NCBI RefSeq assembly: GCF_024362485.1
Contig: NZ_CP101456.1
Span: 3,286,001-3,350,000 of the forward strand
From: Natronobeatus ordinarius
Lineage (GTDB): Archaea > Halobacteriota > Halobacteria > Halobacteriales > Natrialbaceae
DNA length: 64,000 bases
Direction: 5' to 3'
Part shown: positions 1 through 64,000 of the stretch, piece by piece
Layout: each line of letters opens with the position of its first letter
Numbering within the stretch: the first letter of the stretch is position 1
Position numbers and translations under genes: made by a program
Notes under the pieces: model-generated
Seen by the model: the letters and a program-made list of their open reading frames with translations, nothing else
Database searches by the model: none
Told to the model about the DNA's origin: nothing

Positions 1-412
1 CCTGGTGTGAGCGAGTAAACGCTTGGAAATCCGCTTTCATGGATGTTTCTCCGGAACGACTCTCACGTTGCCCGTGGCCAGTGCGACGACATCTTCTCTT
101 ACTCGAGTGGCCACCGTGAGAAGCCACCCCCCGAGACTGCGGCCTGTTACAGTGGCAGCTCCGGCCACTCCCGCGCAAGGAGACGCGCATGCACGTCCGC
201 AGCTACCGATCTTGGCGCGTGTCCTCGCCAGTATCGTTAGCGCAATGGTTGGCACAGTTACAGAATCGACGAGTAAATCAATAAACCCCCAGTTGTGGGA
301 AGAAATACTACGATTCTCATCCAGCTTTGGGATGTAGATTGCAACAAACCGCTAGAGTACAGGATCAACTGACGTGCCTGGGTTATCACTCGCTCCCGTT
401 CGAAACAGTTGT
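1..412. other. No recognisable gene
   Basis: Short open frames exist on both strands, but none has a recognisable domain, a convincing start or the acidic composition of halophilic proteins. The stretch is lower in GC than the core genes further right. I see no RNA gene here. Confidence 0.4.
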
Positions 413-787
413 TCACAACCGTGGCATCACGAGAAGGCCAGCCAGAATCGCCAGATTCGCCAGAGCGCCCGCGGAGGCGACAGTCCAATCGAGCGTGGTG
501 AGGATCAGTGAAAACACGGTAACTGCGAGCAGCATTGCTCGCCAGTAGCGCCAGCCAGTTACCAGCGCGACAGCCGAAGCGACGAACCCAACGCCGGCCA
601 TGGCGGTCAACACGGCAAAGACCCGTATCCCGGCATCGCCTACGTCAACGGCACCGCCGAGCAAGGTGGTTTTGTACGGGAGGTCAGCCATCTCGATTAG
701 CTCGAAGTAGACTCCAATCCCGAGAAAGTGAATGACACCGTGGATTGTAAGTGCAATTGCTGTGGCGTATGTGAGGTATTTCCACAT
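413..787 (-). CDS. Small four-helix membrane protein
   Basis: The 124-residue product starts with a hydrophobic helix (WKYLTYATAIALTIHGVIHF) and has about four membrane segments joined by short loops. The order and length resemble small DoxX-like or unclassified haloarchaeal membrane proteins, but no catalytic or binding motif is visible. It stands alone, with the decayed IS630 element about 300 bp upstream of its start. The ATG at the right end begins directly before the first hydrophobic helix. The function is unknown; the reading frame itself looks real. Confidence 0.6.
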   Translation of the reverse strand: MWKYLTYATAIALTIHGVIHFLGIGVYFELIEMADLPYKTTLLGGAVDVGDAGIRVFAVLTAMAGVGFVASAVALVTGWRYWRAMLLAVTVFSLILTTLDWTVASAGALANLAILAGLLVMPRL

Positions 788-1085
788 CAGGATTCACAAC
801 TTTTGAACTGTAATACCTGTTTTCACGGCTATAACTGCCTGCTGTATAGCTAAACCAGGTCTGCAACCGTAAAACATCGGGCGAGAGACACCGCCTAGTT
901 CAGCATTCCCTCGGCAGATACCGTCTATCCAACGGCTGATTCGACCGATCACGGTTACAATTGTGCATCTGAAACGTCTCAACCAGCGACGAGCACTGGC
1001 CGAACTGCCCCGCCAGAACGTCTGATCGAGAGACCAACTCCTCACTTGGTACTCGCCTCCCGTGCCTGGAGAGCCGACCTGCTCC
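788..1085. other. Gene-free stretch between membrane protein and IS630 element
   Basis: About 300 bases contain only short overlapping frames with no recognisable product. The part near 788 probably includes the promoter of the leftward membrane-protein gene. Nothing else can be assigned. Confidence 0.35.
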
Positions 1086-2144
1086 TATAGTAACCGTTAG
1101 AATTATTTGCTCGTAGGCTGTTGCAACAGACAGTGGATCACCTCGACGAAATCTCAGTCGAAGAGTTGCAAGATGCTCTCGACAACGTGGACGGAAAGAA
1201 GCCGATACAACGGCTCTTAGCCGCAATCGCGTACAAAAACGGCGTCACACAAACTGAACTAGCCGAGTGGTACGGCGTGCAGCGACGGACGATCTATAGC
1301 TGGCTCAAGCGACTCGATACTGATGAGCCGCTTGAGCAGGCCGTCACTGATGCTCATCGGTCTGGGAGAAAACGAAAGCTCTCGTAAAAAGAGCAAGAGC
1401 AGTTCGAAGCAACTGTCCACGGATCTCCCGAGGAAGTTGGGCTCAACGCGCCGGCGTGGACACCGGCGCTCGTCCAGCAGTATCTTGACGAAACCTACGA
1501 TGTCGAGTACTCAATCCCGAGTTGTCGGCGGTTGCTCAAAGAAGCGGGATTGAGCTATCAAAAACCACGCCGTACAGCCGCCGAATCCGATGCTAACGAG
1601 CAAGAAACGTTCCGCGAAGAGTTTAAAAAAAGCGGCGGGAGATGGACGCCACAGTAGTTTGTATCGATCAAACCAAGAAATCCGTGCAAGTCGAGCCGCG
1701 TGCCGCGTGGTTTCCCCGCGGCACGCGGCCGTCCGTCGAATTGACTGGCCAACGCGACTGGACGTGTCTGTTGGGCGCGATCACCGAGAACGGTGATCGC
1801 TTTTTTGCTCGATTCGAAGAGTACGTCACGGCCGAACACGCAAAACATTTCATTCTCGCATTATGCTAAGAGTTCGAAGATAAACTGCTCGTCGTGTTGG
1901 ATGGAGCGTCGTATTTTCAGGCGTCGGCGGTCACGGACCTGGCGGCCCGTGACGACCTCGCCTTCGTCACGTTACCGGCGTACTCGCCAGAGCTCAATCC
2001 TGTCGAGGAGTGCTGGAGACAACTCCAAGCTGCTCTCAGCAACCGCTTCTTTGAGTCACTCGACGATCTCACAACGGCGATTGATACAGCGCTTGGCCAG
2101 CTCTCTATACCAGAAGTGAGTAATTATTTCTAATTCTTGCTATA
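1086..2144 (+). mobile_element. IS630-family element, decayed
   Basis: The element runs from TATAG at 1086 to CTATA ending at 2144. Its ends form imperfect inverted repeats: the left end begins TATAGTAACCGTTAGAA and the right end, read inward on the other strand, begins TATAGCAAGAATTAGAA. IS630-family elements insert at TA dinucleotides, which fits ends that begin and finish in TA. The transposase inside is broken by stops and a frameshift, so the element cannot move by itself. Confidence 0.75.
1121..2133 (+). pseudogene. IS630-family transposase, broken
   Basis: Residues 1-88 from the TTG at 1121 hold an N-terminal HTH (TQTELAEWYGVQRRTIYSWL). The frame is cut by TAA at 1385-1387, resumes in the same frame to a stop near 1660, then continues in the next frame from about 1642. 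A second stop at 1867-1869 interrupts it before the C-terminal catalytic part. The DDE signature pieces remain: DATVVCIDQT, VVLDGASYF and PAYSPELNPVEECW, the last being typical of IS630. Two nonsense changes plus one frameshift make it a pseudogene. Confidence 0.85.
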
Positions 2145-2272
2145 TTTCAAACGGGATACGCTACTTGTACCATGGGCTCCACAACCGAACTCCAAGCTCG
2201 TCGAGTTCGCCAACGAAAATCCCACATAGCCTACGACGATCGACGGAACTGCGACGGTTGGGGTCGATCGAA

Positions 2273-4273
2273 ATGAAGATTCTGGTATTCGGTGCAGGGC
2301 CGCTAGGGAGTCTGAAAGCAGCACGACTCCACGAGGCGGGACACGACGTCTTTCTGCTCGCTAGGGGGCAACGGCTGGCGGATCTAAGAGAACACGGAAT
2401 CGTTATTCAGGAAGACGACACTGACGAGGAGGAAGTCGCTCACGTCGATGTAGTGGACTCCCTGGAGCCCGACGAGTACTACGACCTCGTTCTGGTCGTC
2501 ATGGGAGAGCATCAAGCGGTACAGATCCTTGATACGTTGGCGGAAAACGAGCACGTCCCGACGTTTCTCTTCATGGGGAACAACGTCAACGGGTCTGACG
2601 AGATGGTTCAGGCGCTCGGCAAAGAGCGTGTGATGCTGGGCTTTCCGTACCCTGGCGGGAAACGAGACGGCCACGTCATGCGCGTGCTCCCGATCGACGA
2701 GGACAACAAATACACAATCCCGGTCGGAGAGGTTGATGGAACGATTCAACCCAGAACTCGACAGGTAGCCGCCGTGCTCGAGGACATGCGAGGGTACGAC
2801 GTCGAGATCCGGACGGACATGGACGAGTTGTTGACGTACCACGTCACGTTGCTCATGTCTGGCCTCGTCCCCGCGCTGTATGCCGCAGATACCAGTATGA
2901 AACGGCTGGGCGAAACCAGAGACCTGCTGGTGCTGTCGGTCCGTGCGACGAAGGAGGCGTTGCGGGGATTACGTAACGCAGGGTATGCACCCAGTCCGCC
3001 AGTCGTCAGGGCCTTCGAGTACGTCCCAGAGCCGATCTGCGTCTGGGCCATCGGGTGGCTCATGCGAAAGGAGTACGCGAAGATCTCGGTGGAAGGGCAC
3101 GCCCGTGATGGCCGAGACGAAATGCGATATCTGTTCGACGGGTTGCGTTCGATACTGGACGAGACGGACGTGGAAACGGACGCCATCGACCAGCTGGCTC
3201 CGTATTACGATTCAGAGACACCTCCGTATCCCGAAGGCAAACGAGACCTATCCATGCAGTGGGGCGGGCTCGTTGCCCCCACAATCGGTGCTGGAGCACT
3301 CGCGCTCGTTCTTCGGCGTTTGCGCTCGAGAGCGAGCGCCGATTCCGCGGCCGAACGTGAATCTGGTGGCGTCTATTACGAGGTGAGCGGCCCCGAAGAC
3401 GCGACAGCGGTGGTGTTCACGCACGGCTTCGCCCTCGACCGCGAGACGTGGCGGGAGCAGACCGCGACGCTGTCGGAGTCGTATCGGGTTCTCACGTGGG
3501 ACGTCCCTGGATGTGGCGACTCCGCCGGGTCGAGTGTCCCTGTCCGATTCGACGTCTCGGCTCGCAAATTGCTCGATGTACTGGACGAAGAAGGTATCGA
3601 CCAGGCCGTCCTGGTCGGCCAGTCGATGGGAAGCCTGTTGAGCCAATACATTGCGTACCATCACCCAGACCGCGTGCGAGTCCTGGTTCACGTCGGAGGC
3701 TTTCCACTGCACGAGGGGTTCTCCGAGCGCATGATCAAACTGATGCGGTGGCACCCGACGATTCTGAAGGCCATACCCGAACAACTGCTGTACGACGCGT
3801 GCGGTCGATTGTTTGCTCACACGCCCGACGCCCAAGAGTACGCGAGACGGGCAACTGCACGTACTGGGAAGGAGAACATGGTCTCTCTCGAACGGGAGTA
3901 TCTCAAAGACCTTGACGAGGGAATCCCCGAGATGACCGAGCTCCCGCAATTGGTCGTGGTCGGAGAACACGAGTACTTCCCGCTCCGGAAGAAAGCAAAG
4001 GAGTGGAACGACCGACTCCCCAACAGCGTATACGCGGCGGTGCCAGATGCGGGACACATTGCGAACCACGATAATCCGACGGCGTTCAACGAAACCCTGT
4101 CCTCGTTTCTGGAATCACTGACTGATCAACACCTGGACGAGCCATCTTCCCGGTCAAAAACTGGATGTTTTTCTGAAGTGGCGCGTGCTGGTCGTCCCGT
4201 GTCTTGCTTGTCTCATCGTTGCTCACCCAGCGTCAATGTCGAAGCAATGAAACGAATTGATTTGGAGCCGTAG
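2273..4273 (+). CDS. Ketopantoate reductase-like / alpha-beta hydrolase fusion
   Basis: The 666-residue product combines two enzymes. Residues 1-about 325 are a ketopantoate-reductase (PanE/ApbA) type fold opening with the NAD(P)-binding motif G7-A-G9-P-L-G12. A short hydrophobic segment follows at about 331-348, ending in LRRLRSR. Residues about 365-625 are an alpha/beta hydrolase with the nucleophile elbow GQSMGS (S451) and a catalytic histidine in DAGH (H595); the usual acid strand reads VVVGEHEYFP, so the acid may be Glu. The final ~40 residues are low in acid and look appended. The ATG at 2273 directly precedes KILVFGAGPLG; the upstream extension lacks homology signs. Substrates are unknown. 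Confidence 0.8.
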   Translation: MKILVFGAGPLGSLKAARLHEAGHDVFLLARGQRLADLREHGIVIQEDDTDEEEVAHVDVVDSLEPDEYYDLVLVVMGEHQAVQILDTLAENEHVPTFLFMGNNVNGSDEMVQALGKERVMLGFPYPGGKRDGHVMRVLPIDEDNKYTIPVGEVDGTIQPRTRQVAAVLEDMRGYDVEIRTDMDELLTYHVTLLMSGLVPALYAADTSMKRLGETRDLLVLSVRATKEALRGLRNAGYAPSPPVVRAFEYVPEPICVWAIGWLMRKEYAKISVEGHARDGRDEMRYLFDGLRSILDETDVETDAIDQLAPYYDSETPPYPEGKRDLSMQWGGLVAPTIGAGALALVLRRLRSRASADSAAERESGGVYYEVSGPEDATAVVFTHGFALDRETWREQTATLSESYRVLTWDVPGCGDSAGSSVPVRFDVSARKLLDVLDEEGIDQAVLVGQSMGSLLSQYIAYHHPDRVRVLVHVGGFPLHEGFSERMIKLMRWHPTILKAIPEQLLYDACGRLFAHTPDAQEYARRATARTGKENMVSLEREYLKDLDEGIPEMTELPQLVVVGEHEYFPLRKKAKEWNDRLPNSVYAAVPDAGHIANHDNPTAFNETLSSFLESLTDQHLDEPSSRSKTGCFSEVARAGRPVSCLSHRCSPSVNVEAMKRIDLEP

Positions 4274-4493
4274 AATTGACTCATCTACTTACGGTTGCCC
4301 ATGACGAGTTATACACCGAATATGAAACTCCCGCCTAGATTTGAGCGCACGACCGACGAATCGCCTGAGTACTCAGTGGATCGAAACGAGCCAGCTGACC
4401 GCTCGAAAACACTCGCAACTGACGCATTGCGGAGCCACATCCAGCAATCGATCTCAGAATCTCGTGAGTGAGATCCAGACACCGTTTCGTCTC
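4274..4493. other. Gene-free stretch
   Basis: This interval between the end of the fusion gene and the stop of the CPBP gene shows only shadow frames. No terminator hairpin of note is visible. Confidence 0.3.
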
Positions 4494-5444
4494 TCACGTC
4501 CACGGGGACAGCGCACCTCCAGTCGTAATCTGTTCGTCTGCAATGAGTCTGTCGTGGACGACACAGAGCGCGGTGACAAGCACTGCGGCACCGATTCCGG
4601 CGACGCCGACGGGCGCGGTCACGAGATTTCTGGCTCCCGTGAGGTAGACCAGCGACAGTGCTCCCAGTCCGTTGAACGATCCGTGAAGGACGGTTGCAGC
4701 GAGTACGGATCGAGCGCGGACGGTCAGGTACGTGTAGATCGGTGCCATCGCAATCGTTGCAGCGGTCATTACGAACACACCCACGAGTGGCGCATCGGGA
4801 AAGTTGTGGCCCTGAAGGATAATCGGCGCGTGCCAAATGCCCCAGACTGCACCAGTGAAGATCGAGAGTTTCCAGAATCCGAGCGGAGCGAGTTCCGTGA
4901 GTAGTACCCCGCGCCACCCGAGTTCCTCGCCGAGCGCAGCGAGGGCGTTGATCGTTAGTCCCGCGACGAGACCCGAAACGACGAAGAGAACAGCAGGTGG
5001 GACTGGCATCCCTTCCAGTTGCGCGATCGCTTCAGCGGCTTCATCCTGACTCAGCCCCAACTCGAGTAGGAACACCGCGTAATCGGTCGTAAACGACACG
5101 CCCGGGAGGGCGGTTCCGATACCGATCGTACCAGCAACGAGGGCAACCGGCGTTACCCACGCGAGTCCAACCCATCGAAGCCGACCCAGAGCGAGTCCAC
5201 ATCCCTCCCGAATAGACTCACCGTATCGGAGTTGGGTTCCGATCGCCGCGAACGCCGGTGCCCACATGACCACCACGACTACGAATACGAGTCCGGCGAG
5301 CGTCCCGAGTTCGATCCCAACGAGGTAGAGGACGATGGCACCGGTCCAGGCGATACCGAACGCGAGCGCGAGAAAGAGCCCTACTTTTCGAGTTCGTATG
5401 CCGGACTCACTCGTTTTCCGGTCAGGAGTCGTCCGAGAATCCAT
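4494..5444 (-). CDS. CPBP-family intramembrane metalloprotease
   Basis: The 316-residue protein has about eight membrane helices and the CPBP (CAAX/Abi) signatures: EELGWRG for the EExxxR motif and WGIWHAPII for the downstream histidine motif. In this family the glutamates and histidines form a metal-dependent active site inside the membrane. A basic N-terminal tail (residues 1-20) precedes the first helix at about 23-41. Haloarchaea carry many such paralogues of unknown substrate. Neighbouring genes do not suggest a specific partner. Confidence 0.88.
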   Translation of the reverse strand: MDSRTTPDRKTSESGIRTRKVGLFLALAFGIAWTGAIVLYLVGIELGTLAGLVFVVVVVMWAPAFAAIGTQLRYGESIREGCGLALGRLRWVGLAWVTPVALVAGTIGIGTALPGVSFTTDYAVFLLELGLSQDEAAEAIAQLEGMPVPPAVLFVVSGLVAGLTINALAALGEELGWRGVLLTELAPLGFWKLSIFTGAVWGIWHAPIILQGHNFPDAPLVGVFVMTAATIAMAPIYTYLTVRARSVLAATVLHGSFNGLGALSLVYLTGARNLVTAPVGVAGIGAAVLVTALCVVHDRLIADEQITTGGALSPWT

Positions 5445-5509
5445 ATCTCCACCTTTGCGTCGGCTATCTTAAGAGTGCGTCATAAGTTGGATTGCATCGT
5501 TCGAATCGA

Positions 5510-5947
5510 TCAGTCCGACCTGGCAGGAACACGTAGCAGGTAGGTCCCAGCGAAGACGAGCCCGATCAGTGGCGGGACGATGGTACCGATCAAGACTGGG
5601 AGTGAAATCTCGATCCCTTCTGCGAGGTCAACCGCCGTGATCGCCGTTAGTGTGGGAGCGATGAGTGCCGCGAACACGAGCAAGACGCCCGTGAACACGT
5701 ACCCCCACGGTCGCCGTTGCAGAATCCAGACGGCAGCGATGGCGAGGCTTGGGACGAGCAGTCCCAGGTCGATCACGTACGTGTGGGCTGCTTCCGGACC
5801 CAGCTGAACGATTGCCGGCGGCAGTTCGTTAGCCAGCATCGCGGGGACGATTTCGAACAGCCACATCACCCCGAGCCCAACTGCGGCGACCGCGAGGAAG
5901 CCGCCGTAGATTCGTGCCGAGGAGGAAACCCCGGAACGGAGCCCACG
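5510..5947 (-). pseudogene. Membrane protein fragment, N-terminus missing
   Basis: The ATG at 5867-5869 gives a 119-residue protein with about four helices (for example PWGYVFTGVLLVFAALIAP). The frame is open further upstream and encodes a protein-like RIYGGFLAVAAVGLGV segment joined directly to that Met, until a TAA at 5948-5950. So a helix preceding the Met belongs to the protein and the original start is gone. Just beyond, at about 5946, another gene fragment begins on the opposite strand. I read this as the C-terminal part of a longer haloarchaeal membrane protein. A shortened expressed protein starting at the internal ATG cannot be excluded. Confidence 0.55.
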
Positions 5948-6221
5948 TTACGAGTCGAAGCTAGGCCTCGAAGATGTCCCGATTGAGGTCGGGGAGATCG
6001 ATCGCCGATGGGGAGAGTACGAGAACGGGATCGTTCGACTGAACTGGCGGCTTATCCTCGCTCCTGTTCGGATTCAGGACTATGTCCTCGTTCACGAGCT
6101 GGGACACTCCATTCACGACGAGCGTTCTGATTCCTTCTGGAATGTCGTCGGTTCGCTGATCCCAGACTATGATGACCGACGCTCATGGTTGCGGATAAAC
6201 GGAAATACACTGACTGTCTGA
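5946..6221 (+). pseudogene. YgjP-like (DUF45) metallopeptidase fragment
   Basis: Translating from about 5946 to the TGA at 6219-6221 gives the C-terminal part of a DUF45/YgjP zinc metallopeptidase. It contains NGIVRLNWRLILAP, the HExxH-type zinc motif VLVHELGHSIH and the following WNVVGSLIPDY segment. No start codon or N-terminal half is present; the frame is entered from the junction with the fragment on the opposite strand. The catalytic motif is intact but the protein is surely not expressed in full. The identification rests on motif order typical of this family. Confidence 0.7.
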
Positions 6222-6231
6222 CCCAAAACTG

Positions 6232-6945
6232 TCAACTCGAGTCTGCTATCCGGTGCGTACGCGAATCCAAGAGCACGTCGTGGTCAGTGGGCTCCGGAAC
6301 CTCGTAGTTTGGGGTATCTTCGACCACTTCGGGTAATCGCGGGAGCCAGATCTCGAACGTCCAGTCTCTTCCTGCTGGAAGATCCCGTTCCGAATCGGTG
6401 CCTCCACCGAGGACGGTGCCGTCCGCATCGTAGATCTTGCCCTGTGCCTCCAGTCGTTCAAGATCCTCATCCCGAGTGTTCTTGATCCGTCCGATGAGCT
6501 GCTCGTCCTCTACCCGGTAGTCACTCTCGGCTACACCGACCCCGTGTGGTGAACGTGGATGTCCAGTCTCGTACTCGCCCGTGACCTCAAAATCTTCAAT
6601 CTCCTCTGGACCGCTCCGGGACCGGACGTGGGCAAGCCACGTTTCGTCCGGTCTCAATGATGGAAGCCTGGCTCTGTCATCGCCGACGCGGCTCTCAGCT
6701 TCGTCTAACCACCCTGCAGTAACGGATACTTCGCCACTCGCCACCGTACCCACGTTTTCGACTTCGACGACAGCGTAGGCCGTCGGCGAAACGCCGCCGT
6801 GATCGACTACCAGTTGGTGGTCGCCGAACTGCAACTCGGTCTCGTACGGAGTGTTGTCCTCATCGTGTTCCTCAGCCGTTACCACCCCACTAAATGTCGC
6901 TGATACAACTCCCCCTGCGGCCATGAGATAGTGCCGTCGGTCCAT
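6232..6945 (-). CDS. Secreted FxLYD-like protein with Tat-type signal
   Basis: The 237-residue product begins MDRRHYLMAAGGVVSATFSG, a twin-arginine-type signal without a lipobox cysteine. The mature part is acidic and has the beta-rich look of haloarchaeal FxLYD-type extracellular domains: TAYAVVEVENVGTVASGEVS in the first half and an ENxT/KNTxDEDLE-type repeat (LIGRIKNTRDEDLERLEAQG) in the second. No catalytic residues stand out, so an exported cell-surface role is inferred. The gene lies between the metallopeptidase fragment and a low-GC gap. Confidence 0.6.
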   Translation of the reverse strand: MDRRHYLMAAGGVVSATFSGVVTAEEHDEDNTPYETELQFGDHQLVVDHGGVSPTAYAVVEVENVGTVASGEVSVTAGWLDEAESRVGDDRARLPSLRPDETWLAHVRSRSGPEEIEDFEVTGEYETGHPRSPHGVGVAESDYRVEDEQLIGRIKNTRDEDLERLEAQGKIYDADGTVLGGGTDSERDLPAGRDWTFEIWLPRLPEVVEDTPNYEVPEPTDHDVLLDSRTHRIADSS

Positions 6946-7278
6946 GGCATTTGTTCACACGCAGACAATCCACTAATTCGTTTGCCACAATTACCGTGAG
7001 TGTTGTATAGCTCTCATTACACGAGCCACCGTCGGACATTGACTGTAAGATTTGGCTCAATGAGCTACGATCAACAGCTATCTGATACTTAGAGATACCT
7101 GATTAGAAACCGGCCTCCTGAAGAGCTAAGGACTCACGCGTTGGAGTTGACTCTCGAGGGATTCGCACGACAGATCGGACCCCCTGAGAAATACGCACGA
7201 ACTCTATCCCAACCACTGGCGATCTGTTAAATACGGGTCGCTGCCGGGTGTTGGATCCACATCATGCGAAAGAAGGAT
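6946..7278. other. Low-GC gene-free stretch
   Basis: About 330 bases of unusually AT-rich DNA for this genome. It must hold the promoter of the leftward secreted-protein gene near 6950-6990. A short unassigned open frame lies near 7140-7230. The base composition suggests acquired or decayed DNA. Confidence 0.35.
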
Positions 7279-7352
7279 GGGCGCTGCAGGATTTGAACCC
7301 GCGACAACTTGGTCCGAAGCCAAGCACTCTGTCCAGACTGAGCTAAGCGCCC
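7279..7352 (-). tRNA. tRNA-Arg (UCG)
   Basis: On the minus strand the 74-nt sequence folds into a cloverleaf: acceptor GGGCGCU/AGCGCCC, T arm GCGGG-UUCAAAU-CCUGC and anticodon arm CUUGG-CUUCGGA-CCAAG. Loop positions 34-36 read UCG, which decodes CGA arginine codons. No intron is evident and no CCA is encoded. Confidence 0.93.
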
Positions 7353-7525
7353 TGTGGTAGTTACTCTGGTGAGGGGTCGTTTAAACTCGTTGGTTTTGGT
7401 CGAAGATCGTGACACCGGCGTACACTCGCCACGGTTCCGTCGGCCGGCCTCGAGTCGGGTTTGCTGGTCGGCGGGTTCGGGTTCGGAGACGGTCGCTCGA
7501 GTGTTACGGAGAAGCAAGGAGAAAG

Positions 7526-7545
7526 CCCCGTCGTTCACGGCGGGG
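7526..7545 (+). repeat. IS200/IS605-type end hairpin
   Basis: CCCCGTCG and CGGCGGGG form an 8-bp stem (one T-G pair) with loop TTCA. It is preceded by AAAG and followed by GATGAAT, as in subterminal hairpins of haloarchaeal IS1341-type elements. It may be the left end of the TnpB element, or a leftover right end of a previous insertion. Confidence 0.55.
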
Positions 7546-7645
7546 ATGAATCCGACAACTCTGGAACGATCCATATTCGATAGCAAGGCCGAGTCTCCTA
7601 CGCTAATCCATACCTTTACAAATAAACATTTTGTAGGGTGGATTG

Positions 7646-8980
7646 ATGAAGCGAACCAACCAGTTCGACGTTCGCCCTCGCTCTGCGAAAGAGCGCGAGG
7701 TGTTCAAGCGCTGGTTGGACGCTTCTGCGAGTCTCTGGAATGAGACCAACTACGCTCGCCGCCAAAACTTCCTCTCCAACAACGACGAAAGCGTCTGGGA
7801 CGCCGACACGGGTACACTCGAAGGCAAATACAAAGGCGTCCTCAGCAGTAGTGTCGCCCAGCAAATCATCCGCAAGAACTCCGAAGCGTGGCGGTCGTTC
7901 TTCTCCAGCAACGAGAAGTATCACGCCGGGGAACTCGACGAGAAACCGTCTCCACCGGGGTACTGGGGCAACGAAGAGGACGGGCGAGCCCTCCGAACCT
8001 ACGTTCGCAACGATCAGTACACCATCGAGTACGGGGAACGTTCCCGACTCGAAGTCCCGATTGGGTCCGAACTCAAAGATGAGCTTGGGTTGAGTCGGAA
8101 CCAACGCCTTCGCGTCGAAGTCGCGGGCGACCCGAAGTGGCACGGCGTGCAGGGCCGACTCGAACTCGTGTACGACGAACTCGCAGACACGTTCAGGGCT
8201 TTCCAACCAGTCACCATCGACGATTCTCGACTGGACTCACCACTGGCTTCCCACGAAGCCGCTCTGGACGTTGGTGCGAACAACCTCGTCGCTTGCACGA
8301 CGACGACCGGCTCACAACTCCTGTACGACGGACGCGAATTGTTCGAGCGGTTCCGCGAAACCACCGAGCAGATCGCGCACTACCAGTCGCTCCTCAAAGA
8401 CCAGCGCAAATCCAGCAAGCGCATCGACCGCCTGTATCGCAAGCGCACGAACCGACGCGACCACGCCCAAGATGCACTCATCCGCGACCTCGTGGAACGA
8501 CTCTACGACGAGGGCGTCTCGAAGGTGTACGTTGGTGACATCAAAGGCGTTCTCTCGACGCACTGGTCGGCGCGCGTGAACGCGAAGACGCACAACTTCT
8601 GGGCGTACCTCCGGTTCATCACCCGCCTCGAAAACGTCTGTGAAGAGAACGGCATCGCGGTTGAGGAGGAGTCCGAGGCGTGGACGAGTCAGGAGTGCCC
8701 GGAGTGTGGCGAGCGCGAAGAGACGATTCGCCACGAGGATTCGCTGGCGTGTCCGTGTGGGTTCGAAGGACACGCCGATCTCGTGGCGTCGGAATCGTTC
8801 CTGAGACAGCAGACAGAAGTCGGGCCGATGGCACGGCCCGTGTACCTCAAGTGGAACAATCACGACTGGCGGGAACACCACAACCCGCCCTCCATCGCGG
8901 AGACAACAGCCAACGAGGAATACACAAACCAAAGTACCGCTACGAGCGGGAATATCGCTCTCGGGGGCTCAAACGACTGA
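7646..8980 (+). CDS. tnpB: RNA-guided endonuclease TnpB
   Basis: The 444-residue protein is full length for haloarchaeal TnpB. It has the N-terminal oligonucleotide-binding region, a RuvC-I motif ALDVGANN (D208), a RuvC-II position VYVGDIKG (D298 where many family members have Glu), a C4 zinc knuckle (ECPEC at 351-354, CPC near 368-370) and a RuvC-III HADLVAS (D378). Family members use a right-end RNA to cut DNA at the empty target, helping the element to persist. The ATG at 7646 follows a TTG in frame; the ATG is preferred. No TnpA is present, so transposition would need one in trans. Confidence 0.93.
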
Positions 8981-9048
8981 GACTCCCACGAGAGGAATCC
9001 CCGCGCTAAAGCGCGGGGAGGATGTCAAAGCGAGACGGTGGTCCCGAC
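8900..9048 (+). ncRNA. Predicted right-end guide RNA (omega RNA / reRNA) of TnpB
   Basis: In IS200/IS605 elements the tnpB 3' region and right-end hairpin form the scaffold, and the ~16-20 nt just beyond the end act as guide. Here the scaffold would end with the hairpin 8999-9018 and AGGATGTCAA (9019-9028); the guide would be AGCGAGACGGTGGTCCCGAC (9029-9048 region), antisense to the cyclodeaminase 3' end. The 5' limit is approximate. The assignment is by family knowledge and position. Confidence 0.45.
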
Positions 9049-9996
9049 TCCCTCGGCTTCGGCCAGCTGGTACACCGTCGTCGCCGCGGCCAGGTCCAGG
9101 ACGGCGCTTCCGACGCTCTCGACGAGGACGAAGCCGTCGGCTGCCGGGCGCGAGGTGGAACCGGTGAAGACGTCAGAGAGTGGGTGCAGGTCCGAGGCGG
9201 AGTACGCCGTCGGCAAAATATCTCCCGTGGCCGCCGCCTCCTCGGGGACGTCTGCGAACAGCGCCGTGGCGCCGTCGACGACGGCGGGCTCGAGCTCTTG
9301 CATCGATTCGTCGAACGCACCGACGGCGACGACGAGTTCGGCGTCGGTCAGCGCCGCGGCGGGGAACACCGGCTCGGTGCTCGTCGTTGCCGTCACGACG
9401 ACCGTCGCACCCTCGACCGCGTCGGCTGCCGTCTCGGCGGCCGTCACCGGGAGTCCTTCCTCGCGGAGGTCGCTCGCACAGTCGTGTTTCGAGTCGCTCG
9501 GCGAGTAGATGCGGACGGCCTCGAGCGTGCTCGTCGCGGCGATCGCGCGGGTCTGCCAGCGTGCCTGTGCGCCCGCACCGATGACGGCCAGCCGGATCGG
9601 ATCGGACGCCAGGTAGTTTGCGGCCAGGCCGCCGATGCAGCCGGTTCGGGCGTTCGTGATCGTGGTGCCGGCCATGTAGGCCACTGGACGGCCGGTTCGG
9701 GCGTCCGTCAACGCGATCTGGGCCTGGACGGTCGGGAGCCCACGCGCCTCGTTTCCCTCGTGGACGCTAACGAGTTTCGTCACGGCGTACGGTTCGCCGT
9801 GAATGTAGGCGGGCATCGTGAGCCCCATCCCGAGCGGGTCGGCTGACTCGAGTCCGGCGCCGATCGGGAAGTGTGGGCGGTCGGGCCGCTCGACCTCGCC
9901 GGCGCCCTGTTTGATCAGTGCGTCCTCCACCGGCGAGAGGAGTGACTCGACGGTCAGCAGCTGTGTGACGTCGGCCTCGCTGAGAATCGTGACCAT
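9025..9996 (-). CDS. Ornithine cyclodeaminase / mu-crystallin family protein
   Basis: The 323-residue product is an NAD(P)-dependent cyclodeaminase-type enzyme. The N-terminal dimerisation part (LSEADVTQLL) is followed by GTTITNARTGCIGGLA and the Rossmann motif LAVIGAGAQARWQ. Such enzymes act on ornithine, proline or alanine-type substrates; the substrate here is not evident. ATG at 9994-9996 is chosen since homology signs begin at VTIL; a long upstream open frame is non-homologous. The TGA stop at 9025-9027 lies within the terminal bases of the TnpB element, and the C-terminus GVGTTVSL looks natural, so the insertion hit right at the stop. Confidence 0.88.
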   Translation of the reverse strand: MVTILSEADVTQLLTVESLLSPVEDALIKQGAGEVERPDRPHFPIGAGLESADPLGMGLTMPAYIHGEPYAVTKLVSVHEGNEARGLPTVQAQIALTDARTGRPVAYMAGTTITNARTGCIGGLAANYLASDPIRLAVIGAGAQARWQTRAIAATSTLEAVRIYSPSDSKHDCASDLREEGLPVTAAETAADAVEGATVVVTATTSTEPVFPAAALTDAELVVAVGAFDESMQELEPAVVDGATALFADVPEEAAATGDILPTAYSASDLHPLSDVFTGSTSRPAADGFVLVESVGSAVLDLAAATTVYQLAEAEGVGTTVSL

Positions 9997-10173
9997 GACG
10001 TTCCACAGACGGCACGTGACCAAGATAGTTATGACAATGTAACTATACAAGTAGGCGAGGACGGGCCGGTTGCGACGAGGGAGTGTCCGACGTCGATCGA
10101 AGGAGACCGTTCTCGTTTCGTGAAAATCGTGATCGGGGGTCTTTTGGTATCGGTGTGAACGGTAGATCGAGCC

Positions 10174-10359
10174 ATGACCGTGAACGACGTGCCAGTCGAT
10201 CAGGACGATGTGGAGTCGCCCCCAGACGAATCGCTCGAGTGGCTCACCGACGACGGGTGGTGGACGCTCGTTCCGGTCGACGCGAGCGGGGACGATCGGT
10301 TGACCCGGTGGATCTCCATCGAGCGTGACGGGCTCTGCGATCTCGAGCAGTGGCGGTGA
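10174..10359 (+). CDS. Small haloarchaeal DUF7511-like protein
   Basis: A 61-residue acidic, tryptophan-rich product ending in DDRLTRWISIERDGLCDLEQ. Small haloarchaeal proteins with a similar order (WTLVP...TRWIS...DLE) are grouped as DUF7511. The ATG follows a GAGCC context and the gene lies 50 bp upstream of the prenyltransferase on the same strand. The role is unknown. Confidence 0.6.
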   Translation: MTVNDVPVDQDDVESPPDESLEWLTDDGWWTLVPVDASGDDRLTRWISIERDGLCDLEQWR

Positions 10360-10409
10360 CCGGGCGCGTATCGGACCGTTTATAGCCCGGCGCTTTACAC
10401 CTCCGTGCA

Positions 10410-11267
10410 ATGGCACCGGGGGAGACGATACGCGGGTTGCTCGAGTTGACGCGGCCGGGAAACGCGATCGTGGCCGGTGTACTGACGTTTATCGGGGCGT
10501 ACGTCGCGGGCGGTGTGACGACGTCACCGCTCGAGACGGGCGCCGCTGTGGGCGCGACCGTGTTCGCCGTCGGTGCTGGAAACGCGGTCAACGACTACTT
10601 CGACCGCGACATCGACCGGATCAACCGGCCCGACCGGGCGATTCCTCGCGGCGCCGTCAGTCCGCGCGGGGCGCTCGTCTTCAGCGTGGTCCTGTTTCTG
10701 GCCGCCGTTGGGCTGGCGTTGACGCTGCCGTGGCTGGCGATCGGTATCGCGGCGGTGAACCTGCTCGCGCTGATCACCTACACCGAGTACTTCAAAGGGC
10801 TGCCGGGGGTCGGGAACGCCCTCGTGGCCTACCTCGGCGGCAGTACGTTCCTGTTCGGCGGGGCAGCAGTCGGCGGGATCGAAGCCACGGTCGTCCTGTT
10901 CGCACTCGCCGCGCTGGCGACGTTCGCCCGCGAGGTGGTGAAAGACGTCGAGGACCTCGAGGGCGACCGCGAGGAAGGGCTGAACACGCTTCCGATTGCC
11001 ATCGGTGAACGTCGGGCGCTGTTCGTCGGCGCCGGGGTGTTGCTCGTCGGCGTGCTCGCGAGTCCACTGCCGTTCCTGCTCGGACAGTTCGACGTCGTCT
11101 ACCTGCTCGCCGTCGTTCCGGCCGTCCTCCTCATGCTGTACGCGATGTGGCGGAGCTTCGACGACCCGAGTGCAGGACAGAAACACCTCAAGTTCGGAAC
11201 GTTCCTCGCGGCGTTCGCGTTCATCGTCGGCCGTGCAGCGGTCGACGCGCCGGCGGTGGTGCTGTGA
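10410..11267 (+). CDS. ubiA: Geranylgeranylglycerol-phosphate geranylgeranyltransferase (UbiA family)
   Basis: The 285-residue membrane protein has about eight helices and the UbiA aspartate motif NDYFDRDIDR (61-70) plus a second acidic site (KDVEDLEGDREEG). Archaeal members attach the second geranylgeranyl chain to geranylgeranylglyceryl phosphate, making digeranylgeranylglyceryl phosphate for the ether-lipid membrane. The start Met at 10410 is followed closely by the typical LLELTRPGNA. The gene is rightward and probably follows the small DUF7511-like gene in one transcript. Confidence 0.9.
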   Translation: MAPGETIRGLLELTRPGNAIVAGVLTFIGAYVAGGVTTSPLETGAAVGATVFAVGAGNAVNDYFDRDIDRINRPDRAIPRGAVSPRGALVFSVVLFLAAVGLALTLPWLAIGIAAVNLLALITYTEYFKGLPGVGNALVAYLGGSTFLFGGAAVGGIEATVVLFALAALATFAREVVKDVEDLEGDREEGLNTLPIAIGERRALFVGAGVLLVGVLASPLPFLLGQFDVVYLLAVVPAVLLMLYAMWRSFDDPSAGQKHLKFGTFLAAFAFIVGRAAVDAPAVVL

Positions 11268-11389
11268 CCGATCGACTCCACGTCCGCGTTCACCAGCGAT
11301 TCTGAACGTGACGCCCCCACTCGTGGCGTCCACCAGCACCACGCGTGACCCAGCAGAGACCACGCATCGAGCCGCCTCTGTATCGGCAC

Positions 11390-11512
11390 TATAGTAACCG
11401 TTGAAAGTCATTGCACCCCCGGGCACGACCGTTGGCGGGCAGCCTCGCCAACGAGGCCGAGGCTGCCCGCTCGGCTGTGACCGGGGGTAAATCGTTTCAA
11501 CGAGTGCTATAA
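11390..11512. mobile_element. IS630-type MITE, 123 bp
   Basis: The sequence opens with TATAGTAACCGTTGAAA and closes with TTTCAACGAGTGCTATA, imperfect inverted repeats beginning TATAG as in the IS630 copy at 1086. It has no coding capacity. The centre is a perfect 12-bp palindrome, CGGGCAGCCTCG (11436-11447) with CGAGGCTGCCCG (11458-11469). This matches a non-autonomous derivative mobilised by an IS630-like transposase. It sits in the spacer between the prenyltransferase and the RAD55-like gene. Confidence 0.65.
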
Positions 11513-11660
11513 CCAACGGAGGAGAGTAATGGTTTCTGAACAGTAGGCGTGTAATCAAAAGGAATATAAGCTGTGTTCGATATTTTCGGAGCATACGCCG
11601 GGGGAGAAGGCGATACCGGATCCGTCGTCTCGCGGCTTTCGATGGATGTGAGCATCACCC

Positions 11661-12296
11661 ATGTACGACCTCGCAACTGTCCACTCGGACACCGAAATCG
11701 ACCCCGGGACGAACGTCCTCATCACAGGCCCACCGCTGACCGGCAAACGGCAACTCGCGTCCGACATCCTCGCAAGCGGTGTCGAACAGGGAGAGGGGTC
11801 GATCGTCGTCACGACGAAAGACAGCGCCGAGCGGGTTCTCTCGAGGTTCGAATCCAGTGTCGGGGAGACGAGCAGTCTCGATGACGCCAACGTCGGGGTC
11901 GTCGACTGCGTGACGAAACAGCGTGGACTCGGGACGGCCGAGGACGATCCGCGGATCAAATACGCCTCCTCGCCGGTCGATATGACCGGCATCGGGATCA
12001 AGCTCTCTGAGTTCCTCCAGGAGTTCTACGAGGTACGCGGACTCTCCCAGAACCGGATCCTGCTTCACTCCGTGTCGACGCTGCTCATGTACTCGAACCT
12101 CCAGACGGTGTTTCGGTTTCTCCACGTCTTCACCGGACGGATCCAGAGCGCGAACGCGTTAGGCGTCTACGTCATCGACTCGACGGCACACGAAGACCAG
12201 ACGATGAACACGCTCAAACAGTTGTTCGATGGCGTCATAGAGGTCAGACAAGAAGAGGGGTCGGGGCCGGAGATTCGGACCGCTGGCCTGGCCTGA
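11661..12296 (+). CDS. RAD55/KaiC-like RecA-superfamily ATPase (HTR-like)
   Basis: The 211-residue product has a P-loop GPPLTGKR (23-30) near the N-terminus, a Walker B-like strand around LLHSVSTLLMY and the size of the haloarchaeal HTR-like/DUF7504 RAD55 family. These proteins resemble a single KaiC domain and are thought to be signalling or regulatory ATPases. The ATG at 11661 follows an ATCACCC leader. It stands between the MITE and a CoA-binding protein gene without obvious operon partners. Confidence 0.75.
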   Translation: MYDLATVHSDTEIDPGTNVLITGPPLTGKRQLASDILASGVEQGEGSIVVTTKDSAERVLSRFESSVGETSSLDDANVGVVDCVTKQRGLGTAEDDPRIKYASSPVDMTGIGIKLSEFLQEFYEVRGLSQNRILLHSVSTLLMYSNLQTVFRFLHVFTGRIQSANALGVYVIDSTAHEDQTMNTLKQLFDGVIEVRQEEGSGPEIRTAGLA

Positions 12297-12397
12297 TCGG
12301 TCGGTCTCGTGAATCCTCACACCTGTTCACCGTTGCCACTCGAGCGATGCCGCTTCTCTCACGAGACGTTTTACCGTCTGGCTTCGATAGCACGAGT

Positions 12398-12808
12398 ATG
12401 CCAGTCGAGAACGACGCAGCGCTCCGAGAGATTCTCGGGTTCGAGACCGTCGCCGTCGTCGGCTGCTCGCGAACGCCGGGGAAGGCAGCCCACGACGTTC
12501 CAGACTACCTCCGATCGCGTGGATACGAGGTGATCCCAGTCAATCCGAACGCGGCGGAGGTCTTCGGGCGACGGGCGTACGATACACTCAGCGCGGTCGA
12601 CGTGGAGATCGACGTCGTCTGCGTGTTTCGACCGAGCGACGAGGTCGCAGGAATCGTCGACGAGGCACTCGAGCGAGCCGACGTGCGCGTGATCTGGACG
12701 CAACTCGGCATCGTCGACGACGAGGCGCTCGAGCGCGCCGAACGAGACGGGATGACCGTCGTTCGGGACCGCTGTATGCTGGTCGATCATCAGCGTCTGT
12801 ACGGCTGA
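12398..12808 (+). CDS. CoA-binding domain protein (YccU-like)
   Basis: A 136-residue single-domain CoA-binding Rossmann protein. It shows TVAVVGCSRTPGKAAHDVP near the N-terminus, GYEVIPVNPN and the terminal DRCMLVDHQRLYG typical of the family. The role in cells is unknown; related proteins bind CoA. The ATG at 12398 is chosen because the family starts a few residues before the AVVG strand. Confidence 0.88.
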   Translation: MPVENDAALREILGFETVAVVGCSRTPGKAAHDVPDYLRSRGYEVIPVNPNAAEVFGRRAYDTLSAVDVEIDVVCVFRPSDEVAGIVDEALERADVRVIWTQLGIVDDEALERAERDGMTVVRDRCMLVDHQRLYG

Positions 12809-12931
12809 CCGAACGCGACTCTCGATCCAGGTGCTCTCGCCCCGACTGCAGCAGCCACAGGCGGCCCAACGGGCGCTCGTTCGTACGTCTTGGCAAGGGT
12901 TATACGCGACCGTCACAAACGTCAGCCAACG

Positions 12932-14833
12932 ATGACACGTGATTCTGCTGGCCGGGCCGTCGATGACGGACCGTCCGTCGTCTACGATCTCGCTGCCGAC
13001 TGTACGGTAGCGGACCTGGAAGAAAACACTCCCTACCTCGCGGAGATCAACGGAATCGTCGAGTACGGCGTCTTCGTGGACCTCTCTGATTCGATCTCGG
13101 GTCTCGTCCACGAATCCGTCCTCGAGGGGACGTTCCGCGTCGGACAGGAACTCGTCGTTTCACTCGAGAACGTCCGCGAGAACGGCGACGTCGCGTTCGA
13201 ACCCGTCGACGTCGACGAGGAGTACGACGTCGAAGTGGTTCCCCACGACTACGCGCTGACCGGTACCGACCGGCTGGAGGCCAGCGTCGGCGAGCAGATC
13301 CACCTCGAGGGCGAGGTCGTCCAGGTCAAACAGACCGGCGGCCCGACGATCTTCCACGTCGCCGACGAACACGGCGTCGTCCCCTGTGCCGCATTTGAGG
13401 AGGCGGGCGTCCGGGCCTATCCGTCCGTCGAGGTCGGCGACCTCGTCCGCGTCACCGGCGTCCCCGAGCGACGCGAGGGAGCCGTCCAGATCGAGGTCGA
13501 CGGCCTCTCGACGCTCGACGGCGAGATCGCCGAGGAGGCACGCGAACGCCTCGAGTCGGCACTCGAGGCGCGCGCCGAGCCCCACGACGTCGATCCGTTG
13601 ATCGACTGGCCGGCGTTCGAGAAGCTCCGCCCCGACCTCGAGGCCGTCGCCCGTCTCCTCCGGCGAACCGTCCTCGAAGGGCGGCCGATCCGCGTCCGTC
13701 ACCACGCCGACGGCGACGGCATGTGCGCCGCCGTCCCCGTCCAGCTCGCCCTCGAGCGATTCATCGCCGAGGTCCACGAGGACGAGGAGGCCTCCCGACA
13801 TCTGGTCAAGCGACTCCCCGCGAAGGCGCCGTTCTACGAGATGGAAGACGCCACGCGCGACCTCAACTACGCACTCGAGGACCGGGAGAAACACGGCCAG
13901 CAGCTCCCGCTCTTGCTCATGCTCGACAACGGCTCGACGGCCGAGGACGTCCCGGCCTACGAAACGCTGGCCCACTACGACATCCCGATCGTCGCGATCG
14001 ATCACCACCACCCCGACCCCGAGGCGGTCGAGGATTTGCTGAACGCCCACGTCAACCCCTACCTCCACGACGAGGACTACCGCATCACGACGGGGATGCT
14101 CTGCGTTGAACTCGCCCGGATGATCTACCCCGACCTCACCGAGGAACTCCGCCACATCCCCGCCGTCGCCGGCCTCGCCGACCGCTCGAAAGCCGACGCC
14201 ATGAGCGACTACCTCGAGCTCGCCGCTGCAGAGGGCTACGACGAGGCCCGACTCAAAGACGTCAGCGAAGCGCTCGACTACGCCGCCTTCTGGCTGCGCT
14301 ACAACTCCGGCGACCGACTCATCAAGGACCTCCTCGAGGTCGACGCCGACGAAGAGCGCCACCGCGAACTCGTCTCCTTTTTCGCCGAGCGGGCCCGTGA
14401 AGAAGTCGACGACCAGCTCGACGCCGCGATGACCCACGTCGAACACGAAGTCCTCGAAAACGACGTCCATCTCTACCGGATCGACGTCGAGAACTATGCC
14501 CACCGCTTCACGTATCCCGCCCCCGGAAAGACGACGGGCGAGATCCACGACCGCAAGATCGAGGAGGCCGGCGATCCCGTCATCACGGTCGGCTACGGTC
14601 CCGACTTCGCCGTCCTGCGAAGCGACGGCGTCCGACTCGACATCCCGAACATGGTGTCGGAACTCGAGGCCGAGATCCCCGGCGCGGGCGTCTCCGGCGG
14701 CGGCCACCTCGTCGTCGGCTCGATCAAGTTCGTGAAGGGCAAGCGCGAGGCGGTCATCGACGCCCTCGTCGAGAAGATGGCCGCCGCCGACATCGACGAG
14801 GCGCTCTCGAGCGCGCCGCCGATCGACGACTGA
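12932..14833 (+). CDS. DHH/RecJ-like nuclease with S1 and OB domains
   Basis: The 633-residue protein has an S1 domain (about 25-80, with NGIVEYGVFVDLSDSISGLV), a second OB fold (about 105-185) and a DHH phosphoesterase core. The metal motifs HHADGDG (257-263), LMLDNGSTAED and AIDHHHPDP (DHH at 357-359) are all present, and the C-terminal GGGH segment SGGGHLVVGSI marks DHHA1. Such archaeal RecJ-like proteins degrade single-stranded nucleic acid from an end. The ATG at 12932 begins just before the acidic N-terminus. A gene-end repeat starts exactly at its stop codon. Confidence 0.88.
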   Translation: MTRDSAGRAVDDGPSVVYDLAADCTVADLEENTPYLAEINGIVEYGVFVDLSDSISGLVHESVLEGTFRVGQELVVSLENVRENGDVAFEPVDVDEEYDVEVVPHDYALTGTDRLEASVGEQIHLEGEVVQVKQTGGPTIFHVADEHGVVPCAAFEEAGVRAYPSVEVGDLVRVTGVPERREGAVQIEVDGLSTLDGEIAEEARERLESALEARAEPHDVDPLIDWPAFEKLRPDLEAVARLLRRTVLEGRPIRVRHHADGDGMCAAVPVQLALERFIAEVHEDEEASRHLVKRLPAKAPFYEMEDATRDLNYALEDREKHGQQLPLLLMLDNGSTAEDVPAYETLAHYDIPIVAIDHHHPDPEAVEDLLNAHVNPYLHDEDYRITTGMLCVELARMIYPDLTEELRHIPAVAGLADRSKADAMSDYLELAAAEGYDEARLKDVSEALDYAAFWLRYNSGDRLIKDLLEVDADEERHRELVSFFAERAREEVDDQLDAAMTHVEHEVLENDVHLYRIDVENYAHRFTYPAPGKTTGEIHDRKIEEAGDPVITVGYGPDFAVLRSDGVRLDIPNMVSELEAEIPGAGVSGGGHLVVGSIKFVKGKREAVIDALVEKMAAADIDEALSSAPPIDD

Positions 14834-14905
14834 TACGGTCTGTTGTAATTCGGTACCGGTGATCGCTCGAACGGGGCAGCGATCACCGGTAACACGGGAT
14901 AACGA
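14831..14905. repeat. Gene-end palindromic repeat, copy 1
   Basis: Starting at the TGA of the DHH gene with TGATACGG, this spacer has perfect 13-bp arms ACCGGTGATCGCT (14855-14867) and AGCGATCACCGGT (14878-14890) with a 10-nt loop. A nearly identical palindrome recurs at 46849-46882. It may act as a terminator, an mRNA end structure or a mobile REP-like unit. Confidence 0.65.
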
Positions 14906-15103
14906 TCCGTATGATACGGGCCGCTGTACGTCAGTTTCGTCGCAAGCGCAACCGTGCGGCGGTTGTGCCGGTAACTCGGCACAGCAATCCGTCTGAACCG
15001 ATTCCGTTCGACGCACGACTTCGATTTTGGGAGCCAAAAGGCGCTGCTCGAGCGAGGACCAGCAGGGAAAATCGGTTCGAAAGAGTCCGACGGACGGATT
15101 CGC
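14906..15103. other. Gene-free stretch after repeat
   Basis: Between the repeat and the stop of the leftward membrane-protein gene no coding signal or RNA is visible. Confidence 0.3.
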
Positions 15104-15598
15104 CTACCGTGTGAAGACTTCCAGGTACCACTCCTCCGCGAGCCGGTCCAGATCGCGCGTCGCGTCGGCCACCGAGACGGTGTCGCCGACGCCGCGGTGC
15201 TCGAGTGAGACGTTCGAAATCGGGGCAAACGCCAGCCCGCCGACGGTGATCGGCCCTTCCGGTGTGTGGACGGTCCACTCCGTTCGGCGACCGCTCGTCG
15301 AACGCGTGACGTCTTCGACCTGACCGCCGGCGTCGATCCAGCGACCGACGAGGTCGTCGGTGAGCCGCCGGAGCCGACGCTCGCCGAGAACGTGTGCGCC
15401 GATGCCACCGGCGCCGAGGAGGACGAACGCGACCGCAGCGAACTCGAGGCCACCGTAGGGAACGTTCACCGAGGCGGCAATGGCAGCGAGGACGACGACG
15501 AGCGCGACGACTCGCACGTCGAACGCCGTCGGGGCGAGACGGCTCGAGTCGGTCACGGTCGTCCGATCGCGCTCTGGTGACTGTTGATCGAGTTGCAT
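15104..15598 (-). CDS. Two-helix membrane protein of unknown function
   Basis: The 164-residue protein has a short charged N-terminus, two membrane helices (around FDVRVVALVVVLAAIAASV and FAAVAFVLLGAGGIGAHVL) and a soluble beta-rich C-terminal part ending LAEEWYLEVFTR. I do not recognise a family. ATG at 15596-15598 is chosen because the long upstream extension is Arg-rich and unlike a halophilic protein. The gene follows the PLD gene on the minus strand at 22 bp, suggesting co-transcription. Confidence 0.6.
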   Translation of the reverse strand: MQLDQQSPERDRTTVTDSSRLAPTAFDVRVVALVVVLAAIAASVNVPYGGLEFAAVAFVLLGAGGIGAHVLGERRLRRLTDDLVGRWIDAGGQVEDVTRSTSGRRTEWTVHTPEGPITVGGLAFAPISNVSLEHRGVGDTVSVADATRDLDRLAEEWYLEVFTR

Positions 15599-15620
15599 GT
15601 GCTGGTAGGTCGTCGTTGCG

Positions 15621-17615
15621 TCACCGGTCACGTAGCCGTTCACCTGTCCCTGTGTCGATTTTATCCGTGCACGGTTCGCCGTCTGCGGGCGGTGCACCGT
15701 CGTTCGACGTCGAGTCCGCTCGAGAGACCCCCGATCGATCCACCCCTTCCCCGGCATCATCTCGAGATTCGGCTGCTCGAGCATCGGCCGGCCGAGAGTC
15801 ACCCACTCGAGGGCCCGATCCACCGTTCACACCCGTCCGTGACCCAGCTGACAGCTCCTCGGGCCGAATTTCCTCCGCTGGTGCTTCGAGTCGAACGTAC
15901 CTTCGACCGACGAGCCCCGCGGCGACGAGCCCCAGCGCGACGACGCCGACGAGGTCGACCGGCAACGGCCACGAGCGTTCCTCCCAGTCGGCGTCGAAGA
16001 CGGCGGCGTAATACGAGCCCGCCTCCTCGCCGTGAAGGACGAGCGCGACCTCGCGATTCTCGCGGAACGCCACGTCGTTCCAGTTGGGACTCCCGACGAT
16101 CACGACTGCCTCGTCGATCACCACGCCCTTCGCGTGGATCTTCTCGAATCGGCCGTCGGGTTCGACGAGGCGGACCTCGAGTGGGAGCCCTTCCTCCTCG
16201 GCCGTCCGTTCGAGGTGGTTGGCGAGCTCGCGGTTCTCGTCCTCGACGTACCACGTCGCGTCGAGGAGGATCGTGACCTCGACGCCGCGTCTGGCGGCCT
16301 CGAGGCTCTCCTCGAGCAGTGGGAAATCGGCGTCGCCGATCCGGACCTGCTTGATTCGGATCGACTCCTCGGCCGAACCGAGTAGCTCGAGCGTTCGTTC
16401 TTCGGCGTTGTCGGGCGCGAGGAGCACCTCGACGGCGTCGACGGAGACGGGTTCGGGATCGAACGTCGTCTCGAAGCTGCCGTCCCGTCTACCGTCGTCG
16501 TCTGCGATGAACGTCGCCTCCTCGCGGTGTCGCTCCCACGAAACCGTGTCCCACCCCTCGAAGTCCGCTTCGAACACGTCCGCGAGCACGTTCGACACCT
16601 CGGGATCGTCGACGACGACGCCCCAGCCGCGACTCGCGGTGCCGCCGACGCCCGAGGGCTTCCAGTTCTCGGTGAGCACCATCGCCCGGTCGTCGACGAC
16701 GGCGTACTTGGGATGGTGAAAGCGGTAGCGAGAGTCGCCGCCACCGAGGACGCGGACCGTCGCGCCGGCTTCGTCGAGTTCGTCGAGGACGGCGCTGGTC
16801 TCCTCGGGCATCCCACCGACGGGCCCGGACTCGAGGACGACCGCGACCTCGACGCCGCGCTCGGCGGCCGCGCGAAGTTCCTCGGTCACCGCCTCGGAGG
16901 TGTAGGTGTAGCCCGCGAGCAGAATTCGATCCTCGGCTTCAGCGAGCGTCTGGAGCGGCACCTCGGGCGAGTCTGGCAGCACGAATACCGTCACCTCCTC
17001 GCCCTCGACGGTCGTCGACGGCAGACAGGTCGCCCCCTTCGGCCACCAGACGCCTCCGTCCCCGGTTCGGTACCACCGCTCGCCGGTCGAGGCCCGACCG
17101 TACGAGATAGAATCGACGACGCGGTCGTCGTCGTGCAGCTCGAGCTCGTCGCCGTCGGCCGCCAGCCGGAGGTAGCCCTCGAGTTCGAGCACGCGATCGG
17201 CTGTCATCGAACGCGTCTCGTCGGGGTCCATGCTGAACGCGACCCGGCCAGAGACGGTCTCGTTGGGGAGCGAGGCGGTCGTGTGGCCGTCGGTCACGGT
17301 CCAGTTTGCGAGGCGCGTTTCCTCGGGGAAGACGAGGACGAAGAACTCGCCGACGTTGCCGTGGGTCGTCGGGTTCGGGTGCACTTCGACGAACGCCGGA
17401 TCCTCACCCCGCTCGAGTTCGGCCAGCGTCGTGCGACTCGAGTCGGTCGGGCCGCCGGGACAGCGGTTGGCGACAACAGTCGCTCCCGGAGGAACCGCGT
17501 CCGTTTCGCCGGTGACGGTCGCTCCATCGGCCGATGGAACGCCAGGAGCCGATCCAGCGACGGCTCCACCCGTGAGGAGCGCACAGAGGAGCACGGCGAC
17601 CAGCCCGAGACGCAT
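15621..17615 (-). CDS. Secreted phospholipase D-like protein with lamin-tail domain
   Basis: The 664-residue product opens with a signal-like helix (RLGLVAVLLCALLTGGAVAG). An N-terminal lamin-tail-like domain follows (EFFVLVFPEETRLANWTV). Two PLD half-domains carry HxK-type motifs: FHHPKYAVVDD and KIHAKGVVIDE with GSPNWND. A C-terminal membrane helix (DLVGVVALGLVAAGLVGRRY) leaves a short tail, so the enzyme is probably anchored outside the cell. PLD-family enzymes cut phosphodiester bonds in lipids or DNA; the substrate is unknown. ATG at 17613-17615 directly begins the signal. Confidence 0.85.
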   Translation of the reverse strand: MRLGLVAVLLCALLTGGAVAGSAPGVPSADGATVTGETDAVPPGATVVANRCPGGPTDSSRTTLAELERGEDPAFVEVHPNPTTHGNVGEFFVLVFPEETRLANWTVTDGHTTASLPNETVSGRVAFSMDPDETRSMTADRVLELEGYLRLAADGDELELHDDDRVVDSISYGRASTGERWYRTGDGGVWWPKGATCLPSTTVEGEEVTVFVLPDSPEVPLQTLAEAEDRILLAGYTYTSEAVTEELRAAAERGVEVAVVLESGPVGGMPEETSAVLDELDEAGATVRVLGGGDSRYRFHHPKYAVVDDRAMVLTENWKPSGVGGTASRGWGVVVDDPEVSNVLADVFEADFEGWDTVSWERHREEATFIADDDGRRDGSFETTFDPEPVSVDAVEVLLAPDNAEERTLELLGSAEESIRIKQVRIGDADFPLLEESLEAARRGVEVTILLDATWYVEDENRELANHLERTAEEEGLPLEVRLVEPDGRFEKIHAKGVVIDEAVVIVGSPNWNDVAFRENREVALVLHGEEAGSYYAAVFDADWEERSWPLPVDLVGVVALGLVAAGLVGRRYVRLEAPAEEIRPEELSAGSRTGVNGGSGPRVGDSRPADARAAESRDDAGEGVDRSGVSRADSTSNDGAPPADGEPCTDKIDTGTGERLRDR

Positions 17616-17785
17616 TGCGGGCTCTGGCCGCCCGATCGTATATAAACGGCTGGACGAGGCCATCGACCCGGTCCGTACGTGAACCCTGCCTGGCAACGAT
17701 CAGTACACTTCGACCGGCGCGTAACGGGTCGGTCTCGAGCGACCCCGTCGACAACTACTCCTTCTCGAAGCCGTGACTGTAAGCG

Positions 17786-18139
17786 ATGATCAACAGTCTC
17801 GTGGTGTTCGTCGTCAGCCTGCTGATCGGCGCGCTGGGGATCCATCTCGGTGCCAGCGTCATCGTCGGCGTGAGCGACTACACGTACGCGGTGGTCACCG
17901 CGTTGATCGGGGCGATCGTCTGGAGCGTCGTCGGCCTCTTCTTCGGGTGGATTCCGCTTCTCGGCCCAGCGATCGTTCTGCTCGCGTATCTGGCGATCAT
18001 CAAGCGGCGGTATCCCGGCGGCTGGATCGACGCGGTCGGCATCACGCTCGTCGCGTGGATCGCCGTGGTCGTGGTGTTGTCACTCCTCGCCCTCGCGGGG
18101 ATTACGACGTTCGACGCCGCGGGCGTCCCGGGTACGTGA
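17786..18139 (+). CDS. Four-helix membrane protein, haloarchaeal
   Basis: A 117-residue protein with four hydrophobic segments: INSLVVFVVSLLIGALGI, AVVTALIGAIVWSVVGLFFG, LLGPAIVLLAYLAII and AVGITLVAWIAVVVVLSLLA. Homologous-looking small membrane proteins are common in haloarchaea with no known function. The gene is divergent from the PLD gene and converges on the HEAT-repeat gene. Confidence 0.7.
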   Translation: MINSLVVFVVSLLIGALGIHLGASVIVGVSDYTYAVVTALIGAIVWSVVGLFFGWIPLLGPAIVLLAYLAIIKRRYPGGWIDAVGITLVAWIAVVVVLSLLALAGITTFDAAGVPGT

Positions 18140-18190
18140 TCGAAATCGGGTCGGCTGTAACCGATCGCGGGCCGAGCGACGTGGAGAACG

Positions 18191-19630
18191 TTAGACTGCC
18201 TTCTCGGCCTCGGCCTGGACGAGGTACGACCGGTCGTCTGCGTACTCGGTGAGCGCTTCGAGCGCCTCCGCTGTCCCGACTTGGTTGAGCGCCCAGGCGG
18301 CGCTGGCGCGGACGACGTCCTCGTCCTCGTCCTCGAGTCGTTCTGCGAGGGGGTCGATTGCCCGCGTGTCGCCGATCAGGCCGAGGGCGCGGGCGGCCCG
18401 GCTGCGGATGTCAGGGTCGTCGGCCACGAACTGGTTCGCGATGGGCTGGACTGCGTCCTCGGCACCGATCTCGCCGAGTGCCCGGAAGCTGGCCTTCTGG
18501 AGCGGCGGGCTCGAGTCGACGTAGTCGAGGAGTTTGTTCACGACCCGGTCGTCCTCGACGCCGATCTTCCCGAGGATCGCGATCGCCTGCTCGTCGCGCC
18601 GTTGGGCCCGCTGGAGCATCGGGTCGATCGCCTCCTCGGGCCCCATCCGCGCGAGCGCCTCGAGGCAGTGTTCTTCCATGTAGCCCGAATCGAGCGAGTC
18701 GAGCGCGAGCAAGATCATCTCGACGTTTCCGCGCTTCTCGTGGACCTTCAGCGCGTGCCACTCCGGCGGGAAGTCCTTGACGTGGTCGAGGACGTCGTAG
18801 AAGCCCTCCCGCCTGAGCTGTTCGCGCACGGTGAGGTCGTCCCACGCGGTCGCGTCGTCGACGCCGTCCTGGAGCTCGTCGGTCGTCTCGAGCAGCGACG
18901 CGATCGTCTCGGCGTCCTCGTCGGGATCGAGGTCGGCGGCTTCGATCTCGGTCTCGACGTCCTCGAGCGTCGCGACCAACCGGTCGAGCAGGTCCTCGTC
19001 GTCGGCCAGCGTGAGCGAGGTCCCGAGCGCCGCGTTGATCTCCTCGAGGGCGTCCTCGACGACGTCACGGAGTTCGGCGCGACCCTCTTCGGTCCAGCGG
19101 GTGGTCTCGATGTCGCCTTTCGCCCCGTCGACCTCGTCGACGACGTCTTCGGCGTAAGGGCCGCGCTGCTCTTCGACGCCGGACTCGACGTCGTCGACGT
19201 CACCCTCGAGCTCGTCGATTTCGTCTTCGACTGCTTCGACCTCGGCTTCGACGTCGTCGACCTCGGCCTCGAGTGTGGTGTACGGCTCGGGGGCCTCGCT
19301 CTCTTCGTCTTCGTCTTCGTCCTCGTCCTCGGGCGCGATGGTCTCGAGGTCTTCGCGGGCCGCCTCGAGGTCGGCCTCGATCGGGTCGAAGTCCTCACGA
19401 ACCGCCTCCAGGTCGGCTTCGACCGGCTCGAGTTCGGTCTCGACTGCGTCGAGGTCGGCTTCGGTCTCGGCTGCCTCGAGCAGGTCCTGGACGGGGTCGA
19501 GCGCCTCTCTGACGGGCGCTATGTCGTCACGAACGGGCTCGAGATCCGCGCGGATCGACTCGAGCCGATCCCGGACCGACTCGGCGACCGCCTCGGGGTC
19601 GACCTCGTCGGCCGCCTCCTCGTCGCTCAT
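18191..19630 (-). CDS. HEAT-repeat protein with long acidic coiled coil
   Basis: The 479-residue protein has two parts. Residues about 1-250 are built of near-repeating acidic segments rich in Asp, Glu, Leu and Val (units such as ADLEPVRDDIAPVREALDPV), likely a coiled coil. Residues about 290-479 hold HEAT-type helical repeats, including EEAIDPMLQRAQRRDEQAIA and DTRAIDPLAERLEDEDEDVV. HEAT repeats commonly mediate protein binding, so a scaffold role is inferred. No enzymatic motif is visible. Confidence 0.85.
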   Translation of the reverse strand: MSDEEAADEVDPEAVAESVRDRLESIRADLEPVRDDIAPVREALDPVQDLLEAAETEADLDAVETELEPVEADLEAVREDFDPIEADLEAAREDLETIAPEDEDEDEDEESEAPEPYTTLEAEVDDVEAEVEAVEDEIDELEGDVDDVESGVEEQRGPYAEDVVDEVDGAKGDIETTRWTEEGRAELRDVVEDALEEINAALGTSLTLADDEDLLDRLVATLEDVETEIEAADLDPDEDAETIASLLETTDELQDGVDDATAWDDLTVREQLRREGFYDVLDHVKDFPPEWHALKVHEKRGNVEMILLALDSLDSGYMEEHCLEALARMGPEEAIDPMLQRAQRRDEQAIAILGKIGVEDDRVVNKLLDYVDSSPPLQKASFRALGEIGAEDAVQPIANQFVADDPDIRSRAARALGLIGDTRAIDPLAERLEDEDEDVVRASAAWALNQVGTAEALEALTEYADDRSYLVQAEAEKAV

Positions 19631-19722
19631 AGCCTCACCCGGCGGGTCGCCGCCGTGGGACTCGTGACCGTGTTCATACCGGAACCTGTGCCCAGGAATC
19701 CCCTAAGCGTTTCCATACCCGA

Positions 19723-20439
19723 TCAGTCAGCGACCGCCTCGGTCGAACCACTACTGCCCGCCCAGTACAGCCATGGGGCGAGGAGCATGTAGGCGAGCCC
19801 GAGCGTCAGGAGCGCGTACGGGAACGTCCGACCCGCGAAGTCGGGGATCAAGATCGCAAGAGCGTGGACGACGCCCATGATGAGCGCGTCGCGGGCGAGC
19901 AGGTCGGGATAGCGGATGCGCGAGACCATCAGGTAGCTGAACGCCGCCGTGATCGCGAGCACGAGCAACGGATCCGCGACGCCGGCGAGGATCGCCGCGC
20001 CGATGATCGTGGCGGCGAGCGTCGTCTGGACGCCCTCGGTGTAGTTCGCGGCCGTGTCGTAGGCCGTGTACATCCCGAGCCTGGCGACGGCCATCGCGAC
20101 GAACAGCGCGCAGACGACGCCCGTGAGGAGCAACTCGAGGGTCAACGTCTCGAAGCCGACGCCGAACCCTTCTGTCACGACGACGAACGCGAGGACGGCA
20201 GGGGCGATCGCGAACGAAGAGACGTCGGCCAGCGAGTCGAGGTAGGGGCCGGCGGGGGTGCCGCCGTACCGCCGCGCGAGGATGCCGTCGAGCCCGTCGG
20301 CGATCGCCGCGAGCAGGACGAGTCGGGCGGCGAGCCGAACGTCGACGAACGTGGCGACGACCGCGACGAAGCCGAGTGCGGCGTTGGCGATCGTCACCGC
20401 GTCGGCGACGCCGAGTCGTCCGACGAACCGAGGCAGCAT
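19723..20439 (-). CDS. pssA: CDP-alcohol phosphatidyltransferase, probable archaetidylserine synthase
   Basis: The 238-residue membrane enzyme has the signature DG(52)ILAR...G64...D68...D72 (D51 first) of CDP-alcohol phosphotransferases. Length and flanks match haloarchaeal PssA, which joins CDP-archaeol to serine; in Haloferax this step feeds lipid attachment of ArtA-dependent surface proteins. I choose ATG at 20437-20439 because haloarchaeal relatives open RFVGRLG; an alternative ATG 48 bases upstream gives a basic extension. It is divergent from the blue copper gene. Confidence 0.85.
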   Translation of the reverse strand: MLPRFVGRLGVADAVTIANAALGFVAVVATFVDVRLAARLVLLAAIADGLDGILARRYGGTPAGPYLDSLADVSSFAIAPAVLAFVVVTEGFGVGFETLTLELLLTGVVCALFVAMAVARLGMYTAYDTAANYTEGVQTTLAATIIGAAILAGVADPLLVLAITAAFSYLMVSRIRYPDLLARDALIMGVVHALAILIPDFAGRTFPYALLTLGLAYMLLAPWLYWAGSSGSTEAVAD

Positions 20440-20567
20440 ACTCGCGGAGTCTGCGGGCGGGAGTCTTACGTGTTTTCGTTTCGTCATCGGGCGCTCGAGT
20501 GCGTTCCGATCGCCCGTTCGAGGACCGAACCGGGGCCGTTATATCGCGTCTCTCCCAAGCGTCGAGC

Positions 20568-21002
20568 ATGAAACGGCGCGCCTACCTCGCCGCCCTCGGA
20601 AGCGGCGGGCTCGCCGGACTCGCGGGGTGTACCACGCTGGGGCGAATCGGCATCGCCCCGGGGGAGGACGACGACTACGACATCGGGATGACCCGAAACG
20701 AGTTTCTCCCACGAGAGTACGAGGCCACCGTCGGCGAGACGGTCGTCTGGAAGAATACCAGTGGATCGATACACACCGTCACCGCCTACGAAAAGGCCAT
20801 CCCCGACGACGCCGAGTATTTCGCCAGCGGTGGCTTCGACAACGAGGAAGCCGCCCGACAGGGGTGGGCGGACGATACCGGAGGCGGCTTTGACACCCGC
20901 GAGACGTACGAACACACCTTCGAGGTCCCCGGAACCTACGGCTACGTCTGCATTCCCCACGAGGCGGGTGGGATGGTCGGCACCGTCGTCGTCACCGAGT
21001 GA
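20568..21002 (+). CDS. Halocyanin-like blue copper lipoprotein
   Basis: The 144-residue product has MKRRAYLAALGSGGLAGLAG followed by C21, a Tat-type signal with lipobox. The plastocyanin-like domain carries the type I copper ligands in order: H69 (SIHTVTA), C128 (GYVCIPH), H131 and M136 (GGMVG). It would sit outside the membrane, anchored by lipid, as a small electron carrier. The ATG at 20568 is 24 bases past a TATATCG-like AT-rich promoter element near 20540. Confidence 0.9.
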   Translation: MKRRAYLAALGSGGLAGLAGCTTLGRIGIAPGEDDDYDIGMTRNEFLPREYEATVGETVVWKNTSGSIHTVTAYEKAIPDDAEYFASGGFDNEEAARQGWADDTGGGFDTRETYEHTFEVPGTYGYVCIPHEAGGMVGTVVVTE

Positions 21003-21129
21003 TCGCGGGACAATTCTGAGTGCTTACAGGACAAGAAGTTGCAAGCCCCGTCGTACGGCGCGCTGCAGCGACCGAGCCACCGCCTCCTCGGGCGTGCCAC
21101 GGTCGTCATAAAAGTCGTCGGGTTCGCGT

Positions 21130-21771
21130 TCAGTCCTCGACGGCGACGTCTTCCTCGCTGACGCTGACGGCGGTCGCCTCCTCTTCGGCGAGCTCTTCGG
21201 GACTCGCCTCGAGGGTCGTCTTCTGGATCTCGACGCGGCGCAGCGGGTAGATCGTCTTCGCCTCGCCGTAGATCGCCGAGGAGAGTCGACCCTCGACGAT
21301 GCTGTCGACGAGTTCCTCGAGCGTCCGGTCTTCGGCGGCCGACTCGACCATCTCGACCATCGTCTCGCGGATGGCCTTCTCCTGGCTCGCGTCGGCCTTT
21401 TTCGTCGTGAACGCGACGGGCTGGACCTGCACGCGGTAGTCGTCGGTCGTGACGACGGTAACGTACGCCTCGACCTTCGAGGCCCCGCGTCGGACCAGCG
21501 AGCGCAGGTAGTCGCGGGTCAGCGAGTGTGCCTTGAACTCCGTGTAGGCGGCGTCGCTGCCGACGTCGGTCACCTTGAAGGTGAGCTTCGTGTTGTTCTC
21601 GCTCGCGTTGTTCGTGAGCTCGCCGAGCGTCGTCTCGATCGTTCGGTCGAGTACCTGTTCCGGTTCGTCAGCGGGAGTCTCACCGAGTTCGGCCCGGTCG
21701 AACTGCTCCGGGGCGAGGACGGTGTACCACCGCTTTTCCTGTTTCGCACGTGAAACTGATCGTTCACTCAT
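21130..21771 (-). CDS. rps1e: 30S ribosomal protein S3Ae
   Basis: The 213-residue protein has the archaeal/eukaryal S1e (S3Ae) features, including KRWYTVLAP near the N-terminus, TLGELTNNASENNTKLTFKV and YPLRRVEIQKT near the end, with a highly acidic tail. It belongs to the small ribosomal subunit. The ATG at 21769-21771 overlaps the 3' end of pcc1 by 8 bases, showing translational coupling within the cluster rps15, RecJ-like gene, pcc1, rps3ae. Confidence 0.95.
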   Translation of the reverse strand: MSERSVSRAKQEKRWYTVLAPEQFDRAELGETPADEPEQVLDRTIETTLGELTNNASENNTKLTFKVTDVGSDAAYTEFKAHSLTRDYLRSLVRRGASKVEAYVTVVTTDDYRVQVQPVAFTTKKADASQEKAIRETMVEMVESAAEDRTLEELVDSIVEGRLSSAIYGEAKTIYPLRRVEIQKTTLEASPEELAEEEATAVSVSEEDVAVED

Positions 21772-22036
21772 GGTTGGTGTCTGTGTTCTCGGACGCGTCT
21801 TCTCGGGCGTCCATCCGCGGTTCGCACTGTACCACTGTGTTCGCGACGTCGAGGTTGACCACGTAGTCGTCGACCGTCGCGTGGAGGCCACCGGTCGTCC
21901 CGCGTTCGATCCGCGTGACGACGGCGTCGCCTTCGACCTCGGTGGCCATCTCGTCGGTGTTGTCGGGCTGGATCGCCCGCGCCACGAGGTCGGGCTCGTC
22001 GTGTTCCGTCCTGATCGTCGCCCGTCTCCTGCTCAT
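21764..22036 (-). CDS. pcc1: KEOPS complex subunit Pcc1
   Basis: A 90-residue protein fitting the short Pcc1 family: THE-like N-terminal strand, NTDEMATEVEGDAVVTRIER, then a helix (LHATVDDYVVNLDVANTVVQ). Pcc1 dimerises the KEOPS complex, which makes the universal t6A modification of tRNA. It overlaps the RecJ-like gene upstream by 4 bases and rps3ae downstream. This gene order is common in haloarchaea. Confidence 0.9.
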   Translation of the reverse strand: MSRRRATIRTEHDEPDLVARAIQPDNTDEMATEVEGDAVVTRIERGTTGGLHATVDDYVVNLDVANTVVQCEPRMDAREDASENTDTNHE

Positions 22037-23184
22037 AGGGTCTCCCTCACGGCCGCGATGATCGTCGCGTCGTCCACGTCAGGGTCGTACCGCAGCAGGC
22101 CGCGCCGGCGACCGACGTCGTACTCGCCGTCGAGCTCCCGGGCCACCGCCTCGAGCGCCCCGCCGAGGGGCCGATCCTCGAGCGCGAACAGCCCCGCCTC
22201 ACCCTCGCCAATCGCGAGAGTGCACGGCTCCGGCGAACGATACGTCGCCGCCAGCCGAGCAGCCGTCTCGACTGCGCCGTCGACGCCGACGACGAACAGC
22301 CCGTCGTACCGGCCCGTCGACGCCGTATCGAGCGCTGTGTGTGCCCGTCTGGCGTGTGCTCGCCAGGCCGAAAGCGCCGCCGTTTCGACGCCGTGGCCGA
22401 TCGCGAGCGCGACGCCCGTGCCGGGTTCGGCACGCGCAGTCGCCTCGAGCACGTCGGCGTAGCCGCCGACCGTGGCGAACGGTCCGTCGGGGGCCGCGTG
22501 CGGGTGCAGGAAACGACCGATCGCCTCGGCCGCTCGCTCGCTCGCGTTCTCGTGACCGACGACGTCGAGCGCGACGAGCGAGCCGACGCGCCGGTGAGCG
22601 TCCTCGACCGGCTCATCGGACAGGTCGACACCCTCGAGTGCGTCCTCGACGGCGTCGCGGTCGCCGGACCACGGGCCCCGACACAGCGTCGAGTGAGCGA
22701 GCCCGTCGGCGAGGTCGTCGGTCGGGACGGCGACGCCGGGTCGTCGCTCGAGCAGTCCGCGGTCGCGGGCGGCCTCGAGCAACAGCTCGGTTTCGCCCGC
22801 GCCGGGCTGGACGCCCGCGGCGAACGCCCCCGCGAGCGCGAGGACGGGGTCGGGGCTCTCCCCGAGTTCGCGGACGAGGTCGCACGCGGCCAGCGTCGCC
22901 GGTCGCTCGCTCGAGTCGAGCCGATCCGCGTCGGCATCGACGGCACCGACGGCGACCGCGACCGTCGCGTCGTCACGCTCGTCGACGTCCGAAACGCGCC
23001 CGGTTCGCTCGGCGACCGTCCGACCGACGGTCACCTGGAACGGCGTCCCTCGCGTAGAGAGTGCTCTGGCGAGGACGCCCGCCGCGGCGAGTCCGTCGCC
23101 GTCTCCCCTCGTGACGAGCCGGACGAAGCCGGCACTCTCGAGGGCAGGGGCGAGCGACGCGTCGGTTCGACCCATCGTGGACAT
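22033..23184 (-). CDS. RecJ-like DHH-superfamily protein lacking the DHH motif
   Basis: The 383-residue product begins with the RecJ-like motif TRGDGDGLAAAGVLARAL and has the overall length of archaeal RecJ-like proteins in this conserved locus between rps15 and pcc1. I do not find a DHH/DHN motif in the expected place, and the C-terminal part is Ala/Gly-rich with GVALAIGHGVETAALSAW. That suggests a non-catalytic, Cdc45/GAN-like or otherwise divergent member. Start MSTMGRTD may also be the second Met (9 bases later). Confidence 0.75.
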   Translation of the reverse strand: MSTMGRTDASLAPALESAGFVRLVTRGDGDGLAAAGVLARALSTRGTPFQVTVGRTVAERTGRVSDVDERDDATVAVAVGAVDADADRLDSSERPATLAACDLVRELGESPDPVLALAGAFAAGVQPGAGETELLLEAARDRGLLERRPGVAVPTDDLADGLAHSTLCRGPWSGDRDAVEDALEGVDLSDEPVEDAHRRVGSLVALDVVGHENASERAAEAIGRFLHPHAAPDGPFATVGGYADVLEATARAEPGTGVALAIGHGVETAALSAWRAHARRAHTALDTASTGRYDGLFVVGVDGAVETAARLAATYRSPEPCTLAIGEGEAGLFALEDRPLGGALEAVARELDGEYDVGRRRGLLRYDPDVDDATIIAAVRETL

Positions 23185-23190
23185 CTCCGC

Positions 23191-23658
23191 TTACTCCTCG
23201 AGGATCTTCTTCGCGACGTCGTAGGAGTAGGTGAAGTCGGGCTCGAGTTCGTCCCCGCGGTAGTATTCGACCAGCCGACGCACCTTCGACTCGGTGTTCT
23301 GCAGCGCGCGCTTGTTCTGGAAGTCCTGGCCGTTCTCCTGGACGTGCTCGCGCAGGCGCACGGCGCGCTCCATCAGGTTTCGAAGGTCCTCGGGGAGTTC
23401 GGGCTCGGCGTCGTTCTCCTCGAGGATCTCGGTGACCTTCTTCCCGGTCGCCAGCTTGACGTCCGGGACGGGGGTGCCGGTGACGCCCTCGTCACGCAGC
23501 TTCATGCCGATCTGACTGGGGTCGTAGCCCTGCTCGGCCAGCTCGACGACTCGTTCTTCGACCTTCTCCGGGTCGACATCGCTCCACTCCGGGGGTTCGT
23601 CTGCCGCGGGTTTGTCCGAACCGGACGTTCCGCGACGGCGGGTATGCATTCGTGCCAT
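23191..23658 (-). CDS. rps15: 30S ribosomal protein S15
   Basis: The 155-residue protein is the archaeal S15 type with an N-terminal extension. It contains SQIGMKLRDEGVTGTPVPD and KRALQNTESKVRRLVEYYRG, the helical S15 core, and ends DFTYSYDVAKKILEE. It is the first gene of the leftward cluster with the RecJ-like gene, pcc1 and rps3ae. ATG at 23656-23658 opens MARMHTRRRG, the usual start. Confidence 0.95.
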   Translation of the reverse strand: MARMHTRRRGTSGSDKPAADEPPEWSDVDPEKVEERVVELAEQGYDPSQIGMKLRDEGVTGTPVPDVKLATGKKVTEILEENDAEPELPEDLRNLMERAVRLREHVQENGQDFQNKRALQNTESKVRRLVEYYRGDELEPDFTYSYDVAKKILEE

Positions 23659-23868
23659 TGTTCGAGGATAGGAATCGCACTGACCGCTTCGCGTGAGTCC
23701 GGCACTTGCCGGGTGCACTTCCGCAATCCCAAGCCACACAATCGGTGGCACAGTCGGATTTGCGGCCGTGCGCTTCCCACGAGTGAGTTCGTCGTCACGG
23801 CTAAAAGCGTTGCGTCATCGCCCGGTCGGTCCTCGAGTTTAAATCACATTGGGAGGGAGTCCCGGTCG

Positions 23869-24864
23869 ATGAGGTTCCACTTCAGAGAAGCAACCAGCGT
23901 CTTCAGGAAGACCCTGCCGTTCGTCCTCCTGCAGTTCGCCATCGGAGTCGTCTTCGCGATCGTCGGCGTCGTCTACCTCGGCCTCGTCGCGTGGCTCGCG
24001 ATCAGGTTCTTCTGGGGCGACGGGGGATGGAGCCTGCTCGTCGCCGGCGCCGTGATGCTCATCGGCCTGGCCAGTTTCGCCTTCGTGTGGCGGCTGGTCC
24101 AGCGGTACGTCCTGTACCTGGTCAAAGCCGGTCACATCGCCGTCATCGCTCACATCGTCGAGGAAGGTGAGGTTCCGGAGAACCAGCTCAGCTACGGGAC
24201 GTCGCAGGTGAAAACGTACTTCAAATCCGCCAGCGCGCTGTGGGGGCTCGACATGGTGATCGACGCCGTGCTCAAGCAGCTCACGAGTGCCGTCGCGCGA
24301 GTTCAGAACCTGCTGCCGGTCCCACTCCCCGGTCAGCTGCAAACGCTGCTCAAACTCCTCCAGAAGTCGATCGTGCTGGCGGTGGGATACCTCGACAACG
24401 CGATCCTCGCGTACCTGTTCGTCGACCGGCATCCGAACCCCTGGCGGTCCGCACGCGACGGCGTCGTCCTCTACGGGAAGACGTGGAAACCGGTCCTCGG
24501 ATCGACGATCGTCATCGTCTTCGGGATGTACGCGCTGGCGTTCGTTCTCCTGACGCTGCTCGCACCAGTGGCGGCCGTCATCGACGTGCTGCCGACGTCG
24601 CTCGAGATTTTCTCGTGGCTGTTCATCGCCGGGCTCGTCGCAGTCGTCCACACCGGACTCCTCAAGCCGTGGGTGAAGACGGTCGTGATCACGACCTTCC
24701 TCATCGAACAGCGCGGGTACACCCCCGACAGCGAGACCATGGCGTGGATCGAGGAGCGCTCGAACCGGTTCAGCGAACTTGTCGAGAAAGCAGAGAGCGA
24801 CGAGTACGTCGAAGAAGACCGCCAGCAACCCGATGGGAAACCCGAGGTGATCGGCGAGGCCTGA
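23869..24864 (+). CDS. Polytopic membrane protein of unknown function
   Basis: The 331-residue protein has about six membrane helices, including LPFVLLQFAIGVVFAIVGVV and VLGSTIVIVFGMYALAFVLL, separated by long soluble stretches. The N-terminus MRFHFREATSVFRKTLPF and the C-terminal cytoplasmic tail are charged. I do not recognise the family, though conserved-looking helices suggest a genuine haloarchaeal protein. The ATG at 23869 follows an AAATCACATT region; the stop overlaps a gene-end repeat. Confidence 0.7.
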   Translation: MRFHFREATSVFRKTLPFVLLQFAIGVVFAIVGVVYLGLVAWLAIRFFWGDGGWSLLVAGAVMLIGLASFAFVWRLVQRYVLYLVKAGHIAVIAHIVEEGEVPENQLSYGTSQVKTYFKSASALWGLDMVIDAVLKQLTSAVARVQNLLPVPLPGQLQTLLKLLQKSIVLAVGYLDNAILAYLFVDRHPNPWRSARDGVVLYGKTWKPVLGSTIVIVFGMYALAFVLLTLLAPVAAVIDVLPTSLEIFSWLFIAGLVAVVHTGLLKPWVKTVVITTFLIEQRGYTPDSETMAWIEERSNRFSELVEKAESDEYVEEDRQQPDGKPEVIGEA

Positions 24865-24932
24865 CAACGACGGTTATGAGTCGGTACCGGTGCAACCGCG
24901 AACCGGCTGTGATCGCGCCGGTACCCCGGTAT
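24862..24932. repeat. Gene-end palindromic repeat, divergent copy
   Basis: Starting at the TGA of the membrane-protein gene, this spacer carries GGTACCGG (24883-24890) and CCGGTACC (24918-24925), 8-bp arms with a 27-nt loop that contains CAACCGCGAACCGG. It shares the CGGTACCGGTG core with copy 1 at 14851-14861. Confidence 0.5.
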
Positions 24933-25067
24933 CGAAATCCGTCTGTATGGCCGCGTTCCGCCGACCGGACGATACGCGTCGCGGTAGCCGCGGTAACGGA
25001 CGACACGCTCTCGAGGCCGATTCGAGGGGTTTATCTATTCCCACCGGGAACTGTTGAATGCGAAGGA

Positions 25068-25139
25068 GGGCTCGTAGATCAGCGGTAGATCACTCCCTTG
25101 GCATGGGAGAGGCCCCGGGTTCAAATCCCGGCGAGTCCA
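25068..25139 (+). tRNA. tRNA-Ala (GGC)
   Basis: The 72-nt sequence folds into a cloverleaf with acceptor GGGCUCG/CGAGUCC. It includes the G3-U70 wobble pair, the alanine identity element. The anticodon arm is CUCCC-UUGGCAU-GGGAG with anticodon GGC, and the T arm is CCGGG-UUCAAAU-CCCGG. The 3' half is duplicated 132 bp downstream. Confidence 0.95.
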
Positions 25140-25144
25140 TAATT
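25115..25144 (+). repeat. tRNA-Ala 3'-end direct repeat, copy 1 (attachment-like site)
   Basis: The 30-bp segment from CCGGGTTCAAATCCC through AGTCCATAATT is exactly repeated at 25247-25276. It spans the T arm and acceptor 3' strand of tRNA-Ala plus six bases beyond. This is the standard location of attachment sites for integrative elements. Confidence 0.7.
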
Positions 25145-25147
25145 ATT

Positions 25148-25175
25148 GCGCGGCTCACAACTCCGTGAGCCGCGC
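25148..25175 (+). terminator. Hairpin after tRNA-Ala
   Basis: GCGCGGCTCAC (25148-25158) and GTGAGCCGCGC (25165-25175) form a perfect 11-bp stem with loop AACTCC, 8 bases after the tRNA. A related but weaker hairpin follows the second repeat copy at about 25283-25297. Role as a terminator or as a recombination-site arm is inferred. Confidence 0.4.
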
Positions 25176-25246
25176 GAATTGTCGTCGAAGCCCGGATTTG
25201 AACCCCTGGAAGTCGCAGCGAGAGCGAAGCGAGCGACCGTCTTCCT

Positions 25247-25276
25247 CCGGGTTCAAATCCCGGCGAGTCCATAATT
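25247..25276 (+). repeat. tRNA-Ala 3'-end direct repeat, copy 2 (attachment-like site)
   Basis: Exact 30-bp copy of 25115-25144, lacking any 5' half of a tRNA. Between the two copies lies an inverted, T-arm-like CCCGGATTTGAACCCC (25191-25206). I read the block as a scar of an excised or decayed integrative element. Confidence 0.65.
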
Positions 25277-25705
25277 CTTGTGCGACTCACTCCGTGAGCG
25301 ACGCGGACTGGCCGAGGGTCACCGCTCAGAAACTGTCGACGTTGGGGGCTGAACGACGGCCAGCTTTTGAGAGTTGAACCAGTAGAATCGAATACTGTTG
25401 CCGATAATAATTGGGTGCGGAGAGCTGTCCGGTCTACCCGACCTGCCACACATTGCTGGACTCTCCGCACTGCCTTCAGGACCCGATCCGAAGCCCCCGT
25501 CCGGGGGTTCAGCGCGAGGGCAAACGCGCCTCGAGTTTCGAACTCACCGTCGACAGTACGAGGACCGCAAGCTCCTTCGCCGAGAAAGCGAGTTTCGGAG
25601 GTCGCCCACCGTCGCGGATCAGGAGTGATTTTGCCGGCCTTCGTGGTTCAGTACGCTCTCGGCCAGGTGAGCAGGGTGTGAATCGGTAACCTCTCGTACA
25701 GGTAG
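25277..25705. other. Gene-free stretch beyond integration scar
   Basis: Overlapping open frames of about 70-105 codons occur, but none shows a recognisable domain or a sensible start. A CCCCCGTCCGGGGG palindrome lies near 25496-25509. The stretch may be residue of the inserted element. Confidence 0.35.
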
Positions 25706-25807
25706 CTACTCTCGAGGGGTATCGGCCGACTCACGAACTATCTCGCCCGGACTCGGTACGCACTCAGGCTGGCGTTCACCGAGGACCACCCGCCGCGGCT
25801 CATCGCA

Positions 25808-26167
25808 GTGAGCTTCGCGATCGGGGTAGTAGTGACCACGCTTCCGAGCTTCGGCATCGGCATTCCCGTGCTCGCGTGGATCGGCTACCGGTTCGACTGG
25901 GCCAACAGGCTCGCGCTGTTCGCGGCCGTCGTGGTCCTGAATCCGGTCGTGAAAGGTGGCGTCTACGTCCTGAGCCTCCTCGTCGGGATCCAGCTGCTCG
26001 GCCCGCTCCCGGACGACGTCCCCGTCGAACTGGGCTGGGACGCGGGTGCGGAGGTCGTCCTCCGACTGCTCGTCGGGAACGCGGTCCTGGCGGTCTGCTT
26101 TGCGATCGTCGGCTACGCGCTCGCCTACTGGATGGCCCACGCCCTCGAGAATCGACGGCCGGTGTGA
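25808..26167 (+). CDS. DUF2062 membrane protein, start uncertain
   Basis: The protein has DUF2062 features: SFAIGVVVTTLPSFGIGIPV, NPVVKGGVYVLSLLVG and LLVGNAVLAVCFAIVGYALA, three or four membrane helices. GTG at 25808 gives 119 residues. The frame is open back to 25706 and codes for RLTNYLARTRYALRLAFTED and HPPRLIA, which belongs to the family's usual N-terminus, yet no ATG, GTG or TTG lies there. Either a rare start is used, the start was lost, or the GTG start makes a shortened protein. The function of DUF2062 proteins is unknown. Confidence 0.7.
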   Translation: MSFAIGVVVTTLPSFGIGIPVLAWIGYRFDWANRLALFAAVVVLNPVVKGGVYVLSLLVGIQLLGPLPDDVPVELGWDAGAEVVLRLLVGNAVLAVCFAIVGYALAYWMAHALENRRPV

Positions 26168-26179
26168 GACGGGTCGCGA

Positions 26180-27343
26180 TCAGGCGAGGGCGGCGTCGAT
26201 CGCGGCCTCGAGGTCGCCGATCAGGTCGTCGACGTGCTCGATGCCGACGCTGACGCGGATCAGGCCGTCGGTGAGGCCAGCCTCGAGTCGCTCCTCGCGG
26301 GGGATCGCGGCGTGGGTCATCGGTGCGGGCTGTTCGATCAGGCTCTCGACGCCGCCTAAGCTCTCGGCGAGGGTGAAGATATCAGTAGTGGAGACGACCT
26401 CGCTCGCCTCCTCGAGACTCGCGTCGAGTTCGAAGCTCAGCATGCCGCCGAAGTCGTCCATCTGTCGGGCAGCGATCTCGTGGCCTGGGTGACTCTCGAG
26501 GCCGGGATAGTAGACCTTGGAGACGCGCGGGTGGTCCTCGAGCCACGCGGCGATGGCGCCGGCGTTCTCGCAGTGGCGATCCATCCGGACGGGGAGGGTC
26601 TTCGTTCCCCGGAGGACGAGGAAGCAGTCGAAGGGGCCCGGCGTCGCGCCGACGGCGTTCTGGTAGAACCCGAAGCGCTCGTCGAGTTCGGGATCGTTCG
26701 TCAGGAGCGCGCCGCCGACGACGTCGGAGTGGCCACCGAGGTACTTCGTCAGCGAGTGGCTCACGACGTCCGCGCCGAGCTCGAGCGGTCGCTGGAGGTA
26801 CGGCGTCGCGAACGTGTTGTCGATGGCACAGATCGCGTCGTGTTCGTGGGCGATCTCCGCGGCCCCCTCGATGTCCACGATCGACATGAGCGGGTTGGTG
26901 GGCGTCTCGAGCCAGAGCAACTCGGTGTTTGCCTGGAACGCCCCCTCGATCGCCTCGAGGTCGGTCATGTCGACGAAGGTAAACTCGAGGTCGTACTCCT
27001 CGTACACCTGCGTGAAGATGCGGTGGGTGCCGCCGTAGACGTCGTTGCCGGTGACGACGTGGTCGCCGGACTCGAGCAGGTTGAGCACGGTGTTGATCGA
27101 CCCCATCCCGCTGGCGAAACAGCGGCCGTACTCGGCCCCCTCGAGGCTCGCGAGGTTCTCCTCTAAGTCGGTTCGGGTGGGGTTCCCAGTGCGAGAATAC
27201 TCGTAGCCACGGTGGTCGCCGGGGGCATCCTGTTCGTACGTGGAGTTCGCGTAGATGGGCGTCATCAGCGCGCCCGTCTCCGGGTCTGGTTCCTGGCCGG
27301 CGTGGATCGACCGGGTCTCGATCCGGTACTGGTCGTCGTCCAT
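26180..27343 (-). CDS. metB: Cystathionine gamma-synthase/lyase family PLP enzyme
   Basis: The 387-residue enzyme has the Cys/Met-metabolism PLP features throughout: [21 protein letters not shown], the Schiff-base lysine in [12 protein letters not shown] (K200) and [13 protein letters not shown]. It handles sulfur amino-acid interconversion, either joining cysteine with an activated homoserine or splitting cystathionine; sequence alone does not separate these. It is single, facing left, divergent from rpl21e. Confidence 0.88.
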
Positions 27344-27626
27344 GGCTGGGGCGACGTGGTGGAGGGAGGTGAGGTTTGCCTTCTCGAGCGGTGAGCAGTC
27401 AATCAGGAGTCAATTGCGTCGGAGGTCGCTCAGCCGCCCACCGGCGATCAGCGTCCGTAACCGTTCGCCGTTGTCAGAAGCCAGTACCGCACGACTATAT
27501 CGAGGACGAGTACGGTCGCCGGGACACGGGTATTGCGAAACGGACGAATCGATCTGCATCCATCTTCACCAGCCGTCGCGGAACGTGCGTTTTATAACCG
27601 TCACCGAACAAGGGCGTCGTACGACT
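27344..27626. promoter_or_regulatory. Divergent promoter region, metB-like gene and rpl21e
   Basis: About 280 bases separate the two divergent starts. An AT-rich GCGTTTTATAACCG block at about 27588-27601 is a good TATA-type promoter for rpl21e, ~30 bases before its ATG. No coding or RNA feature is visible in the rest. Confidence 0.5.
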
Positions 27627-27917
27627 ATGCCGAACTCTAAAGGGCCACGCCAGGGAACCCGGAAGAAACTCGCGAACAAGCCTCGAGAACGCGGGACGTC
27701 GCCGCCACAGCGGGCGATTCAGGAGTACGACGAGGGCCAGAAGGTCCACCTGAAGATCGACCCGAGCGTCCCGAAGGGACGGTTCCACCCGCGATTCGAC
27801 GGTCAGACGGGTGAGGTCGTCGGCACGCAGGGCAACGCGTACAAGGTCCGAATCACCGACGGCGGCAAGGAGAAGACGCTGATCGTGACCGCGGCCCACA
27901 TGCGCGCTCAGGAATGA
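27627..27917 (+). CDS. rpl21e: 50S ribosomal protein L21e
   Basis: A 96-residue protein starting [20 protein letters not shown], the classic L21e beginning, and containing [20 protein letters not shown]. It sits on the large subunit. The stop overlaps the ATG of rpoF by 4 bases, so both are translated from one message. The order rpl21e-rpoF-DUF655-ksgA is conserved in Euryarchaeota. Confidence 0.96.
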
Positions 27918-28270
27918 CGATCTTCAAAGAGATCGTCGACGAGGAGTTCCTGACGATCTCGGAGACGAAGGAACTGCTCGACGACATCGAGACCGAGCGC
28001 GCGCTCGACGAGGAGCGCGAGTTGCGCTACGAACTCGCACGAGCGATCGAGCACGTCAACCGCTTTGCCCTCCTCGACGTCGAGGAGGCCCAGGAGCTCG
28101 TCGACGAACTCCAGGAGCTCGAGAAGGTGGACGAGGCGACCGCCTACAAGATCGTCAACCTCCTCCCACAGGACCGGGGCGAGTTGCGCGCGCTCTACGC
28201 CCAAGAGCGGTACTCGCTGTCCGGTGACGAACTGGACGAGATCCTCAACGTCATCGTTCGGTACGTCTGA
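27914..28270 (+). CDS. rpoF: DNA-directed RNA polymerase subunit F (Rpb4-type)
   Basis: A 118-residue, very acidic helical protein; [20 protein letters not shown] is the usual RpoF opening and the HRDC-like core includes [20 protein letters not shown]. RpoF with RpoE forms the stalk of archaeal RNA polymerase. It overlaps rpl21e by 4 bases. Confidence 0.92.
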
Positions 28271-28358
28271 TCCGCCTCGACACCAGCCGGTGGCAGCTGC
28301 AGGGTCCACTGAGAAGGTGGCCGACTCTTTAAGTACGGGGTCGACGTACCCAGAATCA

Positions 28359-28946
28359 ATGAGTGAATCCGAGACCGACGGGACGACCGTTCGCCGTGCA
28401 GTCGTGTTAGACTACCTCGCCCACGGACTGTCGGACGATGGACGGCCCCAGTACGAGAAGTCGCCGGCCGGCTACGCGATGGCCGTCGACGACTTCACGC
28501 TGTACGAGGTCGCCTTCGACGAGGACACCCGGCTCACGATCGGCACCCGCGTCGTCGTCGATCCGCCCGAAGACCGGGACGTCGTCTCGGCGTGTCGGAC
28601 CGTCGAGTACGGTGACCTCTCTTCTGGTGCCCAGTCCGAACTCGAGTACGTCGTCGAAGATCTCGTCGAGGAGGAAGAAGCGCGGTTCGTCGACTTCTAC
28701 AACGAGGCCCAGCCGATCACGCTGCGGCTCCACCAGCTCAACCTGCTGCCGGGGATTGGCGAGAAGTTGCGCAATTCCATCCTCGATCAGCGGAAACGAG
28801 GCCCCTTCGAGAGCTTCGAGGAGCTCGAAGAGCGCGTTTCCGGACTCCACGACCCCAACGAAATCGTCGTCGATCGAATTCTCGAGGAGCTGCGCGACGA
28901 GGACGTCAAGTACAAACTCTTCGTCGGCCGTCGCGAGGAGGCGTAG
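28359..28946 (+). CDS. DUF655 putative nucleic-acid-binding protein
   Basis: The 195-residue protein has an OB-like N-terminal part (AVVLDYLAHGLSDDGRP) and a HhH-type C-terminal part (LNLLPGIGEKLRNSILDQR). DUF655 proteins regularly sit next to ksgA and rpoF in Archaea; an RNA-related role is inferred from that. The ATG at 28359 lies 88 bases past rpoF, with a TATA-like CTTTAAGTA at about 28327-28335, so it may have its own promoter. Confidence 0.9.
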   Translation: MSESETDGTTVRRAVVLDYLAHGLSDDGRPQYEKSPAGYAMAVDDFTLYEVAFDEDTRLTIGTRVVVDPPEDRDVVSACRTVEYGDLSSGAQSELEYVVEDLVEEEEARFVDFYNEAQPITLRLHQLNLLPGIGEKLRNSILDQRKRGPFESFEELEERVSGLHDPNEIVVDRILEELRDEDVKYKLFVGRREEA

Positions 28947-29045
28947 CCGGAGGAGGCGTGGGCTGCCCACTCGCGGGGACGAACCCGACCGTTGGTCGGG
29001 TGCGAGACGGTGCGTTTACCCGAGCCGGTCGCCTACTCGCGCCAC

Positions 29046-29885
29046 ATGAGAGATCCAGACGGACTGCTCGCCCGGGCGGGCGTCCGGGGGAACCCCGACC
29101 GCGACCAGCACTTTCTCGTCGACGACCGCGTGCTCGATCGGCTCCCGACCTACCTCGAGGAGGGAGCCGCCGACACGAGTCACGTCCTCGAGATCGGTCC
29201 CGGAACGGGGGCGTTGACCGACCGGCTGCTCGCGGTCGCCGACCGGGTGACGGCGATCGAACGCGACCGCGATCTCGCGGCCTTTCTCGAAACGGAGTTC
29301 GCCGACGAGATCGACGTGGGCCGACTCGAGGTCGTCGCGGGCGACGCCCTCGAGGTCGACCTCCCCGCGTTCACCGCGTCGGTCTCGAATCTCCCCTACG
29401 GCGTCTCGAGCGAGATTACCTTCCGGTTGCTCCCACGAAAGCGCCCGCTCGTGTTGATGTTCCAGAAGGAGTTCGCCGAGCGGATGGTCGCCGAGCCGGG
29501 CACCCCGGAGTACGGTCGGCTGTCGGTGTCGACCCAGCACTACGCCGACGTCGAGCTGGTCGAGCCCGTCCCGAAGGAGGCGTTTTCGCCGCCGCCGGCG
29601 GTCGAGAGCGCGGTGATTCGGACGATCCCGCGGGAACCCGACTACGAGGTCGACGACGAGGCGTTCTTCCTCCGGTTCGTCAAGGCGCTGTTCACCCAGC
29701 GTCGCAAGACGATGCGGAACGCGATCCGAAACACGGCACACATCTCCGGCCTCGACGATCCGGATGCGGTCGTCGAGGCGGCCGACGAGGACCTCCTGAA
29801 GAAGCGTGCCGGAGCGGTGACGCCGCGGGAGTTCGCCGAACTCGCTACGCTTGCCGCCGCCGTCGGGCTGGACGACGAGTCGTGA
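29046..29885 (+). CDS. ksgA: 16S rRNA dimethyladenosine transferase
   Basis: The 279-residue enzyme has SAM-binding motif VLEIGPGTGALTDRLL and the catalytic N-L-P-Y motif in SNLPYGVSSEIT, plus the usual DQHFLVDDRVLDRL start. It dimethylates two adenosines near the 3' end of 16S rRNA. The ATG at 29046 is used; upstream codons lack family features. The stop codon is immediately followed by the 25-bp minisatellite. Confidence 0.94.
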   Translation: MRDPDGLLARAGVRGNPDRDQHFLVDDRVLDRLPTYLEEGAADTSHVLEIGPGTGALTDRLLAVADRVTAIERDRDLAAFLETEFADEIDVGRLEVVAGDALEVDLPAFTASVSNLPYGVSSEITFRLLPRKRPLVLMFQKEFAERMVAEPGTPEYGRLSVSTQHYADVELVEPVPKEAFSPPPAVESAVIRTIPREPDYEVDDEAFFLRFVKALFTQRRKTMRNAIRNTAHISGLDDPDAVVEAADEDLLKKRAGAVTPREFAELATLAAAVGLDDES

Positions 29886-30003
29886 CCTGACGCGGTGAGC
29901 CGGCTCGCGACCTGACGCGGTGAGCCGGCTCGCGACCTGACGCGGTGAGCCGGCTCGCGACCTGACGCTGCGAGTGCCCTCGTGACGTCGTGAGCCGGCT
30001 CGT
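29884..30003. repeat. 25-bp tandem repeat (minisatellite)
   Basis: The unit begins GACCTGACGCGGTGAGCC and is 25 bp long. Three perfect copies lie at 29884-29908, 29909-29933 and 29934-29958, followed by a diverged 25-bp copy and a 20-bp shortened one to 30003. It starts within the ksgA stop codon. It has no interspersed spacers, so it is not CRISPR. Confidence 0.85.
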
Positions 30004-30262
30004 GACCTGACGTCGTGACCCCGCTCGTTCCGTACCGCCGCGAACCGTCTCAGCCGTGACGGACACGCTCGCGAGGAGGGCGAGAACGTGAAGCGGCGAC
30101 GTGTAAAGGGACGACTAGACCCGGCGTCGGCCCGGATCGTACTCGAGTGCGCACCGATCGGCTCGGTGCGATCGCGACCGGGCCGAACTGAAACGGCGGC
30201 ACGAATCGACGAATACACGGCGTTCCAGCGAAACGACCTCCAGTAGACACACCTCACAGACG
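30004..30262. other. Gene-free stretch between minisatellite and mscS
   Basis: The first bases are a worn remnant of the tandem unit (30004-30020). The rest contains no coding feature. A promoter for mscS should be near its end but no strong TATA element is obvious. Confidence 0.35.
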
Positions 30263-31456
30263 ATGCTCGAGCCCCTCACCGCCCTCGACTGGCTATCAGA
30301 GCAGTTCACCACGACGAACCAGCGACTGGTCGTGACCGTCGTGACGGCCGGGGTCGCCCTCGCCGTCCTCCTCTCCTCACAGGCGTTTCACCGCCACCTC
30401 AACGAGCGGCTCAAGCCGCTTCACGCGGACGTCGTGACGACGGTCGTCCTCGTCGCGGCGTTCGTGCTCTCGATGGCCACCATCCTGGGCGTCTGGGGAC
30501 AGACCGGCGCAATCCGAGAGCTGTACGAACGCCAGGATCTCGGGGAGGAGTTCGTCGCCAGGGTGATCGTCTCGTTCGTCATCCTCGTGAGCACGTACAT
30601 CGTCGTCCGGTTCGTCCGGCGGCTCCTCCGGGAGTTGTTCGAGTCCTCCTCGGCGGTGACCCGACACCAGCACGAAGTCGCCCACCGCCTCTCCCAGGCC
30701 GTCCTCTGGACGACCGCACTCGTCGTCATCCTCAGCGTCTGGACGGACGACCTCGGCGGGCTGCTCGTCGGGGCCGGATTTTTAGGGATCGTCCTGGGGA
30801 TGGCCGCCCGCCAGACGCTCGGCTCGATGATCGCCGGCTTCGTCCTGATGTTCTCTCGCCCGTTCGAGGTCGGCCACTGGGTCGAGATCGACGACCGCGA
30901 GGGGATCGTCACCGACATCTCGATCGTCAACACCCGCATCCAGACGTTCGACGGCGAGTACGTCGTGGTCCCCAACGACGTCGTCGGCTCGAGTCTGGTG
31001 ACGAACCGGTCGAAACACGGCCGACTGCGGATCGAGATCGAGGTCGGCATCGACTACGAGGCTGACGTCGAGCGCGCGCGGGAGCTGGCACTCGAGGCGA
31101 TCGACGACGTCCCGGAGGCCCAGGCGGTGCCCGAACCGGGCGTCGTCACGAAGTCCTTCGACGACTCGGCGATCCTACTCGGGGTTCGGTTCTGGGTCGA
31201 CGAGCCGACCGCCAGCACGTGCACGAGAGCGCGGACGACCGCGATCGGCGCGATCAAAGACGCCTTCGACGAACACGGGGTCAAGATCCCGTATCCACAG
31301 CGCGAGCTCTCGGGACGGTCTGGAACCGACGTCCAGCTTTCGGCCGACGGCGCGAGGGGAGGCGACGACCGCTGGGGGCCCGACGGGGCGGAGTCGACGG
31401 CCGACGCCGAGGATCGAAACGGGGAACCGTCGTCGCAACCGATGGAGCGGACGTAG
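30263..31456 (+). CDS. mscS: Mechanosensitive ion channel, MscS family
   Basis: The 397-residue protein has four or five membrane helices, the pore-lining TM3-like LLVGAGFLGIVLGMAARQTL and the MscS beta domain that follows (GHWVEIDDREGIVTDISIVN). It opens on membrane tension to release solutes after osmotic downshock. The C-terminal ~60 residues are acidic and disordered-looking. Its stop directly abuts the HemK2 ATG, so the two are co-transcribed. Confidence 0.92.
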   Translation: MLEPLTALDWLSEQFTTTNQRLVVTVVTAGVALAVLLSSQAFHRHLNERLKPLHADVVTTVVLVAAFVLSMATILGVWGQTGAIRELYERQDLGEEFVARVIVSFVILVSTYIVVRFVRRLLRELFESSSAVTRHQHEVAHRLSQAVLWTTALVVILSVWTDDLGGLLVGAGFLGIVLGMAARQTLGSMIAGFVLMFSRPFEVGHWVEIDDREGIVTDISIVNTRIQTFDGEYVVVPNDVVGSSLVTNRSKHGRLRIEIEVGIDYEADVERARELALEAIDDVPEAQAVPEPGVVTKSFDDSAILLGVRFWVDEPTASTCTRARTTAIGAIKDAFDEHGVKIPYPQRELSGRSGTDVQLSADGARGGDDRWGPDGAESTADAEDRNGEPSSQPMERT

Positions 31457-32041
31457 ATGGACCTCGCGAACCGACGCGGACTCGAGACCGACGTCTATCA
31501 GCCCGCCGAAGACTCGGCGCTGCTCGCCGACGCCGCCTGCGACCGACTCGAGGAGGACGCCCTCGTCCTCGAGGTCGGCACCGGGTCGGGCTACGTCGCC
31601 GACCGACTCGCCACGGAGACGGGTGCTCGCGTGGTCGCCTCGGACGTGAACCCCCACGCCTGCGGGCAGGCACGCGAACGCGGGGCCGACGCCGGCGTCG
31701 AGGTCGTGCGTGCGGACCTGGTGTCGCCGTTCGTCGATGGCTCCTTCGACGCGGTCGTCTTCAACCCGCCGTACCTGCCGACCGACGCCGACGCCGAGTG
31801 GGACGACTGGATGGAGCGCGCCCTTTCGGGGGGCGAGTCCGGCCGCGAGGTGATCGATCCGTTCCTCGAGACGGTCGGTCGCGTGCTCGCGCCCGACGGC
31901 GTCGTCCTGTTGCTGGTCAGCAGCCTCACCGGCGTCGAAGAAGTGGTCGAGACCGCCGGCGAGGAGGGCTTTAGCGCCGTCGCCCTCGCCGACGAGTCGT
32001 TCCCGTTCGAGACGCTGACGGTCCTCGAGCTGGTCCGGTAA
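31457..32041 (+). CDS. HemK2/MTQ2-like protein methyltransferase
   Basis: The 194-residue protein begins DVYQPAEDSALLADAA, shows the SAM motif VLEVGTGSGYVADRLA and the catalytic FNPPYLP. This family methylates the glutamine of the GGQ motif in the peptide-release factor. It is immediately downstream of mscS with no gap, and lies close to ksgA, forming a translation-linked neighbourhood. Confidence 0.9.
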   Translation: MDLANRRGLETDVYQPAEDSALLADAACDRLEEDALVLEVGTGSGYVADRLATETGARVVASDVNPHACGQARERGADAGVEVVRADLVSPFVDGSFDAVVFNPPYLPTDADAEWDDWMERALSGGESGREVIDPFLETVGRVLAPDGVVLLLVSSLTGVEEVVETAGEEGFSAVALADESFPFETLTVLELVR

Positions 32042-32068
32042 CGCGAGCGTGAGCTGACGCCGGTTCGG

Positions 32069-32560
32069 TCAGCCCAGCACGGAGACGACGCCGATGCCGG
32101 CCAGCGCTGTACCGGCCCCGAGCGCCAACAGGAGGTAGTTCGCGGCCGGATTCGCTGCGCGCGTGAGGTTCAGCGTGTAGTGGCGCGCCGACACCGGCCA
32201 GAACGGACGGATCCCCATCGGCGTGATCGCGTCCGCGAGCAGGTGTGAGCCGATCGAGAGCGTGCCGACGACGAACGCGAACGTCACAACGCCGACGTCG
32301 ACGGCCGGCGAGGAGGTGCCGACCACCATCGCCGCTACCCCCGCGAGGGCGATGCCGACGACGAACGCGAACGCGACCGTGTGCGTCGGTCCCCGGTGGT
32401 CGATCATCGGGAGCTGGTGGTCGAGGTCGGGGATCGTCGAGAGCGAGACGGCCACGACCGCGCCGAGCACCGCGACGGGTTCGTATCCCGCGAGCGAAAC
32501 GGCGACACCGAGTGGCGTATAGAGGAGCAACGCCGCGCCGACGTGGCCGGTCCGATACAT
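32069..32560 (-). CDS. Membrane-bound metal-dependent hydrolase (YdjM-like)
   Basis: The 163-residue protein has four membrane helices and the family's metal motifs: MYRTGHVG at the start, STIPDLDHQLP, the HRGPTHT motif and GSHLLADAITP. The family is annotated as putative membrane-bound hydrolases; substrates are unknown. ATG at 32558-32560 is chosen over a long N-terminal extension that lies antisense to the next gene. Confidence 0.82.
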   Translation of the reverse strand: MYRTGHVGAALLLYTPLGVAVSLAGYEPVAVLGAVVAVSLSTIPDLDHQLPMIDHRGPTHTVAFAFVVGIALAGVAAMVVGTSSPAVDVGVVTFAFVVGTLSIGSHLLADAITPMGIRPFWPVSARHYTLNLTRAANPAANYLLLALGAGTALAGIGVVSVLG

Positions 32561-32710
32561 ACGGTCGCCGAGAGGGGGCAGCGAAATATAAATCCACCGT
32601 CGTTTTCGAGAAGAAATCCACGATGCTGGCTGCTCGAGCAGCGTCGACTCGGACGAGGCGGCGTCACCGGGTACGGGAACGTTATGTGCCCTGGCTGTGA
32701 CGTCGTACCC

Positions 32711-33280
32711 ATGCCCGACGACGAAGCAATGACCCGATTTCCAGTCCCGGACGTCGACGACCTCCCCGAGGATCTCCAGGAACGAATCGAGGACGAGACC
32801 GACCGCGCCGGCTTCACGCCGAACGTCTTCCTCGCCTACGGCTACCGCCCCTCGCAGTTCCGGGCCTTTTTCGAGTACTACGACGCACTCGTCGAGGACA
32901 CCGAGTTGAGCCGCCGGGAGGTCGAGATGATCGTCGTCGCCGTCTCCGCGGCGAACGACTGCTACTACTGCAACGTCGCCCACGGCGCACTCGTCCGGAT
33001 CTACGGCGACGACCCGTACCTCGCCGACCAGCTGATCTCGAACTACCGCTGTGCCGACCTCGACGAGCGCGAGCGGGCGATGCTCGACCTCGCCGTGAAA
33101 CTCACCGAGGAACCCGAACGCGTCGAGGAAGCCGACCTCGAGCGACTCGAGGAACACGGCTTCAGCCGGCGAGCGATCTGGGATATTGGCGCCGTCGCGT
33201 CCTTTTTCAACCTCTCGAACCGGATGGCCCACCTCGCGGACATGCGTCCGAACCCCGAGTTCCACGACATGGGTCGCTAG
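32711..33280 (+). CDS. Carboxymuconolactone decarboxylase / AhpD-like protein
   Basis: The 189-residue protein has the AhpD-like core with the redox pair DCYYCNVAHG and helices typical of peroxidase-related CMD proteins (LSRREVEMIVVAVSAAN). Such proteins are thought to reduce peroxides through the two cysteines. The ATG at 32711 follows a CTGTGACGTCGTACCC leader. The gene is divergent from the YdjM-like gene. Confidence 0.85.
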   Translation: MPDDEAMTRFPVPDVDDLPEDLQERIEDETDRAGFTPNVFLAYGYRPSQFRAFFEYYDALVEDTELSRREVEMIVVAVSAANDCYYCNVAHGALVRIYGDDPYLADQLISNYRCADLDERERAMLDLAVKLTEEPERVEEADLERLEEHGFSRRAIWDIGAVASFFNLSNRMAHLADMRPNPEFHDMGR

Positions 33281-33320
33281 CGGAACCGACCACCCCGTCG
33301 ATCACGGTCTCGACGACGGT

Positions 33321-33566
33321 TCAGGAGCCACCCGACCCGCCACGGGCGAGCGCGGCGACGATCGCGAACAGGAGACCGAACGCCGCCCCGTGAAGGACGG
33401 CTGTCTCGAGTGACGCCTGCCGGGCGCCGAACGCCATCGCGATCACGACCTCACCGACCACGAAGATGACGACGAAGAAGGCGAACAGGAACCCCGCGAC
33501 GACCGGCGTCGAGAGGTCGGCGAGCCGCTCTGCTAGCCCCGGTGTCGACGCGTTGCCTCCGCTCAT
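33321..33566 (-). CDS. Small two-helix membrane protein
   Basis: An 81-residue product with a strong helix (VVAGFLFAFFVVIFVVGEVV) and a second one (LHGAAFGLLFAIVAALARGG). It is short, flanked by acidic/Gly termini and has no recognised family. ATG at 33564-33566 is preferred to an upstream Met because the extension is basic and unstructured. Confidence 0.55.
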   Translation of the reverse strand: MSGGNASTPGLAERLADLSTPVVAGFLFAFFVVIFVVGEVVIAMAFGARQASLETAVLHGAAFGLLFAIVAALARGGSGGS

Positions 33567-33691
33567 GACTCGAGCGTACGTGCGCCGGGCATGATAGCTG
33601 CTACGAAACGGCCGGTCGCGTGGCCTCGTCGGCCGGCTCATCGGTCCCTGGCGACGAAAACCGTAAACGGCCGCCGGACGAGAGTCGAGCC

Positions 33692-34282
33692 ATGACCACG
33701 CTGGACGAAACCGACCTCGAGATCCTCCGGCTGCTCGTCGAGGACGCCCGGCGGCCCTACAGCGACATCGCCGAACGCGTCGACCGCTCCGCGCCGACCG
33801 TCTCCGACCGGATCGATCGACTTCGCGAGATCGGCGTCGTCCGGCGGTTCACCGTCGACCTCGACCGCTCGACGTTCACCGAGGGCGCCGAGGTGCTCGT
33901 CGAACTCGAGCTCGAGCCGGCCGCTGGCGACCGGATCGCCGAGGGGCTCGCCGCCGTCGACGCCGTCGAACACGTGCTCACGACCGCGGACGCCCGCCTG
34001 TTCGCCGTCGCGACCGTCCGGCCCGAACGGGTCCGCTCGATGCTCGCGAACGCGATCGACCTCTCGAGGGTGGAGTCGCTTCGCGTCCACCTGCTCGAAG
34101 ACCGCGTCTGGTCGCCCCACGTCGGCGACGCCGACCTCGCCCTCGAGTGCGACGAGTGTGGCAGCACCGTCACCGGCGGCGGTCACTCACTCGAGCTCGA
34201 CGGCCGACGGTACCACTTCTGCTGTCCGGTCTGTCGCTCGCGATTCGAGGAACGGTACGCGAGCCTCTCGGAGTCAGCGTAG
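33692..34282 (+). CDS. Lrp/AsnC-type regulator with C-terminal TRASH domain
   Basis: The 196-residue protein has a winged HTH (YSDIAERVDRSAPTVSDRID), an Lrp-like RAM domain and a TRASH zinc/metal domain (CDECGSTVT then YHFCCPVCRSRFEE). In haloarchaea Lrp-TRASH regulators respond to copper and control copper efflux genes; no such gene is adjacent here, so the target is unknown. The TRASH cysteines are all present. Confidence 0.88.
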   Translation: MTTLDETDLEILRLLVEDARRPYSDIAERVDRSAPTVSDRIDRLREIGVVRRFTVDLDRSTFTEGAEVLVELELEPAAGDRIAEGLAAVDAVEHVLTTADARLFAVATVRPERVRSMLANAIDLSRVESLRVHLLEDRVWSPHVGDADLALECDECGSTVTGGGHSLELDGRRYHFCCPVCRSRFEERYASLSESA

Positions 34283-34372
34283 GGACAGTTCGTTGCCGGT
34301 CGGACGATCGACGGTCGGTCCACCCCGCATCGAGCGTCGGGCGCGTCGGACGATCGCCGAACCCGGCACCGG

Positions 34373-34801
34373 TCACCGGGCGGGGATAACCGTCACTGGG
34401 ACTGGCGATCGCCGCACTGTGATCTCCGCGACGCTCCCGAGCACGAGCCGCTCGATGCCGCTCCGGCCGTGGCTTCCCATGACGACGTGGTCGAACTCGC
34501 CGTCCTCGAGGTAGGCGACGATCTCGTGACCCGGCCGTCCGTACCGCCACTCCGTTTCGACGGATCGATCGTACTCGTCCGCGACGTCCCGTGCGGTTTC
34601 GAACGCCCGCGTCGCCGTTTCGTGCGCTCTGTCGCGCCACCTGCCCCGGTAATCTTCGACCCCCGCGTCGGTGTGCTCGGCGAACGGTTCGACCACGTGG
34701 AAGACCTCGACCGACGCCTCCGGAAACGTCTCGAGCGCGAATCGCAACGCGGCCTCGGCTGGATCGCTTCCGTCGTACGGAACGAGAATACGCGCGACCA
34801 T
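34373..34801 (-). CDS. Universal stress protein (UspA family)
   Basis: The 142-residue protein has the single Usp fold: ILVPYDGSDPAEAALRFAL at the N-terminus and the nucleotide-binding signature VMGSHGRSGIERLVLGSVAE near the C-terminus. The family binds ATP and supports stress tolerance; precise roles differ. It converges with the Lrp-TRASH gene, leaving a short spacer. Confidence 0.93.
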   Translation of the reverse strand: MVARILVPYDGSDPAEAALRFALETFPEASVEVFHVVEPFAEHTDAGVEDYRGRWRDRAHETATRAFETARDVADEYDRSVETEWRYGRPGHEIVAYLEDGEFDHVVMGSHGRSGIERLVLGSVAEITVRRSPVPVTVIPAR

Positions 34802-34975
34802 ACGCGACGGATTCCACCCGAGTATTTAGTTCCGGCAGGAGTTGGCGGTCCGAACGAACCGGCCGTTGTCACGGCACCTCAGAAACCCCGGCTCGAACCG
34901 GTCGGCGACACCGTAGCTCGCGACGGCGGCGACCGGAGCGCGGAGCCTTTGACGGTCCCGACCTAACGCCCGTTC

Positions 34976-35392
34976 ATGCGAACGAGTCTCAATGTCCCAG
35001 AAGAGACGCTCGCCGAGTTCGACCGGACGTGGCAGGCCGAAGGGCTCGAGTCGCGCTCGCGGGCGCTCAGAGAAGCGATCCAGGAGTACGTCGAGTCCCA
35101 CCACCGCCTCGAGCAGGCCAGCGGTCCCGTCGCGGCGGCGGTCGTCTTCGACTACGAGCACGACGAGATCATCGAGGCGTTACACGACCTCCAGCACGAG
35201 TTCCAGGCCGAGATCGACACGACGAGCCACGTCCACCACGGCGAGTGGTGTCTCGAGACAGTCTTCTGTCACGGCGACGCCGCTCGGATCAGGAAGCTCG
35301 TCTACCGGCTCAAGGACTTCGACGCGGTTCACCGGGTGTCGGTGACGCTGTTGCGGGCCGGCTCGCCGACCGCTCCCTCGAGCGAGGAGTGA
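34976..35392 (+). CDS. nikR: NikR-like nickel-responsive regulator
   Basis: The 138-residue protein has an N-terminal ribbon-helix-helix (RTSLNVPEETLAEFDRTW) and an ACT-type domain carrying the nickel ligands in the expected order: H74, H85, H87 and C92 within HEFQAEIDTTSHVHHGEWC. NikR represses nickel uptake genes when nickel is abundant. No nickel transporter is adjacent. Confidence 0.87.
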   Translation: MRTSLNVPEETLAEFDRTWQAEGLESRSRALREAIQEYVESHHRLEQASGPVAAAVVFDYEHDEIIEALHDLQHEFQAEIDTTSHVHHGEWCLETVFCHGDAARIRKLVYRLKDFDAVHRVSVTLLRAGSPTAPSSEE

Positions 35393-35436
35393 CGAGCGGA
35401 GCCGCTGACGGCGGAGTGGCCGGTATCGTGGTCGTT

Positions 35437-36096
35437 ATGGGCTCGAGTCGCCTATCCGGTCGCGTGAAGAACGTCACCGACAGGACGAGCAACCCGTTCG
35501 GGATGCGCCCGCCGTTCGAGTGCAACGATCCCGGAACCCGTCCAGCGGTCTTCGGCTACGGCGACGCCAACGCCGACTTTCACCTGATCGGCGACCATCC
35601 CGGCGTCCACGGCGGCGCGACGACGGGGGTGCCGTTCACCGAGACCGAGTCGGGCGAGGCCATCCAGGACCTCGCCGCCGACCTCGAGTTCGCCTCCGGT
35701 CCCCGGGCTCGACCCGTCTACGAGAACCTCTTTGCCAGCTACCTCCACATGTGCACGCTCCCGGACGGGCGCGACCCGACCGCCGAGGAGTACGACGAGC
35801 TCGAGCGCTACTTCGACGCCGAGCTCCGGGCGATCAACGCCCACATCCTCCTGCCGGTCGGCGAGCGGGCGACCGACCACGTCCTGACCGAGTACACGAC
35901 CCAGCGGGGCCGCCTCGAGCTCGACATGGCGACCCTCCACGCCCGGGAGATCCGCGGTCGGGGCTTCCTCGTCGTCCCCATCCGGGAGCCGACCGGGTGG
36001 GGCTCCGACGACCGCGAGGCGATCGTCACGACGCTCGAGGGGATCCTCGCCTCGGACTACCGGCAGACGAAGGGTGTGGCGACACTGGTCGGCTAG
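35437..36096 (+). CDS. Uracil-DNA glycosylase family protein
   Basis: The 219-residue protein matches the UDG superfamily: ADFHLIGDHPGVHGG near the N-terminus, INAHILLPVGERATDHVL and a final PIREPTGW segment. It may remove damaged bases from DNA; catalytic detail differs from classical Ung. ATG at 35437 follows a valine-rich in-frame stretch lacking family features. Confidence 0.75.
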   Translation: MGSSRLSGRVKNVTDRTSNPFGMRPPFECNDPGTRPAVFGYGDANADFHLIGDHPGVHGGATTGVPFTETESGEAIQDLAADLEFASGPRARPVYENLFASYLHMCTLPDGRDPTAEEYDELERYFDAELRAINAHILLPVGERATDHVLTEYTTQRGRLELDMATLHAREIRGRGFLVVPIREPTGWGSDDREAIVTTLEGILASDYRQTKGVATLVG

Positions 36097-36123
36097 TCGC
36101 GTGGCGGACGTCCGTGGGAGTGC

Positions 36124-36555
36124 TCAAAACCGGAGATGTGACGTCGAACTCGGCCCGTCCTCGTCGTCTTCGTCGTCGCTAGGACCCTCGTGGAGATACG
36201 TCAGTTCGTCGTCGGTCAGATACACCTGTCTGTCCTCGATAGTGATCTCGACCGACGGGAGCGTCGATCCTGCCGCCGGGCCGTTCTCGCAGTGGCCCGA
36301 ACAGCTGTCGAAGATCGACCCGTGTTTGGGACAGACGATCCCACCGTCGCGAACGACTGCGCCGACGCCCTCGCGGTAGAGCCGCTGGGCCTCGTGCGTA
36401 CAGCGGTTGCGCCAGGCCTCGACGAGGACGTCGTCGCGCTCGCCATCGCAAGGGACGAGCACGACTTCGACGTCTTCACCACGACCGTCGCGGGCGGTGA
36501 ACAGCCAGGATTCCTCGTCCAGAACCGTGTCGACGCTCGTCAGTCGGTAACGCAT
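36124..36555 (-). CDS. Rieske [2Fe-2S] protein
   Basis: The 143-residue protein has both Rieske cluster motifs: C52-T-H54 (RNRCTHEAQRL) and C75-P-K-H78 (GGIVCPKHGSIFD). It resembles soluble nitrite-reductase-type Rieske ferredoxins rather than the membrane complex subunit as no helix is present. The acidic tail (PSDDEDDEDGPSS) is typical of a halophile. ATG at 36553-36555 is chosen. Confidence 0.9.
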   Translation of the reverse strand: MRYRLTSVDTVLDEESWLFTARDGRGEDVEVVLVPCDGERDDVLVEAWRNRCTHEAQRLYREGVGAVVRDGGIVCPKHGSIFDSCSGHCENGPAAGSTLPSVEITIEDRQVYLTDDELTYLHEGPSDDEDDEDGPSSTSHLRF

Positions 36556-36693
36556 GTCTATGATCGGTGAGACGTCTGCCCGCGGTATCGGCGTACCGGT
36601 CTCCGGATGGAGACTCGAGGGCACGCGTTCGCGGCCCCGGCGCGACGCTGACGAACGGTCGTGACGAAGCCGGTCCAGGCGCGGGTATGCGCT

Positions 36694-37113
36694 CTACGAG
36701 AGACGGATCAGTCCCAGTATCGTGAGGAGCACTCCCCCTGCGACCGACAGGTACCAGCCGTAGGTCGGGACGAACGTCGAACCGAACCCGGCCAACGAGG
36801 TCGTGGACAGGTAATAGAGTGGAAGTGAGAGAGCGACGATTCCGCTGCACAGGATCCCGAGCGACTGCAGACGGTCGTCGCGTCCGCGAACGAGTAGGAC
36901 GAGGACTGCCACGGCAGGGAGCAGCAACAGGATGCTGTATTCCTCTATTCCCGCGTTCATTTTCGGCAGTAAAATGTCCGGTATCGCGTCGGTTTCACCG
37001 ACACGATCCGGGTTGGGACGGACCCAGGGAAGATACGCGCCCGCTGCAACCCCCGCCAGCGCAAGGAGCACAGGCACTGCTCGGACAGCAGTTCGATCTC
37101 GAGCCGTCATCAC
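36694..37113 (-). CDS. Four-helix membrane protein, unknown
   Basis: A 139-residue protein with four hydrophobic segments (VRAVPVLLALAGVAAGAYLP, YSILLLLPAVAVLVLLVRG, IVALSLPLYYL, LSVAGGVLLTILGLIRL). The extracellular loop after the first helix is acidic. No motif was recognised. It is one of several small haloarchaeal membrane proteins in this window. Confidence 0.6.
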   Translation of the reverse strand: MMTARDRTAVRAVPVLLALAGVAAGAYLPWVRPNPDRVGETDAIPDILLPKMNAGIEEYSILLLLPAVAVLVLLVRGRDDRLQSLGILCSGIVALSLPLYYLSTTSLAGFGSTFVPTYGWYLSVAGGVLLTILGLIRLS

Positions 37114-37243
37114 GGTCCCGTTGACGGACGCCCCGCGTATACTTTCGGGTCGGCACCCACGACGACCATCGTGGGCTTTCGCCCTCGAACTCGACGTGAG
37201 CGGGACGCCCCCTTTATACTTCGAGGCAGTGTACGCTGGTCGA

Positions 37244-38212
37244 ATGTCGAGCGGTCACGATCACCGGATCGACGCCGACGACGGCGCCGTCCACAGCGTC
37301 TGGAACAACGCCCTCGAGCCAGCCTGCACGATCGAGCCCGGCGACGTGGTTCGCTTCTCGTGCCGGGACGCCACGGACGGCCAGATAGGCCCGGACTCGA
37401 CGGCCGCGGACGTCGCCGGGCTCGACATCGAGCCCGTCCACCCGTTGACCGGGCCGGTCGCCGTCGAGGGAGCCCGTCCGGGCGACGTACTCGAGGTCGA
37501 ACTGCTCGAGCTCGAGCACCAGGGCTGGGGCTACACGCTGGTCCTCCCCGGGGAGTTCGGACTCGGGTTGTTGCCCGAGGCGTTCCCGGAGCCGGCGCTG
37601 CACGTCTGGGAACTCGAGGGCGACGTCGGCCATTTCGTCGACGGGATCGAGGTCCCCCTCGACCCGTTCCCCGGCATCGTCGGCGTCGCGCCGGCCGCGG
37701 ACGGCGACCACGACACGAACCCACCTCGAGCTGTCGGCGGCAACCTCGACGTCAAGCACCTGACGGCGGGCTCGACGGTGTCGCTCCCCGTCGCCGTCGA
37801 CGACGCCCTGTTCAGCATCGGGGATTGCCACGCCGCCCAGGGCGACGGTGAGGTCTGCGTGACGGGACTCGAGGCGCCGATGTCGGTCACGTGCCGGTTC
37901 GATCTGCGTTCGGATCGGACGCTCGAGTCCCCACAGTTTCGGACCGACGGCCCGTTCACGCCGACCGGGCGGGACGAGCCGATGGTCGGAATCACGGGGA
38001 TCGACGACGACCTGTACGCGGCGGCGAAACAGGCGGTCCGGGGGATGATCGACCATCTTCACGAGGAACGCGGGCTCACGCGCGAGCAGGCGTACATCCT
38101 GTGTTCGGTGGCCGTCGACCTGAAGCTCTCCGAGGTGGTCAACGCCCCGAACTGGGTCGTCTCGGCGTATCTCCCGGAGCGCATCTTTCCGGCGTCGTCC
38201 GATCCGACCTGA
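37244..38212 (+). CDS. Acetamidase/formamidase family protein
   Basis: The 322-residue protein has the acetamidase/formamidase features: LEPVH-type HPLTGPVAVEGARPGDVL, GDCHAAQGDGEVCVTGLE and QAYILCSVAVDLKLSEVV. These enzymes hydrolyse formamide or acetamide to ammonia plus acid. The ATG at 37244 follows a CCTTTATACTTCG block (about 37211-37223), a good TATA element. Substrate is inferred from the family. Confidence 0.9.
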   Translation: MSSGHDHRIDADDGAVHSVWNNALEPACTIEPGDVVRFSCRDATDGQIGPDSTAADVAGLDIEPVHPLTGPVAVEGARPGDVLEVELLELEHQGWGYTLVLPGEFGLGLLPEAFPEPALHVWELEGDVGHFVDGIEVPLDPFPGIVGVAPAADGDHDTNPPRAVGGNLDVKHLTAGSTVSLPVAVDDALFSIGDCHAAQGDGEVCVTGLEAPMSVTCRFDLRSDRTLESPQFRTDGPFTPTGRDEPMVGITGIDDDLYAAAKQAVRGMIDHLHEERGLTREQAYILCSVAVDLKLSEVVNAPNWVVSAYLPERIFPASSDPT

Positions 38213-38315
38213 GCCGTCGAACGCGCGTCGAGACCGAAACGGCCGGTTCTCGACGCATCGGGTTCGGGACTGTGACCAGTAGAACACATTTATCTGCTCG
38301 AGGCCTGGGGACCGT

Positions 38316-38471
38316 ATGAGCCACCACTCCGTGAGAACGACCAGCTACTGCGGTCGTCGGGCAGTCACGCCACAGCCGGCGCTCGAGCGGTTCGAACACA
38401 ACGGTAGCGACGAGCGGGTCGACCCCCACCGGAGAGCCCGTCGACACCTCGTCGGCAGGGTGTGGCGATGA
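38316..38471 (+). CDS. Small basic protein upstream of Bat-like gene
   Basis: A 51-codon frame begins with ATG at 38316, behind a CACATTTATCTGC AT-rich element (38284-38296) that looks like a promoter. Its TGA overlaps the ATG of the next gene in the ATGA arrangement. The product is Arg/His-rich and unlike typical halophilic proteins, so it may be a leader ORF or an accident. Confidence 0.3.
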   Translation: MSHHSVRTTSYCGRRAVTPQPALERFEHNGSDERVDPHRRARRHLVGRVWR

Positions 38472-39613
38472 CGGATCCGTCGCCGTCAGATTCCGAGTCA
38501 GAACGGGCGGCCGCCGACTCGCTCGAGGACCCGGGCCCGTCAACCCCGCCCGGCGAGCTCGCCCAGCGCATCTTCGACGTGAGCCCGGTCAGTACGGTCG
38601 TCGTCGATTCGACCGGTGCCATCGCCTTCGGGAACGAGCGCGCGGCGGAGACGCTCGGTTACACGAGCGAGGCGCTCACGAGTCGAGCGTGTGGTCCCTC
38701 CGAGTGGAAGATCTATTACGACGACGGAACGCCTATTCCCGTCGAGGAGAACCCCGTCACCCGCGTCTTCGAGACGGGCGATCCAGTGTTCGGGTTCGAA
38801 CACTGGATCGAGCGGCCGGACGGCGCAGAGCGGTGGCTCTCGAGCAACTCCTCGCCCGTGTTCGACGCGGCGGGTGAGCCCGAGTACGTCGTCGTCTCCT
38901 TCGAGGACGTGACGGCGCTCAAACGCCGCGAGGAACGGTTGACGAGCGATCAGGTGCGGCTCCTCGAGTTCCGGACCGACCAGTCCGCGGTGCCGCCGTC
39001 CCTTCGACTCGACGGCAGCGATACGCGAATCGAGGTCGACTCCGTCGTCTCGCTGCCCGATGGCGGGACCATCCAGTACATGGGAACGGAGGATCTCCCG
39101 GCGAGCGACTTCGTCGCAGCCGTCGAGGAGGTTCCCCACTACCAGGAGGCGCGGCTGTTGAGCACGACCGGCGAGTACTGCCGCGTCGAGGCCCACGCGC
39201 CGCTGGCGACAGTCTCCGAGGTCTTTCCGTCCCTCGGCGGTCGGGCTCGCTCCGTCATCATCACCCAGGACGAGGTCCGGTTCCTGGGGGAGCTGCCAGG
39301 CGACGTCGATCCCCGGCTGGCGGCCGACGGCATCAGACGGTTTCACCCCGAGGTCGAACTGGTCTCCGAGGAGCTCGTCTACTCGCCACACCTGCTGTAC
39401 GACATCGTCGTCGACGCGCTCACCGACCGGCAGCTGGCCGCCCTCGACGCCGCCTACTTCGGGGGTTACTTCGACACGCCGCGAACCAGCACCGGCGACG
39501 AGCTGGCGGCCCGCTTCGGCGTGACGCGACAGACGTTCAACCACCACCTGCGGAAGGCTCAGCAAACGGTCTTCACACACTTGTTCGAGAAGTCCGGTGC
39601 GGACGCGCGCTGA
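38468..39613 (+). CDS. PAS-domain regulator with bacterio-opsin activator HTH (Bat-like)
   Basis: The 381-residue protein has a PAS domain at about 35-155 (FDVSPVSTVVVDSTGAIAFG), a Bat-type middle domain and a C-terminal HTH-10 domain (LTDRQLAALDAAYFGGYFDT, FGVTRQTFNHHLRKAQQTV). Haloarchaeal Bat-like proteins link a sensed signal to transcription. The target is unknown; the HalOD1 protein lies just downstream. ATG at 38468 or the ATG two codons earlier both fit. Confidence 0.9.
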   Translation: MTDPSPSDSESERAAADSLEDPGPSTPPGELAQRIFDVSPVSTVVVDSTGAIAFGNERAAETLGYTSEALTSRACGPSEWKIYYDDGTPIPVEENPVTRVFETGDPVFGFEHWIERPDGAERWLSSNSSPVFDAAGEPEYVVVSFEDVTALKRREERLTSDQVRLLEFRTDQSAVPPSLRLDGSDTRIEVDSVVSLPDGGTIQYMGTEDLPASDFVAAVEEVPHYQEARLLSTTGEYCRVEAHAPLATVSEVFPSLGGRARSVIITQDEVRFLGELPGDVDPRLAADGIRRFHPEVELVSEELVYSPHLLYDIVVDALTDRQLAALDAAYFGGYFDTPRTSTGDELAARFGVTRQTFNHHLRKAQQTVFTHLFEKSGADAR

Positions 39614-39623
39614 CTAGTCAGCG

Positions 39624-39643
39624 TTCCCCCTTAGGCGGGGGAG
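39624..39643 (+). terminator. GC-rich hairpin after Bat-like gene
   Basis: CCCCC and GGGGG flank TTAGGC, giving a short strong stem at about 39627-39642, ten bases past the Bat-like stop. It could end the Bat-like transcript or lie in the leader of the HalOD1 gene. No T-run follows. Confidence 0.35.
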
Positions 39644-39659
39644 TACCGTAAGGCATGCT

Positions 39660-40007
39660 ATGTGTACTGAGACGACTCGATCCGATTCCACACCCATCCA
39701 GCCGTTCGGCGACGGCGGGAGCTACGATCCCGCCACGGGAACGTACCACGCCACCTTCGACGAGGACGTCGACGCCGACGCCGTCGTCGTCACGATCGTC
39801 AGCGCGGTGGCAAGCGCCACCGACCGCGAACTCACCGAGATGCCGCCGCTGTACGGGGCCGTCGACGCCGAGGCACTCACCAGACTCGTCACGTCGTCCC
39901 ACGAGCAGTCCGTCGAGGTGACGTTCTCGTACGTACGGTGTTGCGTGACCGTCTCGAGTCACGGCGACGTCGTCGTCGAGCCGCCTGACGGCTCTAGCAA
40001 CCGTTGA
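39660..40007 (+). CDS. HalOD1 output-domain protein
   Basis: The 115-residue protein fits HalOD1, a haloarchaeal output domain found alone or in signalling proteins: YHATFDEDVDADAVVVTIV, LTEMPPLYGAVDAEALTRLV and VEVTFSYVRCCVTVSSHGDV. Role is unknown beyond its usual pairing with sensor regulators. Its last codons and TGA fall within a relic of the IS630-type MITE. Confidence 0.87.
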   Translation: MCTETTRSDSTPIQPFGDGGSYDPATGTYHATFDEDVDADAVVVTIVSAVASATDRELTEMPPLYGAVDAEALTRLVTSSHEQSVEVTFSYVRCCVTVSSHGDVVVEPPDGSSNR

Positions 40008-40020
40008 AACGAGCACTATA
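39993..40020. repeat. MITE relic with fused ends
   Basis: TCTAGCAACCGTTGAAA joined to CGAGCACTATA resembles the left end of the 11.4-kb MITE fused to the end of its opposite repeat, forming a near-palindrome of 28 bp. It supplies the stop codon of the HalOD1 gene (40005-40007) and ends just before the DUF309 stop. Confidence 0.5.
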
Positions 40021-40021
40021 A

Positions 40022-40501
40022 CTACCGCGAGTCGGCGTACGCGTAATCGACGTCGCGGGCCGTCGGACACTCGCCGTCGAGGGGAATCTGCCACCCCTCG
40101 AGAACCGAGGGGTCCCTGCGGGCGTTCGTGAGCGTCGTCCGAACGGCGAGGACGTCGACGCCGTAGTAATCGCGAGGAACGCCGTGAAAGTACTGCAACG
40201 CGGTTCGAAAGAGCGAGCGCATCCCGTCGTCGTTCTCGAAGTCGAAGTGTTTGTACGCGCCCGCCGCCGTCTGGACCATCCCGTGGCAGAACGTGCTCTC
40301 GAGGGTTCCCCGGCCGTAGTTGTACCACTCGGCCTCGAAACAGTCGTGTGACTCGTGGAACGCCCCCGAGTTGTAGAGCCGGACGCCGTGGATCGTCGCC
40401 CGCCGGAGCGTCCCGTGTTCCCACCGGCCGGCCGACTCGAGCCAGCCCGTGGGATTTCCGGCGGGCGGCTCGACGGTCGGGTCGTGGGTGTGCTCGTCCA
40501 T
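40022..40501 (-). CDS. DUF309 protein
   Basis: The 159-residue protein has the DUF309 helical features: [20 protein letters not shown] with conserved H, E and W, and [19 protein letters not shown]. The family has no established function; conserved His/Glu residues suggest metal binding. It converges with the HalOD1 gene. ATG at 40499-40501 begins [10 protein letters not shown]. Confidence 0.87.
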
Positions 40502-40604
40502 GCACGCAGGTAGGTGCTCGAGGACTACCACTCTTTGGCGCTCGAACGGCAACACTGGTGCTCACCGACCCCCGGACGGAAATAACGCGTGCACGTCGTC
40601 AGCT

Positions 40605-41173
40605 GCCCACGACTGAAGTCGTGGGCTTCCCCCCGCACCGCAACGGCACCGCGCCGCGGGGTGGGGTTTCGGCCCACGCTTCAATGAACGTCGGAGGCGG
40701 GTTGTATAGTGGTCCGGCACTGCGCGGGACCACCGCACACCACTTTGATTGGTCGTGGACTCCGGCTCTGACCGTCGCGCCGAAGCGCGACGGTACGAGT
40801 GTGGAGCTACGTTCGCCATCCACGTCCCGATCGCTTGTTCCGATTTCTCGGGGGCACGCTGACCGGTGCCCAACCCGGACGGACGCCGTGTCTCGCACTT
40901 CCGTGCGGAGGTCGACGAACCGCTTAAGGCTCTTTGGCCGTCCGGTACAGTGGGTCCACACTGGACCTCGCGTCCGCCCCCGGAGAGGACGGACACCCGC
41001 CCCACGAAGCGGTTTTCTCGCCGATTCTGTGCCGTCCACGACGAGTGCCTTTGTCGGGCGAGCTTCCCGGCGGAAGGACGTGTTGTCGACCAGCCTGTGG
41101 TACGGTGACAGTCCGCAAAAACGTTGCGAAACCGCCCCCAGTGTCGCATTCCTCCCACGGCTAAAGCCGTGGG
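40605..41173 (-). mobile_element. Hairpin-bounded non-coding element, IS200/IS605-like ends
   Basis: Two related hairpins in the same orientation bound the region: GCCCACGACT/AGTCGTGGGC (40605-40626) and CCCACGGCT/AGCCGTGGG (41154-41173), each followed by GGGCTTCC-type sequence on the plus strand. Read on the minus strand this is GGAAGCCC-hairpin, the usual shape of IS1341-type ends. The interior has no recognisable protein but folds strongly, for example ACCGTCGCGC-CGAA-GCGCGACGGT (40779-40802). It fits a TnpB-less derivative, perhaps carrying a guide-RNA scaffold. Confidence 0.5.
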
Positions 41174-41235
41174 CTTCCTGCTTGAATCCGGGTGAACGAA
41201 GTGGGTTATTCGTAGCCACCGCTCACTTCCGCGGG

Positions 41236-41400
41236 ATGCGTCATCCGTACGGCCGATGCGAGGGATGTGGTGAACGGCTCTACCAGCAACTGTCGGGAGA
41301 ATACAGCTGCCTGAACTGCGGGACGACGCACCCGAACTCGTACTTCGACGACAGCCCGTCACGAAGCCGAGAGGACACCCCGACGCAGCTCCGACGGTGA
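41236..41400 (+). CDS. Small zinc-ribbon protein
   Basis: A 54-residue product MRHPYGRCEGCGERLYQQ with a second pair SCLNCGTTHPN: CxxC-N-CxxC, a zinc ribbon. The C-terminal tail is Ser/Arg/Asp-rich. ATG at 41236 starts right at the first structured residues. The gene lies between the hairpin element and tRNA-Leu. The function is unknown. Confidence 0.6.
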   Translation: MRHPYGRCEGCGERLYQQLSGEYSCLNCGTTHPNSYFDDSPSRSREDTPTQLRR

Positions 41401-41483
41401 GACGGCCGTCCCGGAGCCGACGCCGGTCGGCGGGCGAAAAATCGGACGATTTAACCGTCACAGTTGCGTAGCCTCGGCTGCGT

Positions 41484-41566
41484 GCGAGGGTAGCCAAGCG
41501 GCCAACGGCGGCGGACTCAAGATCCGCTCTCGTAGGAGTTCGTGGGTTCGATTCCCTCCCCTCGCA
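41484..41566 (+). tRNA. tRNA-Leu (CAA)
   Basis: The 83-nt sequence has acceptor GCGAGGG/CCUCGC-type pairing, a long variable arm typical of class II tRNA, anticodon arm GCGGA-CUCAAGA-UCCGC with anticodon CAA, and T arm GUGGG-UUCGAUU-CCCUC region. It decodes UUG leucine codons. Confidence 0.93.
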
Positions 41567-41705
41567 TTGCAGTGAGGCGCACACCGCGCCGAACGAAAAT
41601 GCGGAAGGTCCTGCAGTAGCGATCTTCCCTCGCAAAGCTTCTGCAGAAGAGCCACCAGTAGTAGGTAGTAGTAACACTTTTATCAGAAAATGATAGTTGA
41701 CTTCC

Positions 41706-44700
41706 ATGGGGATATTCGACTCCAATGGTAATAGTGGCTTGAGGCGACGATCCTTCTTGACCGCCCTGGGTGCAACCATGGGCGGCCTCGCGGTTGGCTC
41801 ATCGGCCACTCACGCGGACGACTTCGACAGCGGCGAGACGGGCGTTCCGGTCGTAGACGGCCAGCTCGCTCAGCTGGGATTCTACTCGAGTGCGAGTCAG
41901 ATCGCCGCCGACGGCGAACGCGAGCTGACGGCCGACGACCACGTGGTGGTGTGGGCCGAGCCCACCGCCGAGAACTTCGAAACGACTGCCGACGGACCTG
42001 AAACGGTCGTCTACGAGGATGCGGACATCCCACTCGTCTCCGAGGACGGCCGGGTGGTCGGCTTCGGCTCCGTCGACTTCGTCAGTGACAATCACGGTGG
42101 CTTTCGCTTCGGCAACGAACAGTTCCTCGTCAACCTCTTCGATGAGAAACTCGGCGGCGAGGGGACGATTCTCTGGGACGAGGGCCACGGCCAGTTCGGG
42201 GGGCTCGCCCTCGAGAACTACGAGTCCTTCCGCCAGTACTGCGCCGATGCGGGCTACACCCTCGAGGCGACGGAGTCGCTGCTCGAGACCGAGATCACGA
42301 CGCTGACCGTCGATTCGACGGCCAGCCTCGTCGACGTCGACGGCACGGCGCTTACGAACCCCGAATACGTCGTGGTGTGGGCCGAGTCAACCGCAACCAA
42401 CGTCGATCGGGAGGACGACGACGCCTATCTCTACGGGGACGACGAGGACATCCCGCTGATCGCCAAGGCGGGCCAGGTCGTCGGGTTCGGTGGCGTCGGC
42501 TTCATCGCCGACAGCAACTTCGACAACTTTACCGAGGCCAACGAGGCGTTCGTCCTCGAGGTGCTCGCGGACGTCACCGACGGCGAGGGCACCCTGCTCT
42601 GGGACGAAGCCCACGACACGTTCTGGGACGCCGACGCCATCAGCGACTTCGCGGCTGCCGTCGAGGACGACGGCTACGACTTCCAGGCCGTCAGCGAGCT
42701 GGAGGGGTCCGACTCGCTGGAGGAACTCGAGTTCTTCTCGACGGCGAGTCTGCTCACCGCAGAGTATACCCCGCTGACCGACGAGTCGCTGGTGGCCGTT
42801 CACGCCGAGTCGACGGCGACGAACGAAGACGCGGGCGACTCCGGCGGGGCCGGCGAGTCAGGAGGTGACGACGAAGTCACGCTGGCGGTCGATTCCGTGG
42901 AGGCGGGGGCGACTGCCGAACACGTCTGGACGCTCGCCGGTGCGGACGTCGACTTCGAGGGAGAGATCGACGAACTCGTGCTCGAGTACCCAGAGAGCGC
43001 AGCGTTCGACGGCCTCACGAACGACGACGTGACCGTCGTGTTGACCCGTGAACTCGCCGACGGGGTGGACACGGAGGAAATCAGCGTCAACCAGGGTGCG
43101 TACGACGGCTCAAGTGCGACGCTCGATCTGAGCGGCGCCATGACAACGAACATCGTCGGCGAATCCACCGTCACCATCGAGGGGCTCACGAACCCCGACA
43201 GCGAGGACTTCACGGCGACGATCACGCTCACCGGCGACGACGAGGTTACCCTCGAGGCCGTGGTCGGGGCGGGTGGAGCCGGAAGCGGCGACTTCGTTCC
43301 CTACCCGGACGACGTCGACATCCCGCTGGTGGCCGTCGACGGCGGCGCCGTGGGGATCGGGGCCGAACTCGCACCGGACGCGAGTGACGTCGACGACAAT
43401 CGGGCGTTCCTCGTGAACGCCTGGGCCGACCGACTCGGCGGAACCGGGAGTGTCCTGTACGACGAGGGCCACGGCCAGGAACTCGCCCTCGAGGACTACA
43501 GCCAGCTCGAGTCCCTGGCGACCAGCCGCGGCTTCGACGTCGAGGCGACCACGGACCTCGAGGACGACCTCGCAGACGCCGACCTCCTGATGGTCACCAC
43601 GCCCGCCGAGTCGTTCTCGGGGGACGAACTGACAGCCCTCGCGGCGTTCGTCGACGACGGCGGGGCCCTTTTCCTGCACGACGAGGCGAACTTCGAGGGT
43701 GACGGGACAGAGGAACTGAACGAGATCGCCGCCGCCCTCGAGCTGGCGTTCCGGTTCAACGCCGATCAGGTGGTCGACGACGAACACAGCGGTTTCGCCC
43801 CGTTCGTCCCCCGTACGAGCGCGTTCAACACCGATTTCGACTTCTTCGGGGATGGCGACACCCTCGAGAACGCGGCCGTCTTCGTGACCGCCTCGCCCGC
43901 ACAAGCGTTCAGCGACGCCGAACGCACCGCGCTCGAGGAGTTCGTCGCCGACGGCGGCGCCGTCTTCCTCTTCGACGAGTCCGAGTTCGCCAACGAGGAG
44001 ACCGACAACCTGAACGCCATCGCCGAGGCCCTCGACGTCCCGTTCCGGTTCAACGCCGACCAGGTCGAAGACGCCGAGAACAATGCGGGGGTGGAGTACG
44101 TGCCGACGACCGGAAACTTCAACGAGGGCTTCGAGTACTTTGGGGAGGTCGACGGTCCGACGCTCAGCGACGGCGATGGACTGGTCGTGATGACACCCGA
44201 GCAGTCGTTCTCGAACGCGGAGTTGAACGCCCTCGCGGCGTTCGTCGACGACGGCGGCGCGCTGTTCATCTTCGACCAGTCGGACTTCGGCGGCCAGGGG
44301 AACGAGGCCGTCGGCTTCGACGAAACGGAGAACCTGAACGAAATCGCCGACGCCCTCGAGCTGGCGTTCCGGTTCAACGCAGATCAGGTGAACGACGAGG
44401 AAAACTTCAACATCACGACGGGGAATTTCAACGACGACTTCGCGTACTTCGACGAACGCGAGCAGTCTATCGCCATCCCGTTCGAACAGGGCGGTGCGTA
44501 TTACGGTCGGGTCGTTCGAGTGTTCGACGGAGACACCTTCGAGGTCGAGTTCGACAGCGAGTACGACTACCGGGACGTGATCCGCCACATCGGTATCGAC
44601 ACGGCCGAGACAGCGCCAGCGACGAACGATCCCGAGGAGTGGTTCGGGATCGAGGACCTCGATCACCTCGACACCTGGGGATCGAAGGCGACTGACTTCT

Positions 44701-45911
44701 CACTCGACGTCATGGCCCCCGGAGCCGACGCCGGCGAGCCGAACGTCGAAGGGCGGCGGGTCAAGATGACGTTCGACCCCGTCGAGCCCAAGCGCGGCAA
44801 CTACGGCCGCCTGCTGATGTACATGCACTACGATCCCGACGACTTCGACGCCGATCCTGGGGCGGACTTTGCGGTGAACTACAACCGTGAAACCATCGAA
44901 AAGGGGTACGCTCGCATCTACTCCTCGGGTTTCTCCAAACACGACGAGTGGGCCGAACTCGAGGAAGCCGCCCTCGAAGCGGGCACCGGCGTCTGGAGTG
45001 CAGCCGACTTCGACGCCCTCGAGAAAATTCGCAACGAGCCCGTCGAGAAACTGTTCGTTCCCGAGGCCCGAAGCATCCACAGCCGTCGAGGTCGCCGCGG
45101 CGGACGTCTCGGGGCCGACCGCGTCCCCGTCTACGCGGGGGAGACGGCCGAGCAGGTACGCGAAGAGGGGGCCGTGGCGTACGACGACGCTCCCCTGGTC
45201 GCCGTGGACGATCGGAAGAACCTCGCGCTCGTCGGCGGGCTCATGATCCACGAACGGTACGAGAAAGCAGCGGGGTTCGTCGACACGACGGACTACGGCA
45301 ACTTCCCGTTCCTCGCGAATCTCATCGACTCTCTGTCGACGACCGAAGGCGACGTGTTCATCGCCGGCGGCCAGGGGCAGTTCAACGCACCCGGCTCGAT
45401 CTCCCTCGAGCGCTGTCAGTACTTCCTGCGATACCTCGAGGGACTCGGCACCCGCCTCCGGCAGGTCAACGACCTCGAGGACACCCTCGCGGCCGAGGAC
45501 GAACCGCCGCGGGCGGTGATCATCACGGCACCCGAGCGTGAACTCGGCATCGGCGAGGTCATTGCCCTCCGGCAGTTCCGCAACGACGGCGGTGCGGTGA
45601 TCCTCATGGGTAGCGCCGAGGCGACGACCGAGGACGTAGCGAACCTGAACGAACTCGCTCAGGGGCTGAACTCCGATCTCCGGTTCAACCACGATCGAAT
45701 CGTCGACCCAGCGGCGAATCTGAACGACGATCCGGGGATCCTCGAGACCGACGTCTTCACCGACGGATTCGACCTGTTCGACGCCGCGGACCTCGAAGCC
45801 GAGACCGAAGACGACGGTCGTTCGGGCCGGGGTAATGCGGGGGACAACGGCCGTGGTCGCGGTCACAGGAACGCCAACGTCCGTCAGGGGTTCGGGGCGA
45901 CCGGTCGGTGA
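41706..45911 (+). CDS. Secreted multidomain protein with thermonuclease (SNase) domain and DUF4350-like repeats
   Basis: The 1401-residue protein starts with a Tat signal, LRRRSFLTALGATMGG. The N-terminal ~930 residues hold about five related units resembling DUF4350/GATase-like modules, with recurring DEGHGQ, AAFVDDGGALF, ELAFRFNADQV and FNEGFEYF motifs; a beta-sandwich lies at about 395-520. A complete SNase domain follows at about 930-1095, with catalytic residues recognisable in RVFDGDTFEVEF (Asp), VIRHIGIDTAE (Arg, Asp, Glu) and YGRLLMY (Arg). A further unit and a Gly/Arg/Asn-rich tail end it. Extracellular nucleic-acid degradation is inferred. Confidence 0.85.
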   Translation: MGIFDSNGNSGLRRRSFLTALGATMGGLAVGSSATHADDFDSGETGVPVVDGQLAQLGFYSSASQIAADGERELTADDHVVVWAEPTAENFETTADGPETVVYEDADIPLVSEDGRVVGFGSVDFVSDNHGGFRFGNEQFLVNLFDEKLGGEGTILWDEGHGQFGGLALENYESFRQYCADAGYTLEATESLLETEITTLTVDSTASLVDVDGTALTNPEYVVVWAESTATNVDREDDDAYLYGDDEDIPLIAKAGQVVGFGGVGFIADSNFDNFTEANEAFVLEVLADVTDGEGTLLWDEAHDTFWDADAISDFAAAVEDDGYDFQAVSELEGSDSLEELEFFSTASLLTAEYTPLTDESLVAVHAESTATNEDAGDSGGAGESGGDDEVTLAVDSVEAGATAEHVWTLAGADVDFEGEIDELVLEYPESAAFDGLTNDDVTVVLTRELADGVDTEEISVNQGAYDGSSATLDLSGAMTTNIVGESTVTIEGLTNPDSEDFTATITLTGDDEVTLEAVVGAGGAGSGDFVPYPDDVDIPLVAVDGGAVGIGAELAPDASDVDDNRAFLVNAWADRLGGTGSVLYDEGHGQELALEDYSQLESLATSRGFDVEATTDLEDDLADADLLMVTTPAESFSGDELTALAAFVDDGGALFLHDEANFEGDGTEELNEIAAALELAFRFNADQVVDDEHSGFAPFVPRTSAFNTDFDFFGDGDTLENAAVFVTASPAQAFSDAERTALEEFVADGGAVFLFDESEFANEETDNLNAIAEALDVPFRFNADQVEDAENNAGVEYVPTTGNFNEGFEYFGEVDGPTLSDGDGLVVMTPEQSFSNAELNALAAFVDDGGALFIFDQSDFGGQGNEAVGFDETENLNEIADALELAFRFNADQVNDEENFNITTGNFNDDFAYFDEREQSIAIPFEQGGAYYGRVVRVFDGDTFEVEFDSEYDYRDVIRHIGIDTAETAPATNDPEEWFGIEDLDHLDTWGSKATDFSLDVMAPGADAGEPNVEGRRVKMTFDPVEPKRGNYGRLLMYMHYDPDDFDADPGADFAVNYNRETIEKGYARIYSSGFSKHDEWAELEEAALEAGTGVWSAADFDALEKIRNEPVEKLFVPEARSIHSRRGRRGGRLGADRVPVYAGETAEQVREEGAVAYDDAPLVAVDDRKNLALVGGLMIHERYEKAAGFVDTTDYGNFPFLANLIDSLSTTEGDVFIAGGQGQFNAPGSISLERCQYFLRYLEGLGTRLRQVNDLEDTLAAEDEPPRAVIITAPERELGIGEVIALRQFRNDGGAVILMGSAEATTEDVANLNELAQGLNSDLRFNHDRIVDPAANLNDDPGILETDVFTDGFDLFDAADLEAETEDDGRSGRGNAGDNGRGRGHRNANVRQGFGATGR

Positions 45912-45931
45912 GCGTCCGCCGACGCGAGCAG

Positions 45932-46017
45932 TGATACGGGCTGGTTGCCTCCGGTGCCGGTCGGCCACTATCTGATACCGAGGTGATCTCCCACACTCGT
46001 TCTGGGCAACCAGCCGA
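45932..46017. repeat. Gene-end palindromic repeat, divergent copy
   Basis: Begins GTGATACGGG about 20 bases after the secreted nuclease stop. GGCTGGTTGCC (45939-45949) pairs with GGCAACCAGCC (46005-46015), 11-bp arms; an inner CCGGTGCCGG resembles the core of copy 1. It ends shortly before the small zinc-protein gene. Confidence 0.5.
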
Positions 46018-46066
46018 ACCATCGCCGACCCGTGCGTTCATGAGCGTGCCGTCAGTAGAGATGGCT

Positions 46067-46225
46067 ATGCCCGCGACGCTCGAGATCGTCTGCACCGACG
46101 ACGACTGCACGCTCGATATGTTCGAGCTGCACTACACGTACGACATGCCCGAGGAGACGACCGTCGCCGACTTCACGTGTCCGTACTGTGGCGGAGCCGA
46201 CTGCCTCGAACCGGTCGAACTGTAG
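46067..46225 (+). CDS. DUF7559-like small zinc protein
   Basis: A 52-residue protein with MPATLEIVCTDDDCTLDMFE and TCPYCGGADCLEPVEL, a C-x5-C...CxxC arrangement that fits a zinc ribbon of the DUF7559 type known in haloarchaea. An earlier in-frame ATG (46061) would add two residues. The function is unknown. Confidence 0.7.
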   Translation: MPATLEIVCTDDDCTLDMFELHYTYDMPEETTVADFTCPYCGGADCLEPVEL

Positions 46226-46391
46226 CAGACTGGGGTCCACGGCGGTGCTTGCGAGTCGGCGACCACACCCGGAAATCGTCTGACGTTTATTTTATCGTGA
46301 CCAAAACCAATATGAATGGGAGCCACATAGAGTGCCCTGAGAGTATGACGCTACGTATCCCGCGACACGTTACGCCCTCCCAATCGGCCAC

Positions 46392-46401
46392 TGGAGGTGA
46401 G
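46392..46401 (+). promoter_or_regulatory. Strong ribosome-binding site deciding a GTG start
   Basis: TGGAGGTGAG lies 5-6 bases before GTG at 46407 and complements the 16S rRNA 3' end. It fixes GTG as the start of the Hsp20-like gene, which has no useful ATG. Confidence 0.6.
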
Positions 46402-46406
46402 CGCCA

Positions 46407-46826
46407 GTGACGTTCAGCGACCTCGGCTCGGCGCTCGGAAACACGCTCTACCGGGGGATCGGCCGCGCGAGCAGCCAGGTGCAGGAGATTCGATCTCTCT
46501 CGGTCGACCTCCTCGAGGACGACGAGTCGTATCTCGTCGTCTTCGACGCGCCGGGGGCGGAGAAAGAAGACGTCCAGGTGAGATACCTCGACGGCTCGGT
46601 GCGGATTCGGATCGATCGGTTCCGAACGTATCACGACGGATTCGAAATGCGGTTTCCGGGCCGTGGGATGGCCCTCGACGGCGAAGCCGAGTTACCGGAC
46701 GACGCGATCGTCGATCCGGACGCCGGGACGGCACGGTTGACCGAGCACGGAACCTTGCACGTCGAGATTCCGAAAGAAGAGTCCGGTCCCGGGGCCGAAG
46801 CGGACGCGATCGAGATCGAAGACTGA
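46407..46826 (+). CDS. Hsp20/alpha-crystallin-like protein
   Basis: The 139-residue protein has an alpha-crystallin-type core: SLSVDLLEDDESYLVVFDAP, KEDVQVRYLDGSVRIRIDRF and a TARLTEHGTLHVEIPK C-terminal strand. Small heat-shock proteins hold unfolded proteins. GTG at 46407 is the start, with GGAGGTGA (46393-46400) ideally placed before it. Its stop is the beginning of a gene-end repeat. Confidence 0.8.
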   Translation: MTFSDLGSALGNTLYRGIGRASSQVQEIRSLSVDLLEDDESYLVVFDAPGAEKEDVQVRYLDGSVRIRIDRFRTYHDGFEMRFPGRGMALDGEAELPDDAIVDPDAGTARLTEHGTLHVEIPKEESGPGAEADAIEIED

Positions 46827-46905
46827 TACCGATGGTTGGAGTCTCTTCCCGGTGATCGCCCCACCGGGACGGCGATCACCGGTAACCAGTTCCAACCAGC
46901 AGTAT
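46824..46905. repeat. Gene-end palindromic repeat, copy 2
   Basis: Starts at the TGA of the Hsp20-like gene with TGATACCG. Perfect 12-bp arms CCGGTGATCGCC (46849-46860) and GGCGATCACCGG (46871-46882) match copy 1 at 14855-14890; outer arms GGTTGGA (46834-46840) and TCCAACC (46891-46897) add a second stem. Confidence 0.65.
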
Positions 46906-46908
46906 AAT

Positions 46909-48096
46909 TCACAGCCGCTCGTCGAGGCGCATTCCTTCTCGAATTTCGAACGCCTCGTCGCCGGAAAACCGCGTCGGGTCGAAGGTGTCGATTCCGTCTC
47001 CGCCGAGCACCTGCGCAGCGATCCGGTCGCCGATCGCCGGCGCGCGCATGAAGCCGTGGCCCTGGAAGCCGGTCGCGACGTAGAGCCCCTCAGCGAGTTC
47101 GCCGACTAACGGGTTCCCGTCCGGCGTCGCCGTACAGAGGCCAGCCCACGCCGAAGCGACCTCGAGATCGAGCCCTGGAAGCCGGTGTTCGACGCGGGCG
47201 GCGAGCCCGTCGGCGAAGTCGGGGTTCGCCTCGCGTTCGTACTCGTCGGGGTCGACCTCGCGTTCTTCGGTCCCGTTGCCCGCGAGCAGTCCCTCGGGGT
47301 GGGGTCGGACGTAGAAGTCGGCGCTCGCGTCCCAGCACATCGGCTCCGGATACGCGGCTGCGGCGACGAGCGCCTGTACCCGGTAGGGTTTCATCGAGAT
47401 CGGGACGCCTGCGGCCGCACACAGCTGTTTCGAGTGTGCGCCCGCGGCGACGAGCACGGCGTCGACCTCGCGTTCGTCCGTGCTACCCTCGACGACGACC
47501 CGCGGCGGATCGGTCCGCACCGCGACCGGCGTGTGCGTCTCGAGGGTCGCCCCGGCGCCCGTCGCCGCGGCGGCGAGACACGCCGTGTACCGGGCGGGGT
47601 CGGTGTAGCCGGCCGCACCAGCAATGCCCGCGACCGCGACGTCGTCGGTCCGAAGGGCTGGAAACCGCTCGCCGAGGTCGTCGGCGTCCATCTCGAGGGC
47701 GACCACGCCGTTGTCCTGCATCCGCGAGACGGCCTCGCGGACCGCGTCGGCGCGCTCGTCGTCGCCCTCGCGGGCGAGCCAGACGTAGGGACACTCGACG
47801 AACGGGAACGTGTCGTCGCCCGACAGCGCGCGGAAGCGTTCGATCGCGTCGCCGGCGAGCTCGGCGTCGAGCCGGTCGGCGTAGGCGTCGTAACAGACGC
47901 CCGCGGCCCGACCGCTCGAGGCGCTCGCGACGGGGCCCCGATCGTAGAGCGTCACGTCGGCGCCCTGCCGGGCGAGGTCGTAGGCCGCCGTCGCGCCGAC
48001 GGCCCCCGCGCCGACGACGGCGACCTCGAGGCCGGCACCGGGCTGGTGGAAGGCGTCGGCGCCGACGGCGAGTTCGGGCTCGGATTCGTCCATCAT
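46909..48096 (-). CDS. FAD-dependent amino-acid oxidase/sarcosine oxidase family protein
   Basis: The 395-residue protein has the FAD-binding motif GAGAVGATAAY (29-39), the DAO-like AAGAHSKQLCAAAGVPISMK segment and LYVATGFQGHGFMRAPAIGD near the C-terminus. Such enzymes oxidise the C-N bond of amino acids or N-methyl amino acids. Its ATG overlaps the creatininase-type gene upstream by 4 bases, suggesting linked use of creatinine/sarcosine-like compounds. Confidence 0.85.
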   Translation of the reverse strand: MMDESEPELAVGADAFHQPGAGLEVAVVGAGAVGATAAYDLARQGADVTLYDRGPVASASSGRAAGVCYDAYADRLDAELAGDAIERFRALSGDDTFPFVECPYVWLAREGDDERADAVREAVSRMQDNGVVALEMDADDLGERFPALRTDDVAVAGIAGAAGYTDPARYTACLAAAATGAGATLETHTPVAVRTDPPRVVVEGSTDEREVDAVLVAAGAHSKQLCAAAGVPISMKPYRVQALVAAAAYPEPMCWDASADFYVRPHPEGLLAGNGTEEREVDPDEYEREANPDFADGLAARVEHRLPGLDLEVASAWAGLCTATPDGNPLVGELAEGLYVATGFQGHGFMRAPAIGDRIAAQVLGGDGIDTFDPTRFSGDEAFEIREGMRLDERL

Positions 48097-48857
48097 GTGT
48101 GATCGTGTGGCCAGCAGTCGGCGAGCGGACGGGCGGCGAGCCAGTCGAGCAGGGCGTGGAGTTCGTCGCGGGCGGCCGCGAACAGCTGCTCGCCCTTCTC
48201 GGGTTCGGCGTCGGTGGGTTTTCCGACCGCGCCGCTCTCCGTGAAGTCGATCGTGTCGAAGCCGACCGACGCGCCGTGGACCGACTCGCCCCAGCCCGCG
48301 CTCGCGCCCGCCTCGGCGGCCTCGAGTTCGTCGGGGCGAACGAGGTCCTCGCGCACGTGCCAGAGGAGGCTCGTCTCGGCGGCGTCGGCGTGGCCGCCTT
48401 CCTCGTCGAATAGCTCGTCAGAACGGTCGCCGACGGTCTCCCACCAGTTCCAGTACGGGGCGAAGGCGATCCGTTCGTCCCGGAGCGATCGGGCGACCCG
48501 ACCCAGGGCGCCCGAGTTGCCGCCGTGGCCGTTGACGACCACGACTTTTCGAAGGTCGTGTTCGGCCAGACTCGAGATCGTCTCCGCGACGAAGCGCTCG
48601 AACGTCTCTGCACCGACGTAGAGGGTGCCGTCGAACTGCCGGTGGTGGACGCTCACTCCGACAGGGATCGTCGGGAGGACGACCACGTCGTCGCGGTCGG
48701 CCGCGGTGTGGGCGAACGCCTCGGCGGCCATGTGGTCCATCCCCAGCGGGAGGGCGGGTCCGTGCTGTTCGGTGCTGCCGACCGGCAGGACGGCGACCTC
48801 GGCCGACTCGAGGGTCGCCGCGGCCGTCGTCGTGGTGTGTTCTGCGAGCAACGTCAT
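48093..48857 (-). CDS. Creatininase family protein
   Basis: The 254-residue protein has the creatininase signatures: LPVGSTEQHGPALPLGMD near the N-terminus, GVSVHHRQFDGTLYVG and VVVNGHGGNSGALGR. The conserved Glu, His and Asp side chains bind metal. The family includes creatininases and formamide hydrolases. It is the first gene of a two-gene leftward unit with the FAD oxidase. Confidence 0.87.
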   Translation of the reverse strand: MTLLAEHTTTTAAATLESAEVAVLPVGSTEQHGPALPLGMDHMAAEAFAHTAADRDDVVVLPTIPVGVSVHHRQFDGTLYVGAETFERFVAETISSLAEHDLRKVVVVNGHGGNSGALGRVARSLRDERIAFAPYWNWWETVGDRSDELFDEEGGHADAAETSLLWHVREDLVRPDELEAAEAGASAGWGESVHGASVGFDTIDFTESGAVGKPTDAEPEKGEQLFAAARDELHALLDWLAARPLADCWPHDHT

Positions 48858-48959
48858 GGGGGCACGTGCGAGCGGGGGGCACTTACCTGTGGCTGATTCG
48901 GAACGCCGGACGGCGCGAGGATGGTGTCGACGGCTGACGGGCTCGAGGTCCGGTCGCGA

Positions 48960-49742
48960 TCACTCGAGGACGGCCTCGAGTCCCCGTGCGGGGTAGCCGA
49001 CGACGGTCGTCGCGCCGGCGTCCCTGAGCGCCTCGACCTGCTCGCGGACCTCGCGTTCGGTGCCGACGAGTGCGTAGTCGCTCGCGGCGGCGAGGAGGAC
49101 CTCCCGGGCGCGGCCCGTCGCGCTCGCGTCCGTCGACGCGTCGTCGGGAAGCGCCTTCGCGACGGGTCGGCGACGGGAGACGTACGCGCCCACGGCGTCG
49201 AGGACGGCGTCCTCCTCGTCGGTGAGGACGGTCGGTGCGTAGACGGCGACGTCGCCGTCGAAGCCGGCCGCCCGGAGCGCCCGAAGCTCTCGGGCGGTTC
49301 GCCGCGAGAGGAGATCGTACTGCGTGGCGCCCGTCGCCATCGCGATTCGCTCGACGCTCTCGGTGCCGACCCACGCGTCGGGGTCGGTCTCGAGGGCGGC
49401 CCCGAGCCGTGGGGCGACCGACCGCCGCCGCTCTTCCTCGGTGAGGTAGGCGGGGTGGCCGGCCACGAGGACCCGGCCGACGCCCTCGGGGAGGGCCTCG
49501 AGCAACGAGTCGTCGCCCAGGGGGTCGAAGCCGTCGGCGCGGACGGGCGTCGTCACCAGGACCGTCGACTCGGCGGCGAGCCGTCGTAACGTCCGGGCGT
49601 CGGGGAGGTGTTCGCGTCCCTCGTAGTCGATCGCGATCGTATCGACCGGGACGGTAGCGGCACTCGAGACGTCACACTCAGCGGGTTTGACGGCGATGGC
49701 GTCCAGTCCGGCCCGGGAGAGGGCGCAGGTGCTGGTCAGCAT
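48960..49742 (-). CDS. DUF7388-like haloarchaeal conserved protein
   Basis: The 260-residue protein begins MLTSTCALSRAGLDAIAVKP and includes STVLVTTPVRADGFDPLGDD, features of a haloarchaeal conserved family (DUF7388). The C-terminal half, with EREVREQVEALRDAGATTVV, resembles the end of luciferase-like F420 enzymes but the rest does not. The role is unknown. Confidence 0.7.
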   Translation of the reverse strand: MLTSTCALSRAGLDAIAVKPAECDVSSAATVPVDTIAIDYEGREHLPDARTLRRLAAESTVLVTTPVRADGFDPLGDDSLLEALPEGVGRVLVAGHPAYLTEEERRRSVAPRLGAALETDPDAWVGTESVERIAMATGATQYDLLSRRTARELRALRAAGFDGDVAVYAPTVLTDEEDAVLDAVGAYVSRRRPVAKALPDDASTDASATGRAREVLLAAASDYALVGTEREVREQVEALRDAGATTVVGYPARGLEAVLE

Positions 49743-50016
49743 CGTCGATCACCTCGCGCAACGAAGAAGCATCTAGAATCGACGCGGAACTCGATCCATC
49801 GTCTGTGCGACCATGTACTACGCACCTGAGCGAGGCGCAGGGAAAAAGGTGACGTTCAGGGCGAGTGGTGCGAGCGGACGACGACCGGGCCAGCGTGGGC
49901 GCCTGGCTTCGGTCAACAGTGGCCCCCGCCGTCACCCAATGCCTAATTTAGAGTGGGCTAATGTAGAGATTCATCTCGGCAAATTTATTACGTCCGTTGG
50001 GTCAGCTAGTAACCAG
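49743..50016. promoter_or_regulatory. Promoter region of metal regulator
   Basis: The ~270-base spacer lies between the divergently placed DUF7388-like gene and sirR. It contains the operator at 49947-49961 and AAATTTATTA at 49981-49990, a TATA-like box 27-36 bases before ATG 50017. No gene is evident in it. Confidence 0.55.
49947..49961 (+). promoter_or_regulatory. Metal-box operator A (sirR promoter)
   Basis: T-TTAG-AGTGGG-CTAA carries TTAG (49948-49951) and CTAA (49958-49961) with a 6-bp gap, matching operators B, D and E. The preceding GCCTAA is another half-site. It lies ~20 bases upstream of the TATA-like box of the regulator gene, so autoregulation is inferred. Confidence 0.55.
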
Positions 50017-50706
50017 ATGGCCCTCAGTCCAGTCGCGGAGGACTACCTGAAAGCGATTTATCGGCTCGAGGAGCAGTATTCGCGACCGGTCCGAACCGTG
50101 GAGATCGCCGACGCCGTCGGGGTGACCTCGCCGTCGGTGACGAGTATGGTCGAAACGCTCGACGAGCGTGGACTCGTGGCGTCCACCCCCTACAAGGGCG
50201 TCGAGTTGACCGAAGCGGGTGAGGCAGTCGTGCTGAACCTCGTCAGGAAACACCGCCTGCTGGAGACGTTCCTGGTGGAGTGTCTCGAGGTTCCCTGGAC
50301 CGACGTTCACCGGGAAGCCGACCGACTCGAGCACCACCTCAGCGACGAGTTGGCCCGGCGACTCGAGGTGTTTCTCGGCGGGCCAGCGACGGACCCCCAC
50401 GGCGATCCGATCCCCGACGCGGCGTTGACCGTTCCGGACGACCGCTCGTACACCCCGCTGACCGAGTACGACGTCGGCGAGAGCGTCGTCGTCGACCGGG
50501 TTCCGCACCGCGACCGCGACGTCCGTGAACACCTGTTCGAGAACGGAATCGAGCTAGGGGTGGAACTGTCCCTCGAGGCGGTGACGCCGGTCGGGATCGT
50601 CGACGTCGTCCCCACCGACTCCGATCGTCCCGTCTCCCTGCCCACGCAGCTCGCACGACGGATCGGCGCTCGAGCGACGCTACAGCAGGAGACGGACAGG
50701 ATTTAG
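50017..50706 (+). CDS. sirR: DtxR/MntR-family metal-dependent repressor (SirR-like)
   Basis: The 229-residue protein has the DtxR winged HTH (about 1-60, VTSPSVTSMVETLDERGLV), the dimer/metal domain (60-140) and a C-terminal FeoA/SH3 domain. Metal ligands align with DtxR numbering: H79-type HRLLE, H98, then E105 and H106; position 102 is Asp instead of the Cys of iron-type DtxR, pointing to manganese-type sensing. It is the first gene of the metal cluster; operator B overlaps its stop codon. Confidence 0.9.
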   Translation: MALSPVAEDYLKAIYRLEEQYSRPVRTVEIADAVGVTSPSVTSMVETLDERGLVASTPYKGVELTEAGEAVVLNLVRKHRLLETFLVECLEVPWTDVHREADRLEHHLSDELARRLEVFLGGPATDPHGDPIPDAALTVPDDRSYTPLTEYDVGESVVVDRVPHRDRDVREHLFENGIELGVELSLEAVTPVGIVDVVPTDSDRPVSLPTQLARRIGARATLQQETDRI

Positions 50707-50735
50707 ATTAGGCTAAACTATAAATTAGGTCCAAC
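50703..50735 (+). promoter_or_regulatory. Metal-box operator B and promoter (metal ABC importer)
   Basis: TTAGATTAGGCTAAACTAT (50703-50721) matches 16 of 19 positions of the iron-box consensus of DtxR/IdeR regulators. ACTATAAATTAGG immediately after gives a TATA box at about 50718-50724, so bound repressor would block it. The binding-protein gene begins at 50770. Confidence 0.65.
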
Positions 50736-50769
50736 AAACTCAAGTAGGGTGCTCGTGAACGAGGAACTG

Positions 50770-51774
50770 ATGAGATCCGACCCATCTAACGGAAACGGCT
50801 CACGTCTCGTCTCGCGGCGGAACTTCACTGCGGTCACTGCGGGCGCACTCACCGTTGGGCTCGCTGGCTGTTTCGGGGACGACCCACAGGACGACGAGGG
50901 AGACGGAACCGGCGACGCCACCGACGGAGACGCGGAGTTCACCGTCTTCGCATCGATGCCCGCCGTCTGGGATTTCGTCCGACAGACCGCAGGCGAACAC
51001 ATGGAGGCGATCGATCTGGTTCCGGTCGGCGAACACGGCCACGACTGGACGCCCAGACCCGGGATCGTCCAGGAGATCGACGAAGGCGACGGCTTCGTCT
51101 ACCTGCGGGACTTCGCGTCCTGGCAGGACGACGCCGCCGACCAGCTCGAAGAACGCGACGACGTCGTCGTAATCGAGGCCTCAGAGGGGATCGACTTCTT
51201 CGACAGTCCGGCGGAGGACAACGACGAGCACTGGTGGATGGACCCCGTCGAGTGCCAGCACGGCGTCGAAAACATTGCCGACGGCCTCGCCGAGATCGAC
51301 CCCGACAACGCCGACGATTACGAGGCAAACGCCGCGGCGTTCAACGAGGAACTCGAGGCACTCAACGACGACATCCACGAGGTCGTCGACCGGGCGGAAC
51401 TCGAGGACGTCGTCGTCGCCACCCACGACTCCTTCCAGTGGTGGAACCGTCGCTACGGCATCAACGTCCACTCGCCGGTCGGCACCTCGCCCGACGACGC
51501 GGCGTCGCCGGGTGACGTCGAGGCGATCGAGGAGCTCATCGAGGAGATCGGCATCGAACACGTCCTCTACGACGTCGGCGAACCCGCACCGCTCGCGGAG
51601 TCGCTCGCGGACGAAGTTGACGCGGAGATCCTGCCACTCTCGCCGATCGAAACCCAGATCGACGGCAGTCCGGAGGTCGACCCGACCGTCGAGATGGAAG
51701 CGGACTGGGGGTACGTCGACCACTTCCGGGAGATTAACCTGCCCACGCTCGAGACGGCGCTCAGAGCGGAATAG
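50770..51774 (+). CDS. Metal ABC transporter substrate-binding lipoprotein (ZnuA/TroA-like)
   Basis: The 334-residue protein has a Tat motif SRRNFTAV, a lipobox LAGC and an acidic linker, then the cluster A-I binding fold. Possible metal ligands are H in GEHGHDWTP, H in DEHWWMDPVE, H in ATHDSFQWW and an acid later. The long His-rich loop of zinc-type ZnuA is absent, which fits manganese. Two GTG starts lie upstream in frame; ATG at 50770 is preferred. It is part of the cluster with the ATPase and permease. Confidence 0.88.
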   Translation: MRSDPSNGNGSRLVSRRNFTAVTAGALTVGLAGCFGDDPQDDEGDGTGDATDGDAEFTVFASMPAVWDFVRQTAGEHMEAIDLVPVGEHGHDWTPRPGIVQEIDEGDGFVYLRDFASWQDDAADQLEERDDVVVIEASEGIDFFDSPAEDNDEHWWMDPVECQHGVENIADGLAEIDPDNADDYEANAAAFNEELEALNDDIHEVVDRAELEDVVVATHDSFQWWNRRYGINVHSPVGTSPDDAASPGDVEAIEELIEEIGIEHVLYDVGEPAPLAESLADEVDAEILPLSPIETQIDGSPEVDPTVEMEADWGYVDHFREINLPTLETALRAE

Positions 51775-51775
51775 A

Positions 51776-51787
51776 ATTAGCCTAATC
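51776..51787 (+). promoter_or_regulatory. Metal-box operator C (between binding protein and ATPase genes)
   Basis: ATTAGCCTAATC (51776-51787) contains TTAGCCTAA, the palindromic core of the iron box, 3 bases past the binding-protein stop and 53 bases before the ATPase ATG. Flanks match the consensus poorly, so it may be an extra or weak site. Confidence 0.45.
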
Positions 51788-51840
51788 GAAACATTTGGAT
51801 AGTGGGGCAAATACACCATTCTAACCAAACCAATACTCGT

Positions 51841-52593
51841 ATGACTCACGCAATCACTGTCGAAAACGTCCACTTCGCCTACGACGAGCAGCCGGTGTTG
51901 AGAGACGTCTCGCTGGCGGTCGAAGAAGGGGAGTTCATGGGACTGATCGGGCCGAACGGCTCGGGCAAGACGACGCTGCTCAAGATCATGCTCGGCCTGC
52001 AGACACCCGATACCGGCCGCGTCGAACTGTTCGGGACGCCGTCGACGGCGTTCTCGGAGGGGACCCGGCTCGGGTACGTCTCACAGCAGTCGACCGAGGC
52101 CGAGACGATGATGCCGGTCACCGTCCGGGAGGTCGTGACGATGGGCCGGTACCCTCACGCCGGGATTCGGCGACTGACCGACGAGGACCGCGAGATCGTC
52201 GACGACGCACTCGAGGAAGTCGGGGTCGCCGACCTCGCCGACCGGCGGATCAACCGCTTATCGGGTGGCCAGCGACAGCGGGCCTACATCGCCCGGGCGC
52301 TCGCCTCCGAGGCCGACCTGCTGGCACTGGACGAGCCGACCGTCGGCGTCGACGCCCACTCGGTCGAGGCGTTCTACGAGTTGCTCGAGGAGCTCAACGA
52401 CGACGGCATCACGATCGTCCTCATCGAGCACGACCTCGGCCGCATCACCGAGCACGCCGACACGATCGCCTGTCTCGACGGGGAGCTGTACGAACACAGC
52501 GCGACCGAACGGTTCCTCGAGGGCGACACCTTGGATCGGGTGTTCAGCGCGACTCGAGCGGTCGGAACCGCGGCGAGCGCCGGTGGGGACTGA
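51841..52593 (+). CDS. Metal ABC transporter ATP-binding protein
   Basis: The 250-residue protein shows Walker A GPNGSGKTTLLK, ABC signature LSGGQRQRAYIARAL and Walker B LLALDEPTVGVD. It resembles the MntB/ZnuC subfamily. It powers metal uptake with the permease directly downstream (1-bp gap). An upstream GTG extension has no family features, so ATG at 51841 is used. Confidence 0.92.
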   Translation: MTHAITVENVHFAYDEQPVLRDVSLAVEEGEFMGLIGPNGSGKTTLLKIMLGLQTPDTGRVELFGTPSTAFSEGTRLGYVSQQSTEAETMMPVTVREVVTMGRYPHAGIRRLTDEDREIVDDALEEVGVADLADRRINRLSGGQRQRAYIARALASEADLLALDEPTVGVDAHSVEAFYELLEELNDDGITIVLIEHDLGRITEHADTIACLDGELYEHSATERFLEGDTLDRVFSATRAVGTAASAGGD

Positions 52594-52594
52594 G

Positions 52595-53560
52595 ATGGCC
52601 GTCGGAACGAACACCTCGAGACGACAGCTCTCCGCGCTCGCCCTCGGCATCCCGCTCGGCTTGCTCGCGTTCGCTGGCTTCATCGTCTGGGTGTTCCCAC
52701 CCCTGTTCGAGCGGTTCTGGGGGACGGCGTGTTCGGCGACCGACACGTGGTTGATCTGTAGTGGGTTCCTCCAGCGGGGGTTCACCGCTGGCGTCCTCAT
52801 CGGGATCACCGCGCCGATCGTCGGCACCTACCTCGTCAACCGGCAGATGGCGCTGATCGGCGAGGCGCTCGCACACACGGCCTTCGGCGGCGTCGCGATC
52901 GGGCTGTTCGTCGGCGCGGCCGTGCCGCGGTTCGACTATCCGCTCCTGTTCGCCCTCGTCGCCGCGGCCGTCGCCGCGCTGGGAATGCAGTACATCGCTG
53001 TCAAGACCGACGGCTACGCCGACGTCCCGATCGCGATCATGCTCACCGGCGGGTTCGCCGTCGGGATCGCCGTGATCTCCTACGGCGTGGTGTTCAGCGC
53101 GACCGTCGAGAGCTACCTGTTCGGGGACATTTTGTTCGTCCCCTTCGAGAACGTCCAGCTCATGGTCGCGCTGACGATGCTCGTCCTCGGGACCGTCGCG
53201 CTCACGCACAAACAGCTCCTGCTCATCACCTTCGACCGCGAGGCCGCACGGCTCGCCCGGGTCAACGTCTGGTTCTACGATACGCTGTTGATCGTGCTGA
53301 CGGCGCTGGTCGTCGTCGCGGCGATGCAGATCCTCGGCGCGATCCTCGTCGCCGGGATGCTCGTCATCCCCGTCGCCGCGGCCATGCAACTCACCACGAG
53401 TTTCAACCGCGGACTCGTCCTGTCGGTACTGCTCGGCCAGGTCGCCATCTTCGGCGGCATCTTCCTCTCGTACTACTGGAACGTCGCGACCGGGGCGATG
53501 ATCATCATCGTCGCGATCGTCGTCTACCTCTGGTCCGTGATCGGCAAGCCGCTCTGGTAG
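52595..53560 (+). CDS. Metal ABC transporter permease
   Basis: The 321-residue protein has eight or nine helices and the family's conserved pieces: GITAPIVGTYLVNRQMALIGE, ALAHTAFGGVAIGLFVG and QILGAILVAGMLVIPVAAA. It forms the membrane channel of the metal importer. The gene starts 1 bp after the ATPase gene, clearly one operon. Confidence 0.92.
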   Translation: MAVGTNTSRRQLSALALGIPLGLLAFAGFIVWVFPPLFERFWGTACSATDTWLICSGFLQRGFTAGVLIGITAPIVGTYLVNRQMALIGEALAHTAFGGVAIGLFVGAAVPRFDYPLLFALVAAAVAALGMQYIAVKTDGYADVPIAIMLTGGFAVGIAVISYGVVFSATVESYLFGDILFVPFENVQLMVALTMLVLGTVALTHKQLLLITFDREAARLARVNVWFYDTLLIVLTALVVVAAMQILGAILVAGMLVIPVAAAMQLTTSFNRGLVLSVLLGQVAIFGGIFLSYYWNVATGAMIIIVAIVVYLWSVIGKPLW

Positions 53561-53700
53561 CGCTCGAGCCGTCTCACCACCTACGACACACGCACGAACA
53601 CCACAATGACCACTCACGACCGTTCCGACCGATTGCCGACGACGACGCGCCGACGGCAGTCCGAACGCAGCGAAACGGGACCGTACCGACGACGCGAGAC

Positions 53701-54501
53701 GTGTCGTCCCCGGGAGGGTCGACCGTGACCGTGGAGTCGTGGCTCCCGGCGGCTATCGAGTGCGTCGAAGCCGAACAGGACCACGTCGAGGGCAAACTGG
53801 CCGCGATAGCGCGGTTCGAAGACGGCATCGAGGACCTCGAGCCCGTCCGGGAGCCGACCGCGAGAGCGCACGCGACCGACGGTGGCGTGTCGACGATCCC
53901 TCATCGACGGTCCGAGCGCGAGGACCGCTGTCACCAGGTCCGGACGCTCTTTGCCGACACGGTTCGCCCCTACAGCATCGAGGACGTCGACGGCTCCGAG
54001 CCGCTGCTGGCGACGATCCGCGCGGAGCTCGGTGACGAGATTGCTGCCGTACTCGCCCCGTCGACTGACGGCCGATTCACTGCTCCTGTAAAGCGGGCGA
54101 TACACTCGGCGACGCGACGGCGACGCGGGGAACTCGAGACCGTGGACCGTGCACTGGCCCGGGAGCGCGAGTCACTCGAGGCGGCGGCGACCGAACTCGA
54201 GCGGGTCGCGAAGATGATTTCGTCGATGGACCGGACCTCGCTGCTGGAGCTGGGATTCGACGAGCTCTCAGAGCGACACGAGACGTTGGAAACGCACCGT
54301 GATCGGTGTCGCCGGCTCTGGCAGGACCGTCAAGAGGAACTGCACCGACGGACGGGTCGACTGTCCGGTCACGAACTCGTCGGGTTCCTGTACAGCGACC
54401 TCTCGGTCTCCTATCCGGTGTTGGCGACGGCCACTGCACTCTATCGGTGCTGTCTCGACGGCCAGCGCGCCGTTCGCGGGCAACTCGTCCGACGCGTCTG
54501 A
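53701..54501 (+). CDS. DUF7260-like haloarchaeal helical protein
   Basis: The 266-residue protein is predicted to be mostly helical and acidic/Arg-rich, with LETVDRALARERESLEAAAT and SLLELGFDELSERHETLETH. It resembles the haloarchaeal DUF7260 family, whose role is unknown. GTG at 53701 or at 53725 could start it. It lies between the importer operon and the efflux ATPase, but no metal-binding residues are evident. Confidence 0.55.
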   Translation: MSSPGGSTVTVESWLPAAIECVEAEQDHVEGKLAAIARFEDGIEDLEPVREPTARAHATDGGVSTIPHRRSEREDRCHQVRTLFADTVRPYSIEDVDGSEPLLATIRAELGDEIAAVLAPSTDGRFTAPVKRAIHSATRRRRGELETVDRALARERESLEAAATELERVAKMISSMDRTSLLELGFDELSERHETLETHRDRCRRLWQDRQEELHRRTGRLSGHELVGFLYSDLSVSYPVLATATALYRCCLDGQRAVRGQLVRRV

Positions 54502-54540
54502 GAACGACCGGCGCCGTCGTTTCGGAACGCCTAAGAACTA

Positions 54541-54590
54541 TTTAGGCCATCCTAAAAGATTTGTTCTAATTGGCAATACTTATTCCGGAT
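54541..54590 (+). promoter_or_regulatory. Metal-box operator D and promoter (efflux ATPase)
   Basis: TTTAGG-CCAT-CCTAAA (54541-54556) is a perfect palindrome and includes TTAG-N6-CTAA (54542-54555). AATACTTATT at about 54574-54583 is a TATA-like box, 26-35 bases before ATG 54609. The operator lies ~20 bases upstream of the box, which could fit repression or activation. Confidence 0.6.
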
Positions 54591-54608
54591 GAGAACACAC
54601 GTACGCAC

Positions 54609-56639
54609 ATGCAACAGCCCTCGAGTCCCGAGCAGGCCGACGAAGTGCTCGGGACACCAGCGGATCGGCCGGAGCCTCGCAGGGACGCCGACCGGGAGGG
54701 GTCAGACGTCGGCGCAGACTCGTCGCTCCTGCGTCGACAGATGGCGTTCGTCGCGCTCACGTTCGTCGGGATGGTCGGCGGGCCGATCGCCGGCTGGCTC
54801 GAGGCGCCGTCGACGGTCGTCTGGGGCTTTTACGCCGTGGCGTACGCCTTCGGCGGCTGGTACGGCCTCAAGGAGTCCATCGCGGCGCTCAGGGAGCCGG
54901 CGGTGGAGATCGACCTGCTGATGATCCTCGCGGCGACTGGCGCGCTCCTGATCGGCGCGCCGTTCGAGGGGGCGATGCTCCTGTTTCTGTTCTCGCTCTC
55001 GAACGTGCTCGAGGGGTACGCCCTCGGGCGCTCGCGGCGGGCGGTCGAGTCGCTCGTCGAGATGCGCCCGGAGTCCGCCCGACTGCTCCGGGACGACGGG
55101 ACCGTCACCGTTCCCGTCGAGGACGTCGAGATCGGCGACGTGTTCGTCGTCCGGCCCGGTGACCGGCTCCCACTGGACGGCGTCGTGCAGTCCGGCGAGA
55201 GCACGGTCGATCAGTCCTCGCTGACCGGCGAGTCCGTCCCGGTGCCGAAAGCACCCGGCGAGGAGGTCTACGGCGGGACGATCAACGAAACCGGCAGCCT
55301 CGAGGTCCGGGTGACCCGCGAGGCTCACGACTCCGCAATCTCTCGACTCGTCGAGCTGGTCGAGAAAGCCCAGCGCGAACGGGCGCCGACCCAGCGGCTG
55401 ATCGACCGCCTCGAGCAGCCGTACGTGCTCGGGGTGTTCGCGGTGACGGGGCTCGCAATTACGCTCCCGCTGGTGTTCGAGCAGCCGTTCGAGCCCACGT
55501 TCTATCGCGCGATGACGCTCATGGTCGCGATGTCGCCGTGTGCGGTCATCATCTCGACGCCGGCGGCGGTGCTGTCGGCGATCACCGCCGGGGCCCGTCA
55601 GGGCGTCCTCTTCAAAGGTGGCGAACACATCGAGACCGCGGCGACGGTCGACGCCGTCGCCCTCGACAAGACCGGCACGCTCACCGAGGGCAACACCCGG
55701 CTGACCGACGCCGTGGTTCGAACCGGCGCGAGCGTGGCTGGCGAGTCGCTCACCGAGGATCGCCTGCTCGCGCTCGCGGCCGCGGTCCAGTCGCGGTCGG
55801 AACACCACCTGGCCGAGGCGACCGTCGAGGCGGCCGACGAACGGTCGCTCGAGCTCCCCGACTCGAGTGGCTTCGAGGCCGTCGTCGGCAAAGGCGTCCG
55901 CGCGACGGTCGACGGACGAACGATCCACATCGGCAACCTCCGGTACGTCGACACCGAACTGGCCGAGGCGTCGATCGAGGGGCTCGAGGACGGGAGAGAG
56001 GCGGTCCGCTCGCTCGAGACGGCGGGGAAGACGAGCGTGCTCGTCGTCCGCGAGGCGAGGGACGGACTCGAGGTACTGGGCTGGCTCGCGTTCACCGACA
56101 CGATTCGGGAGGACGCCGCGGAGACGATTTCCCGCCTGCGCGAACTCGGCGTCGAGCAGATCGTCATGCTGACGGGCGACAACGAGCGGGTGGCCCGTTC
56201 CATCGCCGACGAGCTCGGCATCGACGAGGTGTACGCCGAGTTGCTTCCCGAGCAGAAAGTCGACCACGTGAAGCGACTCGAGGAGCGCCACGAGGCGGTG
56301 GCGATGGTCGGCGACGGCGTCAACGACGCACCCGCACTCGCGACGGCGACCGTCAGCGTCGGGATGGGCGGGGCGGGCACCGACGTGGCGCTCGAGACCG
56401 CAGACGTCGTGCTCATGTCCGACGACCTCGGCCGGCTGCCGTACGTGCTCGCGCTCGGTCGCAAGACCCAGCGGACCCTCTACACGAACTTCTCGATCGC
56501 GTTCGGCGCGATCGTGATCATGGTCGCGGCGATCCTCACGGCGGGCATCCCGCTCCCGCTCGCCGTGATCGGCCACGAGGGGTCGACCGTCCTCGTCTCG
56601 CTGATCGGGCTGCGGTTGATCGGCTTCAAGGACGCGTAA
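54609..56639 (+). CDS. P1B-4-type heavy-metal efflux ATPase
   Basis: The 676-residue P-type ATPase lacks an N-terminal metal-binding domain but has the disordered acidic start. TM motif S309-P-C311, phosphorylation site D353-KTGT, HP-type motif SEHHL and GDGVND (around 565-570) are present, and a late H656-EGST motif. SPC plus HEG(G/S)T defines P1B-4 ATPases, which export Fe2+, Co2+ or related ions in bacteria. ATG at 54609 is used; a TTG 39 bases earlier lies inside the promoter. Confidence 0.9.
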   Translation: MQQPSSPEQADEVLGTPADRPEPRRDADREGSDVGADSSLLRRQMAFVALTFVGMVGGPIAGWLEAPSTVVWGFYAVAYAFGGWYGLKESIAALREPAVEIDLLMILAATGALLIGAPFEGAMLLFLFSLSNVLEGYALGRSRRAVESLVEMRPESARLLRDDGTVTVPVEDVEIGDVFVVRPGDRLPLDGVVQSGESTVDQSSLTGESVPVPKAPGEEVYGGTINETGSLEVRVTREAHDSAISRLVELVEKAQRERAPTQRLIDRLEQPYVLGVFAVTGLAITLPLVFEQPFEPTFYRAMTLMVAMSPCAVIISTPAAVLSAITAGARQGVLFKGGEHIETAATVDAVALDKTGTLTEGNTRLTDAVVRTGASVAGESLTEDRLLALAAAVQSRSEHHLAEATVEAADERSLELPDSSGFEAVVGKGVRATVDGRTIHIGNLRYVDTELAEASIEGLEDGREAVRSLETAGKTSVLVVREARDGLEVLGWLAFTDTIREDAAETISRLRELGVEQIVMLTGDNERVARSIADELGIDEVYAELLPEQKVDHVKRLEERHEAVAMVGDGVNDAPALATATVSVGMGGAGTDVALETADVVLMSDDLGRLPYVLALGRKTQRTLYTNFSIAFGAIVIMVAAILTAGIPLPLAVIGHEGSTVLVSLIGLRLIGFKDA

Positions 56640-56651
56640 CCGGCCACGGGC

Positions 56652-58238
56652 TCACGTGTCGCAGGTGTGTCTGTAGAAGTGTTCGGTCTCGCGCTCACGC
56701 TCGTCCGGCTCGTTGATCGTCTCCATCGTGATCCTCTCGGTGACCTCGAACATACTGATGTGTGAGAGCGCTACGCCGTCGTCCTCGTAGGTGGTACAGA
56801 TGTGTTCCCCGAGGTTCGCGGGCAACTCGTCGTTCGACCCCGACCGCCTGATGCTGTTCATGAAAAAGCGCTCGCGGTAGGTGTCGTGTTGGGTCTGGAG
56901 CTCGTTGCCGGGTCGCTCCCAGGTGAACGCCCGGTCGTTGAAGACGTCGAGGCGTTCCCCGTCGGTCGTCCGCGCACCGAAGACGTAGTATCGGTCGGTC
57001 GTACGCGGGTGCGGGGCGAAAACGCTCCACTCCGGCTGGACGATACCGAGGCTGTCGGCGGCCACGTGGACGTACTCGCCCCCGGGAGCCTCCGCCACCT
57101 CGTGGTTGAGTCGATGCTGGTCGTAGCCGCCGTCGGCGACGACCGCTCCGGCGTTCAGGACGAAGACCGCGACGGTCACGGCGAGTCCGGCGACGACGAG
57201 CGCGAGCGCCGCGTTCGCGACGCCGGCTTTCACGGCTGCGTAGCGGTCGGGGACGAACTGGACGGCCGGCAACGGCCGGGCGAACCCCCGCAGGCGATCC
57301 CGGGGAACGACCCCGTCGGGATCGACGTCGAAGCGCTGACAGACACGGCGGCCGTCCCGCCAGAACGCCGTTGGAATGAACAACGCGAGGCCGGCAATCG
57401 CGACGTAGGCGAACGCGCCGATCCGAACCGTCAGCGCAAACGAGAGGTGGCCGCCGACGAAAAGCACGAGGAGCGGAACCCGGAGCCGACCACGGAGGAA
57501 TATGAGCAGCCACGCTCCCAACAGCATGTAGAACCAGAGCATCCCGCCGTAGGTCAAAAGCGTCGGGAACTCCCGGAGGACGTCCCCGAGCAGGAAGGTC
57601 ATCTCGTCGATACCGAACACGAGCGGCGCGGCCTCCCCACTTTTCCACAGCGCGGATTCGCTCTTGTGAACCCCATTGAGGACGTACATGAACACCATCT
57701 GGCCGAGCGCGAGGGCTGTGGCAACCCCGACGACGGACCGACGTGGAGACCGATCGCGGTGAACCGCGTCGACCGACCACCGTTCGCCCAGCGGGAGGAA
57801 GATGGCCCAGAAGAACAACAGCCGAAAGAGGGTATCGGCGTAACTGAGCACGAACGGGTTGTGGTGATCGAGCGAGACGACGAACAGAAACGAGACGACC
57901 GTCATCGCTCGAGTCCGGTAGCCGACGATCAGCGCCAGCGCAAACAGCACCTGCAGTCCCATGAGCGCGGCGATGAGCGTCGAATCGCTCGTGAGGTAGT
58001 AGACCGAGACGGCGTACTCGGCGGTGTACTCCCGGGCGAGTTCCTGGGGAACGAGACCGCCGTCGGTGTAGTAAAACGAGAAGTTCCGAGCCCGGAGGAA
58101 CACGTCGGCGACGACGAGCGCGCCAAGGAAGATTCGAAACACGGCGAGCGACCGCGTGTCGACGCGGAAACAGCCCAGCAGATACTCGCGGAGACGGACG
58201 ACGAGTCGGACGAGAGACGAACGGACCCTACGGTTCAC
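56652..58238 (-). CDS. HTTM-domain membrane protein
   Basis: The 528-residue protein has a vitamin-K-carboxylase-like HTTM region: LAVFRIFLGALVVADVFLRA, VGYRTRAMTVVSFLFVVSLD with HHNPF, and GQMVFMYVLNGVHKSESALW with K-S-E-W. Several helices fill about 30-330, followed by another helix near 350 and a soluble C-terminal part. Its start is 170 bases from operator E but E is directed to the other strand. Function unknown; it may modify exported proteins. Confidence 0.82.
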   Translation of the reverse strand: MNRRVRSSLVRLVVRLREYLLGCFRVDTRSLAVFRIFLGALVVADVFLRARNFSFYYTDGGLVPQELAREYTAEYAVSVYYLTSDSTLIAALMGLQVLFALALIVGYRTRAMTVVSFLFVVSLDHHNPFVLSYADTLFRLLFFWAIFLPLGERWSVDAVHRDRSPRRSVVGVATALALGQMVFMYVLNGVHKSESALWKSGEAAPLVFGIDEMTFLLGDVLREFPTLLTYGGMLWFYMLLGAWLLIFLRGRLRVPLLVLFVGGHLSFALTVRIGAFAYVAIAGLALFIPTAFWRDGRRVCQRFDVDPDGVVPRDRLRGFARPLPAVQFVPDRYAAVKAGVANAALALVVAGLAVTVAVFVLNAGAVVADGGYDQHRLNHEVAEAPGGEYVHVAADSLGIVQPEWSVFAPHPRTTDRYYVFGARTTDGERLDVFNDRAFTWERPGNELQTQHDTYRERFFMNSIRRSGSNDELPANLGEHICTTYEDDGVALSHISMFEVTERITMETINEPDERERETEHFYRHTCDT

Positions 58239-58413
58239 GGTTGATTCCCGGCACGCGTCACCGAGCAGTCTTGACTAGTAATCTCCTCATGGTGTTTAAT
58301 ACCGTGTCGGTTTCGGGAGCCCCCGTTCGTCGTCACTCGAGCAGTTCACGTCGACGCGCACACCACGACGCGCCTCGATCCGGTCAGTTCGGTGGGCGCG
58401 AGTACGGCACGAA
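58239..58413. other. Gene-free stretch upstream of HTTM gene
   Basis: No coding signal. The AT-rich block GACTAGTAATCTCC around 58274-58287 is a possible promoter element of the leftward HTTM gene. Confidence 0.3.
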
Positions 58414-58449
58414 TTAGACAGGCCTAAAATATAGATTAGGTTAGAAAAA
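58414..58449 (+). promoter_or_regulatory. Metal-box operator E and orphan promoter
   Basis: TTAG-ACAGGC-CTAA (58414-58427) is followed by AATATAGATTAGGTTAG (58428-58445), that is a TATA box and a second half-box TTAGGTTAG. The order operator-CTAAA-TATA-ATTAGGT is nearly the same as at operator B before the metal importer. It points rightward into a region with no convincing gene. Confidence 0.6.
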
Positions 58450-58747
58450 TTCATGTGCTCGGTTCTCGTCGTTTCATTTGCGTCCCGGGTCGACCGGGAC
58501 GTCGCACCGACTCACGTTCCGGTGGTGTGTGGAACGTCGAAGCAATGCCAGGTGAATGAGTTCCCGGCTGTCGATTTGGAAGTTCGTGAGGTGGCGCTTC
58601 ACTTCACCATCCAGCCGGTAACCGTGCCAACTGACCCTAGAAGGGCGGTCCGATCGCTCGAGCGTTCCGTCGTGCCACGTCCGCGGTCGGACCGATTTTC
58701 CACTCGAGACCGATTCGACGTCGCTCAGTACCCTCCCAACCGTCGAC
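58450..58747. other. Non-coding or decayed stretch behind operator E
   Basis: A rightward frame from ATG 58453 begins MCSVLVVSFASRVDRDVAPT but runs on antisense into the NUDIX gene and has no recognisable domain. The leftward frame described separately is the other candidate. The region may be the body of an RNA made from the metal-box promoter. Confidence 0.35.
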
Positions 58748-58791
58748 TGATGAGCGAAACCGATTGTGTTCAGCTGGTTTCGCTCATCAAT
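58474..58791 (-). pseudogene. Possible remnant of an HTH-type protein
   Basis: A stop-to-stop frame of ~105 codons without an ATG, GTG or TTG at its front gives NTIGFAHQSTVGRVLSDVES, which looks like a recognition-helix segment, and EVKRHLTNFQIDSRELIHLA further on. Acid residues and hydrophobic spacing look more protein-like than neighbouring frames. It would be N-terminally truncated at the hairpin near 58790. The identity is unknown and chance cannot be excluded. Confidence 0.3.
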
Positions 58792-58901
58792 TCAGGCTTG
58801 GGAAGCCACTCAGTACTCCGTCAAGCGTCGACTGCAGGGTCGAACCACCCTTCGGCGACGGATTCGACCCTGCAGATCAGGCTTGACAAAGCACTCAGTA
58901 C
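58748..58901. repeat. Paired hairpins and 25-bp direct repeats
   Basis: TGATGAGCGAAACC (58748-58761) pairs with GGTTTCGCTCATCA (58776-58789), a perfect 14-bp stem. CTGCAGGGTCGAA (58832-58844) pairs with TTCGACCCTGCAG (58863-58875), a perfect 13-bp stem. Two imperfect 25-bp direct repeats starting TCAGGCTTG and ending CACTCAGTAC lie at 58792-58816 and 58877-58901; the second overlaps the stop of the NUDIX gene. Confidence 0.7.
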
Positions 58902-59482
58902 CGCGAGCCGTCGACGCGAACCGGCGGCTCGAAACCCGTCGTCAGCTCGAGCAACTGTACCAGAATTCGGCCCGTCGCCCCCCAGACGGTGTAGCCGTCG
59001 ACGTGGAAGTAGTGGACGACGATGTCTCCGTAGTAGGGGTGGTCTCGGCGTTCGTACTCGTAATTTTCCGGGTCGAGGAGGCCCGACAACGGGAGCAGCG
59101 CGATCTCGGCCACCTCGCGCTCGTCGGGGTCGTACGCCCGGTCGGGAATCCGGGCGACGAAGGGCGTGACAGCGTACTCGGTCACCGTCCGGATGTCGTC
59201 GAGCTGGCCGACCACGTCCGCCTCGGCTGGCTCGAGGCCGATCTCCTCGTTGGCCTCCCGCAGGGCGGTGTCGAGGATCGTCCCGTCGGTCGGCTCGGTG
59301 CCGCCGCCGGGGAAGCTCATCTGTCCCGGGTGGTCACCGAGGTGGTCGGCTCGCTTGGTGAACAGCAGGTGGTGCTCGCCGTCGCGCTCGACGACGGGCG
59401 CGACGACGGCCGCGTCGTAGCGCTGATCGTCGATCTCGTTGGGGTCGTGGCTGGCGACCGGATCGAGGTCCATCCGCGTCAT
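58895..59482 (-). CDS. NUDIX hydrolase (CoA pyrophosphatase-like)
   Basis: The 195-residue protein has a NUDIX box within GTILDTALREANEEIGLEPA and the preceding SFPGGG. The CoA-type UPF0035 region DHLGDHPGQMSFPGGG before it suggests a CoA diphosphatase. It follows the DUF7109-like gene (4-bp gap), one operon. ATG at 59480-59482 (MTRMDLDP) or the later Met at 59473 could start it. Its last codons lie in a 25-bp repeat. Confidence 0.88.
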   Translation of the reverse strand: MTRMDLDPVASHDPNEIDDQRYDAAVVAPVVERDGEHHLLFTKRADHLGDHPGQMSFPGGGTEPTDGTILDTALREANEEIGLEPAEADVVGQLDDIRTVTEYAVTPFVARIPDRAYDPDEREVAEIALLPLSGLLDPENYEYERRDHPYYGDIVVHYFHVDGYTVWGATGRILVQLLELTTGFEPPVRVDGSRY

Positions 59483-59486
59483 CGGC

Positions 59487-59960
59487 TCACTCGAGTCCTC
59501 CGTCGAGTCGCTCGCGATCGGTCGTACAGTCGATCGGGGCCCACGCCTCGAGGTCGTAGCTGACGTCGAGGAGGTCGGCCAGCCGGTCGTCGTCGCCGTC
59601 TGCGAGCGCGTCGTCGACCGCCCGGACGAACCGCTCGTGGGCCTGTTCTCCGAGGGCCTCGCGGTCGAGTCGCCGTGGCTCGAGGTCGAGGATGTGCGGG
59701 AGGTCCGTCGCGTGCTCGGGCACCGTGGGGAACGCCGTCGGGCCGACGACCAGCAACGCCCTCTCCTCGGCTGTCGGCAACTCGTAACACACGAGCGCGA
59801 ACGACTCGAGCGCGCCCTCGATCGTTTCCTCGAGGTCCTCGTCGACCGACCCACCGTCGGCCCGAAAGGCGACCTCCTCGAGGGCGCGCTCGAGTTCGTC
59901 GCGGGTCAACCCGCCGAAGAGGTCGACCACGCCGGCGAGTTCGTCGGCGGTCGCGTTCAT
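59487..59960 (-). CDS. DUF7109-like haloarchaeal protein
   Basis: The 157-residue, highly acidic protein has TADELAGVVDLFGGLTRDEL and ALSFALVCYELPTAEE-like segments plus ERALLVVGPTAFPTVP. The style and size fit the haloarchaeal DUF7109 family, of unknown role, which often lies beside a NUDIX gene. It is the first gene of the pair. Confidence 0.7.
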   Translation of the reverse strand: MNATADELAGVVDLFGGLTRDELERALEEVAFRADGGSVDEDLEETIEGALESFALVCYELPTAEERALLVVGPTAFPTVPEHATDLPHILDLEPRRLDREALGEQAHERFVRAVDDALADGDDDRLADLLDVSYDLEAWAPIDCTTDRERLDGGLE

Positions 59961-59986
59961 GCGGTTGACAACGCAGGGCGGTCAGA

Positions 59987-60214
59987 TTAGTCTTGTGCGC
60001 CGAGCGCTTCGATCTCGAGGTGGCGGGCGAGCAGTGTCGATCGTCGGTGATCGCTTCCGGCGAAGCGAGCCGCGTTGCGGTGGAGCGCGAACTCGATCCC
60101 GCATTCGCCCTGACCACTGACCGCCGGGCGCGCCTCGAGCGTGACGTGCTCGAGCGGCCGGACGCACGGACTCGTCTCGCGCGAATGGCGGAGACTCGGA
60201 CTGGCTCGGGACAT
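59987..60214 (-). CDS. Possible small haloarchaeal protein
   Basis: A 75-codon frame from ATG 60212-60214 ends in RSTLLARHLEIEALGAQD and contains VSGQGECGIEFALHRNAARF, which look protein-like. Unlike most local proteins it is not very acidic. It could also be a shadow frame in a 360-base gap between the DUF7109-like gene and the hydroxyacid dehydrogenase. Confidence 0.4.
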   Translation of the reverse strand: MSRASPSLRHSRETSPCVRPLEHVTLEARPAVSGQGECGIEFALHRNAARFAGSDHRRSTLLARHLEIEALGAQD

Positions 60215-60320
60215 CGATCTACCGACGTGCGAAAGCGCTCCTCGAGGAGTGGCCAGGTGCTGGAGCCGAGGTGCTCCAACCTGGTTTAAGTCTCCCTCGA
60301 GCGTCGTGCGAAACGTGTAC

Positions 60321-61286
60321 ATGGACGAGACGCCACGGGCCGTGGTCCACCACTCCGCCTACGGAACCCACTGGATGAGCGCAGCCGAACTTCGAGCAGC
60401 GATCGTGGAGGCGAACCCGGACGTCGATGTCGTCGTTTCACGGACGGCGACGGAGACGGCCGAGCTCCTCCCGGACGCCGATATCGCGCTGACGTCGTAC
60501 CTCGAGCCGTCGACGCTCGAGCGGGCGACCTCGCTGCGGTGGGTGCAGGCGCTGAGCGCCGGCGTCGACCAGTTGCCGCTCGAGCAGCTCCGCGAGCGCG
60601 AGATCGTGCTCACGAACGCGGCGGGCGTCCACGCTCAGCCGATCGCCGAGCAGGTGCTGGGATACCTGCTCGCGTTCGAACGTCGCCTCGATACGGCGTT
60701 CGAGCGCAAGGAGCGGGGCGTCTGGGAACGGTTCACCGGCGGCGAGCTGGCCGGGAAAACGCTCGGGATCGTCGGCCTCGGGGCGATCGGCACCCGGGTC
60801 GCGGAGATCGCCGCCGCCGTTGGGATGGACGTCGTCGCCACCAAGCGAGACCCCGACGTCGACCTCGACGCGGTCGATCGAGTGTACGGACCGGACGGGC
60901 TCACGGACGTACTCCTCGAGTCGAAGTACGTCCTGCTCGCCTGCCCGTTGACCGACGAGACCGAGGGCCTGATCGGCCGCGAGGAACTCGGCGTGATGAA
61001 CGACGACGCCGTTCTGATCAACGTGGCCCGCGGACCGGTCGTCGACGAGGACGCGCTGGTCGAGGCGCTCCAGCAGCGCGCCATCCGGGGCGCTGCTCTC
61101 GACGTCTTCGAGACCGAGCCGTTACCGGCCGACTCGACGCTGTGGGAGCTCTCGAACGTCATCGTCACGCCGCACAACGCCGGCTCCTCACCGATGCTGG
61201 CCCGGCGGACCGCCGACGTCTTCTGCGAGAATTACGACGCCTTCGTCGACGGCGCACCCGGGCGGATGCGAAACCGGCTGTTCTGA
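60321..61286 (+). CDS. D-2-hydroxyacid dehydrogenase
   Basis: The 321-residue enzyme has the Rossmann motif GIVGLGAIGTRVAEIA, the catalytic Arg in NVARGPVVDEDALV, a Glu in FETEPLP and the His in VTPHNAGSS. It oxidises or reduces 2-hydroxyacids/2-ketoacids with NAD(P). ATG at 60321 is used. It is preceded by a GGTTTAAGTCTC promoter-like element near 60283-60295. Confidence 0.92.
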   Translation: MDETPRAVVHHSAYGTHWMSAAELRAAIVEANPDVDVVVSRTATETAELLPDADIALTSYLEPSTLERATSLRWVQALSAGVDQLPLEQLREREIVLTNAAGVHAQPIAEQVLGYLLAFERRLDTAFERKERGVWERFTGGELAGKTLGIVGLGAIGTRVAEIAAAVGMDVVATKRDPDVDLDAVDRVYGPDGLTDVLLESKYVLLACPLTDETEGLIGREELGVMNDDAVLINVARGPVVDEDALVEALQQRAIRGAALDVFETEPLPADSTLWELSNVIVTPHNAGSSPMLARRTADVFCENYDAFVDGAPGRMRNRLF

Positions 61287-61309
61287 AAGGCGAGCGTCGA
61301 ACGGGTCGG

Positions 61310-62407
61310 TCAGCCGTCGACCCAGGGCGTCGCCGCCGCCACGACCGCCTCGGGCGAAAACGGCGCGTCCGTCCACGGCGGGAGCCGTCGGTCGGGGCCC
61401 GGCGGCTCGAGCGAGGCGGCGTAGCGGTCGACCTGCTCGCGTTCGGCCGCGGCGTCGTACGCGAGGCCGTTGAACGCCGCGTCGGCCCGGTACTGGTCGA
61501 CGAGCCGCCGCCCCGCCTCACGGTAGCGATCGGGAAGCGTCCCGTAGTCGGGGTCGACGCCGCGTTCCTCGAGCGTCCGTAGCAGGGCGCCAGCCACCTC
61601 GCGGCTCATCCCCTCGAGGCCGGTCTCTCCGGCGACCGCGCGGTGGTCGTGTTCGTGGCGGCCGAGATCGACCTGTGCGGTTCCCGAAAACCCGGCGTGA
61701 TCGAAGGCGTCGCCCAGGGTAGCGACCTCGAGCCCCCACGAGCGAGGCGGGCGAAGCTCTCGGACGAGGTCGGCCGTGGCGGCGAACTCCCCCGCCAGCG
61801 CGTACCGGAACGACGCGAGGTAGTCGACGATCGCCTCGTCGTGGGCGTCCGACAGCGTGCGGAGGAGGGGGGCGTAGAACAGCCGGAAGAGCCGGCCGTA
61901 GAGGCGGCCGTTCTCGACGCGGGCGTAGTACCCCTTCGAGAACGCGAATCCCTGCTCGAGCGGTGCGAGCAGGCGGGCAACGTGGTCGGCCGCGTAGCTG
62001 CGGGCGTCGGCGTCGTGGACGACGATCTGATCGCAGGCGTCAGCGGCCGGCCCGAACGCGAGCCAGACGTCGTGGCCCTTCCCGAAGCCGTTCGCGAGTC
62101 CCGCCTCGACCAAGAGGTCCTCGACGCCGGGGGCGTTACACCAGAGGACGCTGGCGGAGAGCGAGAAGGACTCGAGCCACTCGCGAAACGGCTCGATCCG
62201 TCCGGGCGCGGCGCGGACGGGGACGAAGACGTCGGCGGGGTCGGCCCGCTCGAGTTCGGTGAGGACGCGCTCGGCCGCGAGGCTCCCGTGTTCGCGGTCG
62301 GTCATCGGGACGACGACGGCGGCGTCGCTCGTCGACGCATCCTCGGCGGTCGGCGTCGAGTCGGACAGGTCGTGGAGCGTCGTGAGCCGCTCCTGGACGT
62401 ACTCCAT
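61310..62407 (-). CDS. GpgS-like glycosyltransferase
   Basis: The 365-residue protein has the arrangement of glucosyl-3-phosphoglycerate synthase-like enzymes: NGFGKGHDVWLAFGPAAD, the metal-binding acid motif in VVHDADARSYAADHVA and FSKGYYARVENGRLYGRLFR. It may make a compatible solute or a glycolipid/glycan precursor; bacterial relatives make glucosylglycerate. Predicted soluble. The start ATG is at 62405-62407. Confidence 0.75.
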   Translation of the reverse strand: MEYVQERLTTLHDLSDSTPTAEDASTSDAAVVVPMTDREHGSLAAERVLTELERADPADVFVPVRAAPGRIEPFREWLESFSLSASVLWCNAPGVEDLLVEAGLANGFGKGHDVWLAFGPAADACDQIVVHDADARSYAADHVARLLAPLEQGFAFSKGYYARVENGRLYGRLFRLFYAPLLRTLSDAHDEAIVDYLASFRYALAGEFAATADLVRELRPPRSWGLEVATLGDAFDHAGFSGTAQVDLGRHEHDHRAVAGETGLEGMSREVAGALLRTLEERGVDPDYGTLPDRYREAGRRLVDQYRADAAFNGLAYDAAAEREQVDRYAASLEPPGPDRRLPPWTDAPFSPEAVVAAATPWVDG

Positions 62408-62506
62408 CAGTCGGTCCTTCGGCCGGACGGGTAAAACGACCACGGCTCCGGCGAACCGGTCCGCCGGCGGGCGACGTCGGCAGCCGCCGGTCGAACGCCG
62501 ACGCGA

Positions 62507-63721
62507 TCAGCCGTTCACGCCGGCCGGAAGCCGCCCGAGCCGCGAGAGCCCCACGAGAACGAGGAGGATGGCGACGAGGCCGACGGCGAACGCCTGGAAG
62601 ACGGCGTCGAAGCCGATGCCGACGTCGACGAGACCGCCGACGATCGCGCTGCCGGTCGCCTGGATCGGCATCATCGTCCCGCTGAAGAAGGTGTAGGCGC
62701 TCGCGCGGTTTTCGTCGGGCAACGACGCGAGCAGGTAGGTGTCGACCGTCGGAAAGAGGCTGTGGATGACGTAGCCGATGAGCAGCGAGACGACGACGAC
62801 GGCGGCGAGTGACTCGACGTACGTCAGGACGAGCAGGCAGGCGACGAAGCTGCCGAGGATCGAGAACAGGAGGGGTGCGAACGCCACGCGATCGGCGAGC
62901 CAGCCGGCGACGAAAAAGGCCGGGACGCCCGCGGCGAACAGCACCGTCAGGACCGTCCGCGCGAGCCCCTCGCTGAACCCCTTCGTCTCGACGAGGTAGG
63001 TGACGTAGAAGTTGAACAGGCCGTTCCAGACGAGGCCCGTGAAGCCGACGATGAGGACCCCTGTCGCGATCAGCGGCCACTGGCGACGCAATGCCTCGAG
63101 CAGCTGTCGATCACCCCGCCCCGCCGTCGGCATCGTCGCCCGCCGCGAGGAGAGGAACAACGCGGCCGACGAGAGCAACGCTGCGACCGAGATCGTGAGG
63201 AAGACGACGCGCCAGGCCGAAATCGGCCACTCCACGAGGAAGTACGCCCCCACCATCAGCGGCGCGACCACCGCCGCGACCTGGCTCGCGGTGCCGTGGA
63301 TGCCGATCGCCCGCCCGACTCGCATCGGGAACAGTTCGCTGACGAGCGGACTCGCCGAGACGTAGTACATTCCGCTGGCGACGCCCATGAGAAACGCGCC
63401 GACGTAGAGCGCCTCGAGCGTCTGTGCGGTGGCGGCGAACGCCGACGAGCCCGCGAGGACGAGTCCCGTCGTGAGGACGATCCAGTGACGCGGAAACTTC
63501 GTCAGGAGGTAACCAGTCGGAAATCGCAGCGACGCGCTGCCGATCCAGGCGAGGGTGGCGAGCAACCCGACCGCACCCGCGCTCGCGTCGAACGTCGTCC
63601 GGAACGGCTCGAGCAACGGCGCGTAGATCACCCGCCCAAGGTTGACGAGAAAGACCATCACACACAGCGACCCGAAGACGGCGGTTCGACCGGTCGTCCG
63701 CCTGGCCGCCGTCTGGTTCAT
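62507..63721 (-). CDS. Major facilitator superfamily transporter
   Basis: The 404-residue protein has 12 membrane helices and MFS-type loops: LRFPTGYLLTKFPRHWIVLT between helices 2-3 and GWLADRVAFAPLLFSILGS in the second half. Substrate is unknown. It is separated from the GpgS-like gene by 99 bases on the same strand, possibly co-expressed. Confidence 0.9.
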   Translation of the reverse strand: MNQTAARRTTGRTAVFGSLCVMVFLVNLGRVIYAPLLEPFRTTFDASAGAVGLLATLAWIGSASLRFPTGYLLTKFPRHWIVLTTGLVLAGSSAFAATAQTLEALYVGAFLMGVASGMYYVSASPLVSELFPMRVGRAIGIHGTASQVAAVVAPLMVGAYFLVEWPISAWRVVFLTISVAALLSSAALFLSSRRATMPTAGRGDRQLLEALRRQWPLIATGVLIVGFTGLVWNGLFNFYVTYLVETKGFSEGLARTVLTVLFAAGVPAFFVAGWLADRVAFAPLLFSILGSFVACLLVLTYVESLAAVVVVSLLIGYVIHSLFPTVDTYLLASLPDENRASAYTFFSGTMMPIQATGSAIVGGLVDVGIGFDAVFQAFAVGLVAILLVLVGLSRLGRLPAGVNG

Positions 63722-63837
63722 GGACTGGCTCTGGCAGGGATCGATTTTAACGCATCGAACCGATCACCAGTCGTTCAGCTGTGCTGACAGTCAACGAACC
63801 CAGACCTTTTTCTCCTCTAGCTTCGTACGACGTGATC

Positions 63838-64000
63838 ATGAAATCAGTCCGGAAGGCACTTCGGAAGGGCGAACTCGTCAAGGACACCTACCAGCGAGTC
63901 TGCTGTGCGGAGTGTGACAAGCCGCTGAAAACGGAGAACGATCCGGACGAGATCACGACGCTTCGGATCTGTCCGGACTGCGGCATGGAGTGGAAAGAGC
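63838..64000 (+). CDS. HVO_0758-type zinc finger protein, cut by window end
   Basis: The visible 54 codons give MKSVRKALRKGELVKDTYQR, then CCAECDKPL and RICPDCGMEWKE. The CxxC pairs and length match HVO_0758-family zinc-finger proteins of haloarchaea, normally about 56-60 residues. The stop is beyond the window edge. An AT-rich CTTTTTCTCC element lies upstream at about 63807-63816. Confidence 0.8.
   Translation, partial: MKSVRKALRKGELVKDTYQRVCCAECDKPLKTENDPDEITTLRICPDCGMEWKE

Follow-up and report, generated by a model that had tools for sequence, protein, structure and literature searches.

The window, by which we mean the whole 64,000-nucleotide stretch of Natronobeatus ordinarius DNA analysed here, carries on its minus strand a compact TnpB-less element of 594 bp with hairpin ends of the IS200/IS605 type (Table 1). 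An earlier note on this DNA had placed it at 40605-41173, an interval that cuts off the true ends; the exact extent is 40598-41191, with the TAM, TCAC, read at 41195-41192 just outside the left end. The two hairpins of the same shape described there, in direct orientation and each with the flank GGGCTTCC, are indeed present at 40606-40626 and 41154-41174, where they form a repeat pair (D4) of 88% identity. That they are IS200/IS605-like is borne out by the genome itself, since identical end types, in the same order around tnpB, bound its intact TnpB elements (L044 and L038/L045); the same ends surround tnpB in relatives L002, L006, L008, L010, L011 and L035. Of the 17 TnpB loci in the window's genome, a pattern search showed this type of hairpin at two (L044, L045). 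The earlier note had also suggested looking for a guide at either end, and a putative one is found after the right end, where hairpin and element end are followed by flanking DNA from 40597 downward.

Table 1. Features of the element, in window coordinates
Feature	Position	Strand	Remarks
Whole TnpB-less IS200/IS605-type element (PATE)	40598..41191	-	Left end 41191, right end 40598; aligned to TnpB-bearing elements and TnpB-less copies
TAM, TCAC	41192..41195	-	Immediately outside left end
Left-end hairpin GCCCACGGCTTTAGCCGTGGG	41154..41174	-	
A-domain, pseudoknotted RNA domain partly from tnpB coding sequence	40954..41066	-	R2, 128.3 bits (window in training set)
P1, 5' strand	41053..41063	-	Pairs with 40995-41005
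P1, 3' strand	40995..41005	-	
P2, 5' strand	41039..41045	-	Pairs with 41017-41023
P2, 3' strand	41017..41023	-	
PK, loop strand GGACGG	41032..41037	-	Pairs with 40987-40992
PK, 3' strand CCGTCC	40987..40992	-	
Stem D, 5' strand CCGGACGG	40938..40945	-	Pairs with 40875-40882
Stem D, 3' strand	40875..40882	-	
R1 match, ωRNA core	40751..40857	-	30.9 bits, E 8.9e-4 in 131 kb
ωRNA stem E	40852..40871	-	Loop GTCAGC complementary to TEM
ωRNA stem G, 5' strand	40824..40832	-	Pairs with 40751-40760; one A-C mismatch in window copy
ωRNA stem G, 3' strand	40751..40760	-	
ωRNA hairpin F (CGAA stem)	40772..40793	-	
3' extension, ωRNA core to right-end hairpin	40627..40750	-	Contains TACAACCCGCC (40696-40706) and GAAGCGTGGGCCGAAACCCC (40663-40682)
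Right-end hairpin GCCCACGACTTCAGTCGTGGG	40606..40626	-	
TEM / element end, GCTGAC	40598..40603	-	Perfect complement of stem E loop
Putative guide GACGTGCACGCGTTATTTCC, flanking host DNA	40578..40597	-	Position follows right end; 20-nt length assumed

At 594 bp the element is too short for a transposase or TnpB reading frame and contains no Pfam hit: the ORFs at 40599-41219 (-), 40866-41108 (+) and 40934-41164 (+) have no match at E ≤ 0.1, and a 350-residue ORF that spans the element has just two sub-threshold hits, at its 3' end and beyond the element. A protein-coding interior was rejected on this lack of Pfam matches and on loop lengths that vary among copies, and a MITE of a canonical transposon on the direct orientation of the hairpins and on ends that form no inverted repeat. 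The near-terminal palindromes resemble those of IS605-type transposons and are unaccompanied by terminal inverted repeats, as in PATEs. Judged by its sequence, the element is thus a PATE on the minus strand, namely a TnpB-less IS200/IS605 (IS1341-like) derivative.

In nine relatives (G014, G016, G038, G040, G054, G130, G135, G144 and G152) the matches to the flanking genes lie 96-205 bp apart, by distances worked out by hand from the match table; between those points an element-free joined query has 135-158 bp, and the window about 594 bp on top of that, which suggests that these relatives hold the orthologous locus without the element. The joined-flank query matched no relative across the junction and so gave no exact empty site; the evidence for one is that of gene spacing. 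Elsewhere in the window we noted a tandem repeat (29880-30028; 25-base unit, up to 6.2 copies) and a large ORF (41697-45911) in which DUF4350/ABC_transp_aux-like domains recur, accompanied by a staphylococcal-nuclease-like domain.

The minus strand of the element folds with a z score of -4.35, none of 100 shuffles being equally stable. Interior stems had been pointed out before and are present at slightly different positions: ACCGTCGCGC and GCGCGACGGT, separated by CGAA, lie at 40771-40794 rather than 40779-40802, and the start of CGCACTTCCGTGCG is 40894 instead of 40898. A covariance model (R1) built from the ωRNA regions of eight TnpB-linked elements only scores 30.9 bits at the element, against 13.2 bits at the runner-up site in the 64-kb window. 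Among 17 sources of TnpB-less elements, the window included, R1 matches the element in 14 at E ≤ 0.0034; L088 and L089 were unmatched and L076 scores 13 bits. When the whole genome was searched, with 150 of 1202 candidates scored, R1 found four places, neither the window element nor its second copy being among them. In L063 and L031, stem D has the sequence CCACGGGG/CCCCGTGG, which by inspection is a compensatory change.

The loop of stem E and the TEM, the last six nucleotides of the element (GTCAGC/GCTGAC), are exactly complementary in the window element, forming a predicted loop-TEM pseudoknot of the kind described for haloarchaeal ωRNAs in section 3.3.3 of PMC12558985, and the same 6-nt complementarity is found in all eight TnpB-linked elements and in all 12 TnpB-less elements that carry the A-domain described below, realised by four different sequence pairs. 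The 3' extension is shared with L069, L071 and a further set of TnpB-less elements, which we call type III (L032, L033, L076, L085, L089, L092, L093 and L099); these measure about 380-560 bp, end in TTAC and have the 3' extension motif, in most cases the ωRNA core, and no A-domain (no R2 hit at the element). All six loop-TEM pairs occur in L093, L089 and L099 of this group, and the script's best pick gives five of six in the other five. Homology supports an ωRNA scaffold, related to TnpB-linked ωRNAs, within the element; TnpB binding and guided cleavage are predictions from it.

No family of Rfam 15 overlaps the element at gathering score, where only weak sub-threshold matches (up to E 5) occur, and group I introns, HEARO and other known RNAs were set aside on this result. 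Families RF02656 and RF02657 are named for haloarchaeal sotRNA/ωRNA in the available part of PMC12558985. Since eight loci with TnpB-linked or TnpB-less relatives have no Rfam match either, Rfam does not cover this subfamily. At the sequence level the earlier note's suggestion, a MITE-like unit that carries a guide-RNA scaffold of its own, stands as regards the missing tnpB, the IS200/605 ends, TCAC, the R1 core, the loop-TEM complementarity and the covarying copies described below; the terminal inverted repeats of a MITE are what is absent.

A second RNA domain, which the earlier note had not seen, lies 5' of this scaffold. This A-domain consists of P1 (11 bp), P2 (7 bp) and PK (6 bp), the last joining the P2 loop to the 3' flank of P1, and it recurs in 12 TnpB-less elements from 7 genomes. 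Absence of other copies and of covariation had been named beforehand as the finding that would tell against a structured element; copies exist, and P1, P2 and PK covary in them. Taken together, 94.4% of their cells are paired, both sides have changed in 14 of the 24 pairs, and there are 47 double-change cells; by five measures, not one of 500 shuffles equals what is observed, and slid control structures are paired at most 46.2%. P2 is paired in every cell, with both sides changed in five of its seven pairs, and PK in 97.2% of cells, with both sides changed in three of six, while P1 is mismatched at one pair in 7 of the 12 elements. The choice of PK in this set was not blind, having been noticed after the reading-frame scan presented below had suggested it. 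TCAC occupies the equivalent position in 10 of the 11 A-domain elements inspected (L110 has CCAC; L206 falls outside the inspected set).

The interior of the second copy in the window's genome (L031) is 77% identical over 115 nt, and that of a copy in another genus (L063) 72% identical over 164 nt. An exact pattern found four more copies in Halegenticoccus tardaugens (family Haloferacaceae) and none elsewhere in a collection of 84,980 genomes, which may not include the genome of the window itself. Run against 392 Halobacteriales genomes, a model of the A-domain (R2), built from seven sequences that include the window's, gave eight strong hits (>90 bits) spread over six genomes; training sequences account for three of these hits. 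A 3' motif search allowing two mismatches matched 43 of the 392 genomes; reversed-pattern control columns showed it to be diluted by chance matches, and matches were used only where the right-end hairpin comes next. With L069 and L071, which come from another family, the window copy shares 81-83% identity, as against about 58% with its sister copy in the same genome, which suggests horizontal transfer; the low identity of the two resident copies indicates that they are old and not the outcome of a recent burst. No viral carrier emerged from two exact-pattern scans of viral contigs or, by DNA similarity, from a phage collection. Among other loci, an insert several dozen bases long, which forms hairpins of its own, interrupts the left-end hairpin of L109 (1290-1400). 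One Halegenticoccus copy (L068, 4838-5650) sits amid ACTGGAAATGGTGGGGT-type repeats beside an Orc1/Cdc6-like ORF, both recognised by eye, and its putative guide resembles the repeat, so that it could aim at a replication origin.

These data bear on the alternative that the element is the decaying remnant of a deleted TnpB element, its leftover ωRNA and tnpB pieces having no present function. PATEs that arose by core deletion of IS605-type transposons are known, as the available sections of PMC3119063 describe, and the sole TnpA element of the window's genome has different hairpins (CCACGGGTCAGGTGACCCGTGG) and no TnpA with matching end hairpins was found there, which makes present mobility in this genome doubtful. 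In addition, none of the three members of the window's subtype (window, L069, L071) has a TATA-like box upstream of the A-domain, whereas in five of nine members of the other subtype ACTATA or TTAGTA precedes the conserved A-domain motif by 67-69 nt. At the same time, neutral decay would not compensate lost pairs as the 12 A-domain elements have done, nor is the TEM pseudoknot, kept in every one of them, readily reconciled with it. We therefore consider decay improbable for the family, while for the window copy alone it may apply.

The origin of the A-domain became apparent from the 26 weaker R2 hits, 23 of which fall within the reading frame of a tnpB, over the codons that specify (H/D)KGTRS...SGRE(N/T)RFVL; the other three (L116, L126, L128) look like chance. 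This rules out the A-domain as an invention of TnpB-less elements. The order of left end, A-domain, stem D, ωRNA and right end is collinear, and two short interior pieces of the window element are tnpB coding remnants, so that the earlier impression of an interior devoid of coding signs holds for Pfam matches and not for these pieces. In a sample of 47 distinct tnpB segments, P1 is paired in 98.4% of cells, P2 in 99.5% and PK in 98.6% (98.8% together), whereas 500 shuffles of synonymous codons within columns reach at most 92.9%. Double-change cells number 87, against a shuffle maximum of 39; the count of pairs with a double change was reached in 2 of the 500 shuffles, and the number of pair types, reached in 360, is uninformative. 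Variable columns give 963 pairs, of which 11 reach 95% pairing or more; ranked by mutual information, the first five of those 11 all belong to P1 or P2, and one of the five links the third base of a Thr codon with that of an Arg codon (T-A 37, C-G 7, A-T 3).

When 42 full reading frames were scanned blind, the result pointed the same way. Among the 210 antiparallel runs obtained, ωRNA stem D ranks first, P1 second, P2 third and ωRNA stem E fourth; PK comes fifth, at a level that 3 of 175 parallel-control runs also reach. On a tree built without the A-domain segment and without the ωRNA, P1 and P2 show 13 same-branch double changes from paired to paired, four single changes from paired to paired and five that break or repair a pair; for random third-position pairs, 628 of 3648 events are two-sided changes. 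Only a single TnpB subfamily has the structure, and in it PK fits at six of six pairs in 48 of 49 segments; 23 segments of other TnpBs fit at no more than three of six, which excludes a domain common to all TnpBs. A further helix, P0, was suggested in the 47 segments by columns 22-26 with 127-131, where column pair 24-129 has the top mutual information; it is only 89% paired and we do not claim it. The A-domain is, on this comparative evidence, derived in part from tnpB coding sequence, and P1, P2 and PK covary there at synonymous sites.

The covariation also identifies the molecule that folds. G-U outnumbers A-C in P1, P2 and PK by 28 to 3 in tnpB and by 20 to 3 in the TnpB-less elements, a bias on the sense strand that points to the sense RNA as the folded form. 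An account in which the hairpins serve the transposase as single-stranded DNA, and not as RNA, is made highly improbable by this one-strand bias, by the collinearity with the ωRNA and by the distance of the interior domains from the element ends.

A more serious rival is that the RNA is a regulator rather than a guide and mainly restrains TnpB, with the A-domain as the portable version of an inhibitory stretch in the tnpB mRNA and the ωRNA part as a decoy that occupies TnpB. The window's genome has one intact TnpB of the subfamily (L044, 427 residues; RuvC motifs GVDLN, IAVERL and DGDYNAAKN), and in its ORF the A-domain occupies nucleotides 686-769, about 50 nt upstream of the RuvC-II codons. 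For the bacterial AmaTnpB, whose target has a TCAC TAM, mRNA nucleotides 825-875, adjoining RuvC-II, reduce DNA cleavage (PMC10278001, in part), and the two observations together keep a regulatory role alive. A decoy would not need the full set of TAM, TEM pseudoknot and right-end hairpin, all of which are kept; moreover, the available part of that report proposes base pairing with the ωRNA, and here no helix between A-domain and ωRNA rises above control. We regard this reading as unlikely, if less so than decay. Six further TnpB loci of this genome (L052-L057), each of 466 residues and with identical model scores, apparently reflect a recent expansion of another TnpB type.

Overall, the model that we favour, and think fairly probable, is that an internal deletion deprived an IS200/IS605 (IS1341-like) element of tnpB, leaving a non-autonomous element that persists as a mobile guide RNA, served in trans by TnpB and TnpA, with an A-domain that acts on the TnpB complex. 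This model builds on the ends, the TAM, the ωRNA core, the TEM pseudoknot and the conserved A-domain, whose covariation is evident in TnpB-less elements and at tnpB synonymous sites alike. Consider, then, a parent IS200/IS605-type element that lost its tnpB through such a deletion. Its minus strand would encode one long structured RNA consisting of the 5' A-domain, ωRNA scaffold, 3' extension, right-end hairpin, TEM and guide. Once transcribed, this RNA would be bound in trans by a TnpB from elsewhere, such as that of L044, which would cut TCAC-adjacent sites emptied by excision; repair would then restore the element, and TnpA, also in trans, would move it. Element retention through cutting of emptied sites has been proposed for TnpB (PMC10278001, in part). 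The A-domain, because it is kept where no reading frame exists to regulate, would act at the RNA level on the TnpB-ωRNA complex, by recruitment, 5' protection or feedback control, and its conservation in elements that make no protein speaks against a function in translation. A further reading, which we see as evenly poised, is that a tnpB coding segment doubles as a pseudoknotted RNA module whose pairs are selected at synonymous sites as long as the protein is encoded, and that this module, freed from coding, persists in TnpB-less mobile elements at the 5' side of a long guide RNA by which TnpB would be controlled or recruited in trans.

Structured RNAs that ride on IS200/605-type elements, like the one proposed here, are familiar from IStrons and from standalone HEARO/IscB ωRNAs; the window element differs in having no group I intron or HEARO match in Rfam. 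Closest in build are the PATEs of Haloquadratum (PMC3119063), likewise TnpB-less, with near-terminal IS605-like palindromes, without terminal inverted repeats and in some cases derived by core deletion; the available sections describe no guide RNA or conserved internal RNA for them, whereas both are predicted here. Haloarchaeal ωRNAs or sotRNAs, for example that of Halobacterium salinarum, share the right-end hairpin, the loop-TEM pseudoknot and a guide after the right end, and overlap the 3' end of tnpB, as in the TnpB-bearing relatives of the window element; compared with those ωRNAs as presented in part of PMC12558985, the latter lacks tnpB, has an A-domain on its 5' side together with a long 3' extension, and shows no Rfam match at gathering score. 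A PATE of 489 bp shared by virus HRTV-DL1 and its Halorubrum host yields strong, strand-specific RNA at one end (PMC10544981, in part), a precedent, not proof, for transcription of the window element, which unlike it has no relative in the phage collection by DNA similarity. Finally, the AmaTnpB region resembles the A-domain as an RNA signal in tnpB coding sequence near RuvC-II with a TCAC TAM; it is bacterial, no conserved structure is reported for it in the part of PMC10278001 at hand, and the likeness is one of position.

PATEs and ωRNAs are already known. What is new, as far as our searches go, is a TnpB-less family in which a guide RNA is conserved alongside an RNA domain also hidden in the tnpB frame; Rfam 15 has no entry for this domain, and no description of RNA structure within tnpB coding sequence was found in a literature search mostly without subscription journals. 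In this context, PATEs of this type would move from inert debris to candidate mobile guide RNAs, which offers a testable account of the persistence of elements that lack a nuclease. An RNA structure in the tnpB coding sequence could also explain the reported inhibitory effect of tnpB mRNA and would matter for codon-optimised TnpB tools. Here, one stretch of DNA would have served first as protein segment and RNA structure together and later as RNA alone, which suggests that genes can carry RNA machinery that outlives the protein.

Follow-up and report, generated by a model that had tools for sequence, protein, structure and literature searches.

The window, the whole 64,000-nucleotide stretch of DNA analysed here, encodes an exported SNase nuclease whose N-terminal region has probably grown by repeated insertion of a unit into the junction between the two halves (A and B) of its own copies. 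In the layout that we propose, A1(A2(A3[Ig]B3)B2)B1-SNase-A B, units are enclosed one within the other ahead of the nuclease domain, and one more unit follows it.

Domain organization of the protein

The open reading frame occupies positions 41706-45911 of the forward strand, with an ATG at 41706 and a stop codon at 45909-45911, and its product of 1401 amino acids has a Tat-type motif in its N-terminus, GLRRRSFLTALGATMGG. Coordinates and motif agree, as originally predicted, with a Tat-type exported protein of 1401 residues. The replicon that hosts this reading frame is a haloarchaeal chromosome. A lipobox cysteine is absent from the signal region, no transmembrane-like stretch was found in the protein (the highest hydropathy mean over 19 residues is 1.5), and only two cysteines, Cys179 and Cys1237, occur in the entire molecule. 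The Tat system would export this nuclease in the folded state.

Comparison of the protein with itself revealed two kinds of block, A and B, which are the halves of one GATase/GIFT-like domain and of which there are four each. They are arranged in the order A-A-A-B-B-B, SNase, A-B, with an Ig-like domain inside the third unit. The features, with the evidence that defines them, are as follows (all on the + strand).

41706..41816, +, residues 1-37: Tat-type signal region with RRRSFL and no lipobox Cys (sequence)
41868..42281, +, residues 55-192: A half of unit 1 (outermost), LWDEGHGQF (self-comparison, profiles)
42297..42695, +, residues 198-330: A half of unit 2, LWDEAHDTF (self-comparison, profiles)
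42702..42845, +, residues 333-380: first part of the A half of unit 3 (alignment with Ig-free relatives; joins A3 and B3 in the IMPa fold match)
42846..43280, +, residues 381-525: Ig-like beta-sandwich inside unit 3 (missing from some relatives; fold match)
43281..43559, +, residues 526-618: remainder of the A half of unit 3, LYDEGHGQE (self-comparison, profiles)
43560..43853, +, residues 619-716: B half of unit 3 (innermost), FRFNADQV at 682 (self-comparison, profiles)
43854..44150, +, residues 717-815: B half of unit 2, FRFNADQV at 780 (self-comparison, profiles)
44151..44480, +, residues 816-925: B half of unit 1 (outermost), FRFNADQV at 888 (self-comparison, profiles, nearest relatives)
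44496..45014, +, residues 931-1103: SNase (thermonuclease) domain, catalytic D943, R960, D965, T966, E968 and R1035 (Pfam, NCBIfam, alignment with relatives)
45039..45485, +, residues 1112-1260: A half of the C-terminal unit, AGGQGQF (self-comparison, profiles)
45501..45791, +, residues 1266-1362: B half of the C-terminal unit (self-comparison, profiles)
45819..45908, +, residues 1372-1401: Gly/Arg/Asn-rich basic tail (sequence)

The A half is marked by the motif hhhDExHgQ and the B half by GGAhFL...FRFNxDQV. Each of three Pfam families matches four stretches of the protein: DUF4350 (PF14258) with 80.6 bits against a cut-off of 30.4, IFT52_GIFT (PF23355) with 62.5 bits against 27.2, and ABC_transp_aux with 86.2 bits, again well above its cut-off. 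The original prediction had placed repeated DUF4350-like modules on both sides of the SNase domain. Self-comparison confirms that units flank the nuclease and the Pfam matches bear out their family, but the modules are halves of probably nested domains and not complete tandem modules. The motif FRFNADQV, which was expected at least three times in the N-terminal part, does occur in the three B halves there (residues 682, 780 and 888), and a related fourth copy reads LRFN at 1325. The Ig-like insert is absent from six aligned relatives (L034, L036, L058, L060, L061 and L067).

The nuclease domain

The Pfam SNase family (PF00565) matches residues 959-1098 with 22.9 bits, just above the cut-off of 21, and the best NCBIfam match, the EcnA calcium-activated nuclease (NF047969), covers residues 931-1098 with 86 bits against its own cut-off of 180. 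The catalytic and Ca2+ residues D21, R35, D40, T41, E43 and R87 of the Staphylococcus aureus nuclease correspond to D943, R960, D965, T966, E968 and R1035, and the prediction of an SNase domain with its key residues complete is upheld by their conservation. Among the relatives collected, D21, R35, D40 and E43 are invariant (83 of 83), the T41 position holds T in 80 and S in 3, and R87 is kept in 80 of 80. Had the domain fallen out of use, the complete catalytic set would hardly have been preserved across relatives, and the SNase domain is therefore very probably active; like other SNases, it would cleave extracellular DNA or RNA with Ca2+. The genome yielded no second SNase-family gene, and most relatives of the same family with the nested layout also have one such gene.

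Evidence for nested growth

All collected relatives were scanned with newly built profiles of the A half, the B half, each of the two SNase parts and the Ig-like domain. In the count of A and B halves, which used intact genes only (n=79) and an SNase profile split in two, the number of A halves equalled the number of B halves in 76 of the 79 relatives. A shuffled control gave equality in a mean of 24 and a maximum of 41, a contrast whose significance is overstated because the relatives share ancestry and are not independent. Two of the exceptions, L062 and L078, are frame-broken, with the missing halves in another frame, and the third, L121, lies on a contig with 206 Ns.

Every domain string found was well-nested. 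The arrangement AB-SNase-AB was present in 33 relatives, AABB-SNase-AB in 8, and AAABBB-SNase-AB, with or without the Ig-like domain, in 12, the window protein included. The arrangement AA-Ig-BB-SNase-AB was seen once and SNase-AB four times, with one further case carrying a C-terminal Ig-like domain, and a tandem C-terminal pair occurred in two relatives. In twelve relatives the SNase domain itself is interrupted by one or two complete AB units, between ERPEEWEGL and the YPYLxxW region. In single-unit proteins A and B lie about 5 residues apart. On the tree of the SNase domain plus C-terminal unit, architecture labels change 12 times against a minimum of 5 (truncated or broken genes account for some of the labels), and the numbers of A and B change together in several branches.

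The relatedness of individual halves adds direction to this pattern. In comparisons of AABB with AAABBB proteins, the outermost halves correspond, initial A with initial A and final B with final B, which implies growth at the centre. The nearest relatives of the second-level halves of AABB proteins are ambiguous, and the nesting claim consequently rests on the outer and inner pairs. Two Natronosalvus proteins encoded on plasmids (L045 and L046) have mixed affinities. Their outer B1 is clearly closest to the single-unit proteins L104, L107 and L108, and their outer A1 is either closest to these same proteins or nearly tied with nested proteins; A2, A3, B3 and B2, on the other hand, are closest to the equal positions in nested proteins. 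The SNase domain plus C-terminal unit of L046 also branches with the single-unit proteins (support 100/100). The simplest reading of these affinities is a chimera in which a block was placed between the A1 and B1 halves of one unit.

Structure models point the same way. The AlphaFold model of the window 3A3B segment (pLDDT 78.7, pTM 0.40) has its best fold match in IMPa residues 90-298, to which both A3 parts and B3 align together over 182 residues with the Ig insert skipped (Z 12.8). The insert itself has a pilin/MSCRAMM-like fold (Z about 8). Foldseek alone, run on the 3A3B model, returned mainly matches to the Ig-like domain. For Halopiger djelfimassiliensis, the AABB segment was modelled with pLDDT 82.8 and pTM 0.60. 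Its inner unit (151-383) matches IMPa with Z 12.9 and 180 aligned residues, and about 150 residues spread over the range 20-489 align with many alpha/beta folds at Z of only 5-6. As read from the end points of that range, these latter matches are as would be expected if A1 and B1 formed one domain around the inner unit. The N-terminal domain of IFT52 also matches the unit fold (Z 8.0). The possibility raised with the original prediction, that the modules would prove to be a known and unrelated fold, is borne out insofar as the fold is known (IFT52 GIFT, IMPa N-terminal domain), but the nuclease is not thereby inactivated.

Alternatively, A and B could be independent small repeat domains whose equal numbers reflect shared ancestry and not halves of nested units. 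The relatives do share ancestry, for which the shuffle test makes no correction, and each half is predicted with good local confidence. We nevertheless consider this explanation unlikely, given the short distance between A and B in single-unit proteins and the match of the pair to one IMPa domain, the joint shifts of A and B numbers in several branches, the restoration of balance by other-frame halves in frame-broken genes, and the split of the Natronosalvus chimera between A1 and B1. Equal and co-varying counts, growth at the centre, the chimera and the fold matches of the AlphaFold models together support the nesting A1(A2(A3 B3)B2)B1, as judged from sequence relationships and predicted structures.

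Distribution and gene neighbourhood

The SNase-plus-unit architecture is widespread in Halobacteria and is not unique to the window. A profile of SNase plus C-terminal unit matched proteins in 293 of 391 genomes of the class (E <= 0.001); many of these are SNase-only proteins, and about 120 among the matches listed also extend over the unit. Carriers include Natrialba, Natronococcus, Halopiger, Natrinema, Haloterrigena, Haladaptatus, Halobacterium, Haloarchaeobius and Halorubellus. Outside Halobacteria, none of the matches seen in a sample of 393 genomes of the phylum was a full SNase plus unit, only the SNase part being covered. The layout, presented in the original prediction as one without a described case, is not rare, full relatives being present throughout the class. 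Such proteins bear annotated names such as 'PKD domain-containing', 'lamin tail domain-containing' and 'thermonuclease family'.

The nearest neighbours of the gene encode FmdA (acetamidase), a BAT/HTH_10 regulator, HalOD1, DUF309, HSP20, DAO and creatininase, and a DtxR-type repressor and ZnuA are also among the neighbours in the window. A functional gene neighbourhood, phosphate-related or other, was considered and set aside, as the surrounding genes are unrelated and vary from one relative to another. The gene that follows in relatives L034-L038 codes for an exported protein combining CarboxypepD_reg-like domains with beta-helix-like repeats, and three of these partner genes carry the same Ig-like domain as the insert of the window protein. 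Similar beta-helix-like repeats, recognized by eye, end the nuclease polypeptide itself in L047 and L065. The partner gene and the repeats suggest that the nuclease is connected with a surface or matrix structure.

Proposed function

The protein is most likely a secreted or surface nuclease that would degrade extracellular DNA, with its non-catalytic units serving as a stalk. None of the results shows capture of DNA by the units, which the original prediction also suggested. Because nesting brings the two chain ends of each unit back to one place, its base, the units would project from the SNase domain as a stalk and the Ig-like domain would lie at its tip. The depth of nesting would set reach or multivalency and leave the position of the nuclease unchanged. 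Recursive self-insertion (A^nB^n, n = 1 to 3, together with insertion into SNase) may in this manner have produced a telescoping stalk with a length set by depth and an Ig-like tip held away from the nuclease, a proposal that we regard as possible though somewhat short of probable. The products of cleavage would feed recovery of phosphorus, nitrogen and carbon, or cleavage would remodel biofilm DNA.

Two more specific roles compete with this general picture. The scavenging of extracellular DNA for phosphorus, suggested in the original prediction, has a precedent in Hvo_1477, an exported SNase lipoprotein that Haloferax volcanii requires for growth on extracellular DNA as a phosphorus source (PMC3929857), and it fits this role that no second SNase gene was found in the genome. 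However, genes for phosphate transport, phosphatases or regulators are absent from the vicinity, and the lipobox and lamin tail domain of Hvo_1477 are missing here. Phosphate scavenging thus stays plausible by analogy, as does an extracellular-DNA role in general, but gene context lends it no support, and as the main role of the protein we hold it to be doubtful.

In the second role, the protein would belong mainly to a matrix or serve in adhesion, and its nuclease would remodel biofilm DNA. The pilin/MSCRAMM-like fold of the Ig-like insert speaks for it, as do the exported Ig/CarboxypepD_reg partner with beta-helix-like repeats that lies next in several relatives and the similar ends of L065 and L047. 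Extracellular DNA is moreover critical in the biofilms of Halorubrum lacusprofundi (PMC5118699). Yet the partner gene is absent from the window genome, where only the Ig-like domain of the 1401-residue protein matched, and the protein itself has neither an anchor nor a transmembrane segment. We give this role only tentative credence.

The very improbable reading of the units as active amidotransferase/ThuA-like components or ABC-transport components of the GldG type draws on the Pfam names ABC_transp_aux and DUF4350, and is opposed by the lack of a catalytic cysteine (the whole protein has only two), the absence of a transmembrane segment and the absence of directly adjoining ABC genes. No conserved cysteine is present in the consensus of either half, and with the amidotransferase nucleophile missing we infer that the units are non-enzymatic.

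Significance and comparison with known systems

Proteins usually grow by tandem repeats. The component families of the nuclease and the insertion of one domain into another are already known, and it is the proposed recursive self-nesting that is surprising. No description of one domain family self-nested at a depth varying from one to three was found in the open-access papers searched, nor was a report found there of DUF4350 in haloarchaea or with SNase. A self-insertion family with depths of one, two and three in living relatives offers a natural series for studying the origin of discontinuous domains, their folding and their export by Tat in the folded state. This widespread and probably extracellular nuclease of haloarchaea is also a target for testing the use or remodelling of extracellular DNA.

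Hvo_1477 is likewise a haloarchaeal exported protein of the SNase family (PMC3929857), and the 1401-residue protein may work like it. However, Hvo_1477 has 327 amino acids, a lipobox and a lamin tail domain, and no GATase/GIFT-like units. A lamin tail domain gave no Pfam match in the 1401-residue protein at E up to 10, and without this domain and the lipobox the protein is not of the Hvo_1477 type. EcnA (NF047969) and the S. aureus thermonuclease share with it an SNase domain with a complete catalytic set, but they are small enzymes without nested units, and the protein falls far below the EcnA cut-off.

The units resemble the GIFT domain of IFT52, DUF4350 and ABC_transp_aux in sequence above the Pfam cut-offs, and the IFT52 N-terminal domain in fold (Z about 8). 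Unlike these, they are exported, fused to a nuclease and, in the proposed layout, repeatedly self-nested. The N-terminal domain of Pseudomonas aeruginosa IMPa (5kdv, 5kdx, 7jtv) is the best fold match for one complete A+B unit, but it is a single contiguous domain in a metallopeptidase, with about 11% identity to the unit. Finally, nested insertions of up to six levels are known from cyanobacterial RNA polymerase (PMC13114784), and nested domain-insertion proteins of this kind consist of discontinuous hosts with inserted domains. In the present case, by contrast, host and guest would belong to one domain family at every level, at depths that vary from one to three between relatives.

Insertions, apparent chimeras and a divided gene among relatives

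In the relatives at loci L073, L075, L126, L048, L076, L077, L079, L115-L118 and L122, the SNase domain itself is split by a complete GATase/GIFT-like unit or by two of them, and the insertion point is a single site, C-terminal of ERPEEWEGL. The plasmid-encoded Natronosalvus proteins of L045 and L046 look like chimeras, in which the outer unit, the SNase domain and the unit C-terminal of it appear to come from a single-unit protein (AB-SNase-AB, A and B being unit halves) and the inner block from a nested one (AABB or AAABBB ahead of SNase). In Natrialba asiatica (L062), the gene is divided between two reading frames, one holding three A halves and the other three B halves; the locus contains one N.

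Adjoining genes

In some relatives the gene beside the nuclease encodes an exported protein that ends in a beta-helix-like repeat and has domains resembling Ig, CarboxypepD_reg or both:
L034:11446-13992
L035:11143-13848
L036:12067-14568
L037:6499-7851

In L047 and L065 the nuclease polypeptide itself carries repeats that, judged by eye, are similar. Genes for a 430-aa protein with a single A-B unit and without SNase adjoin AB-SNase-AB genes:
L124:2128-3432
L123:2506-3801
L143:6470-7759
L144:7308-8597

The nuclease gene of the window is flanked by a tRNA, which could favour gene gain at this locus, and metal-related genes also lie nearby:
41483-41567, +, tRNA-Leu (CAA), 3' end 138 bases upstream of the nuclease start codon
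49813-51774, +, DtxR-type metal repressor, then ZnuA-type metal-binding lipoprotein

Basic stretches

The window protein is very acidic overall, with the exception of two Arg/Gly-rich basic stretches, for which DNA contact is possible:
residues about 1127-1143, SRRGRRGGR stretch C-terminal of SNase
residues 1372-1401 (about 45819-45908, +), C-terminal tail
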